Part shown: positions 1 through 64,000 of the stretch, one piece after another | Position numbering within the stretch: position 1 is the stretch's first letter | Layout of the letters: each line of letters opens with the position of its first letter | Origin: Xanthobacteraceae bacterium 501b | Lineage (GTDB): Bacteria > Pseudomonadota > Alphaproteobacteria > Rhizobiales > Xanthobacteraceae | Length of the DNA: 64,000 nucleotides | NCBI GenBank assembly: GCA_000378025.1 | Contig: KB899087.1 | Coordinates: 3,224,001 to 3,288,000, forward strand | Direction of reading: 5' to 3' | Made by a program: the position numbers and the translations under genes | The notes under the pieces: model-generated | Databases searched by the model: none | Told to the model about the DNA's origin: nothing | What the model saw: the letters and a program-made list of their open reading frames with translations, nothing else

Positions 1-1821
1 GTGCTCGACCAGGAAATCACCCGCGAGCAGATCGCGGCAGCCTCGGCCGATCGGGTGGTGAAGGCCACTGGCGGCCGGATCGCCATAGTCAATGACGGCA
101 TCCTGATCGGGCGGGTCGAACTCACCAAGTCAGACGACACGTTCGAGAATTCGCGGGTCTGGGCCGTGACCGGGATCAACGATTTCGGTGCGGGCCACGA
201 CGTGCTCACCAATCACGGGACCCTTTACGCGGCCTCCTTTGCCGAGACCGCCGAGACGACCCGGTTCGACAATCTCGAAAGCTTCGTCAACCATCGTATC
301 TTCAGCCTAGCCGATGGCGGCGCGGGCGACTTGGCCAGCTTCAGCGGCGATGTCTCATTCGAGACGGGCGCGACTTACCTGATCGACGTCGACCTCGCTG
401 GCCATGCCGACCTGATCTCGGCCGGGGGCACGGCCACCATCGATCCCGGCGCCAGCATCCGGCTGCGGGCGGTGGACGATATCGCCTTCGGGACCGATTA
501 TCACGTGCTCACCGCCACCGGCGGCGTGGATGGCAATTTCGGGAATGTCGACGGCGAGACCCCGGTCTCGGCTTTTGTCGGCCTTACCTCCAGCAATACC
601 GGCAACGACATTTTCGTGCGCTTCGACCAGGCGCGCGCCTTCACGCAAGCGGCGTCAACGCGCAACCAGCGGGCGACCGCCACCGCGCTCGACACGCTGC
701 CGGCCAAGGGACCGACGCGCGGCCTGCGCAACGCGCTGCTGTTCCTCGAAACCGATGCCCAGGCGCGCGGCGCCTTCGACCAGCTAGCGGGCGAGGTACA
801 CGCCTCGTCGCAGAGCCTGTTCATCCAGCAGAGCGGGCTGATCCGTTCTGCGCTGATCGACCGGATGCGCGCGGCGCAGGGGGCGGTGGCTGCTTCCGCC
901 GCGCCGGTGCTGAGCTATGCACCGGCTCAAGGCACCAGCGCCGCCGGGCGTGCCATCGACGACGGCCTCGTCACCAAGGCGGCCCCGGCCGCGGCGACCA
1001 CGCCCGAGCGGGCGCTGTGGGCCACCGGCTTCGGCTCCTGGACCAATATCGACGGCACCGCCAATTCCACCGGGCTCAATGGGGCGACGGGCGGCTTCCT
1101 GATGGGCGGCGACGGGGCACTCGATGGCGGCTGGCGCCTCGGCGTGGCCGGTGGCTACAGCTCCACCTCGTTCAGCGGCCAAGGCGCCTCCGGCGACAGC
1201 GACAACTGGCATATCGGCGCCTATGGCGGCAACCAGTGGGGTGCGCTCGCCCTGCGCGCCGGCCTCGCCTATACGTGGCAGGACGTGTCGACCTCCCGCT
1301 CGGTCGCCTTTCCCGGCTTTGCCGACAGCCTGAGCGCTGACTATCACGCCGGCCTGTTCCAGGCCTTTGGCGAGCTCGGCTACCGGCTGGACACGGCGTT
1401 CGCCGCCTTCGAGCCCTTCGCCAACCTCTCCTATGTCAGCCTCGACACCGATGGCTATGGCGAATGGGGCGGCGCGGCGGCGCTCTCCTCCAGCGGCACC
1501 GACATGGAAACCAGCTTCACCACGCTCGGCCTCAGGGCGGAGAAAGAGGTGCTGCTCGGCGCCTTCGCCACGACCTTGCGCGGCGCGGCCGGCTGGCGGC
1601 ACGCCTTCGGCGACATCACCCCGGTGGCGACGCAGGCTTTCCTCGGCTCGGCCGCGTTCGACACGACAGGCGTGGCGATCGCGCAGGATGCCGCCGTGCT
1701 GGAAGTCGGCCTCGACGTGCAGGTGGGTGCCGGGGCGACGCTCGGCGTCGCGTACACCGGCCAGTTCGGCGACGGCGTCAGCGAGAACGGCTTCAACGCA
1801 ACCTTCACACTGGGCTTCTGA
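1..1821 (+). CDS. Autotransporter, C-terminal part (cut by window edge)
   Basis: The frame is open from the first base and ends at 1821, so these 606 residues are the C-terminal part of a larger protein. Residues about 1-210 are Gly/Ala/Asp-rich passenger with beta-helix-like spacing. Residues about 215-330 are a linker rich in Ala and Gln. Residues about 335-606 look like the 12-stranded autotransporter barrel: alternating aromatic/Gly strands (WATGFGSW near 339), a repeated GGYSSTSF-type strand pattern, and the terminal strand FNATFTLGF ending in Phe, the usual BAM recognition signal. In the family this barrel inserts in the outer membrane and exports the passenger. The passenger carries no motif I can tie to an activity, so its function (adhesion, enzyme) is unknown. 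The GTG at position 1 is probably not the true start. Confidence 0.85.
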   Translation: MLDQEITREQIAAASADRVVKATGGRIAIVNDGILIGRVELTKSDDTFENSRVWAVTGINDFGAGHDVLTNHGTLYAASFAETAETTRFDNLESFVNHRIFSLADGGAGDLASFSGDVSFETGATYLIDVDLAGHADLISAGGTATIDPGASIRLRAVDDIAFGTDYHVLTATGGVDGNFGNVDGETPVSAFVGLTSSNTGNDIFVRFDQARAFTQAASTRNQRATATALDTLPAKGPTRGLRNALLFLETDAQARGAFDQLAGEVHASSQSLFIQQSGLIRSALIDRMRAAQGAVAASAAPVLSYAPAQGTSAAGRAIDDGLVTKAAPAAATTPERALWATGFGSWTNIDGTANSTGLNGATGGFLMGGDGALDGGWRLGVAGGYSSTSFSGQGASGDSDNWHIGAYGGNQWGALALRAGLAYTWQDVSTSRSVAFPGFADSLSADYHAGLFQAFGELGYRLDTAFAAFEPFANLSYVSLDTDGYGEWGGAAALSSSGTDMETSFTTLGLRAEKEVLLGAFATTLRGAAGWRHAFGDITPVATQAFLGSAAFDTTGVAIAQDAAVLEVGLDVQVGAGATLGVAYTGQFGDGVSENGFNATFTLGF

Positions 1822-1987
1822 AGCTTCGCCGAGCTTCCGAAGGTTCGCATCGCGAGATCCCGGCGGAATGCGGGTTCCGCCGGCTCTTCGTGGAGGATCG
1901 GCACCGAAAGGTGCGGTGACGTCGCGAAGGCCCCGGGCTGCCAGGGTGGGGGCGCCCGGGGGACGCTTTTCGGGACTGTGAGGCTGC

Positions 1988-3151
1988 CTATTCCTCCAGC
2001 TCCTCACTGTCGACGTCGGACGACAGATGCTGCACCGCCTCGCGCGTCGGCTGGCGGGTGAAGCCCTTGAGGTCGGCCGTCTGCTGGAAATCGCGGGTGA
2101 TCTCGACCGGGCTGACGACATAGGCCGTCACCAGCTCGGCCAGCGAGCGCAGCGCGTGCATATGGATGCGCTCATAGCCGTGCGAGGCATCGACGCCGAA
2201 GGTGATCAGCGCCGTGCGCACATCCGCCCCGGCCACCACAGCGCTGGCCGAATCCGAACGGTAATAGCGAAAAACGTCCTTCTGGCAGCGTATGTCGTTG
2301 GCACGGCACAGCTCGGCCAGCTTGCGGGTGAGGTGGTAGTCGAACGGCCCGCTCTGGTCGGCCATGGAGAGGGTGACGCCGAACTCGTCGGAATTCTGCC
2401 CCGGCGCGGTGGTGCCGTTGTCGATCGCCACCAGCGAGGCGACATCGGCGGTGAGCACGGCGGAGGCGCCGACCCCGACCTCCTCGGCAATCGAGAACAG
2501 CCAGTGAATATCCACCGGCGTCTCGGCCTTAACCTCGTGCAGCGCCTTGATCGCCGCCAGCATCACCGCGACGCCAGCCTTGTCGTCGAGATGGCGCGAG
2601 ACGATGAAGCCGTTGTCGAGAAATTCCGACTGCGGATCGATGGCGATGATGTCGCCGACCTCGAAGCCGAGATGGGCGAGGTCGGCCGCGTTGCGCGTCC
2701 GTGCATCGACCCGCAACTCGACATGGTCCCAGCCGATCGGGTGCCGGTCCACCTCGTCGTTGAAGGTGTGGCCCGAGGCCTTCAGCGGCAGGATGGTGCC
2801 GCTATAGCCGCCCTTCTCGGTGAAGACAGTGCCGCGCGCACCTTCCGCGAAGCGCGCCGACCAGGTGCCGATGGGCGCCAGCGACAGCCGCCCATTCTCC
2901 TTCAGCATCTTCACCTGGGCGCCGAGCGTGTCGACATGGGCGACCAGCGCCCGCGCGCCCAGATGCGTGCCGCCGGGGCGGATGGCGCGGATGGCGCCAC
3001 GCCGCGTCAGCTCCACCTTCAAATCGAAATGGGCGAGCTCCTTGGCGACGAAGCGGACGATGGTGTCGGTGTAGCCGGTGGGGCTGGGGATGGCGAGCAG
3101 CCGGCGCAGCATCTTGGCGAGGTAATCGGCGTCGATGGTCAGCCGCGTCAT
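1988..3151 (-). CDS. M42-family metallopeptidase of the NAGGN osmolyte operon
   Basis: 387 aa. The M42/M20-like metal-binding pattern is visible: HVDTLGAQ (His-x-Asp, about residue 70), HLDDKAGVAV (about 187), EEVGVGAS (about 222, the catalytic Glu pair) and a late His near DASHGYERIHMHAL (about 325). It is the third gene of a leftward operon and its start codon overlaps the stop of the ligase gene by 4 bp, so the two are probably translationally coupled. In other bacteria a peptidase of this kind accompanies the two NAGGN biosynthetic genes. By inference it may turn over the N-acetylated dipeptide amide or recycle its parts when osmolarity drops, but that is not shown here. Confidence 0.88.
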   Translation of the reverse strand: MTRLTIDADYLAKMLRRLLAIPSPTGYTDTIVRFVAKELAHFDLKVELTRRGAIRAIRPGGTHLGARALVAHVDTLGAQVKMLKENGRLSLAPIGTWSARFAEGARGTVFTEKGGYSGTILPLKASGHTFNDEVDRHPIGWDHVELRVDARTRNAADLAHLGFEVGDIIAIDPQSEFLDNGFIVSRHLDDKAGVAVMLAAIKALHEVKAETPVDIHWLFSIAEEVGVGASAVLTADVASLVAIDNGTTAPGQNSDEFGVTLSMADQSGPFDYHLTRKLAELCRANDIRCQKDVFRYYRSDSASAVVAGADVRTALITFGVDASHGYERIHMHALRSLAELVTAYVVSPVEITRDFQQTADLKGFTRQPTREAVQHLSSDVDSEELEE

Positions 3152-4866
3152 GCCTCCGCCCTCCCCTGCGGGGCGTCCATCACCTGACGCACCCCGGCGG
3201 GGATGGCGAGGGGGAACAAGAGGTCGATGAAGCGCTCGGCGGTGGGCTGCGGCTCGTGATTGGCAAGGCCGGGGCGCTCATTGGCCTCGATGAAGGCGTA
3301 GTCCGGCCCGGAGGGCGACGTCACCATCAGGTCGACGCCGACGACGGGAATATCGATCGCCCGCGCCACCTTGATGGCGGCCTCCACCAGCGTGGGATGC
3401 ACCATGTCGGTGATGTCGTGAATGGTGCCGCCCGTATGCAGATTAGCGGTGCGCCGCACCTTCAGCTCGCGGCCGGCGGGCAGCACGCTGTCCATCGCCA
3501 TGCCGGCGTCGCGCACCGTCCGCTCGGTTTCGGCGTCGATGGGAATGCGGGATTCGCCTCCGGTGGCGGCGGCGCGGCGCCGGCTCTGCGCCTCGATGAG
3601 GTCGAGCACGGTGCTGCGGCCGTCGCCGACCACGGTCGCCGGACGGCGGATGGCCGCGGCCACGACCCTGAAATTGATGACCACCAGACGGACATCCTCC
3701 CCCGCGACGCATTCCTCCACCAGCACTTCGCTGGCGAAGGTGCGCGCCTCGGCGATGGCGGCGTCGAGCTCGTCCAGCGAGGCCACCCCGACGCTGACGC
3801 CCTGCCCCTGCTCGCCGCGTGCCGGCTTCACCACCAGCCGTCCGTGCCGCTTGAGAAAGGCGGCGATCTCGTCCATCGGCGCGCTCGTGGTGAGTTGGGC
3901 AGGCACCCGCACGCCCGCCTCGGCGACGATGCGGCGGGTGATGCTCTTGTCGTCGCAAATCGACATCGCCACCGCCGAGGTCAGTTCCGACAGGCTCTCG
4001 CGGCAGCGCACCGTGCGGGCGCCGAAGGCCAGCCGGAAGAAGCCGCCGGCGGGGTCGATCGGCTCCACCAGAATGCCCCGACGGCGGGCTTCGTTGATGA
4101 TGATCTGGGCATAGGGATTATATCCCTCGCTTTGCTCGGGGCCGGCGAACAGCCTCTCATTGATCGGGTTCTTGCGCTTCACCGTGAAATAGGTGACGCG
4201 CTCGAAGCCAAGCTTCTCATAGAGCGCAATGGCCTGCGCATTGTCGTACATGACCGAGAGGTCGAGAAAGGCCGCGCCCTTTTCTTTGAAGTGCTCGGCG
4301 AGGCGGCGCACCAGCGCCTCGCCAATGCCGGGCTGGCGCGCCTGCGGGTCGACCGCGAGACACCAGAGCGAAGCGCCGAATTCGGGATCGTCAAAGGCCA
4401 GGCCATGGTCGACGCCCGTCACCGTGCCGATGATGCGGCCCGTCGCCTCGTCTTCGGCCACCAGATAGGTGAGCGGGTCGGGCGCGCGCGGGGACTGGAA
4501 GAACTCCAGCGGCACCGTCACCATGCCGCGCGAGGAATAGATGCGGTTGATGGCGTCGGCATCCGCCCCGCTCGACAGCGCACGCACACCAAAGCCGGCG
4601 AACGGCCGGTCGGAGGGGCGATAGGAGGCAAGGTCCAGCCGGAAGGTGTGGGAGGGATCGAGAAACACTTCCTGCGGCGCGTGCGAGAGCAGCACATGCG
4701 GCTCCTGGACATAGACGGCAATGTCGCGCCGGTCCGGTCCTTCCTCGCGCAGCGTCTCCACCAGATCGGGCAGCTTGTCGAAGGTCTGGCCGAAGATCAG
4801 CCGGCCCCAGCCGACATCGAGGGCGCAATTGGATGTCACGTCGCTCTCCTCCCGCTCAGACGCCAT
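3148..4866 (-). CDS. ngg: N-acetylglutaminylglutamine synthetase (GNAT plus ATP-grasp)
   Basis: 572 aa, two domains. The N-terminal third (about 95-215) is a GNAT acetyltransferase with the acetyl-CoA loop pattern around QARQPGIGEALVRR and a terminal ALYEKLGFERV. Residues about 300-555 are an ATP-grasp ligase, with VVKPARGEQGQGVSVG as the nucleotide-binding strand and loop and FIEANERPG as the C-terminal metal-binding part. This GNAT/ATP-grasp fusion is the known architecture of the enzyme that acetylates glutamine and ligates it to a second glutamine, giving the NAGGN precursor. It overlaps the upstream amidotransferase gene by 11 bp and the downstream peptidase gene by 4 bp, which supports one transcript. 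It acts in the cytoplasm. Confidence 0.92.
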   Translation of the reverse strand: MASEREESDVTSNCALDVGWGRLIFGQTFDKLPDLVETLREEGPDRRDIAVYVQEPHVLLSHAPQEVFLDPSHTFRLDLASYRPSDRPFAGFGVRALSSGADADAINRIYSSRGMVTVPLEFFQSPRAPDPLTYLVAEDEATGRIIGTVTGVDHGLAFDDPEFGASLWCLAVDPQARQPGIGEALVRRLAEHFKEKGAAFLDLSVMYDNAQAIALYEKLGFERVTYFTVKRKNPINERLFAGPEQSEGYNPYAQIIINEARRRGILVEPIDPAGGFFRLAFGARTVRCRESLSELTSAVAMSICDDKSITRRIVAEAGVRVPAQLTTSAPMDEIAAFLKRHGRLVVKPARGEQGQGVSVGVASLDELDAAIAEARTFASEVLVEECVAGEDVRLVVINFRVVAAAIRRPATVVGDGRSTVLDLIEAQSRRRAAATGGESRIPIDAETERTVRDAGMAMDSVLPAGRELKVRRTANLHTGGTIHDITDMVHPTLVEAAIKVARAIDIPVVGVDLMVTSPSGPDYAFIEANERPGLANHEPQPTAERFIDLLFPLAIPAGVRQVMDAPQGRAEA

Positions 4867-6631
4867 GCGACTGGAGCCACATTTCCAGCAGCGCCACCTG
4901 CCACAGCTCGGAGCCGCGCAGCGGCGTGATGTGGGAGACGGGGTCGGCGAACAGCGTGTCGAGATATTCCTGCCGGAACAGCCCGCGCTCGCGCGCCGCC
5001 TGCGAGCCGAGCACGTCGCGCACCATGTCGAGATAGGGGCCGGAGATATATTTCAGCTGCGGCACCGGGAAATAGCCCTTCGGCCGGTCGATCACCTCAT
5101 GCGGCACCACCAGGCGGGCGGCGTCCTTCAGCACGCCCTTGCCGCCATGGGCGAGCTTGAAGGCGGGCGGAATGGTGGCGGCCAGTTCCACCAGCTCATG
5201 GTCGAGGAAGGGCACGCGGGCTTCCAGCCCCCAGGCCATGGTCATGTTGTCGACTCGCTTCACCGGATCGTCGACCAGCATCACCTGCGAATCCAGCCGC
5301 AGCGCCCGGTCCACCGGGGTCGCGGCGCCCTCCGCCAGCAGATGGGCGGCGACGAGATCGCGGCTGGCATCGGTGTCGGCAAGCCATTGCGGCCCGAGCT
5401 GGCGGGCGAGCGTGGCATGGTCGCGGTCGAAGAAGCCGCGGGCATAATCGCCGACCACGTCGTTGCTGTCGGCGAGCGGGGGATACCAGTGATAGCCGGC
5501 GAACACCTCGTCGGCGCCCTGGCCGGACTGCACCACCTTGATCGACTTCGAGACCTCGCGGGAGAGCAGATAGAAGCCGATATTGTCATAGGACACCATC
5601 GGCTCGGACATGGCGTGGATGGTGTCGGGGAGCGCGCCCATCAGGTCCGAGGACGGCACGAAGATCTTGTGGTGGTTGGTGCCGAAATGTTTGGCGATGA
5701 GGTCGGAATAGACGAATTCGTCGCCCTTCTCGCCATTGGCCTCCTCGAAGCCGATGGAATAGGTGGCGAGGTCCTTCTGGCCTTCCTGAGCCAGCAGGCC
5801 GACGATGATCGAGGAATCCACCCCGCCCGAGAGCAGCACGCCGACCGGCACATCCGCCACCATGCGCCGGCGCACGGCGGTGCGCAGGGCGTCCAGCACC
5901 CGGTCGCGCCAGTCCTGCGCGGTGAGATTGGAATCCTCCGCGCGGCGCTCATAGGGCGGCTGCCAATAGACCCGCTCGGTGAAGCTGCCATCGGGGGCGT
6001 AGCGGCGCACCGTGGCCGGGGGCAGCTTGCGCACGCCCTTGAGGATGGTGCGCGGCGGCGGCACCACGGCGTGGAAGCTCATGTAATTGTGCAGGGCGTC
6101 GCGGTCGATCGAGCTATCGACATCGCCCGCCGCCAGCAGCGCCGGCAGGCTGGAAGCGAAGCGCAGGCGCTTGCCGCCCTCGGTGTAGTAGAGCGGCTTG
6201 ATGCCGAAACGGTCGCGCGCCAGCACCACCGCGCCGCTGTCGCGCTCGGCGATGGCGAAGGCGAACATGCCGTGGAAGCGCTCGACGCAGGCCTCGCCCC
6301 AGGCGTGATAGGCCTTGAGGATCACCTCGGTGTCGCCCTGCGAGAAGAAGCGGTAGCCCTTGGCTTCCAGCTCGGCCCGCAGCTCGGGGTAATTGTAGAT
6401 GCAGCCATTGAAGGTGAGCGTCAGCCCGAGTTCCGGGTCGACCATGGGCTGGGCGGCCTTGTCGGAAAGGTCGATGATCCGCAGCCGCCGATGCCCGAAG
6501 GCAACCGGTCCACGCGCCTCCAGCCCGGCGCCATCGGGGCCGCGCGGGGCAAGGACATCCATCATGGCGGAGATGGCGCGCGCATCCGCGAATGAGCCAT
6601 CAAATCGAACTTCACCGGCAATCCCACACAT
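4856..6631 (-). CDS. asnO: N-acetylglutaminylglutamine amidotransferase (asparagine-synthase-like)
   Basis: 591 aa. It starts MCGIAGEV, so after Met removal Cys is the N-terminal nucleophile of a class II glutaminase domain (about 1-215, with RGPDGAG and FNGCIYNY). The synthase half (about 235-580) has the PP-loop LLSGGVDSS. The organisation is asparagine synthetase B-like. Its place directly before the GNAT/ATP-grasp ligase identifies it as the enzyme that amidates the acetylated dipeptide to NAGGN, a compatible solute made under osmotic stress in rhizobia and Pseudomonas. It is the first gene of the leftward operon, so the promoter should lie in 6632-6800; I could not pick out a convincing element there. 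Confidence 0.9.
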   Translation of the reverse strand: MCGIAGEVRFDGSFADARAISAMMDVLAPRGPDGAGLEARGPVAFGHRRLRIIDLSDKAAQPMVDPELGLTLTFNGCIYNYPELRAELEAKGYRFFSQGDTEVILKAYHAWGEACVERFHGMFAFAIAERDSGAVVLARDRFGIKPLYYTEGGKRLRFASSLPALLAAGDVDSSIDRDALHNYMSFHAVVPPPRTILKGVRKLPPATVRRYAPDGSFTERVYWQPPYERRAEDSNLTAQDWRDRVLDALRTAVRRRMVADVPVGVLLSGGVDSSIIVGLLAQEGQKDLATYSIGFEEANGEKGDEFVYSDLIAKHFGTNHHKIFVPSSDLMGALPDTIHAMSEPMVSYDNIGFYLLSREVSKSIKVVQSGQGADEVFAGYHWYPPLADSNDVVGDYARGFFDRDHATLARQLGPQWLADTDASRDLVAAHLLAEGAATPVDRALRLDSQVMLVDDPVKRVDNMTMAWGLEARVPFLDHELVELAATIPPAFKLAHGGKGVLKDAARLVVPHEVIDRPKGYFPVPQLKYISGPYLDMVRDVLGSQAARERGLFRQEYLDTLFADPVSHITPLRGSELWQVALLEMWLQSHGV

Positions 6632-6800
6632 GCGGCTGTCTGTCTCCCTGGCGTTTCATCCCGACCGAGCACAGGCGCGTGGCAGCACCCGCTCCGACCT
6701 ACTGGGATAGGGATAAGCCGACGGGAGCCGAAACGTTTCACGCGAGGGGTCGTTTTTTACCGCCCCCGCCCCCTCGACGACGCGGTGGGGGGGAACAGGT

Positions 6801-7472
6801 TCAGCCGCCTTCGGGCCCGGCGAGGGCGAGGCGGGTCCTGACGCCCGTCATGGCGACAGCCGCCACCGCCTTCAGTTCCGCCCCGCTGGTCCCGTCGCGG
6901 GCGAGGAGCGACATGCCGGTCTGCACCGTCTGCACGAAGCGGGCGATCTCCTCGCAATCCGAGCCGGCGGGCATCTCGCCTTCGGCCACGCCACGCTCCA
7001 GCCGCTCTTTCAGCCGGGCGAAGGTGACGGCGCGAGCTGCGCGCACGAGATCGCCGAGGTCGCGGTGCGCCTCGCAGTCGACGGTCGCCAGCGCCACCAT
7101 GCAGCCCGGCGGCATGTCGGCCACACCTCCGGTCAACGCCGACGCGGAATCGAACAGCAGTGCGGCGATGGCGCCTTCGGCCGTCTCCGCGGCCCTGAAC
7201 CCTGCCCAGACGCGGCCTTCATAGCTGCGTTCATAATGGCGCAGCGTCTCGACATACAACGCCTCTTTGCAGCCGAAGGCGGCATAGAGGCTGGGCGAGC
7301 CGATGCCCATCGCCTCGGTGAGATCGGCGATCGAGGTCGCCTCATAACCCTTGAGCCAGAACAGCCGCATGGCCTGCGCCAAGGCCGCGTCGCGATCGAA
7401 GGCACGCGGGCGCCCCCGGCGGCGACAGGCCTCGATTGTGCTGGCGTCTGAAGGTCCGTCCGAATTATGCAT
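6801..7472 (-). CDS. TetR/AcrR-family transcriptional regulator
   Basis: 223 aa. The N-terminal HTH (about residues 20-65) shows the TetR pattern: [19 protein letters not shown], then [29 protein letters not shown]. The C-terminal ligand domain is of the kind seen in TetR_C regulators with an FxxCxx-type core and cannot be assigned to a ligand. It is divergent from the short-chain dehydrogenase at 7554, and two copies of a 22-bp motif lie in the 81-bp gap, one overlapping this start codon. This suggests it represses both itself and the dehydrogenase gene. The overlap could instead mean that translation starts slightly downstream. Confidence 0.88.
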
Positions 7473-7486
7473 CGCTCACTATATAA
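7465..7486. promoter_or_regulatory. Putative TetR operator, copy 1
   Basis: First copy of a 22-bp motif beginning TTATGCATCG and ending CTATATAA. It matches the copy at 7521-7542 at 19 of 22 positions, and the copies are 56 bp apart start to start. The ends TTAT/ATAA make each copy an imperfect palindrome. It covers the tetR start codon. The operator role is inferred from position between divergent genes. Confidence 0.55.
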
Positions 7487-7520
7487 AGGCTTGACCGCCT
7501 CAATCAATCGCTTTAGCCAT

Positions 7521-7542
7521 TTATGTATCAATCACTATATAA
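7521..7542. promoter_or_regulatory. Putative TetR operator, copy 2
   Basis: Second copy of the motif (TTATGTATCA to CTATATAA), ending 11 bp before the dehydrogenase start codon at 7554. A repressor bound here would block the promoter or ribosome access of the dehydrogenase gene. Confidence 0.55.
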
Positions 7543-7553
7543 TTGGATCGATC

Positions 7554-8294
7554 ATGAGTGAGCTTGCAGGAAAACGCGCTTTGGTCACGGGCGCCTCGCG
7601 CGGAATCGGTGCGGCCATCGCCCTGGCGCTGGCGGAAAAGGGAGCGGATGTCGCCCTCACCTATGAGCGCTCGGCCGAGCGGGCGGCAGAGGTGGTGCGC
7701 TCCATCGAGGCGATGGGCCGGCGGGCCATTGCGATCCAGGCCGACAGCGCCGATCCGGCGGCGGTGAAGCGCTCGGTCGAAGAGGCGGTGGAGCGCCTCG
7801 GCGGCCTCGATATCCTCGTCAACAATGCCGGCATCGCCCGGCAGGGGCCGGTGGCGGAGATAAGCCTCGCCGACATCGACGCACTGTTGAACGTCAATGT
7901 GCGGGCCGTGGTGCTGGCCTCGCAGGCGGCGATCCGGCATCTGACGGCGGGCGGGCGCATCATTTCCATCGGCTCATGCCTCGGCGAACGGGTGCCGTTC
8001 GGCGGCGTAACGGTCTATTCGATGACCAAGTCGGCGCTGCTCTCCTTCACCCGAGGTCTCGCCCGCGAACTCGGCCCCGCCGACATCACGGTGAACCTCG
8101 TGCAGCCCGGCGCCACCGACACCGAGATGAACCCGGCCGATGGCGAACAGGCGGACGGGATGCGCAGCCTCACCCCGCTGGGGCGCTATGGCACGCCGGC
8201 CGATATCGCGGCGGCGGTGGCCTTCCTCGCCAGCCCGGCGGCGCGGCAGATCACCGGCACCACCGTCACCGTCGATGGCGGCTTCAACGCCTGA
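7554..8294 (+). CDS. SDR-family oxidoreductase
   Basis: 246 aa from the ATG at 7554; the frame is open further upstream, but the earlier start would run through the putative operator. Classical short-chain dehydrogenase: cofactor loop TGASRGIGAAIA (about residue 11), NNAGIA (about 88), a Ser in the ISIGSC strand and the catalytic YSMTK (about 154). The C-terminus ITGTTVTVDGGFNA is typical of FabG-like SDRs. The substrate is unknown. TetR-divergent SDRs of this kind are often induced by electrophiles or aromatic or aldehyde compounds, but that is family knowledge, not visible here. Confidence 0.9.
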   Translation: MSELAGKRALVTGASRGIGAAIALALAEKGADVALTYERSAERAAEVVRSIEAMGRRAIAIQADSADPAAVKRSVEEAVERLGGLDILVNNAGIARQGPVAEISLADIDALLNVNVRAVVLASQAAIRHLTAGGRIISIGSCLGERVPFGGVTVYSMTKSALLSFTRGLARELGPADITVNLVQPGATDTEMNPADGEQADGMRSLTPLGRYGTPADIAAAVAFLASPAARQITGTTVTVDGGFNA

Positions 8295-8506
8295 ACGCAG
8301 AAGGCGCCGCGCAGGGCCCGGCCGTCGAGGCCGGACCCTGCCGCAGCCTGCCCGCCGACGGGCCCTTGCAGCGTTTCATCGCCGCCCATAGCCGGCGCCA
8401 CCGCGCCATTTCCCATCCCGTTCCGGCCATCATCCACCCGATCCGCGCGCTTCCGAGCGCGCGGCGGCACAGCCGCGTCTTGACCTCGCTCTCTTGGTAT
8501 GTACAC

Positions 8507-8517
8507 TGGTCTTACCA
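8507..8517. promoter_or_regulatory. Putative FadR/GntR-type operator
   Basis: TGGTCTTACCA fits the FadR-subfamily half-site rule TNGTNNNACNA exactly. It lies 28 bp before the GntR-type regulator at 8545, as expected for an autoregulated local regulator. A related TTGGTATGTAC lies just upstream (8495-8505). Confidence 0.6.
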
Positions 8518-8544
8518 CGGCAAGACTAGGGTCCTTTCCCGGCG

Positions 8545-9297
8545 ATGGACGAGACATTTGAAATCACCCGCCTCGACGAGCAGGGCGGCAAGGGCTTCGA
8601 GAAGGTGTTCGCCTTCCTGCGTGAGCGTTTGCTCGCCGGCGCCCTCAAGCCGGGCGACCGGCTGATCCCGGAACGCGACCTTGCCGCGCAGCTCGGCGTC
8701 AGCCGTCCGATTTTGCGTGAGGCGCTGCGGGCGCTGACCGTGCTCGGCATCGTCGAGATCCGCGACCGCGTCGGCACCATTGTGCGCCGGCCGGACATTT
8801 CGGTGCTGAACGACTTCTTCACCTTCGCCCTCGCCCACCGCGCCGACCTGATGGACGACATCGTCCAGGCGCGCGTCGCCATCGAGTGCCAGTCCATCCG
8901 GCTGGCGGCCGAGCGGGCGAGCGTGAGCGACCTTGAGCGCCTCCAGACCGCGCTGCGCCGCATCGAGGCGACGATCGACGATGTCGACGCCGGCGGCCGC
9001 GCCGATTTCGATTTCCATCACGCCATCGTCCAGGCCAGCGGCTCGGAGACGTTGCGCGTGCTCTACGAATCGATGTCGGCCGTGCTGATGCGCTCGCATG
9101 TCGACCGCCGTCATCTCGTCGGCGTCTTCGACATGCGCACCTACCTCATCGAGGACCACAAGCGCGTCTTCGACGCCATTGTCGCCGGCGACCCTGAAGT
9201 CGCGGACCGCTCGCTGCGCGAGCACTTCGCCATTGGCGACGAGTTCCGCCGCAAGCTGGCCATTCAGGGAGGGCCACGGGTCGCCAAACCCGACTGA
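8545..9297 (+). CDS. GntR-family regulator, FadR subfamily
   Basis: 250 aa. The winged HTH spans about 10-80: FLRERLLAGALKPGDRLIPE, then LGVSRPILREALRALTVLG, then an RVGTIVRR wing. The C-terminal FCD domain (about 95-225) shows the metal-ligand pattern around DFDFHHAI and later conserved His. FCD regulators usually bind a small organic acid. It is the first gene of a plus-strand run through 14745 that includes a dehydrogenase, ABC importer, isomerase and sugar kinase, so it probably controls that catabolic operon by substrate-relieved repression. Confidence 0.9.
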   Translation: MDETFEITRLDEQGGKGFEKVFAFLRERLLAGALKPGDRLIPERDLAAQLGVSRPILREALRALTVLGIVEIRDRVGTIVRRPDISVLNDFFTFALAHRADLMDDIVQARVAIECQSIRLAAERASVSDLERLQTALRRIEATIDDVDAGGRADFDFHHAIVQASGSETLRVLYESMSAVLMRSHVDRRHLVGVFDMRTYLIEDHKRVFDAIVAGDPEVADRSLREHFAIGDEFRRKLAIQGGPRVAKPD

Positions 9298-9327
9298 ACC
9301 GCGCCACAACAAAAAACGCAGGATGCT

Positions 9328-10239
9328 ATGGGACGGAAACACCAAGGAAGCGTCGGCTTCATCGGCCTCGGCACGATGGGCCGCGAGATGGCACGCAATC
9401 TTCTCGAAGCCGGCTTCGCCGTGCGCGTGTTCGACGTCGTGCCGGCGGCGATCGACGCTCTCGTCGCGCTGGGCGCCGAGGCCGCGAGCGGGCCTGCTGA
9501 TGCCGCCCGCGATGCCGATATCGCCATCACCATGCTGCCGGACACGCCGCAGGTCGAGGAGGTCGTGCTCGGCCCCGGCGGCCTGCGGACCGATCCGCCG
9601 CGCGGGCGCCTCATTGTCGATATGAGCACAATCGCGCCGGTGGCGGTTCGGCGCATGGCGGCAGACCTCAAGGCGGCCGGCATCGACATGCTCGACGCCC
9701 CGGTTTCCGGCGGCCCGATGGGGGCCAAGAACGCCGCGCTCTCCATCATGGCCGGCGGCGAGGCCGACGCCTTCGCCCGCGCCCTCCCCTATTTCGAGGC
9801 GATGGGCACCACCATCAACCATGTCGGCGGCCCGGGTGCCGGCCAGGCGGTGAAGCTGTGCAACCAGCTGATCTGCGGCATCAACCTTCAGGCGATCTGC
9901 GAGGCGCTGGCGCTCGGGCGTGCCTGCGGGGTCGATCTCGACCAGCTCAGGCAGGTGCTGCTGGGCGGCTCGGCCGCCTCGTGGATGCTCGACCGGCTCG
10001 GCCCGGCGATGATCGCCGGCGACGACGCGGCCGGCTTTCGCATCGACCTGATGCTGAAGGACCTGCGGCTGGTGCAGGAGCAAGCGCTGGCGCTGGCTGT
10101 GCCGCTACCGGCGACCGCGCTCGTCACCAGCCAATATGTCGAGGCGCGCGCCCATGGCGAGGGCGCCAACGGCAACCAGGCGCTGTTCCGCGTCTATGAC
10201 CGCATGGCCAACCAGCCGCGCCACCCCGTCGACGGCTGA
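9328..10239 (+). CDS. NAD(P)-dependent beta-hydroxyacid dehydrogenase
   Basis: 303 aa. N-terminal Rossmann fold with GFIGLGTMGREMARNLL (about residue 10). The substrate signature DAPVSGGPMGAK (about 127) and the catalytic-Lys segment GAGQAVKLCNQ (about 172) are those of the 3-hydroxyisobutyrate / tartronate-semialdehyde / L-threonate dehydrogenase family. In this family the enzyme oxidises or reduces a 3-hydroxyacid carbon. The neighbouring PfkB kinase and RpiB isomerase point towards a four-carbon or sugar-acid substrate such as threonate or tartronate semialdehyde, but nothing in the sequence fixes it. Confidence 0.88.
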   Translation: MGRKHQGSVGFIGLGTMGREMARNLLEAGFAVRVFDVVPAAIDALVALGAEAASGPADAARDADIAITMLPDTPQVEEVVLGPGGLRTDPPRGRLIVDMSTIAPVAVRRMAADLKAAGIDMLDAPVSGGPMGAKNAALSIMAGGEADAFARALPYFEAMGTTINHVGGPGAGQAVKLCNQLICGINLQAICEALALGRACGVDLDQLRQVLLGGSAASWMLDRLGPAMIAGDDAAGFRIDLMLKDLRLVQEQALALAVPLPATALVTSQYVEARAHGEGANGNQALFRVYDRMANQPRHPVDG

Positions 10240-10292
10240 GCCGCCGGCCGCCTTCCCCTACGCCTCCTGGACAGTTGGGCGGAGCCTCCCCC

Positions 10293-10976
10293 ATGGGTCT
10301 CGTACTAGATTTTTCGGTCGTGCTCGATCGCTGGCAAGCCCTGCTCGACGGCGCCACCCTGACCTTGCAGCTCGCCTTCATCGCGGTGGTGTGCGGCGCG
10401 GCGATCGGCGTGTTTGGCGCCATCGGCCGGCGCGGCGGCAATGTGCTGGTCGAGCGGCTGTGCGGCGCCTATGTCGAGGCCATCCGCAACACGCCGCTGC
10501 TGGTGCAGATCTTCCTGGTCTATTTCGGCCTCTCCAGCCTGGGGCTGCAGTTCTCCGCCTTCACCGTCGCCGCCGTGGCGCTGACCATCAATGTCGGTGC
10601 CTACACCACCGAAATCATGCGGGCGGGCTTCGATTCCATCCACAAGGGCCAGATCGAGGCGGCGGAAGGGCTCGGCCTGTCCCGGGCGCAGATCTACTGG
10701 CACGTCATCATCTGGCCGGGCATTGAGCGGGTCTATCCCGCCCTCACCAGCCAGTTCGTGCTGCTGATGCTGGCCTCCTCGGTCACGTCGCAGATTTCGG
10801 CGGAGGAACTGACGGCGGTCGCCAACTACATCCAGTCCGAGACCTACCGTTCCTTTGAAACCTACATCGTCGTCGCGCTGATCTATGTGGCGCTGTCCTT
10901 CATCATGCGGTTCGGCTTCTGGCTTCTTGGCCTGGCGCTGTTCCCGCGCCGGCGCCGCCTCGGCACGCCGCTGTGA
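10293..10976 (+). CDS. Amino-acid-type ABC transporter permease
   Basis: 227 aa from the ATG at 10293 (an upstream TTG at 10275 is less likely). HisM/GlnP-type inner-membrane subunit: the N-terminal GATLTLQLAFIAVV segment, the conserved EAIRNTPLLVQIFLVYFGL stretch and the EAA loop EAAEGLGLSRAQIYWHVI. It should form a heterodimer with the next gene product and be driven by the ATPase at 11681. Confidence 0.9.
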   Translation: MGLVLDFSVVLDRWQALLDGATLTLQLAFIAVVCGAAIGVFGAIGRRGGNVLVERLCGAYVEAIRNTPLLVQIFLVYFGLSSLGLQFSAFTVAAVALTINVGAYTTEIMRAGFDSIHKGQIEAAEGLGLSRAQIYWHVIIWPGIERVYPALTSQFVLLMLASSVTSQISAEELTAVANYIQSETYRSFETYIVVALIYVALSFIMRFGFWLLGLALFPRRRRLGTPL

Positions 10977-10986
10977 GGAGATGACC

Positions 10987-11649
10987 ATGGGCGGCGCTCT
11001 CAACATCAACCACCTTCTCTTCCTTGGCCATGGCGCGCTGTGGACCATCGGGCTTTCCGCCATCGCGCTGGTCGGCGGCGGTAGCTTCGGCTTCCTGATC
11101 GCGCTCGGCCGGGTGTCGCCGAGCCGGGCGGTGCGGCTGCTGGCGGCCACCTATGTGCAGCTCATCCAGGGCACGCCGCTGCTGGTGATCATGTTCCTGT
11201 CCTTCTTCGGGCTGGCGGCGCTCGGCCTCAACATCTCGCCGCTGCTCGCCGCCGGGGCCTCCATGACGATCTTCGTCGCCGCCTATCTCGGCGAGATCTG
11301 GCGCGGCTGCATCGAGGCGGTGCCGAAGCAGCAATGGGAGGCGGCCGAAGGCCTCGCTTTGTCCCGCAGCCAGCGCATGGTCAAGGTCATCCTGCCGCAG
11401 GCCATCCGCCTCGCCACGCCGCCCACGGTCGGCTTCATGGTGCAGATCGTCAAGAATACCTCGCTCGCCTCGGTGGTCGGCTTCGTCGAACTGACGCGCT
11501 CAGGCCAGATCATCAACAATTCCCTGTTCGAGCCCTTCATCATCTACTCGATCATTGCCGTCGTTTACTTCTCGCTCTGCTACCCGCTCTCGCGCCTCAG
11601 CCGCCGGCTGGAGCGTTCGGCCCTCCAGAAGAAGCCGGCACTTGCGTGA
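10987..11649 (+). CDS. Amino-acid-type ABC transporter permease, second subunit
   Basis: 220 aa from the ATG at 10987, preceded by GAGGAG at 10975-10980 with 6-nt spacing; an ATG at 10981 sits too close to that site. Same family as the previous gene: QGTPLLVIMFLSFFG and the EAA loop EAAEGLALSRSQRMVKVILP. Inner membrane. The ribosome-binding site of this gene overlaps the stop codon of the previous one, so the two are coupled. Confidence 0.9.
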   Translation: MGGALNINHLLFLGHGALWTIGLSAIALVGGGSFGFLIALGRVSPSRAVRLLAATYVQLIQGTPLLVIMFLSFFGLAALGLNISPLLAAGASMTIFVAAYLGEIWRGCIEAVPKQQWEAAEGLALSRSQRMVKVILPQAIRLATPPTVGFMVQIVKNTSLASVVGFVELTRSGQIINNSLFEPFIIYSIIAVVYFSLCYPLSRLSRRLERSALQKKPALA

Positions 11650-11680
11650 CACGGCCCGCGGAACGCCAAGGAAACCGCCC

Positions 11681-12445
11681 ATGAACGCTCATGTAAATCC
11701 GCCCTCCGTGCCCCCGAACGCCCCGGTCGTGGCGCTGCGCAATGTCCATAAGAGCTTCGGCTCGCTCAAAGTGCTCGACGGCGTCAGCTTCACCGTCGGG
11801 CGCGGCGAGGTCACGGTGCTGATCGGCCGCTCCGGCTCCGGCAAGAGCACGGCGCTGCGCTGCATCGACCGTTTCGAGACCATCGATGGCGGCGAGATCG
11901 AGGTGTGCGGCCGGCGGGTGGACGATGCCGGGCTCGATGTGCGGGCACTGCGCCAGGATGTCGGCATCGTCTTCCAGAGCTACAATCTGTTTCCGCACCT
12001 CACCATCGAGGAGAACATCACCCTCGCCCCGCATGCGGTGAAAAAGGTGCCGAAAGCCGAGGCCCGTGCCCTCGCCGCCAAAGTGCTGGCGCAGGTGGGG
12101 CTGGAGGAAAAGCTCCACGCCTATCCCGAGCAGCTTTCCGGCGGCCAGCAGCAGCGCGCCGCCATCGCCCGCTCGCTCGCCATGCAGCCCAAGGTGATGC
12201 TGTTCGACGAGGTGACCTCCGCGCTCGACCCGGAACTCACCGGCGAGGTGCTGAAGGTCATCGAGGCGCTCGCGGCTGAAGGCATGACCATGGTGCTGGT
12301 CACGCATGAGATGAGCTTCGCGCGCGGCATCGCCGACCAGGTGGTGTTCATGCACAAGGGCAAGGTCCACGAAGCGGGACCGGCCGGCATCCTCTCATCG
12401 CCCTCCACGCCCGAACTCGCGCAGTTCGTCGGCACGGGGTTCTGA
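11681..12445 (+). CDS. Amino-acid-type ABC transporter ATP-binding protein
   Basis: 254 aa. Walker A GRSGSGKST (about 48), Q-loop VFQSYNLFPH, signature LSGGQQQRAAIARSLA, Walker B VMLFDEVTSALDPE, H-loop VTHEM. Of the GlnQ/HisP type. The start ATG at 11681 leaves a 30-residue N-terminal tail before the ABC core. It supplies ATP hydrolysis for the two permeases just upstream. Confidence 0.93.
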   Translation: MNAHVNPPSVPPNAPVVALRNVHKSFGSLKVLDGVSFTVGRGEVTVLIGRSGSGKSTALRCIDRFETIDGGEIEVCGRRVDDAGLDVRALRQDVGIVFQSYNLFPHLTIEENITLAPHAVKKVPKAEARALAAKVLAQVGLEEKLHAYPEQLSGGQQQRAAIARSLAMQPKVMLFDEVTSALDPELTGEVLKVIEALAAEGMTMVLVTHEMSFARGIADQVVFMHKGKVHEAGPAGILSSPSTPELAQFVGTGF

Positions 12446-12480
12446 GCCTTCACAACAAAATGCAAGCAAGGGAGAGACGC

Positions 12481-13281
12481 ATGATCAAGCATACGATGTT
12501 CGCGGCCGCCGTGGCGGCGGCCTGCCTCCTTGGCGCCACCGCCGCGCGGGCCGATCTTCTCGACGACATCATGGCGGCGAAGAAGATCCGCATTTCAACC
12601 GACCTCGCCATCCCGCCGTCGGGCATGATGGACGCCAGCATGAAGCCCACCGGCTCTGACGTGGAAACCGCCGAGCTTCTCGCCAAGGATCTCGGCCTGC
12701 AGATCGAGTGGGTGCAGACCACGGGCGCGACCCGCATTCCCAACCTGCAGACCAACAAGGCGGACGTCGTCATCTCCACCCTCTCGGTCACGCCCGAGCG
12801 CGCCAAGGTGATCGACTTCACCGAGCCCTATGCGGCGCTGGAATCGGTGGTCGGCGGCCTCAAATCGATCGAGGTCAAGGACTGGGACGGCCTGAAGGGC
12901 AAGAAGATCGCCGTCTCGCGCGGCACCACCCAGGACACGGCGCTGACCAATCGCGCCAAGGATGGCGGCGGGTTCGAGGTGGCGCGCTATGACGACGACG
13001 CCACCATGGTGACGGCGGCGGTGACCGGCCAGGCCGACTTCGTCGCCACCTCGGCCACCATCGTCAACCAGATCGGCGTCAAGAACCCGGCGCGCGCCTT
13101 CGAGCCCAAGGTGCTGATCACCACCTTCAATCTCGCCATGGGCGTGAAGAAGGGCGAGCCGCGCCTCGTCGCCAAGCTCAATGAGTGGATCGCCGCCAAC
13201 ATCGCCAACGGCAAGCTGAACGCGATCTACAAGAAATATCACGGCGCCGACCTGCCGGCAAACATGCGCGGCGCCAGCTGA
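12481..13281 (+). CDS. ABC transporter periplasmic substrate-binding protein
   Basis: 266 aa. The ATG at 12481 follows GGGAGAGA. A clear Sec signal peptide ends at AARA (about residue 23). SBP_bac_3 fold (polar amino acid type): IRISTDLAIPPSG, then ADVVISTLSVTPERAKVIDFTEPY, the hallmark of the glutamine/histidine-binding family. The usual ligand-binding Arg/Asp pattern is not clear, and the catabolic neighbours suggest the ligand may be a hydroxy acid or sugar derivative, not a standard amino acid. Confidence 0.9.
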   Translation: MIKHTMFAAAVAAACLLGATAARADLLDDIMAAKKIRISTDLAIPPSGMMDASMKPTGSDVETAELLAKDLGLQIEWVQTTGATRIPNLQTNKADVVISTLSVTPERAKVIDFTEPYAALESVVGGLKSIEVKDWDGLKGKKIAVSRGTTQDTALTNRAKDGGGFEVARYDDDATMVTAAVTGQADFVATSATIVNQIGVKNPARAFEPKVLITTFNLAMGVKKGEPRLVAKLNEWIAANIANGKLNAIYKKYHGADLPANMRGAS

Positions 13282-13352
13282 GCCGCCCCCCTTCCCAACC
13301 GGCGGCGTCCGCGAACGGGCGCCGCCGCCCTGCCACACTCAAGGAAACCAAC

Positions 13353-13799
13353 ATGCGCCTTGTCATTGGATCCGATCATGCCGGCTGGTCGCTGAAAGGC
13401 GCCGTCATCGAGCACATTCGCAGCCTCGGGCACGAGGTGATCGATGTCGGCTCGTATGACGACACGCCGGTCGACTTCCCCGACATTGCCCGCCAGGTGG
13501 CGGCGAAAGTCACCTCGGGCGAGGCCGAGCGCGGCATCATGGTGTGCGGCACCGGCGTCGGCGCCTCGATCGCGGCCAACAAGATGAAGGGCATTCGCGC
13601 CGCCGTCTGCCACGACATCCACTCCGCCCACCAATCGGTCGAGCATGACGATGTGAACGTCATGTGCATCGGCGCGCAGATCATCGGCCCGTGGCTGGCG
13701 CAGGATCTCGTGGCCTCCTATCTTGCCGCCGAATTCTCCACCGACGAGGATTTCCGCCGCCGGGTGGAAAAGCTGCACCAGATGGACGCGGAAGGCTGA
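13353..13799 (+). CDS. RpiB/LacA/LacB-family sugar-phosphate isomerase
   Basis: 148 aa, the usual length. Starts MRLVIGSDHAGW (Asp/His phosphate and ring-opening residues), contains the catalytic-Cys motif MVCGTGVGASIAANK (about 64) and ends with the AHQSVEHDDVNVMCIGAQ region. This family interconverts aldose and ketose phosphates (ribose-5-P, erythrulose-4-P or galactose-6-P). Its place between an importer and a PfkB kinase points to a pathway in which the imported compound is phosphorylated and isomerised. Confidence 0.88.
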   Translation: MRLVIGSDHAGWSLKGAVIEHIRSLGHEVIDVGSYDDTPVDFPDIARQVAAKVTSGEAERGIMVCGTGVGASIAANKMKGIRAAVCHDIHSAHQSVEHDDVNVMCIGAQIIGPWLAQDLVASYLAAEFSTDEDFRRRVEKLHQMDAEG

Positions 13800-13830
13800 C
13801 GGCCGTCAGGGCGGCGATGGGGAGGAAACC

Positions 13831-14745
13831 GTGATCCTTGTCTTCGGATCGATCAATATGGACCTCGTCGCCTGCGTCCCGGCGATTCCCCGGCCGGGTG
13901 AAACCGTGCTGTCGCCGGGCTACCGCACATTGTTCGGCGGCAAGGGGGCGAACCAGGCGGTGGCGGCCGCGCGCATGGGCGGGAAGGTCACCATGGTCGG
14001 CCGCGTCGGCGCGGACGGTTTCGGCGAGGCCTGCCGCGCCAACCTCGCCGCCAATGGCGTGACAACCGACCACGTCGCCACCTGCGCCACGCCGACCGGC
14101 TGCGCCTTCATCACCGTGGACAGCGCAGGCGAGAACGCCATCACGGTCGCCAGCGGCGCGAATGGAGAAGTCGAAGTCGGCGACCTGCCGGACGGCGTTC
14201 TCGCTTCCGCGTCCTTGGCGGTGATGCAGATGGAGGTGCCGCTGGCGGCCAGCCTCGCGGCCGCGGCGAGGGTGCGGGCCGCCGGCGGGCGGGTGATCTG
14301 GAACCTCGCCCCCGCCCCGGCCGGCCTCGGCGCGGCGGACATGCTCGCGATCCTCGCCGCGACGGACATACTTGTCGTCAATGAGATCGAGGCGCTGATG
14401 GCCGCCCACGCCCTTGGCGGCGCTCCCGATTTCAGCACCGCCGCGCGCCAGCTGGCGGCGCAGGGCGACACGGTCTGCGTCGTCACCGCCGGCGCGCAGG
14501 GGGCTTTTTTCGCAACACCCGATGGCGCGCTCCACCACGCCCCGGCCTTTCCGGTAACGCCGGTCGACACCACGGGCGCCGGCGACACCTTCGTTGGCGC
14601 CCTCGCCAGCGAACTGGCCTCGTTCACCGGGCTTGACCAGGCCGTGCAGCGCGCCTGCGCGGCCGCGTCGATGGCCTGCCTCGTCAGCGGCGCGCAGGAC
14701 GGCATGCCGACGCGCCCGCAGCTCGACGCCTGGATCGCACGCTGA
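13831..14745 (+). CDS. PfkB-family carbohydrate kinase (ribokinase-like)
   Basis: 304 aa from a GTG at 13831 preceded by GGGGAGG. Ribokinase pattern: VFGSINMDLVACVP at the start, the LFGGKGANQAVAAARMG signature 1, NEIEAL, and signature 2 DTTGAGDTFVGALA (about 248) with the catalytic Asp. It phosphorylates a sugar or sugar-like hydroxyl. It closes the operon begun at 8545. The substrate is undetermined. Confidence 0.9.
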   Translation: MILVFGSINMDLVACVPAIPRPGETVLSPGYRTLFGGKGANQAVAAARMGGKVTMVGRVGADGFGEACRANLAANGVTTDHVATCATPTGCAFITVDSAGENAITVASGANGEVEVGDLPDGVLASASLAVMQMEVPLAASLAAAARVRAAGGRVIWNLAPAPAGLGAADMLAILAATDILVVNEIEALMAAHALGGAPDFSTAARQLAAQGDTVCVVTAGAQGAFFATPDGALHHAPAFPVTPVDTTGAGDTFVGALASELASFTGLDQAVQRACAAASMACLVSGAQDGMPTRPQLDAWIAR

Positions 14746-14972
14746 TCCCTGCGACCACCGCGGACTGGCAGAACCGCAGGAGAAGCGGGCGCGAAAGCCG
14801 TGATCGCGGGGCCGGAGGAACGTTTCTTTTATTTGGAACACCACACCCGGCTTGACCGGCCCGGGCTCTGTCGGATTAGCTGCGGGGAAGCATTGAATTA
14901 CCTGTACCGACGGACTTTCCACCGCCCTTGGGGATCAGCGTTCCACCACCAGAGGACAGCATCCACGGCGCC

Positions 14973-15903
14973 ATGAGATCACGGTCGAGGCCCCCCAGCC
15001 GGATCCCCCCTCTCGCTTTCGGCAGCCACCAGGCTCTCGAATTCACCGATGCCGAGCAGATGTCGGAGGTGCTGACGCGGGCGGGGACCGCCACGACCGT
15101 CTACCGGCCCACGGGGCGCGACACGTCCTTTCTCAGCCGCGCCGCGATGTTGCGCGCCGGCAAGGCGCGTCTTGTCGCCAGCGCGTCGTCCTCCGTCCAG
15201 TTCGATGCCGGCGGCGCCAGCATCGGCATTCTGATGGTGCCTTTTCACGGCCTGACGACGACACGCTGCGACGGACGCAGCCTCGAATGGGGGGCGGCGC
15301 GCAGCGCGCTGTTCCTGCCGCCCGGCGGATGCAGCGGCCAGTCTACCGCCCGCTCAGTGGTGGGGATCGACATCGAGCCTGACGTGCTGGGCGCGATTCT
15401 GCGCGGCATGCTCGGCGATCAGCGCGCGGCCGACCGGAAGCCGGCCGCCGATTTCACCACGCCGCGCGCCTTGGGCCTCGCTTTGGAGGGCGTGGATTTC
15501 AGCCAGCTGCTGTTCCAGCACATCGCCCTGGATGAATGCGATGAATGGCGATCCCGAACGGATCACCCGCGGCCTGAACATGGCGTGCGACTATATCGAC
15601 GCCAATCTGGACGGGCGGATCACCCTCAGCGATCTGGAACGGGTGAGCGGGTTGTCGGCGCGCAGCCTGCAATATGCTTTCCGTGCCACCTTCAATCGCT
15701 CGCCCATGCAATGGACCACGGACCGGCGCCTGGAAAAGGTGCGGGAACGGATCTTGTCCGCCCGCACCGGCGACACGCTGACCGCTATTGCCGGCGCGTA
15801 TTTCACCAACCTCGGCGATTTCTCCCACTCTTACCGGGCGCGCTACGGAGAGCTTCCCTCGCAGACGCTGCAGAACGTGCTGGCGCGGCCGCTGCGCAGC
15901 TGA
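14973..15903 (+). pseudogene. AraC-family regulator split by a frameshift
   Basis: The N-terminal effector domain reads in one frame from the ATG at 14973 to about 15530 (ALEFTDAEQMSEVL onwards, ending QLLFQHIALDE). The C-terminal AraC HTH domain reads in another frame from 15532 to 15903: DYIDANLDGRITLSDLERVS, then SARSLQYAFR, then TAIAGAYFTNLGDFSHSYRARYGELPS. Together they give one normal AraC/CbtR-like regulator of about 310 residues, so a single indel near 15530 separates the halves. The second half has its own ATG codons at 15532 and 15541, so a free DNA-binding domain could still be made. Either a pseudogene or an assembly error. Confidence 0.75.
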
Positions 15904-16116
15904 GGCCATGGCCGCCGCAATCCCGCGCCGGCGCCGGCCTTTTTCGGCTCCCGAGTCATGGCGGCGAGCCGGCTCAGCGAGATCGGTCAATAGAGTGCCG
16001 ACGTCCTCGCGCGGCAATTGGCGCAGCGAGCGCCAACGCCATCCGCGCCGTCCCCACCCTGCCGCGTATTGGAACGAACACGCAAGCAGGATGGAAGCGC
16101 CGACACGCGTCGAGCC

Positions 16117-16551
16117 TTACTTCAGCGACAGGGCCAGCCCGCTCAGATCAAGGCTGACGATGACGCCCTTTTGCTCGCCGCTCAGCTCCAAAATGGCACC
16201 GTTCTGGTTCGTCAGGACGACGACTTGCGCGCCCTTTCCAAAGGCGGCGCCAGCACCGCCCTGGGCATAGACCCCAGACACGTCAGACGGACGCCGGATA
16301 TTCTTGACCGTTCCGTGCAACCGCGTCTCGGAAGCGCCGAAGGTCAGGCCATAGCTCAGACCCCCGACCGAGAGGGGATATTTGCGGCCCTGAAACGTCA
16401 GCACGCCGTCACCGGCCGATCCGCCGACCACAAACCCGGCCTTCAAGATACGGATGCTGATGGTGCCGTCATCGGCATGCGCCATCGATACGGCACCGAA
16501 GAAGGTTGCCAATGCGAGGAGCCCGACCCTTAGTACCGACAAGAATTTCAT
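16117..16551 (-). CDS. Secreted hypothetical protein
   Basis: 144 aa with a Sec signal peptide (hydrophobic 6-22, cleavage after SMAHA). The mature part is Gly-rich with short beta-like repeats: VGGSAGDGVLTFQGRKYP, LTFGASETRLHGTV, AAFGKGAQVVVLTNQNG, and SLDLSGLALSLK at the C-terminus. It resembles small periplasmic beta proteins common in alphaproteobacteria, but I cannot name a function. It stands alone, with no operon partner. Confidence 0.7.
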   Translation of the reverse strand: MKFLSVLRVGLLALATFFGAVSMAHADDGTISIRILKAGFVVGGSAGDGVLTFQGRKYPLSVGGLSYGLTFGASETRLHGTVKNIRRPSDVSGVYAQGGAGAAFGKGAQVVVLTNQNGAILELSGEQKGVIVSLDLSGLALSLK

Positions 16552-16901
16552 CGACGATGCCTTCCAGACGAGAGCGATGCGCGATGTTGCCCACCGTTAG
16601 ATAACGTTCACTCTGGCGTTTCGTTGCGCGACAATCAACCGGAGGAGGAACGCCTTTTCGTTGCGCCGAGTTGGCTTCGTTGCGCCAAGGTGGCCTGCCG
16701 CTTTGGCGTCTCCCACTCCGGCGCAGCGGCGAGAGCGCCGGCTTGACGCACGGCAGATGCCGCTCACGCGATCCGGCGACCGCGCGGTCGATACAAAGGG
16801 CACCGGGCAGGTGCTGTTTGGAGGGGTCTTTTCCAAGATACTGGATTGGGCGCCGGATTGGCTCCGCCTTCATCACGGCGCCATGTGTTGCGATAATCTG
16901 A
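16552..16901. other. Gene-free stretch with a tandem repeat
   Basis: 350 bp between the secreted-protein gene and the DUF3987 remnant. I see no convincing gene. It contains a 19-bp tandem duplication at 16657-16694 and marks the left edge of the accessory DNA. Confidence 0.5.
16657..16694. repeat. 19-bp tandem direct repeat
   Basis: Two adjoining copies, 16657-16675 and 16676-16694, each starting TTCGTTGCGCC and ending TGGC, with 17 of 19 matches. A partial third copy (TTCGTTGCGC) lies at 16620-16629. Confidence 0.7.
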
Positions 16902-17540
16902 TCAGGACGTGATCGCCTGAAGCGGCAGTGGCATGCGGTGCGGCCAACACGTCTTCACTCGGGAGGCGGGAATGGTCCACGATGGCACCGGATGGTACCG
17001 GACCATCAACAGTTGTGTTTTCGTTGATATTACTACGTTTCCTGGACCTGGCAGGACAGCGCCAACCAAGCCCTCAATGCGATCGTGGAATTCGATCCAG
17101 ACTGAACACGCCTCTTGGCCGATCGGCAGTTCCCGCGGATTGAGCTCGTTGGCGATGAACTCCGGGGGTAGAAGCGCGGGCTTGGCTTCCAGAAGGCGAA
17201 GCAGATGGGCGCTGTACTGGCGGATCGTCGCATCCACGTCTGAGGGAACGTCGCGATGGAAACGTGTGCCGGCTAGGCTCTCTGGCGAGGCGACGAGAAA
17301 GCGCGACAGCAGGCCCTGATCGAGCAGAGCTTCGCTGCCCAGGAAGTCCGCTGCCCCTCCCGGCTGGATCATGATGTGAATGGCAAGCCGCCGCCCATTG
17401 AGGATCGACACCCCGTCGCCCGCTCGGACCCGCTTGATGGGACTTCCATCCCATGCTTCGGAGAGAAGGGCGGCAGTACGCCGGCGGTTGTCCTCGGTCA
17501 TAGCGTGACCGCCTGTGAACATGCTGCCTTCAGCGGTAAT
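16902..17540 (-). pseudogene. DUF3987 (primase/helicase-like) gene fragment
   Basis: The frame runs from the IS boundary at 17540 through TAEGSMFTGGHAM, RTAALLSEAWDG, ILNGRRLAIHIMIQP, LGSEALLDQGLLSRFLV and WIEFHDRIEG, all typical of the DUF3987 domain found in phage and plasmid primase-helicase proteins. The N-terminal part is lost at the IS end. After about residue 150 (near 17070) the familiar sequence stops and an unrelated tail follows, so the C-terminus is also replaced. It is a remnant of a mobile element, not a working gene. Confidence 0.75.
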
Positions 17541-17557
17541 GAACCGCCCCGCGTTTT

Positions 17558-18433
17558 CTAGACGCCCTCGGCTTTGGCTTTGTGCTGCCGTTCGAACTCG
17601 ATTGGGGACAGCATCCCATTGCGTGCGTGCTTGCGGGTGGGGTTGTAGAACATCTCGATGTAATCGAACACGTCCCCGCGTGCCTCGTCGCGCGTGCGGT
17701 AGACCTTGCGGCGGATACGCTCGCGCTTGAGCAGGTTGAAGAAGCTCTCGGCCACGGCGTTGTCATGGCAGTTGCCGCGCCGGCTCATGGATGGCTCCAG
17801 GTCGTGGTGCTTCAGGAACGACGCCCATTCCATGCTGGTGAACTGGCTCCCCTGGTCCGAATGCACCAGCACACGGCCCTTCGGCTTGCGTCGCCAGACG
17901 GCGGCCAGCAGCGCCTGAAGCACGACGTTGGTCGTCTGCCGGGCCTGCATGGACCAGCCGACGACGCGGCGGGAGAAGAGGTCGATCACGACCGCCAGAT
18001 AGGCGAAGCCTTCGTGGGTGCGGATGTAGGTGATGTCGGTCACCCAGGCCTTGTCCGGCGCCTCCGCGTCAAACCGGCGATCGAGCGTGTTGTCGACCGC
18101 CAGGGATGGCTTGCCTCCATAGTGGCCGGGGCGGCGCTTGTAGCCGATCTGCGCTCGGATGCCGGCAAGCCGCGTCAGCCGCGCAACTCGGTTGGGACAG
18201 CAGCTCTCGCCCATGTCCGCCAAGTCATCGTGGAGCTTTCGGTAGCCATAGACCTTGCCGCTCTCGCTCCATGCCGCGCGGATCAGCTCGGTCTGTCGGT
18301 GGTCTTCCTGCGCGCGCTTGCTCAGCGGATCCTTCAGCCAGGCGTAGAAGCCACTGGGCTGGACACGCAGGCACCGACACATGGCACGGATCGAAAACAG
18401 CAGGCGATGCTCAGCGATGAACGCGTACTTCAC
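17558..18433 (-). CDS. IS3-family transposase OrfB (DDE catalytic part)
   Basis: 291 aa starting at a GTG that overlaps the orfA stop. HTH_21-like N-terminus (VYGYRKLHDDL) and rve integrase core with the DDE residues in DKAWVTDITYI, VLVHSDQGSQFTS and GNCHDNAVAESFF. In this family the active transposase is OrfAB, made by -1 frameshifting. It looks full length. Confidence 0.93.
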   Translation of the reverse strand: MKYAFIAEHRLLFSIRAMCRCLRVQPSGFYAWLKDPLSKRAQEDHRQTELIRAAWSESGKVYGYRKLHDDLADMGESCCPNRVARLTRLAGIRAQIGYKRRPGHYGGKPSLAVDNTLDRRFDAEAPDKAWVTDITYIRTHEGFAYLAVVIDLFSRRVVGWSMQARQTTNVVLQALLAAVWRRKPKGRVLVHSDQGSQFTSMEWASFLKHHDLEPSMSRRGNCHDNAVAESFFNLLKRERIRRKVYRTRDEARGDVFDYIEMFYNPTRKHARNGMLSPIEFERQHKAKAEGV

Positions 18434-18705
18434 TTTGCATCCTTGGCGAAGTACGCGGCTGCTTTTTTTAGGATGTCGCGCTCCTCCGTAACGCGTTGCA
18501 ACTCGCGCTTCAGCCGGCGGACCTCCGCAGCCTGATCGTCATCGCGGGCCACGGCGGCAGGCTTGCCGTACCGTTTCCTCCACTCGTAGAGCGAGTACTT
18601 GCTGATCCCCAGTCGCGCCGCCACCTCCGCAACCGGATAGCCCCGCTCGGTGATCTGAAGGACCGCGTCGCGCTTGAAGTCCTCGGTGAAGTTCGCCTTG
18701 CCCAT
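18430..18705 (-). CDS. IS3-family transposase OrfA (HTH part)
   Basis: 91 aa. HTH with FTEDFKRDAVLQITERGYPV and LGISKYSLYEWRKRYG, then a leucine-zipper-like segment (VRRLKRELQRVTEERDIL). It recognises the IS ends. Its last codons include a run of seven A (18463-18469 read on the minus strand) suited to -1 slippage into orfB. Confidence 0.92.
   Translation of the reverse strand: MGKANFTEDFKRDAVLQITERGYPVAEVAARLGISKYSLYEWRKRYGKPAAVARDDDQAAEVRRLKRELQRVTEERDILKKAAAYFAKDAK
18463..18469 (-). promoter_or_regulatory. Candidate -1 frameshift site (A7) in IS3 element
   Basis: Seven A residues on the minus strand within CTA-AAA-AAA-GCA of orfA. The -1 frame is open from here into orfB, so slippage would give the OrfAB fusion. 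Confidence 0.6.
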
Positions 18706-18765
18706 TGGGGCCTCCTTGCCTCAAAATTTAGGGAAGAAGGCGTCCAGGAATCTAGGGGCGGTTCA

Positions 18766-19320
18766 GAAGAAGTGGTCGACCAATTGAAGTCTCCTGACAA
18801 ATTGCCACACATCCCATCCTTGGTCGCAACGGCATTTCAGACGGCACGTTTGTGGCCGAGTCATCGGCCTCAGGCCTTTGCGCAGATTCGTTCTGCAGTA
18901 GCCAGCCGAGATCCGATGCGCGTTTATCCAGCCTACGTCGCGATGAGTCAATTTGTCAGGAACGCGTCGCCAAGGGCCAAGGTTCCCCGTGAGATCAAAG
19001 AGCTTCTACTCCACGCTTGTGAACAGCGGACGCAACCGGGTCTGAGTTCCACTCTCAAGCTGTTGGGTGACATGATTGAAAAAAGCCAGCTGAACGACGA
19101 TGACGTCGAGCGTCTTTCAAGCGCTCTACCCGACGTGCTCAATGAGTATCGCTATGACCAGCGAAACTTGGAGGTTCCGTCAATGGCGGAATTGCCCAAC
19201 GTTCGCAAAGGCGTGCATCGCCTCTCGAAAATGTTGCTGGATAGCAGCGCTGAGGTGAAACGAATAATGTTAGAACTGGATAAGGACCCGCTGCCGGAAG
19301 TTCGTTTTCTCAATGAATAA
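18766..19320 (+). pseudogene. C-terminal remnant of an unknown gene cut by the IS
   Basis: The open frame enters from inside the IS and continues for 184 codons after its right end, with no start of its own before an ATG at 18915. The sequence is mostly helical (REIKELLLHACEQRT, LKLLGDMIEKSQL, RLSKMLLDSSAEVKRIML) with no motif I recognise. Its GC content is lower than that of the core genes. It is probably the tail of a gene whose 5' part was lost with the IS event. A short protein starting at 18915 is possible. Confidence 0.45.
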
Positions 19321-19535
19321 AGCGATGCTACAGCTTCGAGCGGCAGGTCTTCGCGGAGGGCGGTGAAGGCCATGGTGTGCGTCTGGTCGGAATAGAAGAC
19401 CTCGGCCAGGCATGGCCGTCGCGCGAACCTTCCTACAGCTGGAGGAACTTGCCATCACGCTCTAGATCGCTGCCAAACTCCATCGTGTAGGTGAGGCCGG
19501 CTAGGGAGAGGGAAGTCGCCATACGGCTCATCCCC

Positions 19536-19757
19536 CTATATCATCCCGAAATGCCGGAGCACATCCTCGATCGCGCCCCGCTTTTCGGGCGGGTACGGAT
19601 GCTGCCTCACATTGCTATCGGCGCGGTTGAACGCTTCCCTGCCGACCAGGCCGTGGTCGCTTTTGACATGCGCAATCCAGCACGTCTTCGGCACGAAGCC
19701 AGCGGACGATTTCACCCGCTCCTGAACTTGCCGGCAAGTCGCCACGTCCCCCTCCAT
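19536..19757 (-). CDS. Small hypothetical protein
   Basis: 73 aa from an ATG at 19757. Contains KTCWIAHVKSDHGL and a C-terminal PYPPEKRGAIEDVLRHFGMI. This Trp-Ile-Ala-x-Val-Lys plus PPEKR layout resembles small conserved alphaproteobacterial proteins I have seen near mobile elements, but I cannot name a family. It lies downstream of the PD-(D/E)XK gene on the same strand. Confidence 0.4.
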   Translation of the reverse strand: MEGDVATCRQVQERVKSSAGFVPKTCWIAHVKSDHGLVGREAFNRADSNVRQHPYPPEKRGAIEDVLRHFGMI

Positions 19758-19833
19758 TCCGTTCCGGATCCCTGCGCAAGCCTTACCGGCCCGCCGGGGT
19801 CATCGCTCGCCTTCGGTCCAATTGCTCATTCGG

Positions 19834-21015
19834 TCACTCGGATGGCGCACCCAGCGAAGCCTCCCGGCGCCGCCCACTCAGGGTGTCGAGCGCGGCAGCG
19901 AGCTGGCCATCATTGAACAGCGCCTCCAGCCACGCATTGACCTGGCTGTAGATCGCCTGCGCCTGCTCGCGCTCTGTCGGCTTCTCTCGGATCACGTCGA
20001 GCAGCGAGCGTTGCACGATGATGAGTGTATGGCGGTTCTTGTTCTCGCCATCTCCTTGCAAGCGAACGACAACACCAGCCGAGGCGAGGCCTCCACGCTT
20101 GGCTGCCAGAACCCTCAATGCCTCGCTGCGGCGATCGCCAAGAGCCGGATTGGCCTCGATCCGCAGTATGACGTCGATGCTGTTTGCTGTGCCGTCAGCG
20201 AATGGAACGCCATGGTCGCCATTGTTGTGAAGGAACCCGATGGTGATCGTTCCATTCCAGTCTTCGGGCGCGAACTCGATCGCCACGCGCCCATAGATAT
20301 CGCGGACGCGGTGGGGTTCAGATGCATTGTTCCATTCAGGGATGCGTTTCCAATCGTGCTCCATGAGGAGCTTTTTGGCCAAGCGATCAAGTTTGGATAA
20401 GAAGTTTTTGCTTTCGAGATACGCTTGAATCATCGAGGGCGTAATTGGCGGGCGAGCGCTCAGTGCGTGGCGATCCATGAACGCGATTAACTCCCCTAGA
20501 AGCCCATTGCGGCTTTCGGCCGAATACAGGAAGGCATACACATCCTCCCAGCGCAGCGCTTTGAATCCTATGCCATTATTCGGAGGAACGTATGTGCGTG
20601 CAAGGTTGTAGTCTTTAAAATCGGCACATATAAATACAACAAATGGGTTGATGTAGTCGTCAATCAAATGGCAATATTGTTCTATCTGTCTCTTCTGATA
20701 AGCGGAGCTCCACTTATTCTCGATTAAAATCGTGAACTCCGATTCATCCAGAAAGCGACCGCAAATATCGATGTCAGGATATATTGTCGTTCCGGCGGGC
20801 CCCTCATAGGACGATCGGGTGACGATTTTGACCGAGGCGGGATCCGGATCACGATCGGTCAATAACTTGACCCAGGCGCTCCGCAATTCATCATTAGTGC
20901 GCAGCACATAGACCAGCGCCTCTGTGAGAAAATTCTCCGCTGGGGTCATCCTATCGCGGGGACGCCACTCGAACAGCGACAAGAAAACGTTGGGTGAAGC
21001 GGCATCCATCGGCAC
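19834..21015 (-). CDS. PD-(D/E)XK nuclease-superfamily protein
   Basis: 393 aa. Residues about 78-105 show the nuclease core: YPDIDICG (the PD), then FTILIENKW (the ExK), followed by QIEQYCHLIDDY as the next helix. This fits the PDDEXK_4-like group of unknown targets. The C-terminal half has a second alpha/beta region (FLHNNGDHGVPF) and no known motif. It lies 33 bp downstream of the XRE regulator on the same strand, so the two probably form an operon of the phage-derived region. A defence or DNA-degrading role is inference. Confidence 0.7.
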   Translation of the reverse strand: MPMDAASPNVFLSLFEWRPRDRMTPAENFLTEALVYVLRTNDELRSAWVKLLTDRDPDPASVKIVTRSSYEGPAGTTIYPDIDICGRFLDESEFTILIENKWSSAYQKRQIEQYCHLIDDYINPFVVFICADFKDYNLARTYVPPNNGIGFKALRWEDVYAFLYSAESRNGLLGELIAFMDRHALSARPPITPSMIQAYLESKNFLSKLDRLAKKLLMEHDWKRIPEWNNASEPHRVRDIYGRVAIEFAPEDWNGTITIGFLHNNGDHGVPFADGTANSIDVILRIEANPALGDRRSEALRVLAAKRGGLASAGVVVRLQGDGENKNRHTLIIVQRSLLDVIREKPTEREQAQAIYSQVNAWLEALFNDGQLAAALDTLSGRRREASLGAPSE

Positions 21016-21048
21016 AAGCGCCCCGTGCAGGTGAGTTAGGGCATTACT

Positions 21049-21282
21049 CTACCGTTTGCGCAGGCGGACGCCAGGACCCTCACCGTTCTCGTCGACGAAG
21101 ATGACCCCGGCGGCTTCGAGAGCACCACGCATCGCCGCCATGGTCGCTTTTATGGGCTCACGGCGCCCCGCCTCGAAGTCGGAGATGGTGCGAACCGCAA
21201 CCCCGGCCGATGCCGCCAACTCTTCCCGCGACCACTCAATCAGAGCCCGTGCGGCGCGGCACTGGGCAGGCGTCAAAGACAT
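21049..21282 (-). CDS. XRE-family HTH regulator
   Basis: 77 aa, nearly all HTH: RAARALIEWSREELAASAGV, then AVRTISDFEAGRREP. Typical of small alphaproteobacterial Cro/CI-like regulators. Divergent from the plus-strand phage operon that starts at 21362; two palindromes lie in the 79-bp gap. Probably the element's repressor and regulator of the downstream nuclease gene. Confidence 0.88.
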   Translation of the reverse strand: MSLTPAQCRAARALIEWSREELAASAGVAVRTISDFEAGRREPIKATMAAMRGALEAAGVIFVDENGEGPGVRLRKR

Positions 21283-21285
21283 CTT

Positions 21286-21295
21286 GCAACGTTGC
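21286..21295. promoter_or_regulatory. 10-bp palindrome beside the XRE start
   Basis: GCAACGTTGC is a perfect palindrome, 4 bp upstream of the XRE start codon. Candidate XRE half-site or operator. Confidence 0.4.
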
Positions 21296-21301
21296 CTGTT
21301 T

Positions 21302-21313
21302 TAGGTATACCTA
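21302..21313. promoter_or_regulatory. 12-bp palindromic operator candidate
   Basis: TAGGTATACCTA is a perfect 12-bp palindrome in the middle of the divergent promoter region between the XRE gene and the phage operon. Confidence 0.55.
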
Positions 21314-21361
21314 TATCCGGCAATTTCGCCTTATATGGGTTCATACCACAGGAGCACGCGC

Positions 21362-21790
21362 ATGGACAGCCATGTTCGCGAACGGGAGAGCCTTGTTCCC
21401 AGCCGGCGCCAGGCGCTTTGCCTTGGCGCGGCGCTTGTGACCGTGCCGACGGGCGTTCTGGCGCTGGCGGCGGCCCCAACCGCAAGCCTCGCCTCACCGA
21501 CGACCGCCCCCATCGACCCGCTGCAGCGCGCCCGTGCGGCGTGGCTGGCCTTCGCGGCCGCCATGGACGAACTGGCGGCACCCGGCGATGGCTGGATGCT
21601 GGAGGGCGCCGGCGCCCGGCGGGCGGCGCATGGGCGCCCGGCCGAGGCGTGGGTCTATGCCAGCCGCCTGACCTATGAGTGGCAGGCCGATCCCCGCTTT
21701 CAATGCGGCGGCTTCCTCGACGAGCGCGCCGAACCGATCGACCTTTGGCGACGGGCGCGGGGCGCTGTCGGGCCGGAGGGCCGGGCATGA
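21362..21790 (+). CDS. Hypothetical protein with Tat-like signal, phage operon
   Basis: 142 aa. The N-terminus has SRRQALCLGAALVTVPTG, a twin-Arg followed by a hydrophobic stretch, like a Tat signal peptide or a membrane anchor. The rest (LQRARAAWLAFAAAMDEL, then WVYASRLTYEW) is unrecognised. First gene of the rightward operon. It shares the signal-like segment with the next gene. Confidence 0.6.
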   Translation: MDSHVRERESLVPSRRQALCLGAALVTVPTGVLALAAAPTASLASPTTAPIDPLQRARAAWLAFAAAMDELAAPGDGWMLEGAGARRAAHGRPAEAWVYASRLTYEWQADPRFQCGGFLDERAEPIDLWRRARGAVGPEGRA

Positions 21791-21948
21791 GCACCGAATC
21801 CCTCACCCCCAGCCGGCGCGAGGCGCTCGCCCTCGGCGCTGCACTGGTCACGGTGCCGACGGGTGCTCTCGCGATGGCGGCGGCGCCCGATCCGATCTTC
21901 GCGCGCATCGCCTGGCATAAGCGGCTGATGGAGCCTGCCCGGCCGTGA
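21787..21948 (+). CDS. Short protein with Tat-like signal
   Basis: 53 aa, overlapping the previous stop by 4 bp (ATGA). SRREALALGAALVTVPTG is nearly the same signal-like segment as in the previous protein, followed by only about 20 residues (ARIAWHKRLMEPARP). It looks like a truncated duplicate of the previous gene or a free signal or anchor peptide. Confidence 0.55.
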   Translation: MSTESLTPSRREALALGAALVTVPTGALAMAAAPDPIFARIAWHKRLMEPARP

Positions 21949-22208
21949 CGGAGGAGGACGAGGACCGGCTCGCCGTGCTGGTCCGCATCGCAGACCATGG
22001 CTATGCCGAGATGCTCGGTACGGCGCCCACCTCGCTCGCCGGCCTGTACGCCCTCGTGGACTATGTTGAAGGCTCCGGCCAGGGCGGCGTGCGCCGCGAC
22101 CTGCCGCTCGGCACCCAGGAGACGGATGACGGCGTGACCTATGAGGACCTGTTCCTCGCCGCGCTGCGCCGCTCACTTGCCCAGCTTTGCGGGGAGGCCC
22201 GGCCATGA
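21945..22208 (+). CDS. Hypothetical protein, phage operon
   Basis: 87 aa from a GTG that overlaps the previous stop by 4 bp. Helical and acidic; LAGLYALVDYVEGSGQ and EDLFLAALRRSLAQL are its recognisable features. Similar short proteins accompany rhizobial prophages, but I know no function. Confidence 0.6.
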   Translation: MTEEDEDRLAVLVRIADHGYAEMLGTAPTSLAGLYALVDYVEGSGQGGVRRDLPLGTQETDDGVTYEDLFLAALRRSLAQLCGEARP

Positions 22209-22594
22209 ACGGCGACCTGTTCGGGCAGGCGGCGCCGGCGACGGCGTTGCTCTCGCCGCAGCTGCGGCTGGAGATAGTGCCCAGCGACGCGATGGAGCCG
22301 ACCTTGCGCAGCCAGTGGGACCATGTGCTGGTGCGCCCCTGCACGCGCTATGAGGGCGAGGGGATTTATCTGCTGCAGGACGTGTTTGGCGGGCGCAAGC
22401 TCGCCCGCGCCTCCAGCGTGCTCGGCGGGCCGGGGCATATCCTGCTGCATGTCGACAACAAGCATTATGGCGAGCACCTCGTGCCGCGCGAGGCGTTCGA
22501 GGACAATGTGCTCGCCATCGTGGTGGCCGATGTGAAGGTGCGCGACGCGCGGCTACTTAGCCAGGTGCAGCACCATGGCGAGGTGCGGCCATGA
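22205..22594 (+). CDS. S24/LexA-fold protein with Ser replaced in the active-site motif
   Basis: 129 aa from the ATG at 22205 (4-bp overlap). The fold of LexA/CI C-terminal domains is suggested by IVPSDAMEPTLRSQWDHVLV, GIYLLQDVFGGRKLAR, and ILLHVDNKHYGEHLVP. In active S24 peptidases the first motif is GDSMEPT; here the Ser position is Ala, so self-cleavage should be lost. No HTH domain is present, so it is a stand-alone domain, perhaps a dimerisation partner or decoy for a repressor. The assignment is by motif only. Confidence 0.6.
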   Translation: MNGDLFGQAAPATALLSPQLRLEIVPSDAMEPTLRSQWDHVLVRPCTRYEGEGIYLLQDVFGGRKLARASSVLGGPGHILLHVDNKHYGEHLVPREAFEDNVLAIVVADVKVRDARLLSQVQHHGEVRP

Positions 22595-22911
22595 ACGCCC
22601 ACACCCGCGAGTTTGTCATGGTGGAGCGCCAGCGCCTGCGCGAGCGGGCCGAGCGCACAATCGAGGCGCTGATCGTGCTGCTCGACGAGCTGGACGCCGA
22701 CCCGGACGAGGAAGACGGCGGCGATGATGAGCCGGACAGCGACGGCGAGCCCTCGCTCGGCTGGGAGGGCGGGCGGCCGGAGCACTTCGGCGGCGGCATC
22801 GGCCATTGGGACTGCGACTGCGAGCACGACCAGGCGGAAGACGGGATCGCCGATGCCGAGGGGCTGATCGAGCAGCGGGGCGGCGAGTGGAACGGGTGGC
22901 GTGTCGAGTGA
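22591..22911 (+). CDS. Acidic hypothetical protein, phage operon
   Basis: 106 aa, 4-bp overlap with the previous gene. An N-terminal helix (VERQRLRERAERTIEALIVL) is followed by a very acidic stretch (DADPDEEDGGDDEPDSDGEP) and a Cys/Asp/His-rich part (HWDCDCEHD). No known domain. Strong acidity resembles DNA-mimic or chaperone-like phage proteins, which is only a suggestion. Confidence 0.6.
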   Translation: MNAHTREFVMVERQRLRERAERTIEALIVLLDELDADPDEEDGGDDEPDSDGEPSLGWEGGRPEHFGGGIGHWDCDCEHDQAEDGIADAEGLIEQRGGEWNGWRVE

Positions 22912-22962
22912 CCACGCGCCCAAATAATGACGTCGCACAAACCATCAGCACATTTCTTCTGT

Positions 22963-23025
22963 GTGGGGCTTCACACGTGAGAACGAACGCGCTATCAACT
23001 CAGGTGACGTGGGAGTTCACACATG
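22963..23025. promoter_or_regulatory. Paired 17-bp repeats before the MerR-type gene
   Basis: GTGGGGCTTCACACGTG at 22963-22979 and GTGGGAGTTCACACATG at 23009-23025 match at 14 of 17 positions, 46 bp apart. The first is also flanked as GTGTG/CACAC inverted arms. The second copy ends in the start codon of the MerR-type gene at 23023. Candidate autoregulatory operator. Confidence 0.5.
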
Positions 23026-23550
23026 GCCGAGATCGGCACCAGCATCACCATTCACCGGGCGCGCTTTACTGCCCCGGAAGTCGAGGAGATCACCGGCGTG
23101 CCGCAGGTGGTCATTCGCGACTGGCGCCGTCGCAAGCTGCTCGACAAGCTTCAGACCGAGATGGTCGGGCGCCGCGGCGCCTATACCGCGTTCGATCTTG
23201 GCTATCTCACGGTCCTGCACGACCTGACCTCGAAGGGCATGGCCATCGGCCAGGCGTTGATCGCGGCCGATGTGGCGGCGCCGCTGGTCGAGACCTTTGC
23301 CGAGTTCGCCACTTCCAAGGGGCCCGACGCCGCCTTCGTTGGTTTGCACGGCTCGCGCCTCGCCCGTTACGTGATCGTGGCGGGCGATGGCGAGATCGTT
23401 CGTGCCGGCAGCCTGGGCGATTGGGAGGCCTTTCGCGACAAGGAAGGCAAATCGGCCTCTGGCATCGTCATCGACTGCAAGGCCCTCGGCGAGCAGATCG
23501 CCGCCAAGGCGCCGCGTCCCGTCGTCTCCGTCGAGCGGAGCGCGCCGTGA
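23023..23550 (+). CDS. MerR-type DNA-binding protein of the phage module
   Basis: 175 aa. The N-terminal 75 residues form a MerR-like winged HTH: FTAPEVEEITGVPQVVIRDW, GRRGAYTAFDLGYLTVLHDL. The C-terminal half (ARYVIVAGDGEIVRAGSLGDW) is a separate small domain without metal-binding Cys. Genes of this kind sit just upstream of portal genes in rhizobial prophages. It may regulate the structural genes, or be the DNA-recognition component of packaging, since no small terminase is otherwise present. Confidence 0.7.
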   Translation: MAEIGTSITIHRARFTAPEVEEITGVPQVVIRDWRRRKLLDKLQTEMVGRRGAYTAFDLGYLTVLHDLTSKGMAIGQALIAADVAAPLVETFAEFATSKGPDAAFVGLHGSRLARYVIVAGDGEIVRAGSLGDWEAFRDKEGKSASGIVIDCKALGEQIAAKAPRPVVSVERSAP

Positions 23551-24938
23551 TGGGCAACCTTCTTTCCTCCCTCTTTGACCGCGCCAAGGGCGCGCTGCGC
23601 CCGGCCTCGCGCTCCTATGAGGGCGCGGCGACGGGCCGGCGTGCGACCGGCTGGGGCGCGATGCGCAACCAGCACGGCGCGGCGCAGGCGGCCCGCGCCC
23701 CGCTCGGCTATCGCGCCCGCTATCTCGTCGCCAACAACCCGCACGCGGCCGCCGCCAAAGCGGCATGGGTGGCGGCACTGATCGGCACCGGCATCGTGCC
23801 GGCCGTGACCGGCACGCTGGCGGCGCGCTGGACGGCGTGGACGGATGAGGCGGACGCCGACGGCCTGATGGACTTCTATGGCCTCACCGCCCTGATGGTG
23901 GGCGGCATGGTGGTGGATGGCGAGGCGCTGGCGCTGCTGATCGCCACCCCGGCGGGCCTGCGTATCCGGGTGCTCGATCCCGACCAGCTGGATGCCTCGC
24001 TCACCCGGCCGCTGCCCAATGGCGGGCGCATCGTCAACGGCGTCGAGTTCGATATGTTCGGCTCCCGCGTCGCCTACTGGATCGTCAAGGAGCGCCCCGA
24101 GATCGGCCTCGGCCTGAACCTCCAGCCGGTGCGCGTGCCGGCCGAGGACGTGGTGCATCTGTTCCGCCCCGACTTCCCCGGCCAGGTGCGCGGCGTCTCG
24201 TGGTTCGCCCCGGCGATCCTGCGCCTGGCCGAGCATGACGAGTGGCACGGCGCCCAGCTCACCCGCCAGAAGGTCGGCGCGCTGCTCGCCGGCCTCATCA
24301 CCACCAATGACGGCACCGTGCCCTTCGGCGGCGAGACGCAGGGCGAGGCGCTGATCGGCTCGCTGGAGCCGGGCGCCATCGTGGTGCTGCCGCCGGGCAA
24401 GGACGTGACCTTCTCCAACCCGCCGGCGATTGCGCAGGAGGCCAACGACTTCGCCCGCATCACCCTGCACGAGATCGCCGCCGCGCTCGGCCTGCCCTAT
24501 GAGGTGCTGACCGGCGACCTCTCCAGCGTCAACTATTCCTCGATCCGCGCCGGCCTCGTCGAGTGGCGCCGCCGGGTGGAGATGATCCAGCACAACGTGA
24601 TCGTCTTCCAGGCGCTGCGTCCCATCTGGCGACGCTGGGCGATGATCGAGAGCCTGCAGGGCCGGCTTGCCGCCCGCCCGCAGGAGCTTCTCCCCGTGCG
24701 CTGGATCACCCCGAAGCAGCAATGGGTGGACCCGGCCAAGGACGTGCAGGCGGAGATCGAGGCGATCAATGCCGGGCTGATGAGCCGCCGCGAGGCGGTT
24801 GCGGCGCGCGGCATGGATGTCGGCGCGCTCGACGCCGAGATCGCCGCCGACAAGGCCCGCGAGGCGAGCCTCGGCCTCACCTTCACCGCCCCGGCCAAGC
24901 CTGCCGCCGCGCCGGCGATCGAGGAGACCGTGGCATGA
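23550..24938 (+). CDS. Phage portal protein (lambda-type)
   Basis: 462 aa from the ATG at 23550, which shares one base with the previous stop. Lambda gpB-like portal features: LVANNPHAAAAKAAWVAALIGTG near the N-terminus, HLFRPDFPGQVRGVSWFAP, RQKVGALLAGL, LPPGKDVTF, and YSSIRAGLVEWRR. The portal forms the dodecameric DNA gate of the capsid vertex. Full length and undamaged. Confidence 0.92.
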   Translation: MGNLLSSLFDRAKGALRPASRSYEGAATGRRATGWGAMRNQHGAAQAARAPLGYRARYLVANNPHAAAAKAAWVAALIGTGIVPAVTGTLAARWTAWTDEADADGLMDFYGLTALMVGGMVVDGEALALLIATPAGLRIRVLDPDQLDASLTRPLPNGGRIVNGVEFDMFGSRVAYWIVKERPEIGLGLNLQPVRVPAEDVVHLFRPDFPGQVRGVSWFAPAILRLAEHDEWHGAQLTRQKVGALLAGLITTNDGTVPFGGETQGEALIGSLEPGAIVVLPPGKDVTFSNPPAIAQEANDFARITLHEIAAALGLPYEVLTGDLSSVNYSSIRAGLVEWRRRVEMIQHNVIVFQALRPIWRRWAMIESLQGRLAARPQELLPVRWITPKQQWVDPAKDVQAEIEAINAGLMSRREAVAARGMDVGALDAEIAADKAREASLGLTFTAPAKPAAAPAIEETVA

Positions 24939-26758
24939 ACGCTCCCACCGAGATCCTCACCCGCCGCGCGCCGCTCCCCGCCTCCAGCTGGGATGCCGAC
25001 AGCCAGACCTTCGAGGCCGTGCTCTCCACCGGCGCCGCTGTCGAGCGCTGGGACGTGCGCGGCCCCTATGACGAGATTCTCCTCCTGTCGCAGCCGGCGT
25101 GGCCCGCCCGCGTGCCGCTGCTCGACAGCCACGGAAGGGAGAGCGTGGACTGCCAGCTCGGGAGCGTCGACACGCTGCGCGTCGTCGGCGGGGACCTCCT
25201 CGGCCGCGCCACGCTCTCCCGCCATAATCTCCGCTCCCAGCGCATCGCCGCCGAGCTGACCGACGGTGCCACCTTCGGCATCTCCATCGGCTATGGCGTC
25301 GAGCGCTGGTCCGAGCGCACCAACCCGAAGACCGGCCGCCGCGAGAAGCGGGCCGAGCGCTTCACCCTGATCGAGGTCAGCCTCGTCGTTGTCCCCGCCG
25401 ACCCGCATGCAGGCATCAGGAGCCACGACATGACGGTCAGCACCGAGCCGGCGCCCGCGCCCGCTCCCTCCGCCCAGCCCCTCAACCCCACGCCGGCCGC
25501 TATGGAGCGCGCCGCCGTCAACACGGAGATACGTTCCATCGCCAACGTCGCCGGCCTCGACCAGGGCTGGATCGACAGCCAGATCGACGCCAACGCCACC
25601 CCGGACGCCGCCCGTGGCGCCGCCTTCGCCGCCATGCAGGCCCGCAGCGCCCCGCTGCAGACCTTCCACCCCACGGTGGCGACCGTCACCCATGACCACG
25701 CCGACCCGGCCGCGATCCGCTCCGCCATGGGCGAGGCGCTCGCCCATCGCCTGGCTCCCGGCCGCGTCAAGCTGGAGGAGCGCTCCCGCCCCTATGCCGG
25801 CTTCCGCATGCTGGACATGATCTGCGACCTCGCCCAGGCGCGCGGCGAGCGTCTTAACCCGCGCGACCAGAACGCGCTGATGGAGCGCGCCGTCGGCGCC
25901 CATTCCACCAGCGACTTCCCCCTCCTGCTGGCGGACGCGGCCAACAAGGCCCTGCTCGCCAACTACGCCGCCGCCGAGCCGACCTATCGCCTGATCGCTG
26001 CCCAGCGGTCCTTCACCGACTTCCGCGATCATTCCTTCCTGCGCATCGGCGACTTCCCGACCTTCCAGGAGACCAACGAGGCCGGCGAGCTCAAATACGG
26101 CACGCTCTCCGAGAACCGCGAGAAGGTGCGGGCGAAGGAGCTGAATGCCGGCATCGCCATCGGCCGCCGCGCCCTCATCAATGACGACCTGTCGGCGCTG
26201 GCGGACTTCTCCTCGATGATCGCCATCCGCGCCGCCAGCGACGAGAACGCCCGCGTCTACGGCCTGCTCGCCGCCAATGCCGCCCTCTCCGACGGCAAGG
26301 CGCTGTTCCATGCCGACCATGGCAACAAGGCCACCACCGGCGCCGTCCTCTCGGTCGCCTCGGTCGGCCTCGCCGTCGCCGCGCTGCGCAAGCAGAAGAG
26401 CCTCGACGGCGTGCCGCTCAACCTCGCCCCCCGCTTCCTTGTGGTCGGGCCGGACACCGAGCTTGCCGCCCGCCAGGTGCTCGCCGCCATCACCGCCGCC
26501 AAGGCAGGCGACGTGAACCCCTGGGCGGGCACGATGGAGCTGGTGGTCGACGCCAATATCACCGGCGCCGGCTGGTACGTCATGGCGGACCCGGCCGCCG
26601 CTCCCAGCCTCGTCTATGGCTATGTCTCCGGCGCTGAGGGGCCGCAGATCCGCACCGAGATCGACTTCGACACCCGCGCCGTCAAGGTCGCCGCCGGGCT
26701 CGACTTCGGCTGCGGCGTCATCGACTTCCGTGGCCTCTACAAGAACGAGGGCGCGTGA
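24935..26758 (+). CDS. Prohead protease fused to major capsid protein
   Basis: 607 aa from the ATG at 24935 (4-bp overlap with portal). Residues about 20-165 are an HK97-type S21 protease with VPLLDSHGRES (His), TDGATFGISIGYGVE (Ser) and FTLIEVSLVVVPADP. A Pro/Ala-rich linker (about 168-195) follows. Residues about 200-607 resemble the Mu gpT-like major head subunit: FRDHSFLRIGDFPTFQETNE, ALINDDLSALADFS, GKALFHADHGN, LVVGPDTELAARQVL. In such fusions the protease matures the shell after assembly and is cleaved off. No frame breaks. Confidence 0.9.
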   Translation: MNAPTEILTRRAPLPASSWDADSQTFEAVLSTGAAVERWDVRGPYDEILLLSQPAWPARVPLLDSHGRESVDCQLGSVDTLRVVGGDLLGRATLSRHNLRSQRIAAELTDGATFGISIGYGVERWSERTNPKTGRREKRAERFTLIEVSLVVVPADPHAGIRSHDMTVSTEPAPAPAPSAQPLNPTPAAMERAAVNTEIRSIANVAGLDQGWIDSQIDANATPDAARGAAFAAMQARSAPLQTFHPTVATVTHDHADPAAIRSAMGEALAHRLAPGRVKLEERSRPYAGFRMLDMICDLAQARGERLNPRDQNALMERAVGAHSTSDFPLLLADAANKALLANYAAAEPTYRLIAAQRSFTDFRDHSFLRIGDFPTFQETNEAGELKYGTLSENREKVRAKELNAGIAIGRRALINDDLSALADFSSMIAIRAASDENARVYGLLAANAALSDGKALFHADHGNKATTGAVLSVASVGLAVAALRKQKSLDGVPLNLAPRFLVVGPDTELAARQVLAAITAAKAGDVNPWAGTMELVVDANITGAGWYVMADPAAAPSLVYGYVSGAEGPQIRTEIDFDTRAVKVAAGLDFGCGVIDFRGLYKNEGA

Positions 26759-26970
26759 TGGCGATCAATGACAGCCTCGAAGACCGCCTTGCCAAGCTGC
26801 GCAAGATGCGCGCCGACGGCGTCCGCCGCCTGCGCTACACCGACGGCAAGGAGGTGGAGTATCGCACCGACAGCGAACTCGCCGCCGCCATCGCCGACGT
26901 CGAGCGCCAGATCGCCGGGGCAAACGCCCCGGCGAAGGTCGTCTATCTCGCAACAAGCAAGGGGCTCTGA
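26755..26970 (+). CDS. gpW-like head-tail joining protein
   Basis: 71 aa (GTG at 26755 or ATG at 26758, overlapping the capsid stop). EDRLAKLRKMRADGVRRLRY, then TDGKEVEYRTDSELAAAIAD matches the small gpW/gp6-type head-completion proteins that plug the portal after packaging. Same transcript as the capsid gene. Confidence 0.75.
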   Translation: MMAINDSLEDRLAKLRKMRADGVRRLRYTDGKEVEYRTDSELAAAIADVERQIAGANAPAKVVYLATSKGL

Positions 26971-27209
26971 TGATGGCGAAGGCGATGCTCTCTCTTCAGG
27001 TGCAGCCCTACCGCATGCTGAAGAAGGCCGATGCGGCGGCCTATTGTGGCCTGCCGGCGAGCCGGTTCGAACTGCTCTGCCCCGTGGCGGCCGTCGCCTA
27101 TCCCGACGGCTCGCGCCTCTGGGACGTGCGCGACCTCGATTCGTGGGTCGACAGCCTCAAGACCGGCGCCCTCGACAGCGACGACGCCATTCTGGAAAGG
27201 CTCGGCTAG
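26970..27209 (+). CDS. Excisionase/AlpA-like HTH protein
   Basis: 79 aa. MLKKADAAAYCGLPASRFELL is a MerR/AlpA-type HTH, followed by YPDGSRLWDVRDLDSWVDSL, as in Xis-like helix-turn-helix-17 proteins. It lies 2 bp before the integrase gene, the standard place for a directionality factor. Confidence 0.75.
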   Translation: MMAKAMLSLQVQPYRMLKKADAAAYCGLPASRFELLCPVAAVAYPDGSRLWDVRDLDSWVDSLKTGALDSDDAILERLG

Positions 27210-27211
27210 CG

Positions 27212-28294
27212 ATGACCGTGGTGCACGTCAAAGGCTTCCAGATCTTCAAGGACCGGCACGGAAAGATGCGGTGCTATCACCGCGCTTCCCGCACGCCGGT
27301 TGATCTTGTGAAGGCGCCGATTGGCACCGCCGCGTTCCTGGCGGAATGCACCCGCATCACCGCCCTTCAGGAGCGCACCAAAACGACGCGCCCGGGCACG
27401 CTCGGCGCCCTCATCAAGGAGTACCGTGGCAGCAGGGATTACCTTGAGCGGCTGACGCGCACGACCCGCGCCGGCTATCAGCGGGTGTTCGACTATCTCC
27501 AGCCGATCGAGGATACGCCCCTCACCCGTTTCACCTCGCCCTTCGTGGTGAAGATGCGCGACAAAGCCGAGGCCAAGCACAAGCGCTGGTTCGCGAACTA
27601 TCTCAAAACCGTCCTGTCCCTGCTCTTCGCCTGGGGCAAGGAGCGCGGCCACATGAAGGACAACCCGGCGGAGGGCATTCGCAGCATCCGCCGCCCCAAG
27701 GGCCTGCCGAAGCAGAATCGCCGATGGACCGACGACGAGCGCCACGCGGTGCTCGACGCCGCCCCCGCGCATATGCTGCCGGCTCTCGCCCTGATGATGT
27801 TTACCGGCCTGGGGCCGAATGATGCGCTCAACCTGCCCCGCACGGCCTATGCCGGCGGCCGGATCAACACCAGCCGGTCCAAGACCGAGGAAGGCGTCAT
27901 CTGGCCTGTCATCGACCCGCTGCGCGACATTCTCGCGGCGGCGCCGGCGCATTCGGCGATCACCCTCTGCGCCAACTCGCGCGGCCGGCCGTGGACCGTC
28001 TCCGGCTTCAACTCGTCATGGATGAAGCTTCAGCACACGCTGGAGAAGGCCGGGGCTGTCGGCGAGGGCCTGACGCTCTACGGGCTGCGGCACACGGTGG
28101 CGGCGATCCTGCGCGAGAGCGGCGCCGACCTGCGCACCATCGCCGACGCGCTCGGCCAGAAGACCGAGGCCATGGCGCAGATGTACGCGCAGGGTTCCGA
28201 CCTGTCGAAAAAGATGGATGAGGTAGCCGGCCGCTTCGGCCACGAAGTGAACAGCCGCAGAACAAAGGCTGTCAAACCGGGTCAGAAAATATGA
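27212..28294 (+). CDS. Tyrosine recombinase (integrase) of the tRNA-Phe element
   Basis: 360 aa from the ATG at 27212. An N-terminal SAM-like core-binding domain (about 60-170) is followed by a catalytic domain (175-345). The Tyr nucleophile is in AQMYAQGS, and TLYGLRHTVAAILRESGADL carries one Arg. The first catalytic Arg position reads TGLGPNDAL where most families have TG-x-R, and the expected His positions read Tyr (YGLRH) and Gln (LGQKT). This looks like the divergent subgroup common in rhizobial prophages. The gene ends 61 bp from tRNA-Phe. Confidence 0.85.
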   Translation: MTVVHVKGFQIFKDRHGKMRCYHRASRTPVDLVKAPIGTAAFLAECTRITALQERTKTTRPGTLGALIKEYRGSRDYLERLTRTTRAGYQRVFDYLQPIEDTPLTRFTSPFVVKMRDKAEAKHKRWFANYLKTVLSLLFAWGKERGHMKDNPAEGIRSIRRPKGLPKQNRRWTDDERHAVLDAAPAHMLPALALMMFTGLGPNDALNLPRTAYAGGRINTSRSKTEEGVIWPVIDPLRDILAAAPAHSAITLCANSRGRPWTVSGFNSSWMKLQHTLEKAGAVGEGLTLYGLRHTVAAILRESGADLRTIADALGQKTEAMAQMYAQGSDLSKKMDEVAGRFGHEVNSRRTKAVKPGQKI

Positions 28295-28355
28295 CAAACT
28301 GGCTGAAAATCACTGCCCCTTGCGCCGGAAAACCTAGCAATATCAAGGGGGTAGA

Positions 28356-28431
28356 TGGTGCCCAGGGACGGAGTCGAACCGCCGACACTGCGATTTTCAG
28401 TCGCATGCTCTACCAACTGAGCTACCTGGGC
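28356..28431 (-). tRNA. tRNA-Phe (GAA)
   Basis: 76 nt with encoded CCA. Read on the minus strand it begins GCCCAGGTAGCTCAG, has anticodon loop CTGAAAA with GAA, a GGTTCGA T-loop and a complementary acceptor end. Its 3' end faces the phage integrase, so it is the probable attachment site. Confidence 0.95.
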
Positions 28432-28839
28432 GTAGCCGGCAAGGCTTCAAGCCATGCGGAGCGGGCGGGTTATAGAGTCTTGGCCGCGCCCTGTCCATAT
28501 CCAGGCAAAGGGAAATTCCGGCTTTCCCCAGAACTGCGTTCCGCATCGCCGGTGGCGCGGCGTCGGGCGACCGCTGCAGGAGCGGCAGAGCGAGCCGCGC
28601 CGAGGCGGCCGTGACGTCGCGCCTAGCCTTACGCAACGTCCGCCTGGCAGCAACGCTCCTGCGCGGGACAGCGGTCGGTTACGGTGGCCACAATCAGTGC
28701 GGCTGCCGGACAGCCGGCGCGTCGATCCCTCATCGCGCGTCGCCCTGCCACATGGCGGCTTCAAGGTAAGGCAGGCCCCTCGCCCTGCCTGCCGTCGCCG
28801 ATCAGCCGGGCGCCGGAGGTCCCGCACGCAACCTGCGCC
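28432..28839. other. Gene-free stretch
   Basis: 408 bp between tRNA-Phe and yacG. The frames open here do not look like proteins. The tRNA-Phe promoter should lie at its left edge. I see nothing else. Confidence 0.5.
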
Positions 28840-29055
28840 TCAGATCTCGCGGGGGGGATTCGGGGCGAGGGAGGGTTCCTCGCCGTCCTCGTCATCATTT
28901 TCCGTGACCGGGATCGCATAGGCGCCGGTGAGCCAGCGGTGCAGGTCGATATCGGCGCAGCGGGCGGAACAGAAGGGCCTGTACTTTTCCACCATCGGCT
29001 TGCCGCAGATCGGGCAGGGCTTGCCGCCGGCGGCGGGCGGGGTGGCGGCGCTCAT
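28840..29055 (-). CDS. yacG: DNA gyrase inhibitor YacG (zinc-binding)
   Basis: 71 aa. CPICGKP and [15 protein letters not shown] form the four-Cys zinc site of the YacG/UPF0243 family, known from E. coli to bind GyrB. The acidic tail [10 protein letters not shown] is also usual. Its start overlaps the maf stop by 4 bp; last gene of the conserved cluster. Confidence 0.92.
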
Positions 29056-29675
29056 TCCGGGTGGCCCCAGCGCTGATAGACCGGGAAGCGCTCGCCCCCC
29101 AGCAGCGCCACCGTCTCGGCGAGCGGCAGGCCGACGACATTGGTGTAGGAGCCGACCAGCTTGATCACGAACGCGCCGGCCAGGCCCTGAATGGCGTAGC
29201 CGCCGGCCTTGCCCTCCCATTCGCGCGACGCGACATAGGCGTCCATCTCTTCGCGCGAGAGGCGCTTGAACCGCACGCGGGTCTCGACCAGCCGCGTACG
29301 GATGCCGCCCTTCGGCGTCATCAGGGCGATGCCGGTATAGACGCGATGGGCGCGGCCGGAGAGCAGGCGCAGGCACTCGGCCGCCTCTTCCGAAACATCG
29401 GGCTTGGGCAGGATGCGCCGGCCCACCGCCACCACCGTATCGGCGGCGAGCAGGAAGGCGCCTTCATGCTCGCCCAGCATCCGGCGGCGCGCATCGGAGG
29501 CGTCGAGCTTCTCGCGCGCCAGGCGCAGCGCCAGCCGGCGGGGAAGCTCGCCGCGCTCCGGCGTCTCGTCAATATCGGCCGGCAGCAGGGCATCGGGTTC
29601 GATTCCGGCCTGGGCCAGCAGCGCCAGGCGGCGCGGCGAGCCCGAGGCCAGCACCAGTTTCGGGCGGGCGCTCAC
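29052..29675 (-). CDS. maf: Maf-family nucleoside triphosphate pyrophosphatase
   Basis: 207 aa from a GTG at 29675. [17 protein letters not shown] is the Maf signature, with [17 protein letters not shown] as the metal and base pocket, then [18 protein letters not shown]. It hydrolyses non-canonical or dTTP/UTP-type nucleotides. Coupled to yacG. Confidence 0.92.
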
Positions 29676-29727
29676 GCAGTCACTCCTTTTCCGCCGGCGG
29701 GCCCGGCGGTCCAATTCGCCGGCACGC

Positions 29728-29765
29728 TAGAGCATGTCCGGGCAAAGTTGAACGCTTTTCGCGAA
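29728..29765. repeat. Rhizobial-type intergenic repeat fragment
   Basis: TAGAGCATGTCC, then GGCAAAGTTGAACGCTTTTCG. It has the form of the GAGCATG/GCTTTTCG intergenic elements found in many copies in Rhizobiales genomes. Recognition is from memory of such elements; this is a single half copy. Confidence 0.4.
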
Positions 29766-29778
29766 CTTCCCACCCCAC

Positions 29779-30270
29779 TCATCGCGGGCGGAAGCGGGTA
29801 CGGATGCGCCGCTCCAGCTCGTCGCGCACGCCGCGATAGGCGTCGAGGCGCTGCTCGCGATTGCCGCTGGCCAGCGTCGGGTCGGGGGTCGGCCAGTATT
29901 CCACGTCGATGGCGTTGGTGCGGGTAAGCTCCAGCGCCCGGTGATGGGCGTCGGGCGACAGCGTGATGACGAGATCGAAGCCGAGGCCCTCATTCTCCTC
30001 CAGCTCCTCCAGTGTCTGCGGCCGGTGGCGGGAGAGGTCGAGCCCCACCTCGTCGATGGCGGCGGTGACGAAGGGGTCGGTCTCGCCCTTGAGCACGCCG
30101 GCCGAGCCGACATAAAGCGAGCGGCCAAACAGATGCCGCGCCAGCACCGCCGCCATGGGCGAGCGCACGCTGTTCTGCCCGCACATGAACAGCACCGATT
30201 GCGGCCGGTCCCGACGGGGGGCCGGGCCGGGGCCGGCCGCTGCACCTTCTAAGGTGCCGGGCGCGGCCAC
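29779..30270 (-). CDS. Low-molecular-weight phosphatase-family protein
   Basis: 163 aa from a GTG at 30270. The P-loop CGQNSVRSP (Cys-x5-Arg-Ser) near residue 30 is that of LMW tyrosine phosphatases and arsenate reductases, with the later Asp-Pro in TPDPTLA. Substrate unknown; this gene has a fixed place in the hisD cluster of alphaproteobacteria. Confidence 0.88.
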   Translation of the reverse strand: MAAPGTLEGAAAGPGPAPRRDRPQSVLFMCGQNSVRSPMAAVLARHLFGRSLYVGSAGVLKGETDPFVTAAIDEVGLDLSRHRPQTLEELEENEGLGFDLVITLSPDAHHRALELTRTNAIDVEYWPTPDPTLASGNREQRLDAYRGVRDELERRIRTRFRPR

Positions 30271-30272
30271 GC

Positions 30273-30767
30273 TCAGCCTTTCCAGTGCAGGGCGCAGACC
30301 AGCGTGAACAGCCGCCGGGCCGTGCCGAAATCGAGGGCGATCTTGTCCTTCAGCCGCTCGCGCAGCAGCTCGGAGGCCTCATTGTGCAGGCCGCGCCGGC
30401 CCATGTCGATGGCCTCGATCTGCGACGGGCTGGCGGTGCGGATCGCCGAATAATAGCTCTCGCAGACCATGAAGTAATCGCGCACCACCCGCCGCAGCGG
30501 GCTCAGCGACAGCTGGTGCTGCACGACCGGGGCGCCGTCCTCGCGGGTGACATCAAGCACGAGGCGCCCCTCGCTCAGCGAGATGGTGAGGCAATAGGGG
30601 CCGGGGGCGGTATCGCCATGCGGGGCAAAGCTGTTCTCGGCCAGCAGATCATAGATGGCCACGGCCCGCTCATGCTCGACATCGACATTGGAACGGCCGA
30701 TGGAAGCGCCATCCAGCGTCACTGACGCCAGGCGGCGGGTCTCCACATAGGGATCCTCCCCGGCCAT
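30273..30767 (-). CDS. UPF0262 family protein
   Basis: 164 aa from the ATG at 30767. Typical features are [43 protein letters not shown], and [20 protein letters not shown] conserved alphaproteobacterial family of unknown function, found next to hisD, from which it is separated by 10 bp. Confidence 0.9.
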
Positions 30768-30777
30768 CGCGCGGCCG

Positions 30778-32070
30778 TCAGAGGTTGAGCCGGATCGCGA
30801 CGGAGCGGGCATGGGCGCTGAGCCCCTCCGCCTCGCCGAGCGCGATCGCCGCCGGGCCGAGCGCGCGCAGTTGCTCCGGCCCGCATTTGAGGATCGAGGT
30901 GCGCTTCATGAAGTCGAGCACGCCGAGGCCCGAGGAGAACCGCGCCGAGCGCGCGGTCGGCAGCACATGGTTGGAGCCGCCGACATAATCGCCGATCGCT
31001 TCCGGCGTGTGGGCGCCGAGGAAGATGGCGCCGGCGTGGTGGATGGCGTCGGCCAACCCCTCGGCATCCGCCGCCATGATTTCCAGATGCTCGGGGGCGA
31101 GGCGGTTGGCCAGCGCCGGCGCCTCACTGAGGCTGCCGAGCAGGATCACCGCGCCGAACTCGGCCCAGCTCTTCGCCGCGATGTCGCGGCGCGGCAGGGT
31201 GACAAGCTGCCGCTCGAGCGCGGCGATCACCGCCTCCGCCAGCGCCGCATCGTCGGTCATCAAAATCGACTGGGCGGCGGTGTCGTGCTCGGCCTGGGCG
31301 AGAAGATCGGCGGCGATCCAGTCCGGATTCTGCTCGCCATCGGCGATGACCAGCACCTCGGAGGGGCCGGCCACCATGTCGATGCCCACCGTGCCGAAGA
31401 CATGGCGCTTGGCGGCCGCGACATAGGCGTTGCCCGGGCCGACGATCTTGGCCACGGGGGCGATGGTCTCAGTCCCATAAGCCAGCGCGGCGATGGCCTG
31501 CGCCCCGCCGACGCGGTACACCTCGTCGACCCCGGCGAGGTCGGCGGCGGCGAGCACCAGCGGGTTGAGCACGCCGTCGGGCGCCGGCACCACCATGGCG
31601 AGACGCTTCACCCCCGCCACCTTGGCCGGCACGGCATTCATCAGCACGGAAGAGGGATAGGCGGCGGTACCGCCGGGCACATAGAGCCCCACCGCGTCGA
31701 CCGCCGTCCAGCGATGACCCAGCTCGACGCCAGCGGCATCGACATAGCGGCCGCTCTCCGGCAGCTGGCGCTGGTGATGGGAGCGGATGCGGCCATGGGC
31801 GAAGGCCAGCGCCTCGCGCGTCGCCGGATCGGAGGCCGCGACCGCCGCCGCGATTTCCTCGCCCGTCACGCGGATGCCGAGCGCGCCGAGATCGACGCGG
31901 TCGAAGGTCTTGGAAAGGGCGATCAGCGCCGCATCGCCGTGCTGGCGCACCTCCTCGACAATATGCGCCACCGCTTGCGCGACATCGGCCGACACCTCGC
32001 GCTTGGTGCCGAGGAAGGCGCGGAAGCGCTCAGCAAAATCGGGGGAGCGTGTGTCGAGGCGAAGCGGCAT
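30778..32070 (-). CDS. hisD: Histidinol dehydrogenase
   Basis: 430 aa from the ATG at 32070. It catalyses the last two steps of histidine synthesis (histidinol to histidine, NAD, Zn). Visible: [41 protein letters not shown], then the C-terminal [12 protein letters not shown] and [11 protein letters not shown] motifs holding the zinc and substrate ligands. Full length. Confidence 0.96.
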
Positions 32071-32287
32071 GTCGGAGTCCTGCGGGTCGGCGGTCCTGCG
32101 CGTCGAGGGCCGGTGCCCAGGCTCCCGCGGGCCGGGCCGCCGCGCACGCGCAGCAGGCGCTAGGCCGCGCAAAAGCGCAGGCACCGATTTTGGCTTGTCC
32201 TATCGCAACCGCGCTCGCCGAAGACAAGCGCATTCCGACACGGCCTGCCATCCCGCATCGCACACGGGCACCCGCGGGTGGCGCCCC

Positions 32288-32770
32288 TCACTCCACCTCG
32301 TGGCAGGGCGTTCCCTTGGCATCCCAGGCCGGCCCAAGATCCTCCAGCCCCGCCTCCAGGCATTCGACATCGAGCTGCACCTCGCCGCCACCGGAAAACA
32401 GGAAGGTCACGGTGCCGGAAGGCGCCTCGATCTCCTCGAAGGTCAGGGCCAGCAGGTTGAGGACACCCTGCTTCTTCTTGAGGTCGAGCCCGCGCACCCG
32501 GGCGCCAAGCACCCGCTCGAAACGCAGGCCCGCCCGGCGCCGCACGCAGGGGCCGGCAGCGGCGGCGGCCGCGCCGATCGGCGCGTCGATTTCGGCCATC
32601 GCCTCGGCCTGGATCGCCTTTTCCCAATCGAAGCGGTTGGCGAGCAGCACGAAGCGCTGCTCTTTCGGCAGGAAGGTCATGTCGCCAAGCGCGACTACCG
32701 CGTCCTGCAGATGCACCGAGAGAACCGCGAGATCCTCGCTATCGAGCGCAATCAGCTTCAACCCGGCCAT
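32288..32770 (-). CDS. DUF2948 family protein
   Basis: 160 aa. LKLIALDSEDLAVLSVHLQDAV at the start, FDWEKA, and GGGEVQLDVECLEAGLEDLG near the end are characteristic of the DUF2948 family, which lies between murA and hisD in many alphaproteobacteria. Function unknown. Confidence 0.9.
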   Translation of the reverse strand: MAGLKLIALDSEDLAVLSVHLQDAVVALGDMTFLPKEQRFVLLANRFDWEKAIQAEAMAEIDAPIGAAAAAAGPCVRRRAGLRFERVLGARVRGLDLKKKQGVLNLLALTFEEIEAPSGTVTFLFSGGGEVQLDVECLEAGLEDLGPAWDAKGTPCHEVE

Positions 32771-32858
32771 GTCTTCTCTCCGCCTGCCTACCTGTCGCCC
32801 AGATGGCGCCGCGCAGCCGCATCGGCAAGGGGCGCGGTGAGACTGCGTAGATGCCCGC

Positions 32859-34148
32859 TCAGCCGGCCAGCCGTTCGATTTCGGCACCGCAGGCGGAGAG
32901 CTTCTCCTCCAGCCGCTCGAAACCGCGATCGAGATGGTAGACCCGGTGGATCATGCTCTCGCCCTCGGCCGCGAGCGCGCCGATCACCAGCGACACCGAG
33001 GCGCGCAGATCCGTGGCCATGACGGGCGCGCCCTTCAGCCGTTCCACGCCCTCGATCGTGGCGGTTTCGCCGTCGAGATGGATGCGCGCGCCAAGCCGGG
33101 CCAGTTCCTGCACATGCATGAAGCGGTTCTCGAAAATGGTCTCGGTGATGCGCGAGGTGCCGCGCGCCCTTGTGGTGAGCGCCATGAGCTGCGCCTGCAG
33201 ATCGGTCGGGAAGCCCGGGAAAGGCTCGGTCGTCACCGTGACCGGGGAAATGCCGGCACCGTTGCGCTTCACCCGCAGGCCTTCATTGGAAACGGTGATG
33301 TCCGCGCCGGCCTCGCGCAGCGTATCGAGCGCCGATTGCAGCAAATCCGCCCGCGCGCCGGACAGCAGCACATCGCCGCCGGTCATCGCAACCGCCATCG
33401 CATAGGTGCCGGTCTCGATCCGGTCCGGCAGCACGCTGTGGCGGGCGCCCTTGAGGCGCGGCACGCCGACGACGCGGATGGTGGACGTGCCCTGCCCCTC
33501 GATGCGTCCGCCCATGGCGTTGATGCAATCGGCGACGTCGACGATCTCCGGCTCGCGCGCGGCGTTCTCGATGATCGTCTCGCCATCGGCGAGGCTCGCG
33601 GCCATGATCGCCGTGTGGGTGGCGCCGACCGACACCTTGGGGAAGACGATCCGCGCGCCTTTCAGCCCCTTCGGGGCCCGGGCGAGCACATAGCCCGCAT
33701 CGATCTCGATCTCGGCGCCGAGCGCGCGCAGCGCGTCGAGATGGAAATCCACCGGCCGCGTGCCGATGGCGCAGCCGCCCGGCAGCGAGACCTTGGCCTC
33801 GCCCATGCGGGCCAGCAGTGGCGCGATGACCCAGAAGCTTGCCCGCATCTTCGAGACCAGTTCATAGGGCGCCGTGGTGTCGACGATGACCCGCGCGTCG
33901 ATTTCCAGCGTCTGGCCGGCATAGGCATCATCGCCCCGCCTTTTGCCGTTCACCGTGATGTCGATGCCGTGATTGCCGAGAATGCGCTGCAGCTGCGACA
34001 CATCGGCGAGGCGCGGCACATTCTCCAGCACCAGCTTCTCGTCGGTCAGCAGGCCCGCGATCATCAGCGGCAGGGCGGCGTTCTTGGCGCCGGAAATCGG
34101 GATGGTCCCATTGAGCGGGTTGCCGCCGACGATGCGGATGCGGTCCAT
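32859..34148 (-). CDS. murA: UDP-N-acetylglucosamine 1-carboxyvinyltransferase
   Basis: 429 aa from the ATG at 34148. First committed step of peptidoglycan synthesis. Starts [14 protein letters not shown], then [12 protein letters not shown]; the catalytic loop [13 protein letters not shown] (Cys) is intact, so fosfomycin sensitivity at the site is expected. Ends with the [17 protein letters not shown] region. Cytoplasmic. Confidence 0.96.
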
Positions 34149-34327
34149 GAAGCTCGGTACTCCTTCAGCGCGCGACAGAGGGCGCGACCTGTCCATTGCC
34201 CGGAACAATGTCGCATCCGGCGCCTGTCGGCAGCGGCATGTCTGGACGATGGGGCCGATTCGTGGCGGGCCACCGTCAATTCCCGTCCATCTCTACCGCG
34301 TGTGGCCGGGCGCGACAACGCGCGCGC

Positions 34328-34543
34328 TCACCCCTCGCCGTCCGGCCGGGCCGGCGCCTCGGCAAGTGGTGACAGGTCCGGCGACGTCGCACCGCCGTCC
34401 GGCGAATCCGGTGCGGTGCGCGTCGTCTCCTGCGCGTCGGGCGGTTCCTTGCGGCCGCGCGCCTGCTGCTTGCGCCGGGCGAGATTGGCGCGCAGCGCCG
34501 CCGCCAGCCGTTCCGCGCGCGCCGCTTCCTCCTGGCTGCTCAT
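34328..34543 (-). CDS. Small conserved protein upstream of murA
   Basis: 71 aa. MSSQEEAARAERLAAALRAN, then LARRKQQARGR is the basic helical core; the tail is Pro/Ser-rich. Short proteins of this form (LRANL-RRK-QAR) lie just before murA in many Rhizobiales. No known function. Confidence 0.65.
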   Translation of the reverse strand: MSSQEEAARAERLAAALRANLARRKQQARGRKEPPDAQETTRTAPDSPDGGATSPDLSPLAEAPARPDGEG

Positions 34544-34822
34544 CCCGCTTCCTCCCCGCTGGTCCGGGCACGAGCGGCCCGCCGCCCCTCCTCTGCCGGC
34601 CGCACCCTGCGGCCCGCCGACTGCGCAGAGCCTTAACCTGCGGCCCTTGCGGGCGGAAGGGGCGAGGCAGGCGCAAACGAAGGGCGCCGGCGGGGTCCCG
34701 CCCCCCTTTTTGCGCATGCCATGCACAGGCAACGGGGGATTTGCACGGCGAACGCTTGCGCCGGCCGGCGCGCTGTGGCAAACGTCCCCGCGCCTTGGTG
34801 GCCCGTGCCGCCAACAGCCGGC

Positions 34823-34898
<76 letters not shown>

Positions 34899-34956
34899 CG
34901 TACCCCATTGAAATCGTTAGAAGCCTTGACCCGCAAGGGTTTCTGTCCATTCTGAT

Positions 34957-34973
34957 GTTACAAAACACGTAAC
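34957..34973. promoter_or_regulatory. Integrase arm-type site candidate, left
   Basis: GTTACAAAACACGTAAC, 58 bp inside the left att core. The same GTTACAAAAC occurs near the right core (39005), on the same strand. Inverted GTTAC/GTAAC arms. Confidence 0.5.
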
Positions 34974-34990
34974 AAATCAGGTGGCGCGCG

Positions 34991-35458
34991 ATGGCCGGCA
35001 AGGTCCGCAACCTTCTCAACCGAGACGGCCGATTCTTCGCCCGGTTGGTGATCCCGAAAGAGCTTCGGCCCTTCATGGATCGGAAGACCGAGCTTCGCAC
35101 CCCGCTTGGTCCTGACTACCGCACCGCCCTGAAAAAGCTCCCCGGCGCGGTGGCTCTGCTTCAGCACGAGATCGCTCTTGCCGAACGCCGCGCGGTGGAC
35201 GCTGGGCAGCAGGTGGCTACAGGCAGATACCCCCTCGCTCACGATCAGATTGCGCTCCGCAACTATCAGGCGCGCCTCGTGGATGACGAAGAGCTGCGCA
35301 ACAGCGATCCCCGCTATGCACTGCACGGATTTGTCGACGATGTGCTGATCGCTCGCCTGCGTGACGGCATCGCCGGGCGTTTGACCGATAACGAGCTTGC
35401 GGAGATCGTCGGCAACCGGATCGAGCGCTATCGACGCCTCGGCAACACCACGCAGTGA
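34991..35458 (+). pseudogene. Tyrosine integrase, N-terminal part, truncated by IS
   Basis: 155 codons. RDGRFFARLVIPKELRPFMD, then ELRTPLGPDYRTALKKLP is the DUF6538-type N-terminus of rhizobial integrases that target tRNA genes. The stop codon TGA is supplied by the first bases of the IS at 35456. The catalytic domain is absent from the window, also on the far side of the IS, so DNA beyond the IS was lost. Confidence 0.85.
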
Positions 35459-35494
35459 ACCGCCCCGGTTTCACCGGAGGCCATTTGGTTTAAG

Positions 35495-36726
<1,232 letters not shown>

Positions 36727-36941
36727 AGCCCCATCCTCTCAGGAGTTGGGGTCTCCGGCAAAGCCGGGGCGGTTCAATACGACATGAGTCTTACTTCAAA
36801 GGCGCTCTCCTAACGAATTCTGAAGATTCGAGCGAGTCAGAACAGAAGACTCAGGAAGCGGAAATTGGGTCGGCTCAATCTTAACGAGTGGGGGACGGAG
36901 CCATATTTGGGGTATAATGGCAGCCACGTAGGAGGAACCCC

Positions 36942-37226
36942 ATGACCACCCCATTGAGGCCGTCGAACGTCATCCTGCTCTGGTTTCCAAAGGGTGAGAT
37001 CCCTGTCGTCACGAATTTCGAGACGCTCGAGGATCTGAGTCCGCCGTCCCCCAATCCGGAGCCGCACGAATATATCGAGGACGCGATCAAACACGCCAAC
37101 TTCTATGACGTCCGAGGCATCAACAAGGAGCCGTGGATCCTTGTTCGAACGGAGGGCGATCAGAGCGAAATTCTGTCCCCGAAAGTGATCAAGAGCCGCT
37201 GGTGGCGCCGGCCCGACGCATCCTGA
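36942..37226 (+). CDS. Hypothetical protein in the tRNA-Thr island
   Basis: 94 aa with a strong AGGAGG 7 bp before the ATG. VILLWFPKGEIPVVTNFETLED at the start, C-terminal EPWILVRTEGDQSEILSPKV. No recognised domain and no signal peptide. Its stop codon is immediately followed by the stop codon of the convergent gene at 37227. Confidence 0.6.
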   Translation: MTTPLRPSNVILLWFPKGEIPVVTNFETLEDLSPPSPNPEPHEYIEDAIKHANFYDVRGINKEPWILVRTEGDQSEILSPKVIKSRWWRRPDAS

Positions 37227-38231
37227 TCAGGGAACGGCGACGGCAGCGGTGATCTCGCAGCTCGTGGAAGTCGCTTGATTGTGGATGAATCCCATATTGA
37301 AGTCGTTCACCCGACGCGATCCGTTCGCCTTCACCACCTGGTAGATCACCCTGGAACTGGAATCGATCCGCGTGCCACTCTCGGCGAAATGCCTGCAGGT
37401 CAACTCGATGTCCTTGATATCGATCGGCGCCGTATTCCCGAGAGTGACGTCCACCATCATCACCGAGCCGAAGGCCTCCTTTGACCAACTGAGCTTCTTG
37501 ACCTCGATGAACTGCTCGGGGCGTCTGATCGCGTCGGCTTTCTGTCGCTTGCGCTCGACCAGATTGACCCAATTGTCCCGAAAACGGGCATACTCGCGAT
37601 TGTTGGGCTCCAGCTCGGCCAGTCGCTTGTAGAAGATGACGCTCTCCTCGTCGGTCATCGGTGGCGGGTTCTTGAGCTTCTCCTTCATGGCGGCGAGCTC
37701 GTCCGCTCTGGCCTTTTTCTCGGCTATGGCTCGCTGACGCTTCTCCTCCTCGCGCCGGGCGAGCTCTTCCGTGTGAGCGACCGGATCGATTGCCTTCAGC
37801 TCAGACATATATCGATCGTCGGACGCCCGCCCTTTTATGGTCGCGAGATAGAGCGTAGGATTGGTGCTCCTGATAAGATCGGTGGCCTCGCTGACAACCA
37901 GCGAGTCCGGGCCGGTCCGGCTGATCTCCAGGAGGTACGTCTCAGGAGCGGTGCTGCGCAGATTGGCCAGCCGATGCTTTTCGCCATTTTCCGCTGCGGC
38001 GAGAACTGCGATTAAGGAGATTGCGGAGACAATAATGCCGAAGCACGAAACGGCTCGGTTGTTTATCCACAGTCGCTCTATCGGCATCCATAATGATACA
38101 ATGAATACCAATATAGCAAGGCTCGACGCTACAACCCCTGCTGGTAGCGATACTGCGGATATTACCACAAGAACAAGAAACGTCCCAAATAAAACTGCCA
38201 AGCTCTTGAGAATTGCGAGAATTATACGCAT
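37227..38231 (-). CDS. Membrane protein of unknown function with coiled coil
   Basis: 334 aa from the ATG at 38231 (an upstream start at 38252 adds 7 residues). Three hydrophobic segments in the first 90 residues (ILKSLAVLFGTFLVLVVISA; VASSLAILVFIVSLWM; CFGIIVSAISLIAVLAA). A charged coiled coil follows (about 170-205: ELARREEEKRQRAIAEKKAR), then a C-terminal beta domain (VMMVDVTLGNTAPIDIKDI) that resembles extracytoplasmic FxLYD-like domains. Function unknown; island cargo. Confidence 0.65.
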   Translation of the reverse strand: MRIILAILKSLAVLFGTFLVLVVISAVSLPAGVVASSLAILVFIVSLWMPIERLWINNRAVSCFGIIVSAISLIAVLAAAENGEKHRLANLRSTAPETYLLEISRTGPDSLVVSEATDLIRSTNPTLYLATIKGRASDDRYMSELKAIDPVAHTEELARREEEKRQRAIAEKKARADELAAMKEKLKNPPPMTDEESVIFYKRLAELEPNNREYARFRDNWVNLVERKRQKADAIRRPEQFIEVKKLSWSKEAFGSVMMVDVTLGNTAPIDIKDIELTCRHFAESGTRIDSSSRVIYQVVKANGSRRVNDFNMGFIHNQATSTSCEITAAVAVP

Positions 38232-38375
38232 AGTTCGCCTTTGACATCGCATGGTGTACAGCTAGTTGCTTTTAATTATTATGCAATCATCGATTGGCCG
38301 TCAACATCTTACTCCCGGGCGCGACGCATTGAAAACCGCACATGCGCGCGCTACATTGACAAACGAGGTGATGAG

Positions 38376-38558
38376 ATGAACGCGCAGCGCAAGCCCAATC
38401 CACAGACTTCCAGCGATCGTCCCGAGGACAAGCTGATGGATGCGATCTTTGGCGAAGCCAAGGTCGAGGCACGCGTGCGTCCGCAGATCAACGCCGTTGA
38501 GTTCGCGCGCAAGACGCTCGTCCGCTGGCCTAATGTGATCGCCAAACTCGCCGAGTAG
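38376..38558 (+). CDS. Putative antitoxin partner of Doc
   Basis: 60 aa, ATG at 38376 after GAGGTG. The middle part EDKLMDAIFGEAKVEARVRP and C-terminal ARKTLVRWPNVIAKLAE are helical and charged, as in small antitoxins paired with Fic/Doc toxins. 5 bp separate it from the toxin gene. Called by size and position; no DNA-binding domain is recognised. Confidence 0.6.
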   Translation: MNAQRKPNPQTSSDRPEDKLMDAIFGEAKVEARVRPQINAVEFARKTLVRWPNVIAKLAE

Positions 38559-38563
38559 GTCTC

Positions 38564-38947
38564 TTGCAAGAGCCGTTCTTTGTCGACGCCGACGAGGTCG
38601 TCGCGCTCAATCATGTCTATGTGAACGAGACGGGCGAGCCGCATCAGGTTCGCGATCCCGGACTTCTGCACTCAGCCCTGGCTGTGCCGAAAAATCGCTT
38701 CCACTATGAAGGGCGCGCGATTGATCAGCTCGGTCTCGACCTGGCGGTTGCAATCGCGCGCAACCATCCGTTCACCCAGGGCAACAAGCGCACAGGCTGG
38801 GGCGCCATGCTGCTGTTCTGGGAGCTCAACGGCTGGGAGCTCGTCAATGAGGATCACGCCTATTACGCGGATCTCTTCGTGGGCGTGATCACAGGCGAGG
38901 TTGCCGAAGAGGCGCTGCTGGCCCAGATGCACCTGCTCGAGATCTAA
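38564..38947 (+). CDS. doc: Fic/Doc-family toxin
   Basis: 127 aa from a TTG at 38564, the only start that keeps the N-terminus. The death-on-curing motif is NHPFTQGNKRTGWGAML (His, Phe, GNKR), where most Doc proteins have D or N in place of the Gln. RDPGLLHSALAVPKNRF and the C-terminal helix are also typical. Doc phosphorylates EF-Tu and stops translation; the preceding gene should neutralise it. Probably stabilises the island. Confidence 0.85.
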   Translation: MQEPFFVDADEVVALNHVYVNETGEPHQVRDPGLLHSALAVPKNRFHYEGRAIDQLGLDLAVAIARNHPFTQGNKRTGWGAMLLFWELNGWELVNEDHAYYADLFVGVITGEVAEEALLAQMHLLEI

Positions 38948-39004
38948 TCGCTCTCGGGCGGTGTTTCGCCGTGCTTTTCGAGCAAATTTAACGGTCGTTA
39001 CAAC

Positions 39005-39024
39005 GTTACAAAACTCATTGTAAC
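39005..39024. promoter_or_regulatory. Integrase arm-type site candidate, right
   Basis: GTTACAAAACTCATTGTAAC, 21 bp inside the right att core. Shares GTTACAAAAC with the left arm candidate at 34957 and also has GTTAC/GTAAC inverted arms. Confidence 0.5.
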
Positions 39025-39045
39025 CCATTGATTTTATTTTCTAGT

Positions 39046-39076
39046 TCGAGAGTTCAATCCTCTCTCGCAGCACCAT
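39046..39076 (+). repeat. attR core (31 bp, copy of tRNA-Thr 3' end)
   Basis: Perfect copy of 34868-34898. The adjoining sequences differ, so the identity is confined to the att core. Confidence 0.9.
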
Positions 39077-39142
39077 TTTTATGCCGGAAAAATCAAGAAC
39101 TTACTGATAGATCAAGACCTTTGTGGCCGCCATTTCTCCGGA

Positions 39143-39514
39143 ATGGTGCTACAGATGGCATTGCGCATGGCCCGTCCTTTCCGACATTCCAAGACCGGCA
39201 TTTTCTGGTTTCGCAAGGCGGTTCCCGTCACCCTTCGCGAGCGAGTCGGGAAGCGGGAAATCTCCCAAAGCCTCGCCACGCGAGACCCTGACACGGCCAA
39301 GGAACTGATCGCGCCGCTCGATGCCGAGTGGAATGCGCGCTTCAAGTCGCTCCAGTCAGGCGTAAGCCGCATGCCCCGCTTTGCGGGACTTGCCGCCACT
39401 GTACCTGCGCCTGTTTTTTTACTGGCGGCCCTGCAGCGCCGCGATGAGCCCTGTTGCAGGAATGTGACGCCGGCTCCGCTACCGCTTCCGACGCATTCAC
39501 GGTTGATTTTCTAA
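39143..39514 (+). pseudogene. Second integrase stub outside attR
   Basis: The first about 75 codons (FRHSKTGIFWFRKAVPVTLR, ERVGKREISQSLATRDPDTAKEL) are the N-terminus of another DUF6538-type integrase, starting 67 bp beyond attR. After about 39360 the sequence no longer looks like an integrase. It is the remnant of an earlier or tandem element at the same tRNA. Confidence 0.7.
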
Positions 39515-39714
39515 TCGAGTGGGCGGCTGCAAAGCCACACTCAATGGAATCAAGGGCTAAGCCGTCTCACGTCCATCCGAGCGCAGCATCTCTCCTCATA
39601 ATCTAGAAATGATCCAAATCATTGTGATTGCACGATATTTTTGCTGAACTTAAGAATGCGCAGCCGCTGGAGCACGTGAGGGCGCTCCAAATCTCTCAGG
39701 TTGCGCGACATTTC

Positions 39715-40218
39715 ATGAACGCCCGTACCTTCAACATGGCAAAGCTGTACGAGGCGGAGCACGGCCGGCTTCGCACATTCGTGCGCCGCCTTGTCGGCAA
39801 CCCAGCCACCGCCGACGATCTCGTCCAGCAGGCCTTTGCCAATCTGCTGGGCAAGAGCACGGAGACGGTACCCGAAAGCACCGCCTATATGACCCAGGCG
39901 GTGCGCAACCTGGCCCTCAACCATCTGCGCGACGCGCGCTGGCGTGCCAAGATCGAGATCTCGGGCGTCGAGGTCGAGCATATAGCGGATGCCCGGCCGT
40001 CGCCGGAGATGGCTGCGCTTTACCGCAGCGAGCTGCGCCGGCTGCTCGAAGCCATCGCCCAATTGCCGGCTCGCCGCCGGCAGGCTTTCGTTCTCAACCG
40101 GATTTCCGGCCTGTCCTATGACGAGATCGCGGCGCGCATGGGCATCTCCCGCAACACGGTGATCTCCCAGGTCGTCGCGGCGATGATGGAACTCGATCGC
40201 CGAATTCCGGTGAGATAA
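39715..40218 (+). CDS. FecI-type ECF sigma factor, module 1
   Basis: 167 aa from the ATG at 39715 (a TTG at 39628 would add 29 residues that do not look like the family). Sigma region 2: LRTFVRRLVGNPATADDLVQ; region 4: QLPARRRQAFVLNRISGLSY, DEIAARMGISRNTVISQVV. FecI-type factors direct RNA polymerase to the promoter of a TonB-dependent receptor when the receptor's signalling domain tells FecR that substrate is bound. Its fecR partner follows 120 bp downstream, not overlapping. Confidence 0.9.
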   Translation: MNARTFNMAKLYEAEHGRLRTFVRRLVGNPATADDLVQQAFANLLGKSTETVPESTAYMTQAVRNLALNHLRDARWRAKIEISGVEVEHIADARPSPEMAALYRSELRRLLEAIAQLPARRRQAFVLNRISGLSYDEIAARMGISRNTVISQVVAAMMELDRRIPVR

Positions 40219-40228
40219 ACACTCGCAT

Positions 40229-40259
40229 CGATCATTAGTTTGCGCCTCTCGGGTGTCTA
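40229..40259 (+). promoter_or_regulatory. ECF promoter candidate, module 1 (before fecR)
   Basis: CGATCATTAG - 14 bp - GTGTCTA, then ATGAG 4 bp on. The same boxes with the same 14-bp gap recur at 41303 before the receptor. An alternative fecR ATG at 40264 falls inside this motif, so fecR starts at 40339. Confidence 0.65.
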
Positions 40260-40338
40260 AGACATGAGAGGGACGTTGCGTCGGGACTCTGCCGGTCATG
40301 GCCGTTCCGGCAGCATCCAAGGCACGCACAGAGTGAAC

Positions 40339-41268
40339 ATGCAGGATTACGCGACCGATCCGGCCTATCTGGAAGCGCTGGAATGGTTCGTCCTGATGAA
40401 GGATGAAGAGGTCGGCGACGCCGAACGCAAAGCCTTTGTTGAGTGGCTGGCGGCCGATCCATCGCATGTCGCCGCCTATGATCGCGCGCGCGCCTTGTGG
40501 GATCGCTTCGAGATCGTGAAGCCGGAATATGACCGCCTGCATCGGGCGGGGCGTATCGGCCGTCGCAGCGCGCTGCTAGGCGGCCTGGCCGCGCTCGTTG
40601 CCGCGCCGGCATTCTACATGCTCACCCGGCCGGGCGCATTCGCCGACTACTCAACCGGAGCGGCCGAACGGTTCACTGCAACGCTACCTGATGGCAGCAC
40701 GGTCGAGCTCGGCAGCTATTCTGCTTTGTCGCTCGACTTCACGCCGGAGCAGCGCCGGCTCGTCCTGCATCGCGGGCAGGCCTTCTTCCACGTGGCGACC
40801 GAACCGGCACGGCCTTTTGTCGTTCAGGCCGATGGGGGCACGATCCAGGCGCTCGGCACGGCGTTCGACGTAAAGATCGCGATGGATCAGGTCATCGTCA
40901 CCGTCATCGAACATTCCGTGAAAGTTCACGCGGCTCACACATCACCCGTCGTGCTCGAGGCCGGCTGGCAACTCAGCTATGGCAACAACGGAGTACGACC
41001 GCCGGTGCGCGCCGATCTTGCCGCAGTACAAGCCTGGCGGCAGGATCGCCTCATCGTCGAGGACGTGCCCCTTCGTCAGGTCCTGACCGAGTTGGAACGC
41101 TACCGGCGAGGTCGCATCGTGCTGATGGACAATGCAATCGGGGACATCCCGGTAACGGCGGTTTTCAATACCCAGCACACTGACAAGGCCCTTCAGGTCA
41201 TTGCCGAAACCCTGCCGGTCCAGGTGCTGAACGCTTATGGTTATCTCACCCTCGTTTATCCGAAGTGA
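40339..41268 (+). CDS. FecR-family anti-sigma regulator, module 1
   Basis: 309 aa from the ATG at 40339. A cytoplasmic N-terminus binds the sigma factor (AFVEWLAADPSHVAAYDRAR), one membrane segment follows after RRSALLGGLAALVAAPAFYM (about 78-98), then the periplasmic FecR domain (LPDGSTVELGSYSALSLDF, RGQAFFHVATEPARPFVV, VIEHSVKV). The C-terminal STN-like part (LTELERYRRGRIVLMD) contacts the receptor. Confidence 0.9.
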   Translation: MQDYATDPAYLEALEWFVLMKDEEVGDAERKAFVEWLAADPSHVAAYDRARALWDRFEIVKPEYDRLHRAGRIGRRSALLGGLAALVAAPAFYMLTRPGAFADYSTGAAERFTATLPDGSTVELGSYSALSLDFTPEQRRLVLHRGQAFFHVATEPARPFVVQADGGTIQALGTAFDVKIAMDQVIVTVIEHSVKVHAAHTSPVVLEAGWQLSYGNNGVRPPVRADLAAVQAWRQDRLIVEDVPLRQVLTELERYRRGRIVLMDNAIGDIPVTAVFNTQHTDKALQVIAETLPVQVLNAYGYLTLVYPK

Positions 41269-41302
41269 GGCCCCGCATTTTTTTAAAGAAAGGCCGTCGA
41301 TC

Positions 41303-41333
41303 CGATCATTAGATCGGTTCGCCCACGTGTCTA
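41303..41333 (+). promoter_or_regulatory. ECF promoter candidate, module 1 (before receptor)
   Basis: CGATCATTAG - 14 bp - GTGTCTA, identical boxes and gap to 40229-40259, ATGAG 5 bp on. The receptor start is 81 bp downstream, as for fecR (80 bp). Confidence 0.65.
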
Positions 41334-41413
41334 GCAATATGAGGGCCCATGACACCGCCCTCATGTGAGCACCGCACCCCTTCCATCACGGGTGCCAGAC
41401 GCAGGGTGGGTTT

Positions 41414-44400
41414 ATGCAGACCGGACAGCCACTGGAGCTAATGCGGGATACGACCGGCCCCCACAAGCAAGCGATCAAAGCGGGACAAAAATCCTCGCTC
41501 CTGCTGCTCCTGCTGATGACGACCGCCCTCGCGGCTCCTTCTTCGCACATGTCGCCTGCCAATGCGCAGGCGATCCCGACCCCCGCCTCTGTTGAACCGA
41601 TATCCTACGATATTCCTGCCCAGCCGCTGTCGAGGGCGCTGGTCGCGTTCTCGAAAGCGACCGGCTCGGAGCTTTTCTTCGATGCGACCCTCGTTCGTGA
41701 AAAAACCTCGCCGGGCGCTCGCGGCCGCCTTACGCGAGAGGAGGCGCTCGGACGCATTCTCGCAGGTGCGGGGCTGACCTATCGCATCAGCGGCAACGCC
41801 GTGATCATCTCGGAAGTGAGCGCTGCGGTAGATGGCACCCTTAGCGCCGACGGCGCGATCGAGCTCGGCACGATCGATGTCACCGGCGCCGGCTCTCCCG
41901 CCGACTTGCCCTTCGAGACGCCGGGCTCGACCAATTTCATTTCCGGCCAGGAACTGGAGCGTTTCCCCGGCCTCACCTCCGGCTCGATGTTCCAGGGCAC
42001 GCCGGGCGTGATCTCGGGCTCCAGCAATAACGGCGCCGCCATCGACCCCAACATCCGCGGCCTGCAGGGCATGAACCGCGTCGCCACCACCATCGACGGT
42101 TCGCAGCAATCCACCTCCACCTATCGCGGCTATGCCGGCGTCGACAACCGCACCTATGTCGACCCGGACCTCATTTCCGGCATCACCGTCACCAAAGGGC
42201 CGGACGGTAGTGTCGGCGGGGCCATCGGCGGCACCATCGCCATGGAAACGCTGAACGTCGACGACATTCTCAAGGCCGGCGAACGTTGGGGCGTACGGGT
42301 GCGCGCGGGGCTCAACACCAATTCGGTGGCGCCTGTCATCGACCAGACCTCGGCGGTGTTCGGTGGCGGCGACGGGGCGGACCTCACCAATGGCAGCTTC
42401 GCCGTCGCGGTGCGCGAAGACAATGTGGACCTGGTCGGCGCCTTCGTGCGCCGCAAGACCGGCAATTACTTTGCCGGCACGGAAGGCTCTCTCACCACCA
42501 CCGACTATCTCGGCGAACAGGCTTCCCTGTCGAAATACGGCCATGGCCAGCTCGTCTACAACACCTCAGAGGACGTGACCTCGGCGCTGCTCAAGACCAC
42601 CCTGCGCCCCACCGACGAGCAGGAACTGCAGATCGGTTATCTCTATTACGGCAACGATTTCGGCGAGGTCTCCCCTTCCGCGGTTGCCGCCACCACCGGC
42701 GTGACATGGCAGCTCCCGCTGAGTTCGGTCGAGGTCAGCCAGGTGACAGCACGCTATCACTTCAACCCGGAGGATAACGATCTCGTTGACTTCCGCCTGA
42801 ACAGCTACTTTTCAAATGTAGATGAGACTAACGTCTTCGCCCTGCTGGGAGAATCCGGGACTATCCAGCAGCAATCAAAGAATGTGGGTGTCAGCGCGAG
42901 CAACGTGTCCCGCCTGTCCTTGCTGGGGGCGCCCCTGTCCCTCGAATATGGCGGTTCCTACACATATGAACGGGCAACACCGAGCGCCGGGACGGAAATC
43001 CTGAGTGGCTATCCCCGTTGGGCGATGGCGGCGGATGGCGAACGCCAGGTGTCGACGCTCAACGCCAGCGCGACCTGGGAGCCGTTCTCCTGGCTCGAGC
43101 TGGAAGCCGGCCTCGAATACATCTCCTATGAAACGACCTTCCTCGGCACCCTGCAGTATGATTACGAAGGGCCTGACTATACCGGCTATTCCGGCAGCGG
43201 CGTGAGCCCAAGCGCCAGCGTGATGGTGACGCCGCTTCCCGGCTGGCAGCTCTATGCGCAATACCAGAGCGGCATCCGCCCGCTCAGCGTGCGCGAGGTC
43301 AGCCAGACGCGCTTTGAGCAGGTTTTCAACCCGGACCTTGAAGCCGAAGAAGCCAGCAACTGGGAATTCGTCACGAATTTCCTGAAGAGTGATTGGCTGC
43401 AGGAAGGCGACAAGGCACGACTAAAGATTGCCTATTTCGATAATACAACAAATAACTATGTTGGTCGTTCTTATGAAAATTCCGATATGGTATTTTTCAA
43501 CTACGACTATGTGCGCTTCAAGGGCATCGAAATCTCGGGTGGCTACGATGCCGGCTGGGGGTTCGTCGATTTCGGCTTCAACTATTACACCGGCTTCGAG
43601 TCCTGCCTGAAGAACGGCCAGTGCCAGGACTACACCCTTCAGGCCGACTATCTCACCAACCAGATCCCGCCCGACTTCACCGCGTCGATCACCGCTGGCC
43701 TGCGGTTCATGGACGATCGCCTCACCGTCGGTGGCCGCCTGACCTATATGGGTCAGCGCCTCGCGCCTTCGATCGAGGATGAGAGCTACTTCTGGGTCAC
43801 AAGGCTATGGGAGCCCTACACCGTCGTCGACCTGTTCGGGCAATGGAAGATCAACGATGCGCTGACCCTTGACGTGAGCGTGCAGAACCTTTTGGACGCC
43901 TATTATGTGGACGCTCTCAACAACACGGATATGCCGGCTCCCGGCCGCGTGATCCGCGGCACGCTGACGGCGAAGCTCGGCAGTTCGGAGCCGGCGAAGG
44001 CGCCGACCTTCGGCCTCCCGCCGCGGTCGGAAAGCACCCCGTGGACCGGGTTCTATGCGGGTGGCCATTTTGGCTACGGCTTCGGCCAGATCGAGGGAAA
44101 CACGACGCTCGGCGACGGCACGGCCAACTTCATTGCCGCCACTGAATCGGCGGACCAGAACCCGTCCAACATGTTGGGCGGCGCGCAAGTGGGCTTCAAT
44201 TACCAGCTGTCCAACGGCTTTGTCTTCGGCGTGGAGGCCGACTATTCCTGGATGAACATGGTCGACTATCGCAACGCCTTCGCCACGGAAGGACAAAAGC
44301 TCATCGACAACCACCAGCTCCAGGCGCGCACCGACTACAGCTTCGACTGGCTGGCCACCATTCGCGGCCGTGTTGGATACGCCTGGGACCGGTTGTTCGT

Positions 44401-44842
44401 CTATGGCACGGGTGGTGTCGCCTTCCTGCAGGAGACCGAGACCCGCACGCAGTACCGCTCGTCGGCCGCCACTGCCGATCTGCCTGCCTGGCGGACCACT
44501 GACACCTTCTTTGTCGAATCCGCCAGTGCGACACGGACCGGTTTCGCCGTGGGCGGTGGCGCCGAATATGCTTTGTCGAACAATTGGTCGCTGAAGCTTG
44601 AGTACCTCTTTGCAGGCTTCGGTGCCACGGACTTTCTGTTCAAGAATGCGCGTGCCGGTGTCACCAAGAGCTACACAGTAACCACCAGATGCACCCGGTC
44701 CAACACGACCCCTCCCTGCCGGGGTATTCGTGAAAACGTGAATACCACATACCCTGGAACATCCGAGACCGTGAACGGCCGCGAGGCGTCCAACGACGCC
44801 GACCTGCAGATGCTGAAGATCGGCCTCAACTACCGCTTCTGA
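41414..44842 (+). CDS. TonB-dependent receptor fused to Omp25/31-like barrel, module 1
   Basis: 1142 aa. Signal region to about 52; STN signalling domain about 65-133 (YDIPAQPLSRALVAFSKATG); TonB-box-like IDVTG at 154; plug about 165-280 (NIRGLQGMNRVATTIDGSQQ, GITVTKGPDG); 22-strand barrel to about 857. The TonB-dependent part ends normally (DMPAPGRVIRGTLTAKLG), yet the frame goes on: from 876 WTGFYAGGHFGYGFG begins an Omp25/31-like 8-strand barrel ending LQMLKIGLNYRF. Two Cys lie in its last loop. The substrate is probably an iron or heme complex (C-x5-C loop ESCLKNGQC), by inference. Regulated by the sigma/anti-sigma pair upstream. Confidence 0.88.
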   Translation: MQTGQPLELMRDTTGPHKQAIKAGQKSSLLLLLLMTTALAAPSSHMSPANAQAIPTPASVEPISYDIPAQPLSRALVAFSKATGSELFFDATLVREKTSPGARGRLTREEALGRILAGAGLTYRISGNAVIISEVSAAVDGTLSADGAIELGTIDVTGAGSPADLPFETPGSTNFISGQELERFPGLTSGSMFQGTPGVISGSSNNGAAIDPNIRGLQGMNRVATTIDGSQQSTSTYRGYAGVDNRTYVDPDLISGITVTKGPDGSVGGAIGGTIAMETLNVDDILKAGERWGVRVRAGLNTNSVAPVIDQTSAVFGGGDGADLTNGSFAVAVREDNVDLVGAFVRRKTGNYFAGTEGSLTTTDYLGEQASLSKYGHGQLVYNTSEDVTSALLKTTLRPTDEQELQIGYLYYGNDFGEVSPSAVAATTGVTWQLPLSSVEVSQVTARYHFNPEDNDLVDFRLNSYFSNVDETNVFALLGESGTIQQQSKNVGVSASNVSRLSLLGAPLSLEYGGSYTYERATPSAGTEILSGYPRWAMAADGERQVSTLNASATWEPFSWLELEAGLEYISYETTFLGTLQYDYEGPDYTGYSGSGVSPSASVMVTPLPGWQLYAQYQSGIRPLSVREVSQTRFEQVFNPDLEAEEASNWEFVTNFLKSDWLQEGDKARLKIAYFDNTTNNYVGRSYENSDMVFFNYDYVRFKGIEISGGYDAGWGFVDFGFNYYTGFESCLKNGQCQDYTLQADYLTNQIPPDFTASITAGLRFMDDRLTVGGRLTYMGQRLAPSIEDESYFWVTRLWEPYTVVDLFGQWKINDALTLDVSVQNLLDAYYVDALNNTDMPAPGRVIRGTLTAKLGSSEPAKAPTFGLPPRSESTPWTGFYAGGHFGYGFGQIEGNTTLGDGTANFIAATESADQNPSNMLGGAQVGFNYQLSNGFVFGVEADYSWMNMVDYRNAFATEGQKLIDNHQLQARTDYSFDWLATIRGRVGYAWDRLFVYGTGGVAFLQETETRTQYRSSAATADLPAWRTTDTFFVESASATRTGFAVGGGAEYALSNNWSLKLEYLFAGFGATDFLFKNARAGVTKSYTVTTRCTRSNTTPPCRGIRENVNTTYPGTSETVNGREASNDADLQMLKIGLNYRF

Positions 44843-45435
44843 GCGCGGCGGTGCTCCCAAGGCCGCGGCCGCATCGTGCCCGCGAACTGGCCGGAGACTG
44901 AGGTCAAGCGGTGCAGGCAGCTTCGCCTGCGCCGCCGCCTTCGGCGCGTGTCGAAATGGGTAGCAGCGTCGCCCGCCAGCACTGTCGAGCGCCAGCAGCA
45001 AGGAGAGGATCGTGTTGCGAACGTCGCCGCCGCACGTCTCCAGGGCCGCGTCGATATCAGCCTCGCCAATGACGGGCTCAAGGGTCTGAGGGGCGTGGGA
45101 TTCGGGTAGCTTCAGCGACACGCGGCGCGAAGGTCGAGCCTCGCCTCTGACGGTTCTGATGCGGAAGAGCGAGGAACCACGGCTCGGGCGTCGAATCCGT
45201 CCCTTGCGGCGCCGTCCCTGGGCCGCTTGCGGGTGCCGACGCGGGCGGCGCACCTTTTATCTATAATCACTCTAATTCATTGATGTTGCGTCGTAATTCC
45301 GATTGTTTAAGGCTATCGGGGCTTTCTTTCTGCGATCCTCCTGCGCCGGCGATGAGCGGCGCCGGCCGTTTTCGGTGACAGCCTTGGCCCCAAGCGCGAC
45401 ATCACACTGCCCAATGCCAGTCTCCGCCATCGCCC
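44843..45435. other. Intergenic stretch with a possible degenerate ORF
   Basis: 593 bp between receptor 1 and the second sigma gene. On the minus strand from a GTG at 45121, PESHAPQTLEPVIGEADIDA and ALETCGGDVRNTILSLLLAL look protein-like for about 60 codons, then the frame becomes Arg/Ala-rich. It may be a gene remnant. The AT-rich part at 45255-45315 probably holds the promoter of sigma factor 2. Confidence 0.35.
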
Positions 45436-45966
45436 GTGCCGGCGGGGGCGCCTGTGAGTAGCGCGCTCAATATCTGGCTGGGTGATCTCTACCGGCGGCA
45501 TCATCGCGATCTCGTGCGCTTCGCCGCCCGGCTGGTGGGCGATCGCGACGGCGGCGAGGAGGTAGTGCAGAACGCCTATCTCAGGCTCGCCGGGCGCCCC
45601 GCCCAGGCGGTGGCGATCGAGCACCCCAAGACCTATGCCTTCGCCGCCACCCGCACCGCCGCTATCGATTTTACCGCCCGGCGCCATGCCGAATGGCTCC
45701 ACCGGGTCGATATCGAGGAAATCGACGCGCTCGCGGCCGGCGGCGCTATCGATGGCGCCCTCCACCACCGGCGGCGCATCGTCCGGCTCGCCGTGCTGCT
45801 GAACGAGCTGCCATCGGCCTGCCAGACGGCCTTCGTGATGAACAAGCTGGAGGGGCGGGGCCACCGCGAAATAGCGGCGCATCTCGGCGTGTCGGTCAGC
45901 ATGGTGGAGAAGCACATCCTGCGCGCGCTGATGCACTGCCGCAACCTGATGCGCGATGATGACTGA
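45436..45966 (+). CDS. FecI-type ECF sigma factor, module 2
   Basis: 176 aa from a GTG at 45436 (or GTG at 45454). Region 2: YRRHHRDLVRFAARLVGDRD, GGEEVVQNAYLRLAG; region 4: LNELPSACQTAFVMNKLEGR, HREIAAHLGVSVSMVEKHIL. Clearly a different FecI paralogue from the one at 39715, close to the FecI consensus. Confidence 0.92.
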   Translation: MPAGAPVSSALNIWLGDLYRRHHRDLVRFAARLVGDRDGGEEVVQNAYLRLAGRPAQAVAIEHPKTYAFAATRTAAIDFTARRHAEWLHRVDIEEIDALAAGGAIDGALHHRRRIVRLAVLLNELPSACQTAFVMNKLEGRGHREIAAHLGVSVSMVEKHILRALMHCRNLMRDDD

Positions 45967-45977
45967 GGCGCGAGCAT

Positions 45978-46005
45978 TGAGGATTTTGCGCCCGGCGGCC
46001 GTCTA
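45978..46005 (+). promoter_or_regulatory. ECF promoter candidate, module 2 (before fecR)
   Basis: TGAGGATTT - 12 bp - CCGTCTA, then ATGAG 5 bp on. Matches 47056-47083 in both boxes and gap. Shares only GTCTA and the trailing GAG with module 1. Confidence 0.65.
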
Positions 46006-46047
46006 TAAGGATGAGCCCTTCCCTCATTCCGGTGCGAGAAGCCCCGC

Positions 46048-47031
46048 GTGACGCCGCCGATCCATCGCCCTGCCCATCCGCCCCGCGCCTTGTCCGACGA
46101 AGCGCTGGCTTTCATCGTGCGCCTGCATTCCGGCGAGGCGCAGCCGGCCACCCTGGCTGCCTTCGCCGCCTGGCGACGGCTCAGCGCAGACCATGAGGCT
46201 GCCGCGCGCGAGGCCGAGCAGCTCTGGGGCGATGCCTCGGAACTGCATCAGGATGCGCGCAGCGGCCTCATCCGCCCTGGGTCGGGCCGACGTACCGGCC
46301 CGACCCAGGGCCTCTCGCGACGCGCCCTGCTGGGCGGCGCCGCCGGACTTGCTGTCGCGGGCGCGGGGGGCGCATGGCTGGCGGGCAGGCTGGGGCCGCG
46401 CGCGGATATCGCGACCGGCACCGGCGAGGTGAGGACGGTCACGCTGGCCGATCGCTCGCGCGTCACGTTGAACGCCCGCAGCGCCATCGCCCTCGATCTC
46501 AGCCCCGCCCATCGCCATGTCCGGCTGCTTGAAGGACAGGCCTTTTTCCAGGTGGCGGCCGACCCCGCACGCCCGTTCGAGGTGACGGCGGGGGCGGGCC
46601 GGCTGCAGGCGCTGGGCACCGCCTTCGATGTCGACGCCAATCGCGGCGACGGCTCGCTGGCGGTGAGCGTGGTCGAACATGCGGTGCGGGTCGCGGGCGC
46701 GAGCGAACTGACGCTGCAGGCGGGCGAGCGCGTCCGGATCGCCCCGGATGGCCGGCTCGGACCGGTCACACTCCAGCCGGCGGACATCACCCTCGCCTGG
46801 CGCTCGGGGCTGTATATCGCCGAGGACCGCCCGCTCGCCGACATCATCGCCGCGCTGCGCCCCTACCATGCCGGGTGGATCCTCGCCCGTGGATCGGGCA
46901 TCGACGGGCTGCGGGTCAATGCGGTGCTGGATCTGCGCACCCCTGAGGCCTCACTCGCAGCCCTCGCCCAGGGCCTGCCGATCCGGGTGATGGCGCTCTC
47001 CCCCTTCCTCACCATCGTCTCGGCAGCGTGA
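46048..47031 (+). CDS. FecR-family anti-sigma regulator, module 2
   Basis: 327 aa from a GTG. AFAAWRRLSADHEAAAREAE at the N-terminus; one membrane segment after RRALLGGAAGLAVAGAGGAW (about 90-112); FecR domain VTLADRSRVTLNARSAIAL, EGQAFFQVAADPARPFEV, VVEHAVRV; C-terminal DIIAALRPYHAGWILARG. Pairs with the sigma factor just upstream and the receptor just downstream. Confidence 0.92.
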   Translation: MTPPIHRPAHPPRALSDEALAFIVRLHSGEAQPATLAAFAAWRRLSADHEAAAREAEQLWGDASELHQDARSGLIRPGSGRRTGPTQGLSRRALLGGAAGLAVAGAGGAWLAGRLGPRADIATGTGEVRTVTLADRSRVTLNARSAIALDLSPAHRHVRLLEGQAFFQVAADPARPFEVTAGAGRLQALGTAFDVDANRGDGSLAVSVVEHAVRVAGASELTLQAGERVRIAPDGRLGPVTLQPADITLAWRSGLYIAEDRPLADIIAALRPYHAGWILARGSGIDGLRVNAVLDLRTPEASLAALAQGLPIRVMALSPFLTIVSAA

Positions 47032-47055
47032 GGATAAATTTTTTCCGAACCGCGC

Positions 47056-47083
47056 TGAGGATTTCCGCGCCGCGCCCCGTCTT
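47056..47083 (+). promoter_or_regulatory. ECF promoter candidate, module 2 (before receptor)
   Basis: TGAGGATTT - 12 bp - CCGTCTT, then GCGAG 5 bp on. Same boxes and gap as 45978-46005. It places the receptor start at 47145 and rules out the frame's first start at 47028. Confidence 0.65.
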
Positions 47084-47144
47084 AGCCAGCGAGGGACCAG
47101 ACGACCCAGCAGGGCACGTCCCTCCTCACGCGAGCGGAGACGGG

Positions 47145-50100
47145 ATGATGGTGGGCTTCAAGGGGCGGACGGGACTTCTGCGGGCATGGCTGGTGGCAAC
47201 AACCATGCTGGTGCCTTTGCCCCTTGCCAGCGCGCAGGCGCAGCAGGCGAGCGCGGCGCGGAACAGCTTCGATATTCCGGCCCAGCCGCTCGGCGCGGCG
47301 CTGACCGCCTTCGCCCGCCAGACCGGCATCACATTCGCCTATCCCGCCGCGCTCACCGCCGGGCGAACCTCGCCGGCGCTGCGCGGCAGCTTTTCGCACG
47401 AAGAAGCGCTGGCCCGGCTGCTGGGCGGCAGCGGGCTGGCCTATGCCTTCACCAGCCCGACCCGCGTGACCATCTCGGCGCCGCTGTCGGGCGGCACGGA
47501 GGCGGCAGCTGACGGCGCGATCGAGCTCGGCACGATCGATGTCACCGGCGCCGGCGCGGCGGCCGACCTGCCCTTCGAGACGACAGGCTCCACCAACTAC
47601 ATCTCCTCCGAGGAAATCGAGCGCTTCCCGCCGCAGACCGCCGGCGCGCTGTTCCAGGGCACGCCCGGCGTCATTTCCGGCGGCGGCAATAACGGCGCCT
47701 CGATCGACCCGAACATTCGCGGCCTGCAGGGCCAGAACCGCGTCGCCACCACGATCGACGGTTCCCAGCAGTCGACCTCCTCCTATCGCGGCTATGCCGG
47801 CGTCGACAGCCGCACCTATGTCGACCCCGACCTCATTTCCGGCATCACCATCACCAAGGGGCCGGACGGCGCGGTGGCCGGCGCCATCGGCGGCACCATC
47901 GCCATGGAGACGCTGAACGTCGAGGACATCCTCAAGGCCGGCGAGCGCTGGGGCGTACGGGTGCGCGGTGGGCTCGCCACCAACTCGGTCGCCCCGGTGA
48001 TTGGCGAGACGGCGGCGGTGTTTGGCGGCGGCGATGGCGCGGCCATCACCAATGGCAGCTTCGCCCTCGCCGTGCGCGAGGACAATGTGGACCTCGTCGG
48101 CGCCTTTGTGCGGCGGAAGACGGGCAACTACTTTGCCGGCACGGAAGGTTCGCTCACCACCACCGACTATCTCGGCGAGCAGGTTGGCCTGTCGAATTAC
48201 GGCCATGGCCAGCTGGTCTACAACACCTCCGAGGACGTGACCTCGGCGCTGCTGAAGGCCACGTTCCGCCCGACCGACGAGCAGGAATTGCAGATCGGCT
48301 ATCTCTATTACGGCAACGAATTCGGCGAGATTTCGCCCTCGGCGATCAATGTCGGCACCAATGTGACCTTCCAGATTCCGCTCAGCTCCGTCACCATCAA
48401 CCAGGTAACGGCGCGTTATCACTACGACCCCACGGACAACGACCTCGTCGACTTCAAGGTCAATGCCTATCTCTCCAACACCGACGAGAGCAATGTGTTC
48501 GCCGTTCTGGGCACGACGCCCGAACTTCAGCAGCAATCGCAGAATGTCGGGGTGAATGCGAGCAACACCTCGCATTTCATGGTGAAGGACACCCCGCTCG
48601 ACCTCACCCTCGGCGGTTCCTTCACCTATGAGGACGCCGAGCCCGTTTCCGTCGACGCCTGGGCCGACACGACGTGGTGGGCCATTCCGGCGGATGGCGA
48701 CCGCACGATCGGCTCGCTGTTCGCCCGAGTAAACTGGGAGCCGACCTCCTGGCTCGCCTTGGCGGCGGGGGTCGAATACCTCTCCTATGAGACCAATTTC
48801 AACGGCACGACCTATTACGCCACCGACGAACCCTTCGCCGGCTATTCCGGCGACGGCTTCAGCCCGAGCGCCAGCATCACGGTGACGCCGCTGGAGGGCT
48901 GGCAGATCTACGGCCAGTACCAGAGCGGCATCCGCCCGCCCAGCGTGCGCGAGACCAGCCAGACCCGTGCCGACCAGGTGTTCACCAGCGATCTCGACGC
49001 GGAACAGGCGAGCAACTGGGAAGTGGGCACCAATTTCCTGCGCGACAACCTGTTCATGGAAGGCGACAAGGCGCGGCTGAAGCTGGCCTATTTCGACAAC
49101 ACCACGAATAACTATATCGGCCGCACCTATGACGGTAGGCTAGGCTTGTTCAATTACGACTATGTCCGGTTCAAGGGCTTCGAGATTTCCGGCCGCTACG
49201 ATGCCGGGCCGATTTTCACCGAGTTCGGGTTCAACTATTACACCGACTATGAAGCCTGCCTTGATGACGGCACCTGCCTCGACTACACGCTGCCGGCGGA
49301 TTACCTGACCAACCAGATCCCGCCGCAGTTCACCGCCTCCTTCACCGCCGGCGCCCGGCTGTTCGACGACCGCGTGACCATTGGCGGCCGCGTCACCTAT
49401 ATGGGCGAGCGCCTCGCCCCCGTGGTGGATGACGGTTCCTATTTCGTCACCACCAAGCTGTGGGAGCCCTACACCACGGTCGATGCCTTCGTGCAGTGGA
49501 AGATGAACGAGAACCTCACCCTCGACATCAGCGCTCTGAACATCCTCGACGCCTATTATGTCGACGCGCTCAACAACACCGACATGCCGGCGCCCGGCCG
49601 CACCATCACCGCCACCCTGACCGGTCGCTTCGGCAGCGGCGAGAAGCTCGCCCCGCTCCCGCTCGGCCTGCGGCTGAACAGCGAGGCCTGGACCGGCCTC
49701 TATGCCGGCGCCTCCTTCGGCTATGGCTTCGCCTCCATCAGCGGCACCACCACGCTGGCGGACGGCACGGCGAACGATATCGCGGCGACAGAATCGGCCG
49801 ATGAATCGCTCGACGGCATGCTCGGGGGCGGGCAGATAGGCTATAATTACCAGCTCCGCAACGGCATCGTGCTCGGCGTCGAGGCGGATTTCAGCTGGCT
49901 GAGCCAGAAGGCCACGCATGCGGCGATGGCCACCGAGGCGCAGATCCTCATCGACAACGAGATGTGGCAGGCCAAAACCGACTATTCCCTCGAATGGCTC
50001 TCCACCATCCGCGGCAAGGCCGGCTACGCCCTCAACGACCGGCTGTTCGTCTACGGCACCGGCGGCGTCGCCTTCCTGCGCGAGAGCGAGCAGCGCTCGC

Positions 50101-50498
50101 AATACATCGCCACCACGTCAGGGGCGAGCGTGCCGAACGGGCATACCACCACGCTCTTCTTCACCGAGGCGGCCGGCGCGACCCGCACCGGCTTCGCCGT
50201 GGGCGGCGGCGCCGAATATGCGCTCTCCGACCGCTGGTCGCTGAAGATGGACTATCTCTTCACCGGCTTCGGTTCCGAGAGCTTCCTCTTCCCCAACGCC
50301 CGGGCCGGCGTCGGCAAATCCTACACCGTGACGACGCGGTGTACGCGAAACCCGACGCCGATGCCGCCCTGCCCCGGCGGGTGGGCCGGCACCATCACCC
50401 AGAACTTCACCGGCAGTTCCGAGACGGTGAACGGCCGCGAGGCCTCCAACTCGGCTGACCTGCAAATGCTGAAGATCGGCCTCAATTACCGCTTCTGA
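47145..50498 (+). CDS. TonB-dependent receptor fused to Omp25/31-like barrel, module 2
   Basis: 1117 aa from the ATG at 47145. Signal peptide to SAQAQ; STN domain (FDIPAQPLGAALTAFARQTG); IDVTG; plug (NIRGLQGQNRVATTIDGSQQ); long barrel with C-x5-C loop EACLDDGTC; then from about residue 848 AWTGLYAGASFGYGFA starts the fused 8-strand Omp barrel ending LQMLKIGLNYRF. The same layout and much of the same sequence as the module 1 receptor, including the last-loop Cys pair (TTRCTR, then PPCPG). The differences cluster in the surface loops of the barrel, as expected of receptors with different ligands. Confidence 0.9.
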   Translation: MMVGFKGRTGLLRAWLVATTMLVPLPLASAQAQQASAARNSFDIPAQPLGAALTAFARQTGITFAYPAALTAGRTSPALRGSFSHEEALARLLGGSGLAYAFTSPTRVTISAPLSGGTEAAADGAIELGTIDVTGAGAAADLPFETTGSTNYISSEEIERFPPQTAGALFQGTPGVISGGGNNGASIDPNIRGLQGQNRVATTIDGSQQSTSSYRGYAGVDSRTYVDPDLISGITITKGPDGAVAGAIGGTIAMETLNVEDILKAGERWGVRVRGGLATNSVAPVIGETAAVFGGGDGAAITNGSFALAVREDNVDLVGAFVRRKTGNYFAGTEGSLTTTDYLGEQVGLSNYGHGQLVYNTSEDVTSALLKATFRPTDEQELQIGYLYYGNEFGEISPSAINVGTNVTFQIPLSSVTINQVTARYHYDPTDNDLVDFKVNAYLSNTDESNVFAVLGTTPELQQQSQNVGVNASNTSHFMVKDTPLDLTLGGSFTYEDAEPVSVDAWADTTWWAIPADGDRTIGSLFARVNWEPTSWLALAAGVEYLSYETNFNGTTYYATDEPFAGYSGDGFSPSASITVTPLEGWQIYGQYQSGIRPPSVRETSQTRADQVFTSDLDAEQASNWEVGTNFLRDNLFMEGDKARLKLAYFDNTTNNYIGRTYDGRLGLFNYDYVRFKGFEISGRYDAGPIFTEFGFNYYTDYEACLDDGTCLDYTLPADYLTNQIPPQFTASFTAGARLFDDRVTIGGRVTYMGERLAPVVDDGSYFVTTKLWEPYTTVDAFVQWKMNENLTLDISALNILDAYYVDALNNTDMPAPGRTITATLTGRFGSGEKLAPLPLGLRLNSEAWTGLYAGASFGYGFASISGTTTLADGTANDIAATESADESLDGMLGGGQIGYNYQLRNGIVLGVEADFSWLSQKATHAAMATEAQILIDNEMWQAKTDYSLEWLSTIRGKAGYALNDRLFVYGTGGVAFLRESEQRSQYIATTSGASVPNGHTTTLFFTEAAGATRTGFAVGGGAEYALSDRWSLKMDYLFTGFGSESFLFPNARAGVGKSYTVTTRCTRNPTPMPPCPGGWAGTITQNFTGSSETVNGREASNSADLQMLKIGLNYRF

Positions 50499-50507
50499 CG
50501 CCCGGCA

Positions 50508-50546
50508 CCGGCCTTCGCGCTCCCCCACAGGAAACGCGAAGGCCGG
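50508..50546 (+). terminator. Hairpin after receptor 2
   Basis: CCGGCCTTCGCG and its exact complement form a 12-bp stem with a 15-nt loop, 9 bp after the receptor stop codon. No T run follows, so it may act as an mRNA-stabilising hairpin or terminator. Confidence 0.55.
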
Positions 50547-50618
50547 CGCGCGGCGGGGAGAGGAACATGCGCGCCATGTGAGGCGTTGCGCCCGGGGTAT
50601 CTCAACGGGAGCGCGCGC

Positions 50619-52286
50619 GTGATCACCGACCTCTGGTACAAGAACGCCATCGTCTATTGTCTCTCCGTCGAAGGCTTCATGGATTCGAACGGCGATGGCG
50701 TCGGCGACTTCCGCGGCCTGATGCGGCGGCTTGATTACCTGCACGGGCTCGGCGTCACCGCCATCTGGCTGATGCCGTTCCAGGCCTCCCCCGGGAAGGA
50801 TGACGGCTATGACGTCGCCGATTATTACGGCGTCGATCCGCGCTACGGCACGCTGGGCGATTTCGTCGAGTTCACCCACGCCGCCCGGCAGCGCGGCATG
50901 CGGGTGCTGATCGACCTCGTGGTGAACCACACCTCGAACCAGCATCCCTGGTTCAAATCCGCCCGCTCCGACCCGGATTCACCGTACCGCGATTGGTATG
51001 TCTGGTCGACGACCAAGCCGAAGAATGCCAATGAGGGCATGGTGTTTCCCGGCGTGCAGAAGACCACCTGGACCTATGACAAGGCGGCTAAGGAATATTA
51101 TTTCCACCGCTTCTACGACTTCCAGCCTGACCTCAACACCGCCAACCCCGACGTGCAGGCGGAGATCCTGCGCATCATGGGGTTCTGGCTGGAACTCGGC
51201 GTCTCCGGCTTCCGCATGGACGCCGTGCCCTTCGTCATCGCCGAGAAGGGCGCCGACATCGACGGTAAGCCGATCGAGCATTTCAACATGCTGCGCACCT
51301 TCCGCGAATTCCTGCAGTGGCGGCGGGGCGACGCCATCATCCTGGCGGAGGCGAACATTCTTCCCGAGGACGACAAGAAGTATTTCGGCGAAGACGGCGA
51401 CCGCATGCACATGATGTTCAACTTCCAGGTCAACCAGTCGCTGTTCTACGCCCTGGCCAGCGCCGACATGAAGCCGCTGGTGAAGGCGCTGAACGCGACA
51501 AGGCCGGACTATGCGACGGCGCAATGGGGCCTGTTCCTGCGCAATCATGACGAGCTCGACCTCGGCCGGCTGACGCCGGCGCAGCGCGAGCAGGTGTTCC
51601 AGGCGTTCGGGCCGGACAAATCGATGCAGCTCTATGATCGCGGCATCCGCCGCCGGCTCGCGCCGATGCTGAAGGGCGACCGCCGCATGATGGAGCTGGC
51701 CTACAGCCTCATGCTGTCGCTGCCCGGCACGCCGGTGCTGCGCTATGGCGACGAGATTGGCATGGGCGACGATCTCGGCCTGCCCGAGCGCTATTGCGCC
51801 CGCACGCCGATGCAATGGTCGAACGAGCCGCAGGGCGGCTTCAGCGCGGCGGAGAAGACCTATCTGCCCGTTATCTCCGAGGGGGCCTATGGCTTTGAGC
51901 AGGTGAACGTCGCCGACCAGCGCCGCGACCCACAATCCTTCCTCAACTGGATGGAACGGATGATCCGCACCCGCCAGGAGACGCAGGAAATCGGCTGGGG
52001 CGCTTTCGAGATCGTCGATGTCGGCCACGACGCGGTGCTGTGCCTGCGCTATGAGTGGCGCAACAATGTCGCCGTGTTCCTGCACAATTTCCACCCCGAG
52101 GGGCTGAGCGTGCAGTTCAAGCTCACGCCGCCGGAAGGCGAGCCGAACCGCCTTGTGAACCTGCTGTCGGACAGCCACAGCGAGGCGGACGGCAAGGGCC
52201 GGCACGCCATCACGCTCGAACCCTATGGCTACCGCTGGTTCCGCATGGGCGGTCTCGACTACGCCTTCCGCCGCACAGAACTTTAG
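50619..52286 (+). CDS. GH13 enzyme, trehalose-synthase-like
   Basis: 555 aa from a GTG at 50619. GH13 regions: DLVVNHTSNQHPWF (I), GFRMDAVPF (II, nucleophile Asp), ILAEANILPED (III, Glu), LRNHDELDLG (IV, Asp). The AEAN-x-x-PED and RNHDELDL forms are those of maltose alpha-D-glucosyltransferase (TreS), which interconverts maltose and trehalose. Somewhat short for TreS, so a related glucosyltransferase is possible. No signal peptide, so cytoplasmic. Confidence 0.85.
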   Translation: MITDLWYKNAIVYCLSVEGFMDSNGDGVGDFRGLMRRLDYLHGLGVTAIWLMPFQASPGKDDGYDVADYYGVDPRYGTLGDFVEFTHAARQRGMRVLIDLVVNHTSNQHPWFKSARSDPDSPYRDWYVWSTTKPKNANEGMVFPGVQKTTWTYDKAAKEYYFHRFYDFQPDLNTANPDVQAEILRIMGFWLELGVSGFRMDAVPFVIAEKGADIDGKPIEHFNMLRTFREFLQWRRGDAIILAEANILPEDDKKYFGEDGDRMHMMFNFQVNQSLFYALASADMKPLVKALNATRPDYATAQWGLFLRNHDELDLGRLTPAQREQVFQAFGPDKSMQLYDRGIRRRLAPMLKGDRRMMELAYSLMLSLPGTPVLRYGDEIGMGDDLGLPERYCARTPMQWSNEPQGGFSAAEKTYLPVISEGAYGFEQVNVADQRRDPQSFLNWMERMIRTRQETQEIGWGAFEIVDVGHDAVLCLRYEWRNNVAVFLHNFHPEGLSVQFKLTPPEGEPNRLVNLLSDSHSEADGKGRHAITLEPYGYRWFRMGGLDYAFRRTEL

Positions 52287-52293
52287 AGCCACA

Positions 52294-52322
52294 CCGATCA
52301 GCCTGCGACGCAGGCTGATCGG
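52294..52322. terminator. Bidirectional terminator-like hairpin
   Basis: A 13-bp perfect stem (CCGATCAGCCTGC and complement) with a GAC loop lies between the convergent GH13 genes, 7 bp after one stop and 18 bp before the other. Confidence 0.7.
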
Positions 52323-52340
52323 TTGCGTTCTCTCCTTGGT

Positions 52341-53945
52341 TCAAAGCCGGGCGTCGAGCGCGACGATGACGCCTTCATGGGGCCGCAGGGAAAGGTGGCC
52401 CTCCACCCTCTCCTCGCGCGGGCGGTCAGGCTCGGTGGAGAGAAGCACCCGCCCTTGGGTGCCGGGCGGCAGCGGGATGTCGTCCTGCACGGTGCCCGCG
52501 AGATTCAGCGCCACCAGCACGCATTCCTCGGCGCTCTCACGCAGGAACACCAGCACATCGCCCAGCGCGGTGATCTTGCGATAGGTGCCGGCATGCAGCA
52601 CCGGATGGGCGCGGCGCAGGGCGATCAGGTCGCGATAGAGCCCGAGCAGCGAGGCGGGCTGTTCCAGCTGGACGGCGACGTTGCGCGTGGTGAAGTCGGC
52701 CGCCAGCGGCAGCCAGGGCCGGCCATTGGTGAAGCCGGCATTGGGCGAGGCGTCCCACTGCATCGGCGTGCGCTCGGGATCGCGGCCAAGGCCGAGCCCC
52801 GGCTCGTTCTTCTCCCAGGGGTCGTGAGCATCCTCGGTGGCGATCGGCACATTCTCCATGCCGATCTCGTCGCCATAATACATGGTCGGCGTGCCACGCA
52901 GGGTGAGCAGCAGCATGGCCGCGACCCGGGCGCGGCGGGCACCGATGCGCGAGGCGATGCGCGGCTGGTCGTGATTGCCCAGCACCCAGTTCGGCCAGCC
53001 ACCTTCCGGCACCGCCGCGTCATAGTCGGCGATCAGCTCGGCGAGGCGAGGCGCGCTCCAGCTGGCGTGGATCAATTGGAAATTGAACGGCAGATGGGCG
53101 CCTTCGAGATTCTCGCCGTAATAGGCGACCAGCCGATCGATCGGCAGGTAGATCTCGCCGATCAGCACCCGGTCCTCATATTCGTCGATCACAGCGCGCA
53201 GCTCGGCGATGATCGCATGCACGTCCGGCTGGTCGGTGGAGCGGGTCTGCAGGAAGCGGCGGATATCGGCGTCGCCCGGCCCATATTCCGGGTTGGGCGG
53301 GTTGTCGCGGAAATTGGCGTCCTTCATCAGGTGCCAGATCACATCGACCCGAAAGCCATCGACGCCGCGCGCCATCCAGAAGCGCAGCACGTCGTGCATC
53401 GCGGCGCGCACCTGCGGGTTGCGCCAGTTCAGGTCCGGCTGCTGCGTCAGGAAGGCGTGGTAATAATATTGCCCGCTGGCGGGGTCATAGGTCCAGGCCG
53501 GCCCGCCGAAATTGCTCATCCAGTTGTTCGGCGGCCCGCCATCGGGCGCGGGGTCGCGCCAGATGTACCAGTCGCGCCGGGGATTTTCGCGCGAGGCGCG
53601 GCTCTCAGCGAACCACGGGTGCTGGTCCGACGTGTGGTTCGGTACGAAATCGAGCACGATCTTGAGCCGGCGGGCATGCGCCTCCTCGATCAGCCGATCA
53701 AAGGCGTCGAGGTCGCCGAACATCGGGTCGATGCCGCAATAATCCGCGACGTCATAGCCGAAATCGGCCATGGGCGAGGGGAAGATCGGCGAGATCCAGA
53801 CCGCGTCGATGCCGAGCGCGACCAGATAATCGAGCCGGGCGCGAATGCCATCGAGATCGCCGATGCCATCGCCATTCGTGTCCTGAAATGAGCGGGGATA
53901 GACCTGATAGAAGATCCCGCGCTGCCACCATTGTGTCTGCGCCAT
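52341..53945 (-). CDS. GH13 alpha-glucosidase
   Basis: 534 aa. YPRSFQDTNGDGIGDLDGI near the start; DFVPNHTSDQHPWF, GFRVDVIW (nucleophile Asp), IGEIYLP (Glu), LGNHDQPR (Asp). Of the oligo-1,6-glucosidase/alpha-glucosidase type acting on short maltose- or isomaltose-like oligosaccharides. The order behind the LLM oxidoreductase (21-bp gap) suggests cotranscription. Confidence 0.9.
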   Translation of the reverse strand: MAQTQWWQRGIFYQVYPRSFQDTNGDGIGDLDGIRARLDYLVALGIDAVWISPIFPSPMADFGYDVADYCGIDPMFGDLDAFDRLIEEAHARRLKIVLDFVPNHTSDQHPWFAESRASRENPRRDWYIWRDPAPDGGPPNNWMSNFGGPAWTYDPASGQYYYHAFLTQQPDLNWRNPQVRAAMHDVLRFWMARGVDGFRVDVIWHLMKDANFRDNPPNPEYGPGDADIRRFLQTRSTDQPDVHAIIAELRAVIDEYEDRVLIGEIYLPIDRLVAYYGENLEGAHLPFNFQLIHASWSAPRLAELIADYDAAVPEGGWPNWVLGNHDQPRIASRIGARRARVAAMLLLTLRGTPTMYYGDEIGMENVPIATEDAHDPWEKNEPGLGLGRDPERTPMQWDASPNAGFTNGRPWLPLAADFTTRNVAVQLEQPASLLGLYRDLIALRRAHPVLHAGTYRKITALGDVLVFLRESAEECVLVALNLAGTVQDDIPLPPGTQGRVLLSTEPDRPREERVEGHLSLRPHEGVIVALDARL

Positions 53946-53966
53946 CCGCGCCTCCTGAAGGTTTGG

Positions 53967-54962
53967 TCAGGCCCCGCCCCGCAGCTGGGGAAGCACGAGG
54001 GCACCGAACGTCTCGATGAACGCCCGCTGGTTTAGCCCGACATTGTGAAGGTAGATGTCGCGGAAGCCGAGTTCGGCGCATTCGGCCAGCCGCGCGGCGT
54101 GCCAGCCGGGATCGCTGGAGATCAGGATGCTGTCGTCGAGGTCCTCCGCCCGCACGTGGCGGGTGGCGGCGTCGAACTGCTCGGGCAGCTTCAGCTCGGC
54201 CGCAACCGAGGAAGTGAGCGTGTTGAAACGCCATTGGTCATGGGCGCTGGCGCGAGCCTCGTCCAGCGTGGCGGCATAGGAGAGATGAACCTGGAGGGAC
54301 AAGGGCTTGCCCTCGCCGCCGCCCTCCTGGAAGGCATCGACGATCGCCCGCAATTGCTCCAGCGGCTGGTTGATGGTGACGAGGCCATCCGCCCATGCCC
54401 CCGCCCGGCGCGCCGTTTCCGGCGTCAGCGCGGCAGCGATGAAGGCCGGCGGCACGTTCGGCCGGGTATAGAGCCGGGCCTCCTCGACATCGATCAGACC
54501 GCCGCGCCGGCTCACCGTCTCGCCAGCGAACAGAGCGCGCATGATGTCGACCGCCTCGCGCAGCCGCGCGTCGCGCTCCGCCTTGGCCGGCCAGCGCTCG
54601 CCGGTCACGCGCTCGTTCAGCGCCTCGCCGGAACCCAGCGCCATCCAGAACCGCTCGGGGAACATCTCCGCCAGCGTCGCGGCCGCCTGGGCGGTGATGA
54701 CCGGGTGGTAGCGCCGGCCGATCGGGGTGGTGACGACGCCGAAGGACAGCGACGTGGTCGCCAGCGCCGCGCCGAGCCAGCTCCAGGCGAAGCCTGAATG
54801 AGGCTGGCGCGCGCTCCAGGGGGCAAAATGGTCCGAGCACATGGCCGCATCGAAGCCCGCCTGTTCCGCCGCCTGCACGCAGCCGAGCAGCGCGCTCGGG
54901 GCGAATTGTTCGTGCGAGGCGTGATAGCCGATGCGAAGGCGGGCGGCTGGCTCGGCGCGCAT
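53967..54962 (-). CDS. LLM-class flavin-dependent oxidoreductase
   Basis: 331 aa from the ATG at 54962. TIM-barrel luciferase-like fold: RIGYHASHEQFAPSALL, QAGFDAAMCSDHFAPW, LSFGVVTTPIGRRYHPVITA, FWMALGSGEALNERVTGERW, DGLVTINQ. F420- or FMN-using members are close in sequence; this one resembles the short FMN-type group near the TIGR03885 family. First gene of the leftward pair with the alpha-glucosidase. Substrate unknown. Confidence 0.85.
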   Translation of the reverse strand: MRAEPAARLRIGYHASHEQFAPSALLGCVQAAEQAGFDAAMCSDHFAPWSARQPHSGFAWSWLGAALATTSLSFGVVTTPIGRRYHPVITAQAAATLAEMFPERFWMALGSGEALNERVTGERWPAKAERDARLREAVDIMRALFAGETVSRRGGLIDVEEARLYTRPNVPPAFIAAALTPETARRAGAWADGLVTINQPLEQLRAIVDAFQEGGGEGKPLSLQVHLSYAATLDEARASAHDQWRFNTLTSSVAAELKLPEQFDAATRHVRAEDLDDSILISSDPGWHAARLAECAELGFRDIYLHNVGLNQRAFIETFGALVLPQLRGGA

Positions 54963-55190
54963 GTGTGATGATCCGGTGAGGCTGGAGGGTCGGGCGGGCT
55001 CGTCCCGCACGGGGGGTGGGAGGAGAACGCCCCAGGTGGCCAAGTGTTTCCTCGTGCTGTTTGCTCGGCCTGACGCACGCAGGATGCGAAGCCGAACCGC
55101 CCAAACTTCGCCATCCACGCGACGGCGCGAAACGTCTATGGTGGCGGTCGATAAGCGGAAGAAGATCCGCACCAGGGAAGGAAGCCCCAC

Positions 55191-55412
55191 ATGCGCGCAC
55201 TCATCATGGGACTGTCGATGTTCGTGGCCCTTGCGGCCGGCAGCGCCGCACAGGCGCAGCAGAACGACCTCGCCAAATACTGCAAGGCGGACGTGGCACG
55301 GCTGTGCCCCAACGTGCCCCCCGGTGGCGGCAAGATCATCCAGTGCCTCAAGGCGCACGGCAAGGAAATGTCGGTCGGCTGCGCCCAGGCGCTGCAGAAG
55401 ATGAAGGGCTGA
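55191..55412 (+). CDS. Small secreted cysteine-rich repeat protein
   Basis: 73 aa. Sec signal peptide to AAQAQ (about 22); the mature part holds four Cys in LAKYCKADVARLCPN and IIQCLKAHGKEMSVGCAQAL, the GLG1/cysteine-rich-repeat pattern found in small periplasmic proteins of alphaproteobacteria. No known role; stands alone. Confidence 0.75.
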   Translation: MRALIMGLSMFVALAAGSAAQAQQNDLAKYCKADVARLCPNVPPGGGKIIQCLKAHGKEMSVGCAQALQKMKG

Positions 55413-55510
55413 GGCCTTTTCAGCTTGCCCATGGTGCGGATGGTGGAACAATCGAGCCCGCGCCGGCTTTTGTCGGCAGCATCTCGACACCATCTAGCCC
55501 GGGGGTTTCC

Positions 55511-56434
55511 ATGGTCGCATCCATCAGCCGTCGCCGCCTGCTGGCAACCGCTGCCATCGCATCCCTTGTGCCGGCGGCGCTTGCGCGTGCCGCCGGCCCC
55601 GTGGTCGTCAGCTCCAAGATCGACACCGAGGGCGCGGTGCTCGGCAACATCATCGCGCTGGTGCTGGAACATGCCGGCATCCCGCTGACGCGGCGTCTGC
55701 AGCTCGGCCCGACCAAGATCGTGCGCACCGCGCTGCTGGCGGGAGAGATCGATATCTACCCCGAATATACCGGCAATGCCGGCTTCTTCTTCGCCATGGC
55801 GGACGATCCGGTGTGGAAGAACGCCAGGGCGGCCTATGAGAAGGCCCGTGACCTCGACGCCGCCAATAGCCTCGTCTGGCTCGCCCCGGCACCGGCCGAC
55901 AACACCTGGGGCATCGCGGTGCGCGGCGATGTGGCGGCGCGTGAAAAGCTGGCGACGCTGGAGGATTTCGCCCGCTGGACGAAGCAGGGCAACGTCAAGC
56001 TCGCCGCCTCGGCCGAATTCGTGGAGAGCGCGGCGGCGCTGCCGGCTTTCCAGAGCGCCTATGGCTTCACGCTTTCCGGCGGGCAGTTGCTGGTGCTGTC
56101 GGGCGGCGACACCGCCGCCACCATCAAGGCGGCAGCGGAAGGCACCTCCGGGGTCAATGCCGCCATGGTCTATGGCACCGACGGCGCCATTGCCGCGCTC
56201 GACCTCAAGGTGATGGCGGACACCAAGCAGGTGCAGCCGGTGTATCAGCCGGCGCCGGTGATCCGCAAAGCGGTGCTCGACGCCTATCCCCAGATCGCCG
56301 CGCTGCTCGCCCCGGCCTTTGCCGGCCTCACCTTGCCAGTTCTGCAGCAGCTCAACGCGCAGGTGCAGCTGGAAGGGCTCGACGCGCGCGCGGTCGCCGA
56401 GGCCTATCTGAAGGCGCAGGGGCTGCTCGGGTGA
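55511..56434 (+). CDS. OsmF/YehZ-like osmoprotectant-binding protein
   Basis: 307 aa from the ATG at 55511. Tat- or Sec-type signal (SRRRLLATAAIASLVPAALA). OpuAC fold: VVSSKIDTEGAVLGNIIALV, GPTKIVRTALLAGEIDIYPE, YTGNAGFFF, GINVA-like GVNAAMVYGTDG, then AQVQLEGLDARAVAEAYL. Binds betaine-like quaternary amines in the family. First of four genes with 1-4-bp overlaps or short gaps. Confidence 0.9.
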   Translation: MVASISRRRLLATAAIASLVPAALARAAGPVVVSSKIDTEGAVLGNIIALVLEHAGIPLTRRLQLGPTKIVRTALLAGEIDIYPEYTGNAGFFFAMADDPVWKNARAAYEKARDLDAANSLVWLAPAPADNTWGIAVRGDVAAREKLATLEDFARWTKQGNVKLAASAEFVESAAALPAFQSAYGFTLSGGQLLVLSGGDTAATIKAAAEGTSGVNAAMVYGTDGAIAALDLKVMADTKQVQPVYQPAPVIRKAVLDAYPQIAALLAPAFAGLTLPVLQQLNAQVQLEGLDARAVAEAYLKAQGLLG

Positions 56435-57633
56435 GACGCCCGGCCGGGCGGGAGCCGGCACCTGCCCGGCGCGCCGGTGCGAATCTCGATGTCCTGCCCC
56501 TGCTCATCTCAGCCCTCGCCCTCGTGGCCCTGCTGCTGGGCGGCTTCGTCGTGGTGGCGCCCAACCGCCTGCTGTCGGGCACTCCCCTCAGCCTGTGGCA
56601 AGCGGCGGGGCCCGGCGGGGCCGCGAGCCTGCTGGCGATCCTTGGTGTGATCGCGCTGCTCGCGGCACGCCCGGCGCTGCGCTTCCAGCGCGTCCTGATC
56701 GGCCTGGCCGCCGGCACCCTGATGGTGCTGGCGCTGGCGCTGGCGGGGATGACTGCGAGCGAACAGGCCGCCGCCGCCGGCCGGCTGACGCGGGTATCGC
56801 TCGGCGCCGGTTTCTGGACCCTTTTCGTGGCCGGGCTGCTCCTGCTGGCCGACAGCGCCGAGCGGGAGACCCACCGGGCTGGCAAGGCTTTGCCGCTCCT
56901 CGCCACGCTGCTTGGCCTTGCCGCGCTCATCGCCAGCGGTCGCCTGGCGCAGCTGTCGCTGGCGCGGGAATATGCCGTGCGCCAGCAGGCCTATCTGGAC
57001 GAAATGCTGCGCCATCTCCAGCTCACCGGCTCGGGCCTCGCTCTGGCGCTGGTCGCAGGTGGGGCGATCGGGCTGCTGGCCTATCGGCGGCCGCGGCGGG
57101 CCGGGCCGGTCTTTGCGGCGCTCAACATCGTGCAGACCATCCCCTCTCTGGCGCTGTTCGCGCTTCTGATCGGGCCGCTGACGGTGCTGACCGGGCTATT
57201 TCCGGCGCTTAGGTCGCTGGGAATCGCCGGAATCGGTCCCTTTCCTGCGATCCTGGCGCTGGGGCTCTACGGCCTGCTGCCGGTCGCGCGCGGCGTGCAT
57301 GCCGGTCTCTCCGCCGTGCCGAACACGGTGGTGGAGGCGGCTCTCGGCATGGGGATGACGCGGGGGCAGATCGTCCGCCATACGTTGATTCCGCTCGCCT
57401 TGCCGACCCTGCTGCAGACGCTGCGGCTCACCCTGGTGCAGCTGATCGGCCTCGCGGTTCTGGCGGCGCTGATCGGCGCCGGCGGGCTCGGCACCTTCAT
57501 CTTCCAGGGACTCGGACAGACGGCCGCCGACCTTGTCCTGCTCGGCGCGCTCTCGGCAATCGCGCTCGCCCTGATCGCCGATACCGCCTTGCGCGGCCTC
57601 ACTCTTTTCCTCCTGCGGAGGCCGCAGAATTGA
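56431..57633 (+). CDS. OsmY/YehY-like ABC permease, fused N-terminal membrane part
   Basis: 400 aa from a GTG that overlaps the previous stop. Several hydrophobic segments in the first 180 residues (LLISALALVALLLGGFVVVA; LLAILGVIALLAA; LIGLAAGTLMVLALALA), then the BPD_transp_1 part with IVQTIPSLALFALL and VVEAALGMGMTRGQIVRHTL. The YehY layout of the yehZYXW osmoprotectant system. Confidence 0.88.
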   Translation: MRRPAGREPAPARRAGANLDVLPLLISALALVALLLGGFVVVAPNRLLSGTPLSLWQAAGPGGAASLLAILGVIALLAARPALRFQRVLIGLAAGTLMVLALALAGMTASEQAAAAGRLTRVSLGAGFWTLFVAGLLLLADSAERETHRAGKALPLLATLLGLAALIASGRLAQLSLAREYAVRQQAYLDEMLRHLQLTGSGLALALVAGGAIGLLAYRRPRRAGPVFAALNIVQTIPSLALFALLIGPLTVLTGLFPALRSLGIAGIGPFPAILALGLYGLLPVARGVHAGLSAVPNTVVEAALGMGMTRGQIVRHTLIPLALPTLLQTLRLTLVQLIGLAVLAALIGAGGLGTFIFQGLGQTAADLVLLGALSAIALALIADTALRGLTLFLLRRPQN

Positions 57634-58559
57634 TCCGGTTCGAGGGTGTTTGCAAAAGCTTCGGCGGGGCGAGGGCGGTCAACGAGGTGACGCTCGACGT
57701 GGCGCGGGGAAGCTTGTGCGCGCTAGTGGGAACCTCGGGTTCCGGCAAGTCCACTTTGCTCCGTCTGGCCAATCGTTTGCTGGAGGCCGATGAGGGCAGC
57801 ATCCGGTTCGATGGGGCCGATGTGACCAATATCCCCCCGGTCGAGCTGCGCCGGCGCATGGGCTATGTCATCCAGTCGGTCGGCCTGTTCCCGCACTGGA
57901 CGGTGGAGCGCAATGTCGCCACCGTGCCGCGCCTGCTCGGCTGGTCGCCGGCACGGATTGGCGAGCGGGTGGCCGAGCTGCTCGACCTTGTCGGCCTGCC
58001 GCCCGGCCGGCATGCCCGACGCTACCCGGACGAACTTTCCGGCGGCCAGCAGCAGCGCGTCGGGGTGGCGCGGGCACTCGCCGGCGAGCCCGAGCTGCTG
58101 CTGATGGACGAGCCGTTCGGCGCGGTTGACCCGCCGACGCGGCGCGGGCTGCAGGACAGCCTGATGGCCATCCAGAAACGGACCGGCACCACCATCCTGC
58201 TCGTCACCCATGATGTGGAGGAGGCGATCCGCCTCAGTGGCACCCTTGCCGTTCTCGACCAGGGACGGCTCCTGCAGACCGGCACGCCGGCGCAGGTGCT
58301 GACCCAGCCGGCGACGGACGCGGTGGCGCGCTTCTTCGGTGGGCCGCTGCTGGGGCTCAACCGGCTCAAGGCGCTGCGGGTCGGCGATCGGGCGCAGGCC
58401 GCCGCGTCCCCGGATGAGCGCGAACCCATCGACATGGACGCCACCCTGGAGGCGGCGCTGGCGCGCATGGTGGCGGAGGGCTGTTCGCGGCTGCCCGTGC
58501 GCCGCCTCGCCGATGGCACGCGCGGTGTTCTGGACCTTGCCGATCTGGTCCGGCCATGA
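57630..58559 (+). CDS. Osmoprotectant ABC transporter ATPase (YehX/OsmV-like)
   Basis: 309 aa from a TTG at 57630 overlapping the permease stop. Walker A GTSGSGKST, Q-loop VIQSVGLFPHW, LSGGQQQRVGVARAL, LLMDEPFGAVDPPTR, VTHDVEEA. The C-terminus has a partial CBS-like region (ALARMVAEGCSRLPVRRLADG) as in the OpuA/OsmV ATPases that sense ionic strength. Confidence 0.92.
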   Translation: MIRFEGVCKSFGGARAVNEVTLDVARGSLCALVGTSGSGKSTLLRLANRLLEADEGSIRFDGADVTNIPPVELRRRMGYVIQSVGLFPHWTVERNVATVPRLLGWSPARIGERVAELLDLVGLPPGRHARRYPDELSGGQQQRVGVARALAGEPELLLMDEPFGAVDPPTRRGLQDSLMAIQKRTGTTILLVTHDVEEAIRLSGTLAVLDQGRLLQTGTPAQVLTQPATDAVARFFGGPLLGLNRLKALRVGDRAQAAASPDEREPIDMDATLEAALARMVAEGCSRLPVRRLADGTRGVLDLADLVRP

Positions 58560-58569
58560 GACGGCGGCC

Positions 58570-59331
58570 ATGAGGATGATGTCGGTGATGCGGACGGCGG
58601 GGCGCCTCGCCCGCCGCCCGGTCGTGTGGGTCGGGGCGGTCTTCCTCGCCCTCACCTTCGGCATGGACGGGCTGGCGCCGCATCTCGGCTTTCTGTTCCC
58701 CGCGGGCACGCGCCTGGTCTATACGCGGGCCAGCTTTCCCGAGCTGGTCGCGTCGCACGCTCTGCTGACGGGAGCGGCAAGCCTCATCGCCATCGCGATG
58801 GGTGTGGCCGCCGCGCTGTTCGCCACACGGCCAGCCGGCCGCGCCTATGCGGCGACGCTGGACCGGCTCGGCGCGCTCGCCCAGACCTTTCCCCCGGTGG
58901 CCGTGCTGGCGCTGGCAGTGCCGAGCCTTGGCTATGGCGCGCTGCCAACCGCCTTCGCGCTGGTGCTCTATGGTGTGCTGCCGGTGATGGGCGCCGGCAT
59001 GGCGGGGCTGAGCAGCGTGCCGGCCGCCGTGCTGGAGGCGGCGGATGGCAGCGGCTTTTCCCCCGCCGGCCGGCTATGGCGGATCGAAATGCCGCTGGCG
59101 GCGCCGATCCTCCTCGCCGGCGTCCGCACCTCGGTGACGATCGGCATCGGCACCGCGACCATCGGCTCGACGGTCGGCGCGCTGACGCTGGGCTCGCCGA
59201 TCATCGACGGCCTGTCAGGCGACAATCCGGCCTTCGTGCTGCAGGGCACGGTGCTGGTGGCGCTGTTCGCCGTCACTGTCGACCTTGCCATCGGCGAGGC
59301 CCAGCGGGCGCTGCCGCAGCGCCCGAATTAG
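58570..59331 (+). CDS. Osmoprotectant ABC permease (YehW-like)
   Basis: 253 aa from the ATG at 58570. Permease core: LAQTFPPVAVLALAVPSLGY, VLEAADGSGFSPAGRLWRIE (the EAA loop), RTSVTIGIGTATIGSTVGA. Second membrane subunit; ends the operon. Confidence 0.9.
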   Translation: MRMMSVMRTAGRLARRPVVWVGAVFLALTFGMDGLAPHLGFLFPAGTRLVYTRASFPELVASHALLTGAASLIAIAMGVAAALFATRPAGRAYAATLDRLGALAQTFPPVAVLALAVPSLGYGALPTAFALVLYGVLPVMGAGMAGLSSVPAAVLEAADGSGFSPAGRLWRIEMPLAAPILLAGVRTSVTIGIGTATIGSTVGALTLGSPIIDGLSGDNPAFVLQGTVLVALFAVTVDLAIGEAQRALPQRPN

Positions 59332-59369
59332 GCCCGCGCCTCACCGGGCGGAAAGGCGCCGAAAACGCT

Positions 59370-59660
59370 CTAGTTGCCGTGGCCCGAGCGCTCCTGGCAG
59401 CGATAGCCGGCGAGGCACTGGCTCTGGTCCTGCGAGGGAATCCAGCTCGGCGCGCCGCCATCGGAGGCCATGCACAGGCTGGGATTGGAGACGACGCGGC
59501 TGAGGTCGCCGCCGCCGGTGTCGAACACCACCTGGCCGCGCTCCTGCACCAGCGCCGCCACCGCCGCGCAGCTCATGGAGGTGGAGCGCGGGGTTTCCTG
59601 GGCCGAGGCCGGGACGGCGGCAAGGATGAGCGCGGCAGACAGGAAGAGGACGCTTCGCAT
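59370..59660 (-). CDS. Secreted hypothetical protein
   Basis: 96 aa from the ATG at 59660. Signal peptide (VLFLSAALILAAVPASAQ). Mature part with four Cys (MSCAAVAALVQERGQVVF, SLCMASDG, QCLAGYRC). Conserved as a small periplasmic protein in rhizobia; function unknown. An ATG further upstream would add 15 residues in front of the signal. Confidence 0.75.
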   Translation of the reverse strand: MRSVLFLSAALILAAVPASAQETPRSTSMSCAAVAALVQERGQVVFDTGGGDLSRVVSNPSLCMASDGGAPSWIPSQDQSQCLAGYRCQERSGHGN

Positions 59661-59841
59661 ATGGGGCTCCCGAAAGCTCTCGTCGCACCCGGGCGGGTTC
59701 GACATCCGGCCCGTCCGGCGGGCCGTTGCGGCATCCTAGCAAATCCCCCGCGCGACGACAGGCAAAGCGGCGTGAACCGCCCACGACACGCAATCCCGGA
59801 GCAAGCCTGCGCATCTATCGATCACCACCCGCCGCACGAGG

Positions 59842-61338
59842 ATGGCGGATGGAGCCCGTCGCATGCACCTTCTGTCGCGCAATCACGCCCAGCTTACCCT
59901 GAACGCGCTAGATCGCTCCCTCGCGGTGATCGAGTTCACGCCGGACGGCCGGGTCACTACAGCAAACGGCAATTTTCTCGGCCTGATGGGCTACGAACTG
60001 GCCGACATTGCCGGCCAGCCGCACGCTCTGTTCCTGACGGCGGAGGAGCGCGCCAGCGACGCCTATCGCAGCTTCTGGGAGGATCTGCGCGCCGGCACGT
60101 TCAAGTCAGCCGAGTTCCAGCGCGTCGCCAAGGGTGGTCGGGCCGTTTTCCTCCAGGCGACCTATAACCCGATCATGGTCGGCGGCAAGGTCATCAAAGT
60201 CATCAAAGTCGCCGCCGACGTGACCCAGCAGAAGACCGTGCAGGCGGAATGCGAGAGCATCATTCGCGCCGCCAGCACCTCGCAGGCGATCATCCAGTTC
60301 ACGCCGGATGGCTATGTGCTGGAGGCGAACCAGAACTTCCTCGATGCGCTCGGCTACACGATCGACGAGATTCGCGGCCGGCACCATTCGATCTTCATCG
60401 ACCCGAAGGAGCGCGAGACGCCGGCCTATCGCAGCTTCTGGGCCGAGCTCGGGCGCGGCACGTTCCAGGCCGGCGAATTCCGGCGCGTCGCCAAGAACGG
60501 CCAGGACGTCTGGATCCAGGGTTCGTACAACCCCGTCTACGATGCGGCTGGCCAGCTGACCAAGGTGGTGAAGTTCGCCACCGACACCACGGCGCAGGTG
60601 ATGCAGCGCCGGCGGCGGGAAGCGACGCAGACCTCGATGAGCGTCGATATCGAGCGCATCGCGCAGGAAATCTCCGATACCAGCCGCCAGGCGGCGAGCG
60701 CTTCGGCGGCCACCGAGCAGACCGCCGGCGGCATCAATGCGGTGGCCTCCGGCGCCGAGGAGCTTTCCGCCTCCGTGGCCGAGATCAGCCGCCAGCTGGG
60801 CCTTGCGCTGGATATTTCCCGCGACGCCGTGACCGAGAGCGAGCGCACCAACGAGGTCGTCTCCGCCCTCGCCGAGGCGGCGCAGCGGATCGGCCAGGTT
60901 ATCGACCTGATCAAGCAGATTGCCTCCCAGACCAATCTGCTGGCGCTGAACGCCACCATCGAGGCGGCGCGGGCGGGAGAGGCCGGGCGCGGCTTCTCGG
61001 TTGTGGCGACCGAGGTGAAGAGCCTGGCCGGCCAGACAGCCCACGCTACCGACGAAATCGCCACGCAGATTGCCGCTGTGCAGCAGCGCACGCAGGAGGC
61101 CGTGGCCGCCCTCGCCGCCATCGGCAACCGGATCCGCGGCATCAACGATATCTCGACCGGCATCGCCGCCGCCGTCGACGAACAATCGGCGGTGGCGAAG
61201 GACATGTCGCACAGCATGCAGGACGCCGCGCACGGCGTCGCCTCCATCACACGGAGCATGGCGGCCATCGCGGCCTCGACGCGCCATGTGGAACACGCGA
61301 CGCAGGAACTGCGCACCGTCTCGCGCGAGATCGCGTGA
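59842..61338 (+). CDS. Soluble methyl-accepting chemotaxis protein with two PAS domains
   Basis: 498 aa, no membrane segment. PAS 1 about 20-125 ([20 protein letters not shown]), PAS 2 about 140-245 ([20 protein letters not shown]), nearly repeated sequences ([28 protein letters not shown]). The MCP signalling domain follows with [20 protein letters not shown] and [20 protein letters not shown]. Of the Aer-like or cytoplasmic receptor type, sensing redox or an internal metabolite. It should contact CheA/CheW. Confidence 0.93.
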
Positions 61339-61371
61339 GGCGGATTCGCCCGCCCGTCGCCGCGCGGCGCC

Positions 61372-62202
61372 TTACCCCGCGAGGCGCCGCGCCCGGCGCT
61401 TGCGCAGCACGGCGATGGTCGCCAGCGCGATGAGGATGACCGCCATGGAGAACAGCGTCGTCACCGTGCCCAGCGCATAAAGCACCGGCGTCGTGACATT
61501 GGTGGTCATGCCGTAGATTTCCAGCGGCAGCGTGTTGAAGCTGCCCGAGGTCATCAGCGTGCGGGCGAACTCGTCATAGGAAAGCGTGAAGCCGAACAGG
61601 CCGACGCCGATGAGGCTCGGCAGGATGATCGGCAGCACCACATGGGCGAAGGTCTGCCAGGGGCTGGCGCCAAGGTCGCGCGCGGCTTCCTCATAGGCCG
61701 GGTTGAAGCGGTTGAACACGGCGAACATGATGAGGAGGCCGAAGGGCAGCGTCCAGGTGAGATGCGCGCCGAAGCCGGAGGAGTACCAGGCCGGCTCCAG
61801 CCCGAACACGTTGAAGGCGAGGCCGATGCCGAGCGAGATCAGGATCGAGGGCACGATCAGGCTGGCGATGGTGAGATAGAACAGCGGCCCGCTGCCGAGA
61901 AAGCGCCGGCGGAAGGCGAGGCCGGCCAGCAGCGAGACCACGACCGTGGTCAGCATGGTCATCAGGCCGAGAAGGAGCGAGCGCGAGAAGGCGCCGCCGA
62001 AATCGCCCACCGCCTGCTGCTCGAACAACAGGTTCTCGAACCAGCGCAGCGACACCCCGTTCATCGGGAAGGTGAGCCCGCCATTCGGCCCCTGGAAGGA
62101 CAGGATGAAGATGGTGGAGAGCGGCCCGTACAGGAACAGCACGAACAGGATGAAGAAGGCGGTGAGCACGTAGAAGCCGGGGCCGCGCTTTTCGGAAGTC
62201 AT
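61372..62202 (-). CDS. Polyamine-type ABC transporter permease (PotC-like)
   Basis: 276 aa, six hydrophobic segments. Starts with FYVLTAFFILFVLFLYGPLS, then SLRWFENLL, EEAARDLGASPWQTFAHVVL (EAA loop), FTLSYDEFARTLMTSG, LPLEIYGM. PotC/YdcV family inner-membrane subunit. Last gene of the leftward operon. Confidence 0.9.
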   Translation of the reverse strand: MTSEKRGPGFYVLTAFFILFVLFLYGPLSTIFILSFQGPNGGLTFPMNGVSLRWFENLLFEQQAVGDFGGAFSRSLLLGLMTMLTTVVVSLLAGLAFRRRFLGSGPLFYLTIASLIVPSILISLGIGLAFNVFGLEPAWYSSGFGAHLTWTLPFGLLIMFAVFNRFNPAYEEAARDLGASPWQTFAHVVLPIILPSLIGVGLFGFTLSYDEFARTLMTSGSFNTLPLEIYGMTTNVTTPVLYALGTVTTLFSMAVILIALATIAVLRKRRARRLAG

Positions 62203-62251
62203 CGGCTGATCCTCCGCAAGGGCCTGCGTGCTGCGAGGCGCGCTGTCGCTC

Positions 62252-62306
62252 GCACCTCAGCATGACGGGCCGTTGCCCTCCCCGGCTCAACGTCATCCTG
62301 AGGTGC
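62252..62306. repeat. Intergenic palindromic repeat
   Basis: GCACCTCAGCATGACG (62252-62267) and CGTCATCCTGAGGTGC (62291-62306) are complementary at 15 of 16 positions. A second arm pair follows up to about 62334 (CATCCTGAGG against CCTCGAAGGATG). The CGTCATCCTGAGG form is that of widespread Rhizobiales intergenic repeats. Confidence 0.65.
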
Positions 62307-62361
62307 CCGGACATCGCCCGGGCCTCGAAGGATGTGGGTCGCGCGCGCCATTCCCGCCATC

Positions 62362-63213
62362 TCACAGCTCCTTGCGGATGTTGACGATGCGCAGGATGGC
62401 GGCGACCAGCAGCAGCACGAGCACCAAGAGGATCACCGCATTCGCCGCCGCCGCCGGGTATTGCAGCAGCGCGATCTGGTTCGCCATCATCAGCCCGACC
62501 GAGGCCGATTGCCCCCCCGACATGAAGCGCACGGTGATGAAGTCGCCCATCACAAGCGTCACCACGAAGATCGAGCCGATGGCGATGCCGGGCTTGGCCA
62601 GCGGGATGATGACATTGGTGAGGATCTGGAAGGCGCTGGCGCCGGCGTCCCGCGCCGCCTCGATCAGCGCCCGGTCGATCCGCATCAAGGTGTTGAAGAT
62701 CGGCGTCACCATGAACAGCGTGTAGAGATGCACCATGGCCAGCACGACGGCGAAATCCGAGAACAGCAGGAATTCCAGCGGCTGGTCGATCAGGCCCATC
62801 GTCATCAGGCTCTGGTTCAGCAACCCGTTGCGGCCCAAGAACGGGATCCACGAGATCATGCGGATGATGTTCGAGGTGAGGAACGGAATGGTGCAGACCA
62901 GGAACAGCACCATCTGCATCGTCGCCGAGCGGATATGGAAGGCGAGGTAGTAGGCGACCCAGAAGCCGACCAGCAGCGTCACCGCCCAGACGATGACGGT
63001 GTATTTCAGCGTGTTGAGATAGGTGCGCCAGGTCACCGGCGAGGTGATCGTCTCCTCGTAATTGGTGAAGACGAAATCCGGGAAGATCTGGATCGAGTCA
63101 TAGTCCCAGAAGCTCACCATCACGATGGTGGCGATCGGCAGCACGAGAAACGCCGCCAGGATCAGCGTCAGTGGCGCCGCCTGCAGATAGGGTGCGATCC
63201 GGGACAGGGTCAT
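62362..63213 (-). CDS. Polyamine-type ABC transporter permease (PotB-like)
   Basis: 283 aa from the ATG at 63213. LQAAPLTLILAAFLVLPIAT, then a long segment with TYLNTLKYTVIVWAVTLLVG, IPFLTSNIIRMISWIPFLGR, IEAARDAGASAFQILTNVII (EAA loop), and the C-terminal LLVLVLLLVAAIL. Partner of the PotC-like permease; 159 bp of repeat-bearing DNA lie between them. Confidence 0.9.
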   Translation of the reverse strand: MTLSRIAPYLQAAPLTLILAAFLVLPIATIVMVSFWDYDSIQIFPDFVFTNYEETITSPVTWRTYLNTLKYTVIVWAVTLLVGFWVAYYLAFHIRSATMQMVLFLVCTIPFLTSNIIRMISWIPFLGRNGLLNQSLMTMGLIDQPLEFLLFSDFAVVLAMVHLYTLFMVTPIFNTLMRIDRALIEAARDAGASAFQILTNVIIPLAKPGIAIGSIFVVTLVMGDFITVRFMSGGQSASVGLMMANQIALLQYPAAAANAVILLVLVLLLVAAILRIVNIRKEL

Positions 63214-63249
63214 GCGGGGCTTCCGATGAGCGGCTTCAATCCTGCTGAA

Positions 63250-63341
63250 CGTCATCCCCGGGCTTGGCCCGGGGATCCACGTCTTCTTCGCCGCCCACCC
63301 TAACAAAGGCGTGGATGGCCGGGCCAAGCCCGGCCATGACG
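63250..63341. repeat. Long inverted repeat, rhizobial intergenic type
   Basis: Two 32-bp arms (63250-63281 and 63310-63341), complementary at 28 of 32 positions; the four differences are compensatory pairs (CC/GG). Each arm is itself a palindrome around GGGCTTGGCCC. Located between the substrate-binding and PotB-like genes. Could form a strong hairpin that lowers downstream expression. Confidence 0.75.
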
Positions 63342-63353
63342 GCGTCGCCCGCC

Positions 63354-64000
63354 TCACGCGGCGATGAACTCGTTCCAGCGGCGGACCATGTAGCGGTCCT
63401 CGTCCATGACCGAGTTCCAGCAGGCCACCGCGCCCATGCGCTCCTTGAACGAGCCGCCATCGCGCACCGCACCGGCGGTGTACATCACCTTGCCCTCGGG
63501 CGAGAGAATGTCGGTCTTGGCCGGCTGGCCGAGCATCCAGAACGCCCATTCGTCCGGCGTCATGTTCTTCTCGGCGGTGGAGAGCACGGCGGAATAATAG
63601 CCCTGCCGGTTGAGATAGGCGCCGACCCAGCCGGAGAGGTACCAGTTGATATATTCATAGGCCGCATCGAGCTGCGCGCCCTTGAGGTGCTTGGCGATGC
63701 CGAGGCCGCCGCCCCAGGCGCGGTAGCCTTCTTCCAGCGGCTGGTAGACACAGGGAATGCCCTTGGAGCGCACCGCCGCCACCGCCGGCGACCACATGGA
63801 CTGGATCACCACCTCGCCCGAGGCCATTAGGTTCACGCTCTCGTCGAAGGTCTTCCAGAAGGCGCGGAACTGGCCGGCCTGCTTGGTCTTGATCAGGAAA
63901 TCGATGGTGATGTCGATCTCCGCCTTGGTCATGTTGCCCTTGTCGGCATATTTCACGATGCCGGCGCTCTCGCAGATCATCGCCGCGTCCATGATGCCGA
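63354..64000 (-). CDS. Extracellular solute-binding protein, PotD/PotF-like (cut by window edge)
   Basis: C-terminal about 215 residues; the start lies beyond 64000. YADKGNMTKAEIDITIDFLI, SGEVVIQSMWSPAVAAVRSK, GYRAWGGGLGIAKHLKGAQL, AYEYINWYLSGW, and the end VRRWNEFIAA match the family of spermidine/putrescine-type binding proteins. The neighbouring permeases are PotB/PotC-like. Ligand not determinable. Confidence 0.88.
   Translation of the reverse strand, partial: GIMDAAMICESAGIVKYADKGNMTKAEIDITIDFLIKTKQAGQFRAFWKTFDESVNLMASGEVVIQSMWSPAVAAVRSKGIPCVYQPLEEGYRAWGGGLGIAKHLKGAQLDAAYEYINWYLSGWVGAYLNRQGYYSAVLSTAEKNMTPDEWAFWMLGQPAKTDILSPEGKVMYTAGAVRDGGSFKERMGAVACWNSVMDEDRYMVRRWNEFIAA

Follow-up and report, generated by a model that had tools for sequence, protein, structure and literature searches.

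Two tandem receptor genes in the window (the whole 64,000-nucleotide stretch of DNA that was analysed) encode chains that run past the end of a TonB-dependent barrel into what looks like an Omp25/31-type barrel. The locus thus raises the question of whether one polypeptide carries two outer-membrane barrels, how the second barrel came to be attached, and what it might do for the receptor.

Domain organisation of the window receptors

Each receptor gene is the third member of a unit that begins with genes for an ECF sigma factor and a FecR-type regulator (Table 1). Both receptor frames are open throughout, without an internal stop. STN (PF07660), Plug (PF07715), TonB barrel (PF00593) and OMP_b-brl (PF13505) domains are all found in both chains above the Pfam cut-offs, the scores for PF13505 being 47.2 and 51.8 bits against a cut-off of 28.7. 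The sequence-only reading, in which a TonB barrel continues without a stop into an Omp-type tail, is borne out by these matches. The C-terminal end of receptors A and B is LQMLKIGLNYRF. The presence of the STN, plug and TonB_dep_Rec domains in one chain, with the sigma and FecR genes adjacent, identifies the window receptors as TonB-dependent transporters with surface signalling. A third fused paralogue, accompanied by sigma and FecR genes of its own, lies elsewhere in the same genome (L009:3534-6953). The three receptors align over their full length, and B shares 66 and 67% identity with the other two.

Table 1. Features of the two sigma-FecR-receptor units in the window
Feature	Position	Strand	Domains, residues and remarks
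ECF sigma factor, FecI type, first unit	39628..40218	+	PF08281 2.1e-16, PF04542 6.7e-12
FecR-type anti-sigma regulator, first unit	40264..41268	+	PF04773 8.7e-20, PF16220 1.7e-12
Fused receptor A, 1142 aa	41414..44842	+	STN 87-133, plug 168-274, TonB-dependent barrel to ~855, linker, OMP_b-brl tail
Linker of receptor A, residues 856-876	43979..44041	+	
Predicted tail barrel of receptor A, W877-F1142	44042..44839	+	PF13505; alignment to B
Cys1093 ... Cys1102, last loop of tail A	44690..44719	+	
ECF sigma factor, second unit	45436..45966	+	PF08281 6e-14
FecR-type regulator, second unit	46048..47031	+	PF04773 7.6e-22; 4-base overlap with receptor ORF
Fused receptor B, 1156 aa	47028..50498	+	STN 102-151, plug 184-290, barrel to F868, linker, tail
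Linker of receptor B, residues 869-887	49632..49688	+	
Predicted 8-stranded tail barrel of receptor B, W888-F1156	49689..50495	+	
Cys1105 ... Cys1115, loop L4 of tail B	50340..50372	+	

Two alpha-amylase-family genes, assigned by Pfam, adjoin the second unit (50586-52286 and 52341-53945). The ORF following the Ancylobacter rudongensis copy of the receptor (L022:9547-11247) has the same length and start as the first of them. A weak OMP_b-brl match is also present in the window's genome within a 7724-aa open frame (G000:C1:796084-796551).

The position of the domain boundary is given by tail-less homologues, which are present in the host order and family. In 25 of 26 of them the chain ends on the F of the last receptor strand. 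One tail-less protein close to the fused receptors (L127:4320-7097, genome G600) ends in TTTLGGE, three residues beyond the usual last F, and no tail remnant was found at this locus by tblastn. In the fused proteins (n=42), this last strand leads into a linker of 18-28 residues, or 20-30 when counting starts two residues earlier, after which the tail opens with a WTG-type strand. The tail of B, modelled alone, is predicted to form an 8-stranded barrel similar to OmpA and NspA (pLDDT 82), and not the extended loop that the structure prediction might have returned. This predicted barrel has a long outer loop, L4, with the Cys pair between two extra strands. Both the OMP_b-brl score above the cut-off and the predicted fold of tail B assign the tail to the 8-stranded barrels. 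The earlier suggestion of two barrels per chain is thus supported, the chain probably consisting of a full TonB-dependent barrel, recognised by homology, and then a separate OMP_b-brl barrel, recognised by prediction. A full-length AlphaFold2 model made from 8 sequences (pLDDT 36.5, pTM 0.30) is too poor to give the orientation of the barrels.

All 42 tails end on F. The Cys pair in the last loop, which had been thought to be a shared feature, is present in both window receptors and is not family-wide: at least two Cys occur within the last 75 residues in 27 of the 42 members. Upon comparison with 42 stand-alone homologues, 19 positions were found to be at least 85% conserved in the tails and less than 35% in the homologues, most of them toward the outer half of the barrel. 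Among the tail-specific residues, R1023, Q1025 and R1137 occur in 42/42 tails, and E922, E970, E1047 and R1053 in 39-41 of 42. Judging by strand parity, R1023, Q1025, E1047, R1053 and R1137 would point into the barrel. The dN/dS ratio of the tail is 0.09-0.36 for 10 pairs, that is, below 1 and above the value of the receptor in 10/10.

The stand-alone homologues were taken from the host order and IMG/VR, and an additional alignment (A7) contains 55 of 58 listed stand-alone ORFs and 6 fused tails. Three scans of IMG/VR for tail-like barrels gave no match, 5 loci and 71 loci, the loci being used in the tail model; scans of IMG/VR with the receptor found no relative. One 559-aa ORF has two OMP_b-brl barrels in tandem (L174:1375-3054, genome G322), and these barrels make up two of the 42 rows of the stand-alone comparison.

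Distribution and descent of the tail

Using a profile that spans the last receptor strand and the tail (A2), the fusion was found in 29 of 296 genomes of the host family, representing 11 of 47 genera, and in 10 of 30 genomes of the genus. Order-wide it occurs in 3/397 genomes, one of them outside the host family, and class-wide in 1/289, which is the window's own genome. These scans scored only their best candidates, with E limits of 1e-38 to 1e-40, and distant cases may be missed. The host-family matches lie within frames of at least 885 aa in 44 of 48 cases. The other four comprise two in G002, one of which starts from base 2 of its contig, one near a contig end in G080, and one in G177 that is split across two ORFs. 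The nearest named relative is A. rudongensis, at 93% in the best segment. The fusion is a conserved family, and the earlier statement that it is not a one-off reading error is confirmed by this distribution together with the third paralogue.

The set of 42 members excludes repeats of other loci (L022-L025, L089 and L090) and exact duplicates (L087 and L088), as well as proteins shorter than 1090 aa: L026 and L027, at contig ends, L043, L056 (883 aa) and the split L086. Split HasR-like receptors, each in two overlapping ORFs, were observed at L098:15403-18007, L086:1498-5093 and L275:5613-8334.

The possibility that such a tail is ordinarily a separate gene was also considered. No complete stand-alone gene for it was found in the 296 family genomes at E<=1e-40, and the tail profile has no match in the loci of tail-less receptors at 1e-6. 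A tblastn search of 30 loci with 42 tails at 1e-3, in which three fused loci served as a positive control, detected no separate tail gene near the tail-less receptors.

The 42 fused tails form one clade, with a support of 100, against the 42 stand-alone homologues. The tree was calculated without L123, a near-copy of L122, and the search profile, made from fused tails, may have biased the sampling. The receptor parts of the same proteins are not one clade: 6 changes are needed, at least 3 of them by starred branches, and a tree in which the fused receptors are forced together is rejected (delta lnL 711, p-AU 1.1e-5). Because the tails are one clade while the receptor parts are not, the pattern fits a tail that behaves as a movable module between receptor lineages. 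The ratio of tail to receptor divergence is 1.27-1.51 within receptor clades and 0.91-0.96 between them. The lower tail divergence between clades would favour transfer, and saturation may contribute to it. One ancestral fusion followed by repeated loss is the alternative history.

A different TonB-dependent receptor, L168:10-2337 in genome G052 (Pfam barrel 2e-22), also has a C-terminal OMP_b-brl domain (2e-17). This protein suggests that the joining of a TonB receptor to an OMP_b-brl barrel occurred more than once.

The receptor part and its gene neighbourhood

The closest solved structure to receptor B is HasR (PDB 3csl, 1e-51 in two stretches; PDB 5c58, 1.6e-51). The match to 5c58 covers residues 68-860 of 1156, i.e. 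the whole receptor part. The TIGR01785 TonB-hemin model is matched up to position 674 (A) and 677 (B) of 677; the matches end at residues 852 and 868, before the start of the tails at W877 and W888. Their scores, 289.9 and 316.5 bits, are both below the curated cut-off of 316.85. According to passages of PMC6981324, the heme histidines of HasR are residues 189 and 603. The position of His189 is occupied by Tyr256 in 68/68 receptors, fused and unfused, and the region around His603 has no His conserved across the 68 receptors. Because these two histidines are not conserved, the proteins should be called HasR-like and not HasR. Two further Cys residues, 744 and 750 in receptor B numbering (window 49257-49277), form an invariant pair within the receptor part, present in 42/42 fused and 26/26 unfused receptors.

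The genes for an ECF sigma factor and FecR are directly upstream of 34/34 distinct fused receptors that were checked (of 42) and of 25/26 tail-less receptors, none being seen at L136. Downstream coverage is about 10 kb in 20 stretches and 1.5 kb in the others, so that the counts of neighbours are lower bounds. At one fused locus, L094, the genes are arranged in the order sigma, FecR, receptor, HasA-like protein, ABC exporter, HlyD, heme oxygenase, ExbB, ExbD and TonB. HasA-like genes lie beside at least four fused receptors, with ABC exporter genes at the same four loci; HlyD was found at L094, and ORFs homologous to its ExbB/ExbD/TonB genes at L106, L108 and L109. Heme oxygenase occurs at no fewer than 10 fused loci, two of them with cut or split receptors and 7 Pfam-checked, and at 11 of 20 unfused loci of the order.

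The HasA-like assignment was made by profile. Compared with the PDB, the profile finds HasA at E 1.4e-9 with the L025 domains and 4e-6 without them, and in both cases the 12 top-ranked rows are HasA. RTX proteins had appeared as the PDB match of a HasA-like query; this was due to RTX repeats included in the query, and repeat-free profiles lead to HasA. When single HasA-like ORFs were compared with Pfam HasA, four gave no match at E<=0.1, five more gave none, and the L094 domain gave 0.28; the two L025 domains match at 5e-5 and 8e-4, under the cut-off. These two domains are part of a 1286-aa RTX/cadherin-type protein (L025:9075-12935), whose gene neighbours those of a fused receptor and an ABC exporter.

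A six-row HasA-like profile matches 8 of 169 family genomes. Five further HasA-like loci, from 7 such genomes, all have the sigma and FecR genes and a tail-less HasR-like receptor, which at L275 is split. Because all five have tail-less receptors, a has-type system can do without the tail. In the window's genome the six-row profile finds no HasA-like gene, and PF06438 (HasA) has no match there, in a search in which no positive control matched either. One L025 HasA-like domain matched nothing in 30 genus genomes, in a search run without a positive control. No heme genes of this type were seen adjoining the window pair. The one heme oxygenase found with PF01126 in the window's genome lies about 80 kb from the pair, beside another receptor; this locus (L274:6790-12585) includes, with the TonB receptor, genes for ABC uptake (FecCD and Peripla_BP_2). 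Taken over all loci, the neighbourhoods link the receptor family to heme acquisition, with the tail as an optional addition.

Possible roles of the tail and comparison with known systems

Two systems offer a precedent for a small outer-membrane protein working with a heme receptor. Passages of PMC3483173 state that the Bartonella Hbp proteins do not transport heme and enhance uptake by HemR in E. coli; a similar effect with HasR in E. coli is given there as data not shown, and the step by which heme passes from Hbp to the receptor "remains unknown" according to the authors. Brucella Omp31 is described in parts of PMC9728373 as hemin-binding (citing Delpino 2006) and about 32% identical to HbpA. 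Because a heme-type receptor and a barrel of the general kind of Hbp and Omp31 share one chain, capture in cis is suggested by analogy. The reading preferred here, held tentatively at somewhat under an even chance, is that an Omp25/31-like barrel is held in cis and feeds a HasR-like, TonB-driven signalling transporter for heme. The tail may in this way be a heme-catching surface protein permanently joined to the transporter that it feeds. Further points in favour are the domain content, the match to HasR, the sigma and FecR genes upstream, the heme-related genes at loci of relatives, and the predicted fold, low dN/dS and tail-specific conserved residues of the tail.

The two barrels would be inserted side by side in the outer membrane, with the long loops of the tail outward. 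At the cell surface the tail would capture heme, or a carrier of it, and so make it locally more concentrated for the adjacent receptor. The receptor would import the heme via TonB and signal from STN through FecR to the ECF sigma factor, increasing its own expression. From general topology, each barrel is expected to have its start and its end at the periplasmic face; side-by-side insertion is favoured for this reason, and the earlier idea of the tail as a lid is unlikely. A more far-reaching version, a two-barrel heme machine in which heme is handed between neighbouring barrels and the catching barrel has moved among receptor lineages within one family, is doubtful, if possible. Evidence against reading the window receptors in terms of heme is the absence of the HasR heme histidines, the lack of a HasA-like match in the window's genome and the distance of the heme oxygenase. 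Also against the preferred reading are the weak matches of single HasA-like ORFs to Pfam HasA, the tail-less receptors of the five further HasA-like loci and the poor full-length model.

Small 8-stranded barrels often serve structural roles, and on this general ground the tail might instead be an anchor or assembly platform, for oligomers, outer-membrane islands or LPS binding, that captures no ligand. The higher dN/dS of the tail in every pair is as expected for a barrel that has no fixed ligand. However, the tail-specific conserved residues are mainly toward the outer half, and Pfam shows no extra peptidoglycan-binding domain in either window protein, which leaves the anchor a serious candidate and still an unlikely one. 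The tail might also dock a protein partner, such as the bacterium's own or a foreign hemophore or another hemoprotein, as an extension of the loops with which HasR holds HasA. The HasA-like genes adjoining four fused receptors and the long predicted loop L4 with its Cys pair and extra strands are in line with docking, but such genes also adjoin the tail-less receptors of all five further loci and were not found in the window's genome, making it distinctly improbable. It is less probable again that the tail is a passenger, a harmless fusion carried by drift: the fusion is lineage-restricted and relatives without it are common, but the tail's dN/dS is well below 1, its terminal F is invariant, and it is spread over 11 genera and several receptor clades. 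An artefact, or a single large barrel with an extended loop, can practically be dismissed, there being no support for it against the third genome copy, the long frames of 44 of the 48 family matches, the ends of the tail-less homologues and the separate barrel predicted for the tail.

With receptor and barrel paired naturally in one chain, and tail-less relatives as natural controls, the heme transfer step becomes directly testable. The fused receptors are also a test case for the folding of two barrels from a chain with an internal end-strand, and for the movement of barrels between receptors as modules.

Proteins with more than one barrel per chain have reportedly been described by Solan et al. 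in 2021 (PNAS), combinations with 8-stranded barrels being said to be common. This work is cited in passages of PMC8592465 and PMC11494523. Multi-barrel outer-membrane proteins are thus already known, and a TonB signalling receptor with an 8-stranded barrel would be a variant of them, differing in that one of its barrels is a TonB-driven signalling transporter. Among the literature matches listed, none describes such a fusion in its title or the opening of its abstract, which is not a claim that it is absent from print.

The fused receptors share the STN signalling domain, plug and TonB barrel of HasR of Serratia marcescens (PDB 3csl), which is itself under sigma and anti-sigma control according to a passage of PMC3984077. 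Unlike HasR, they carry an additional, predicted 8-stranded barrel, have an invariant Tyr in place of His189 and no conserved His near 603, and in the window's genome were not found to be accompanied by a HasA-like gene. With surface signalling of the FecA/FecR/FecI type they have in common an STN receptor and FecR and ECF sigma genes upstream, whereas a second barrel on the receptor is present only in the fused proteins. Bartonella Hbp and Brucella Omp31, like the tail as proposed here, are outer-membrane proteins proposed to concentrate heme for a TonB-dependent heme receptor (passages of PMC3483173). Omp31 belongs to the Omp25/31 family (PMC9728373, in part), with which the tails share the general kind of barrel. 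Hbp and Omp31 are separate proteins that act in trans, whereas here the barrel lies within the receptor chain.
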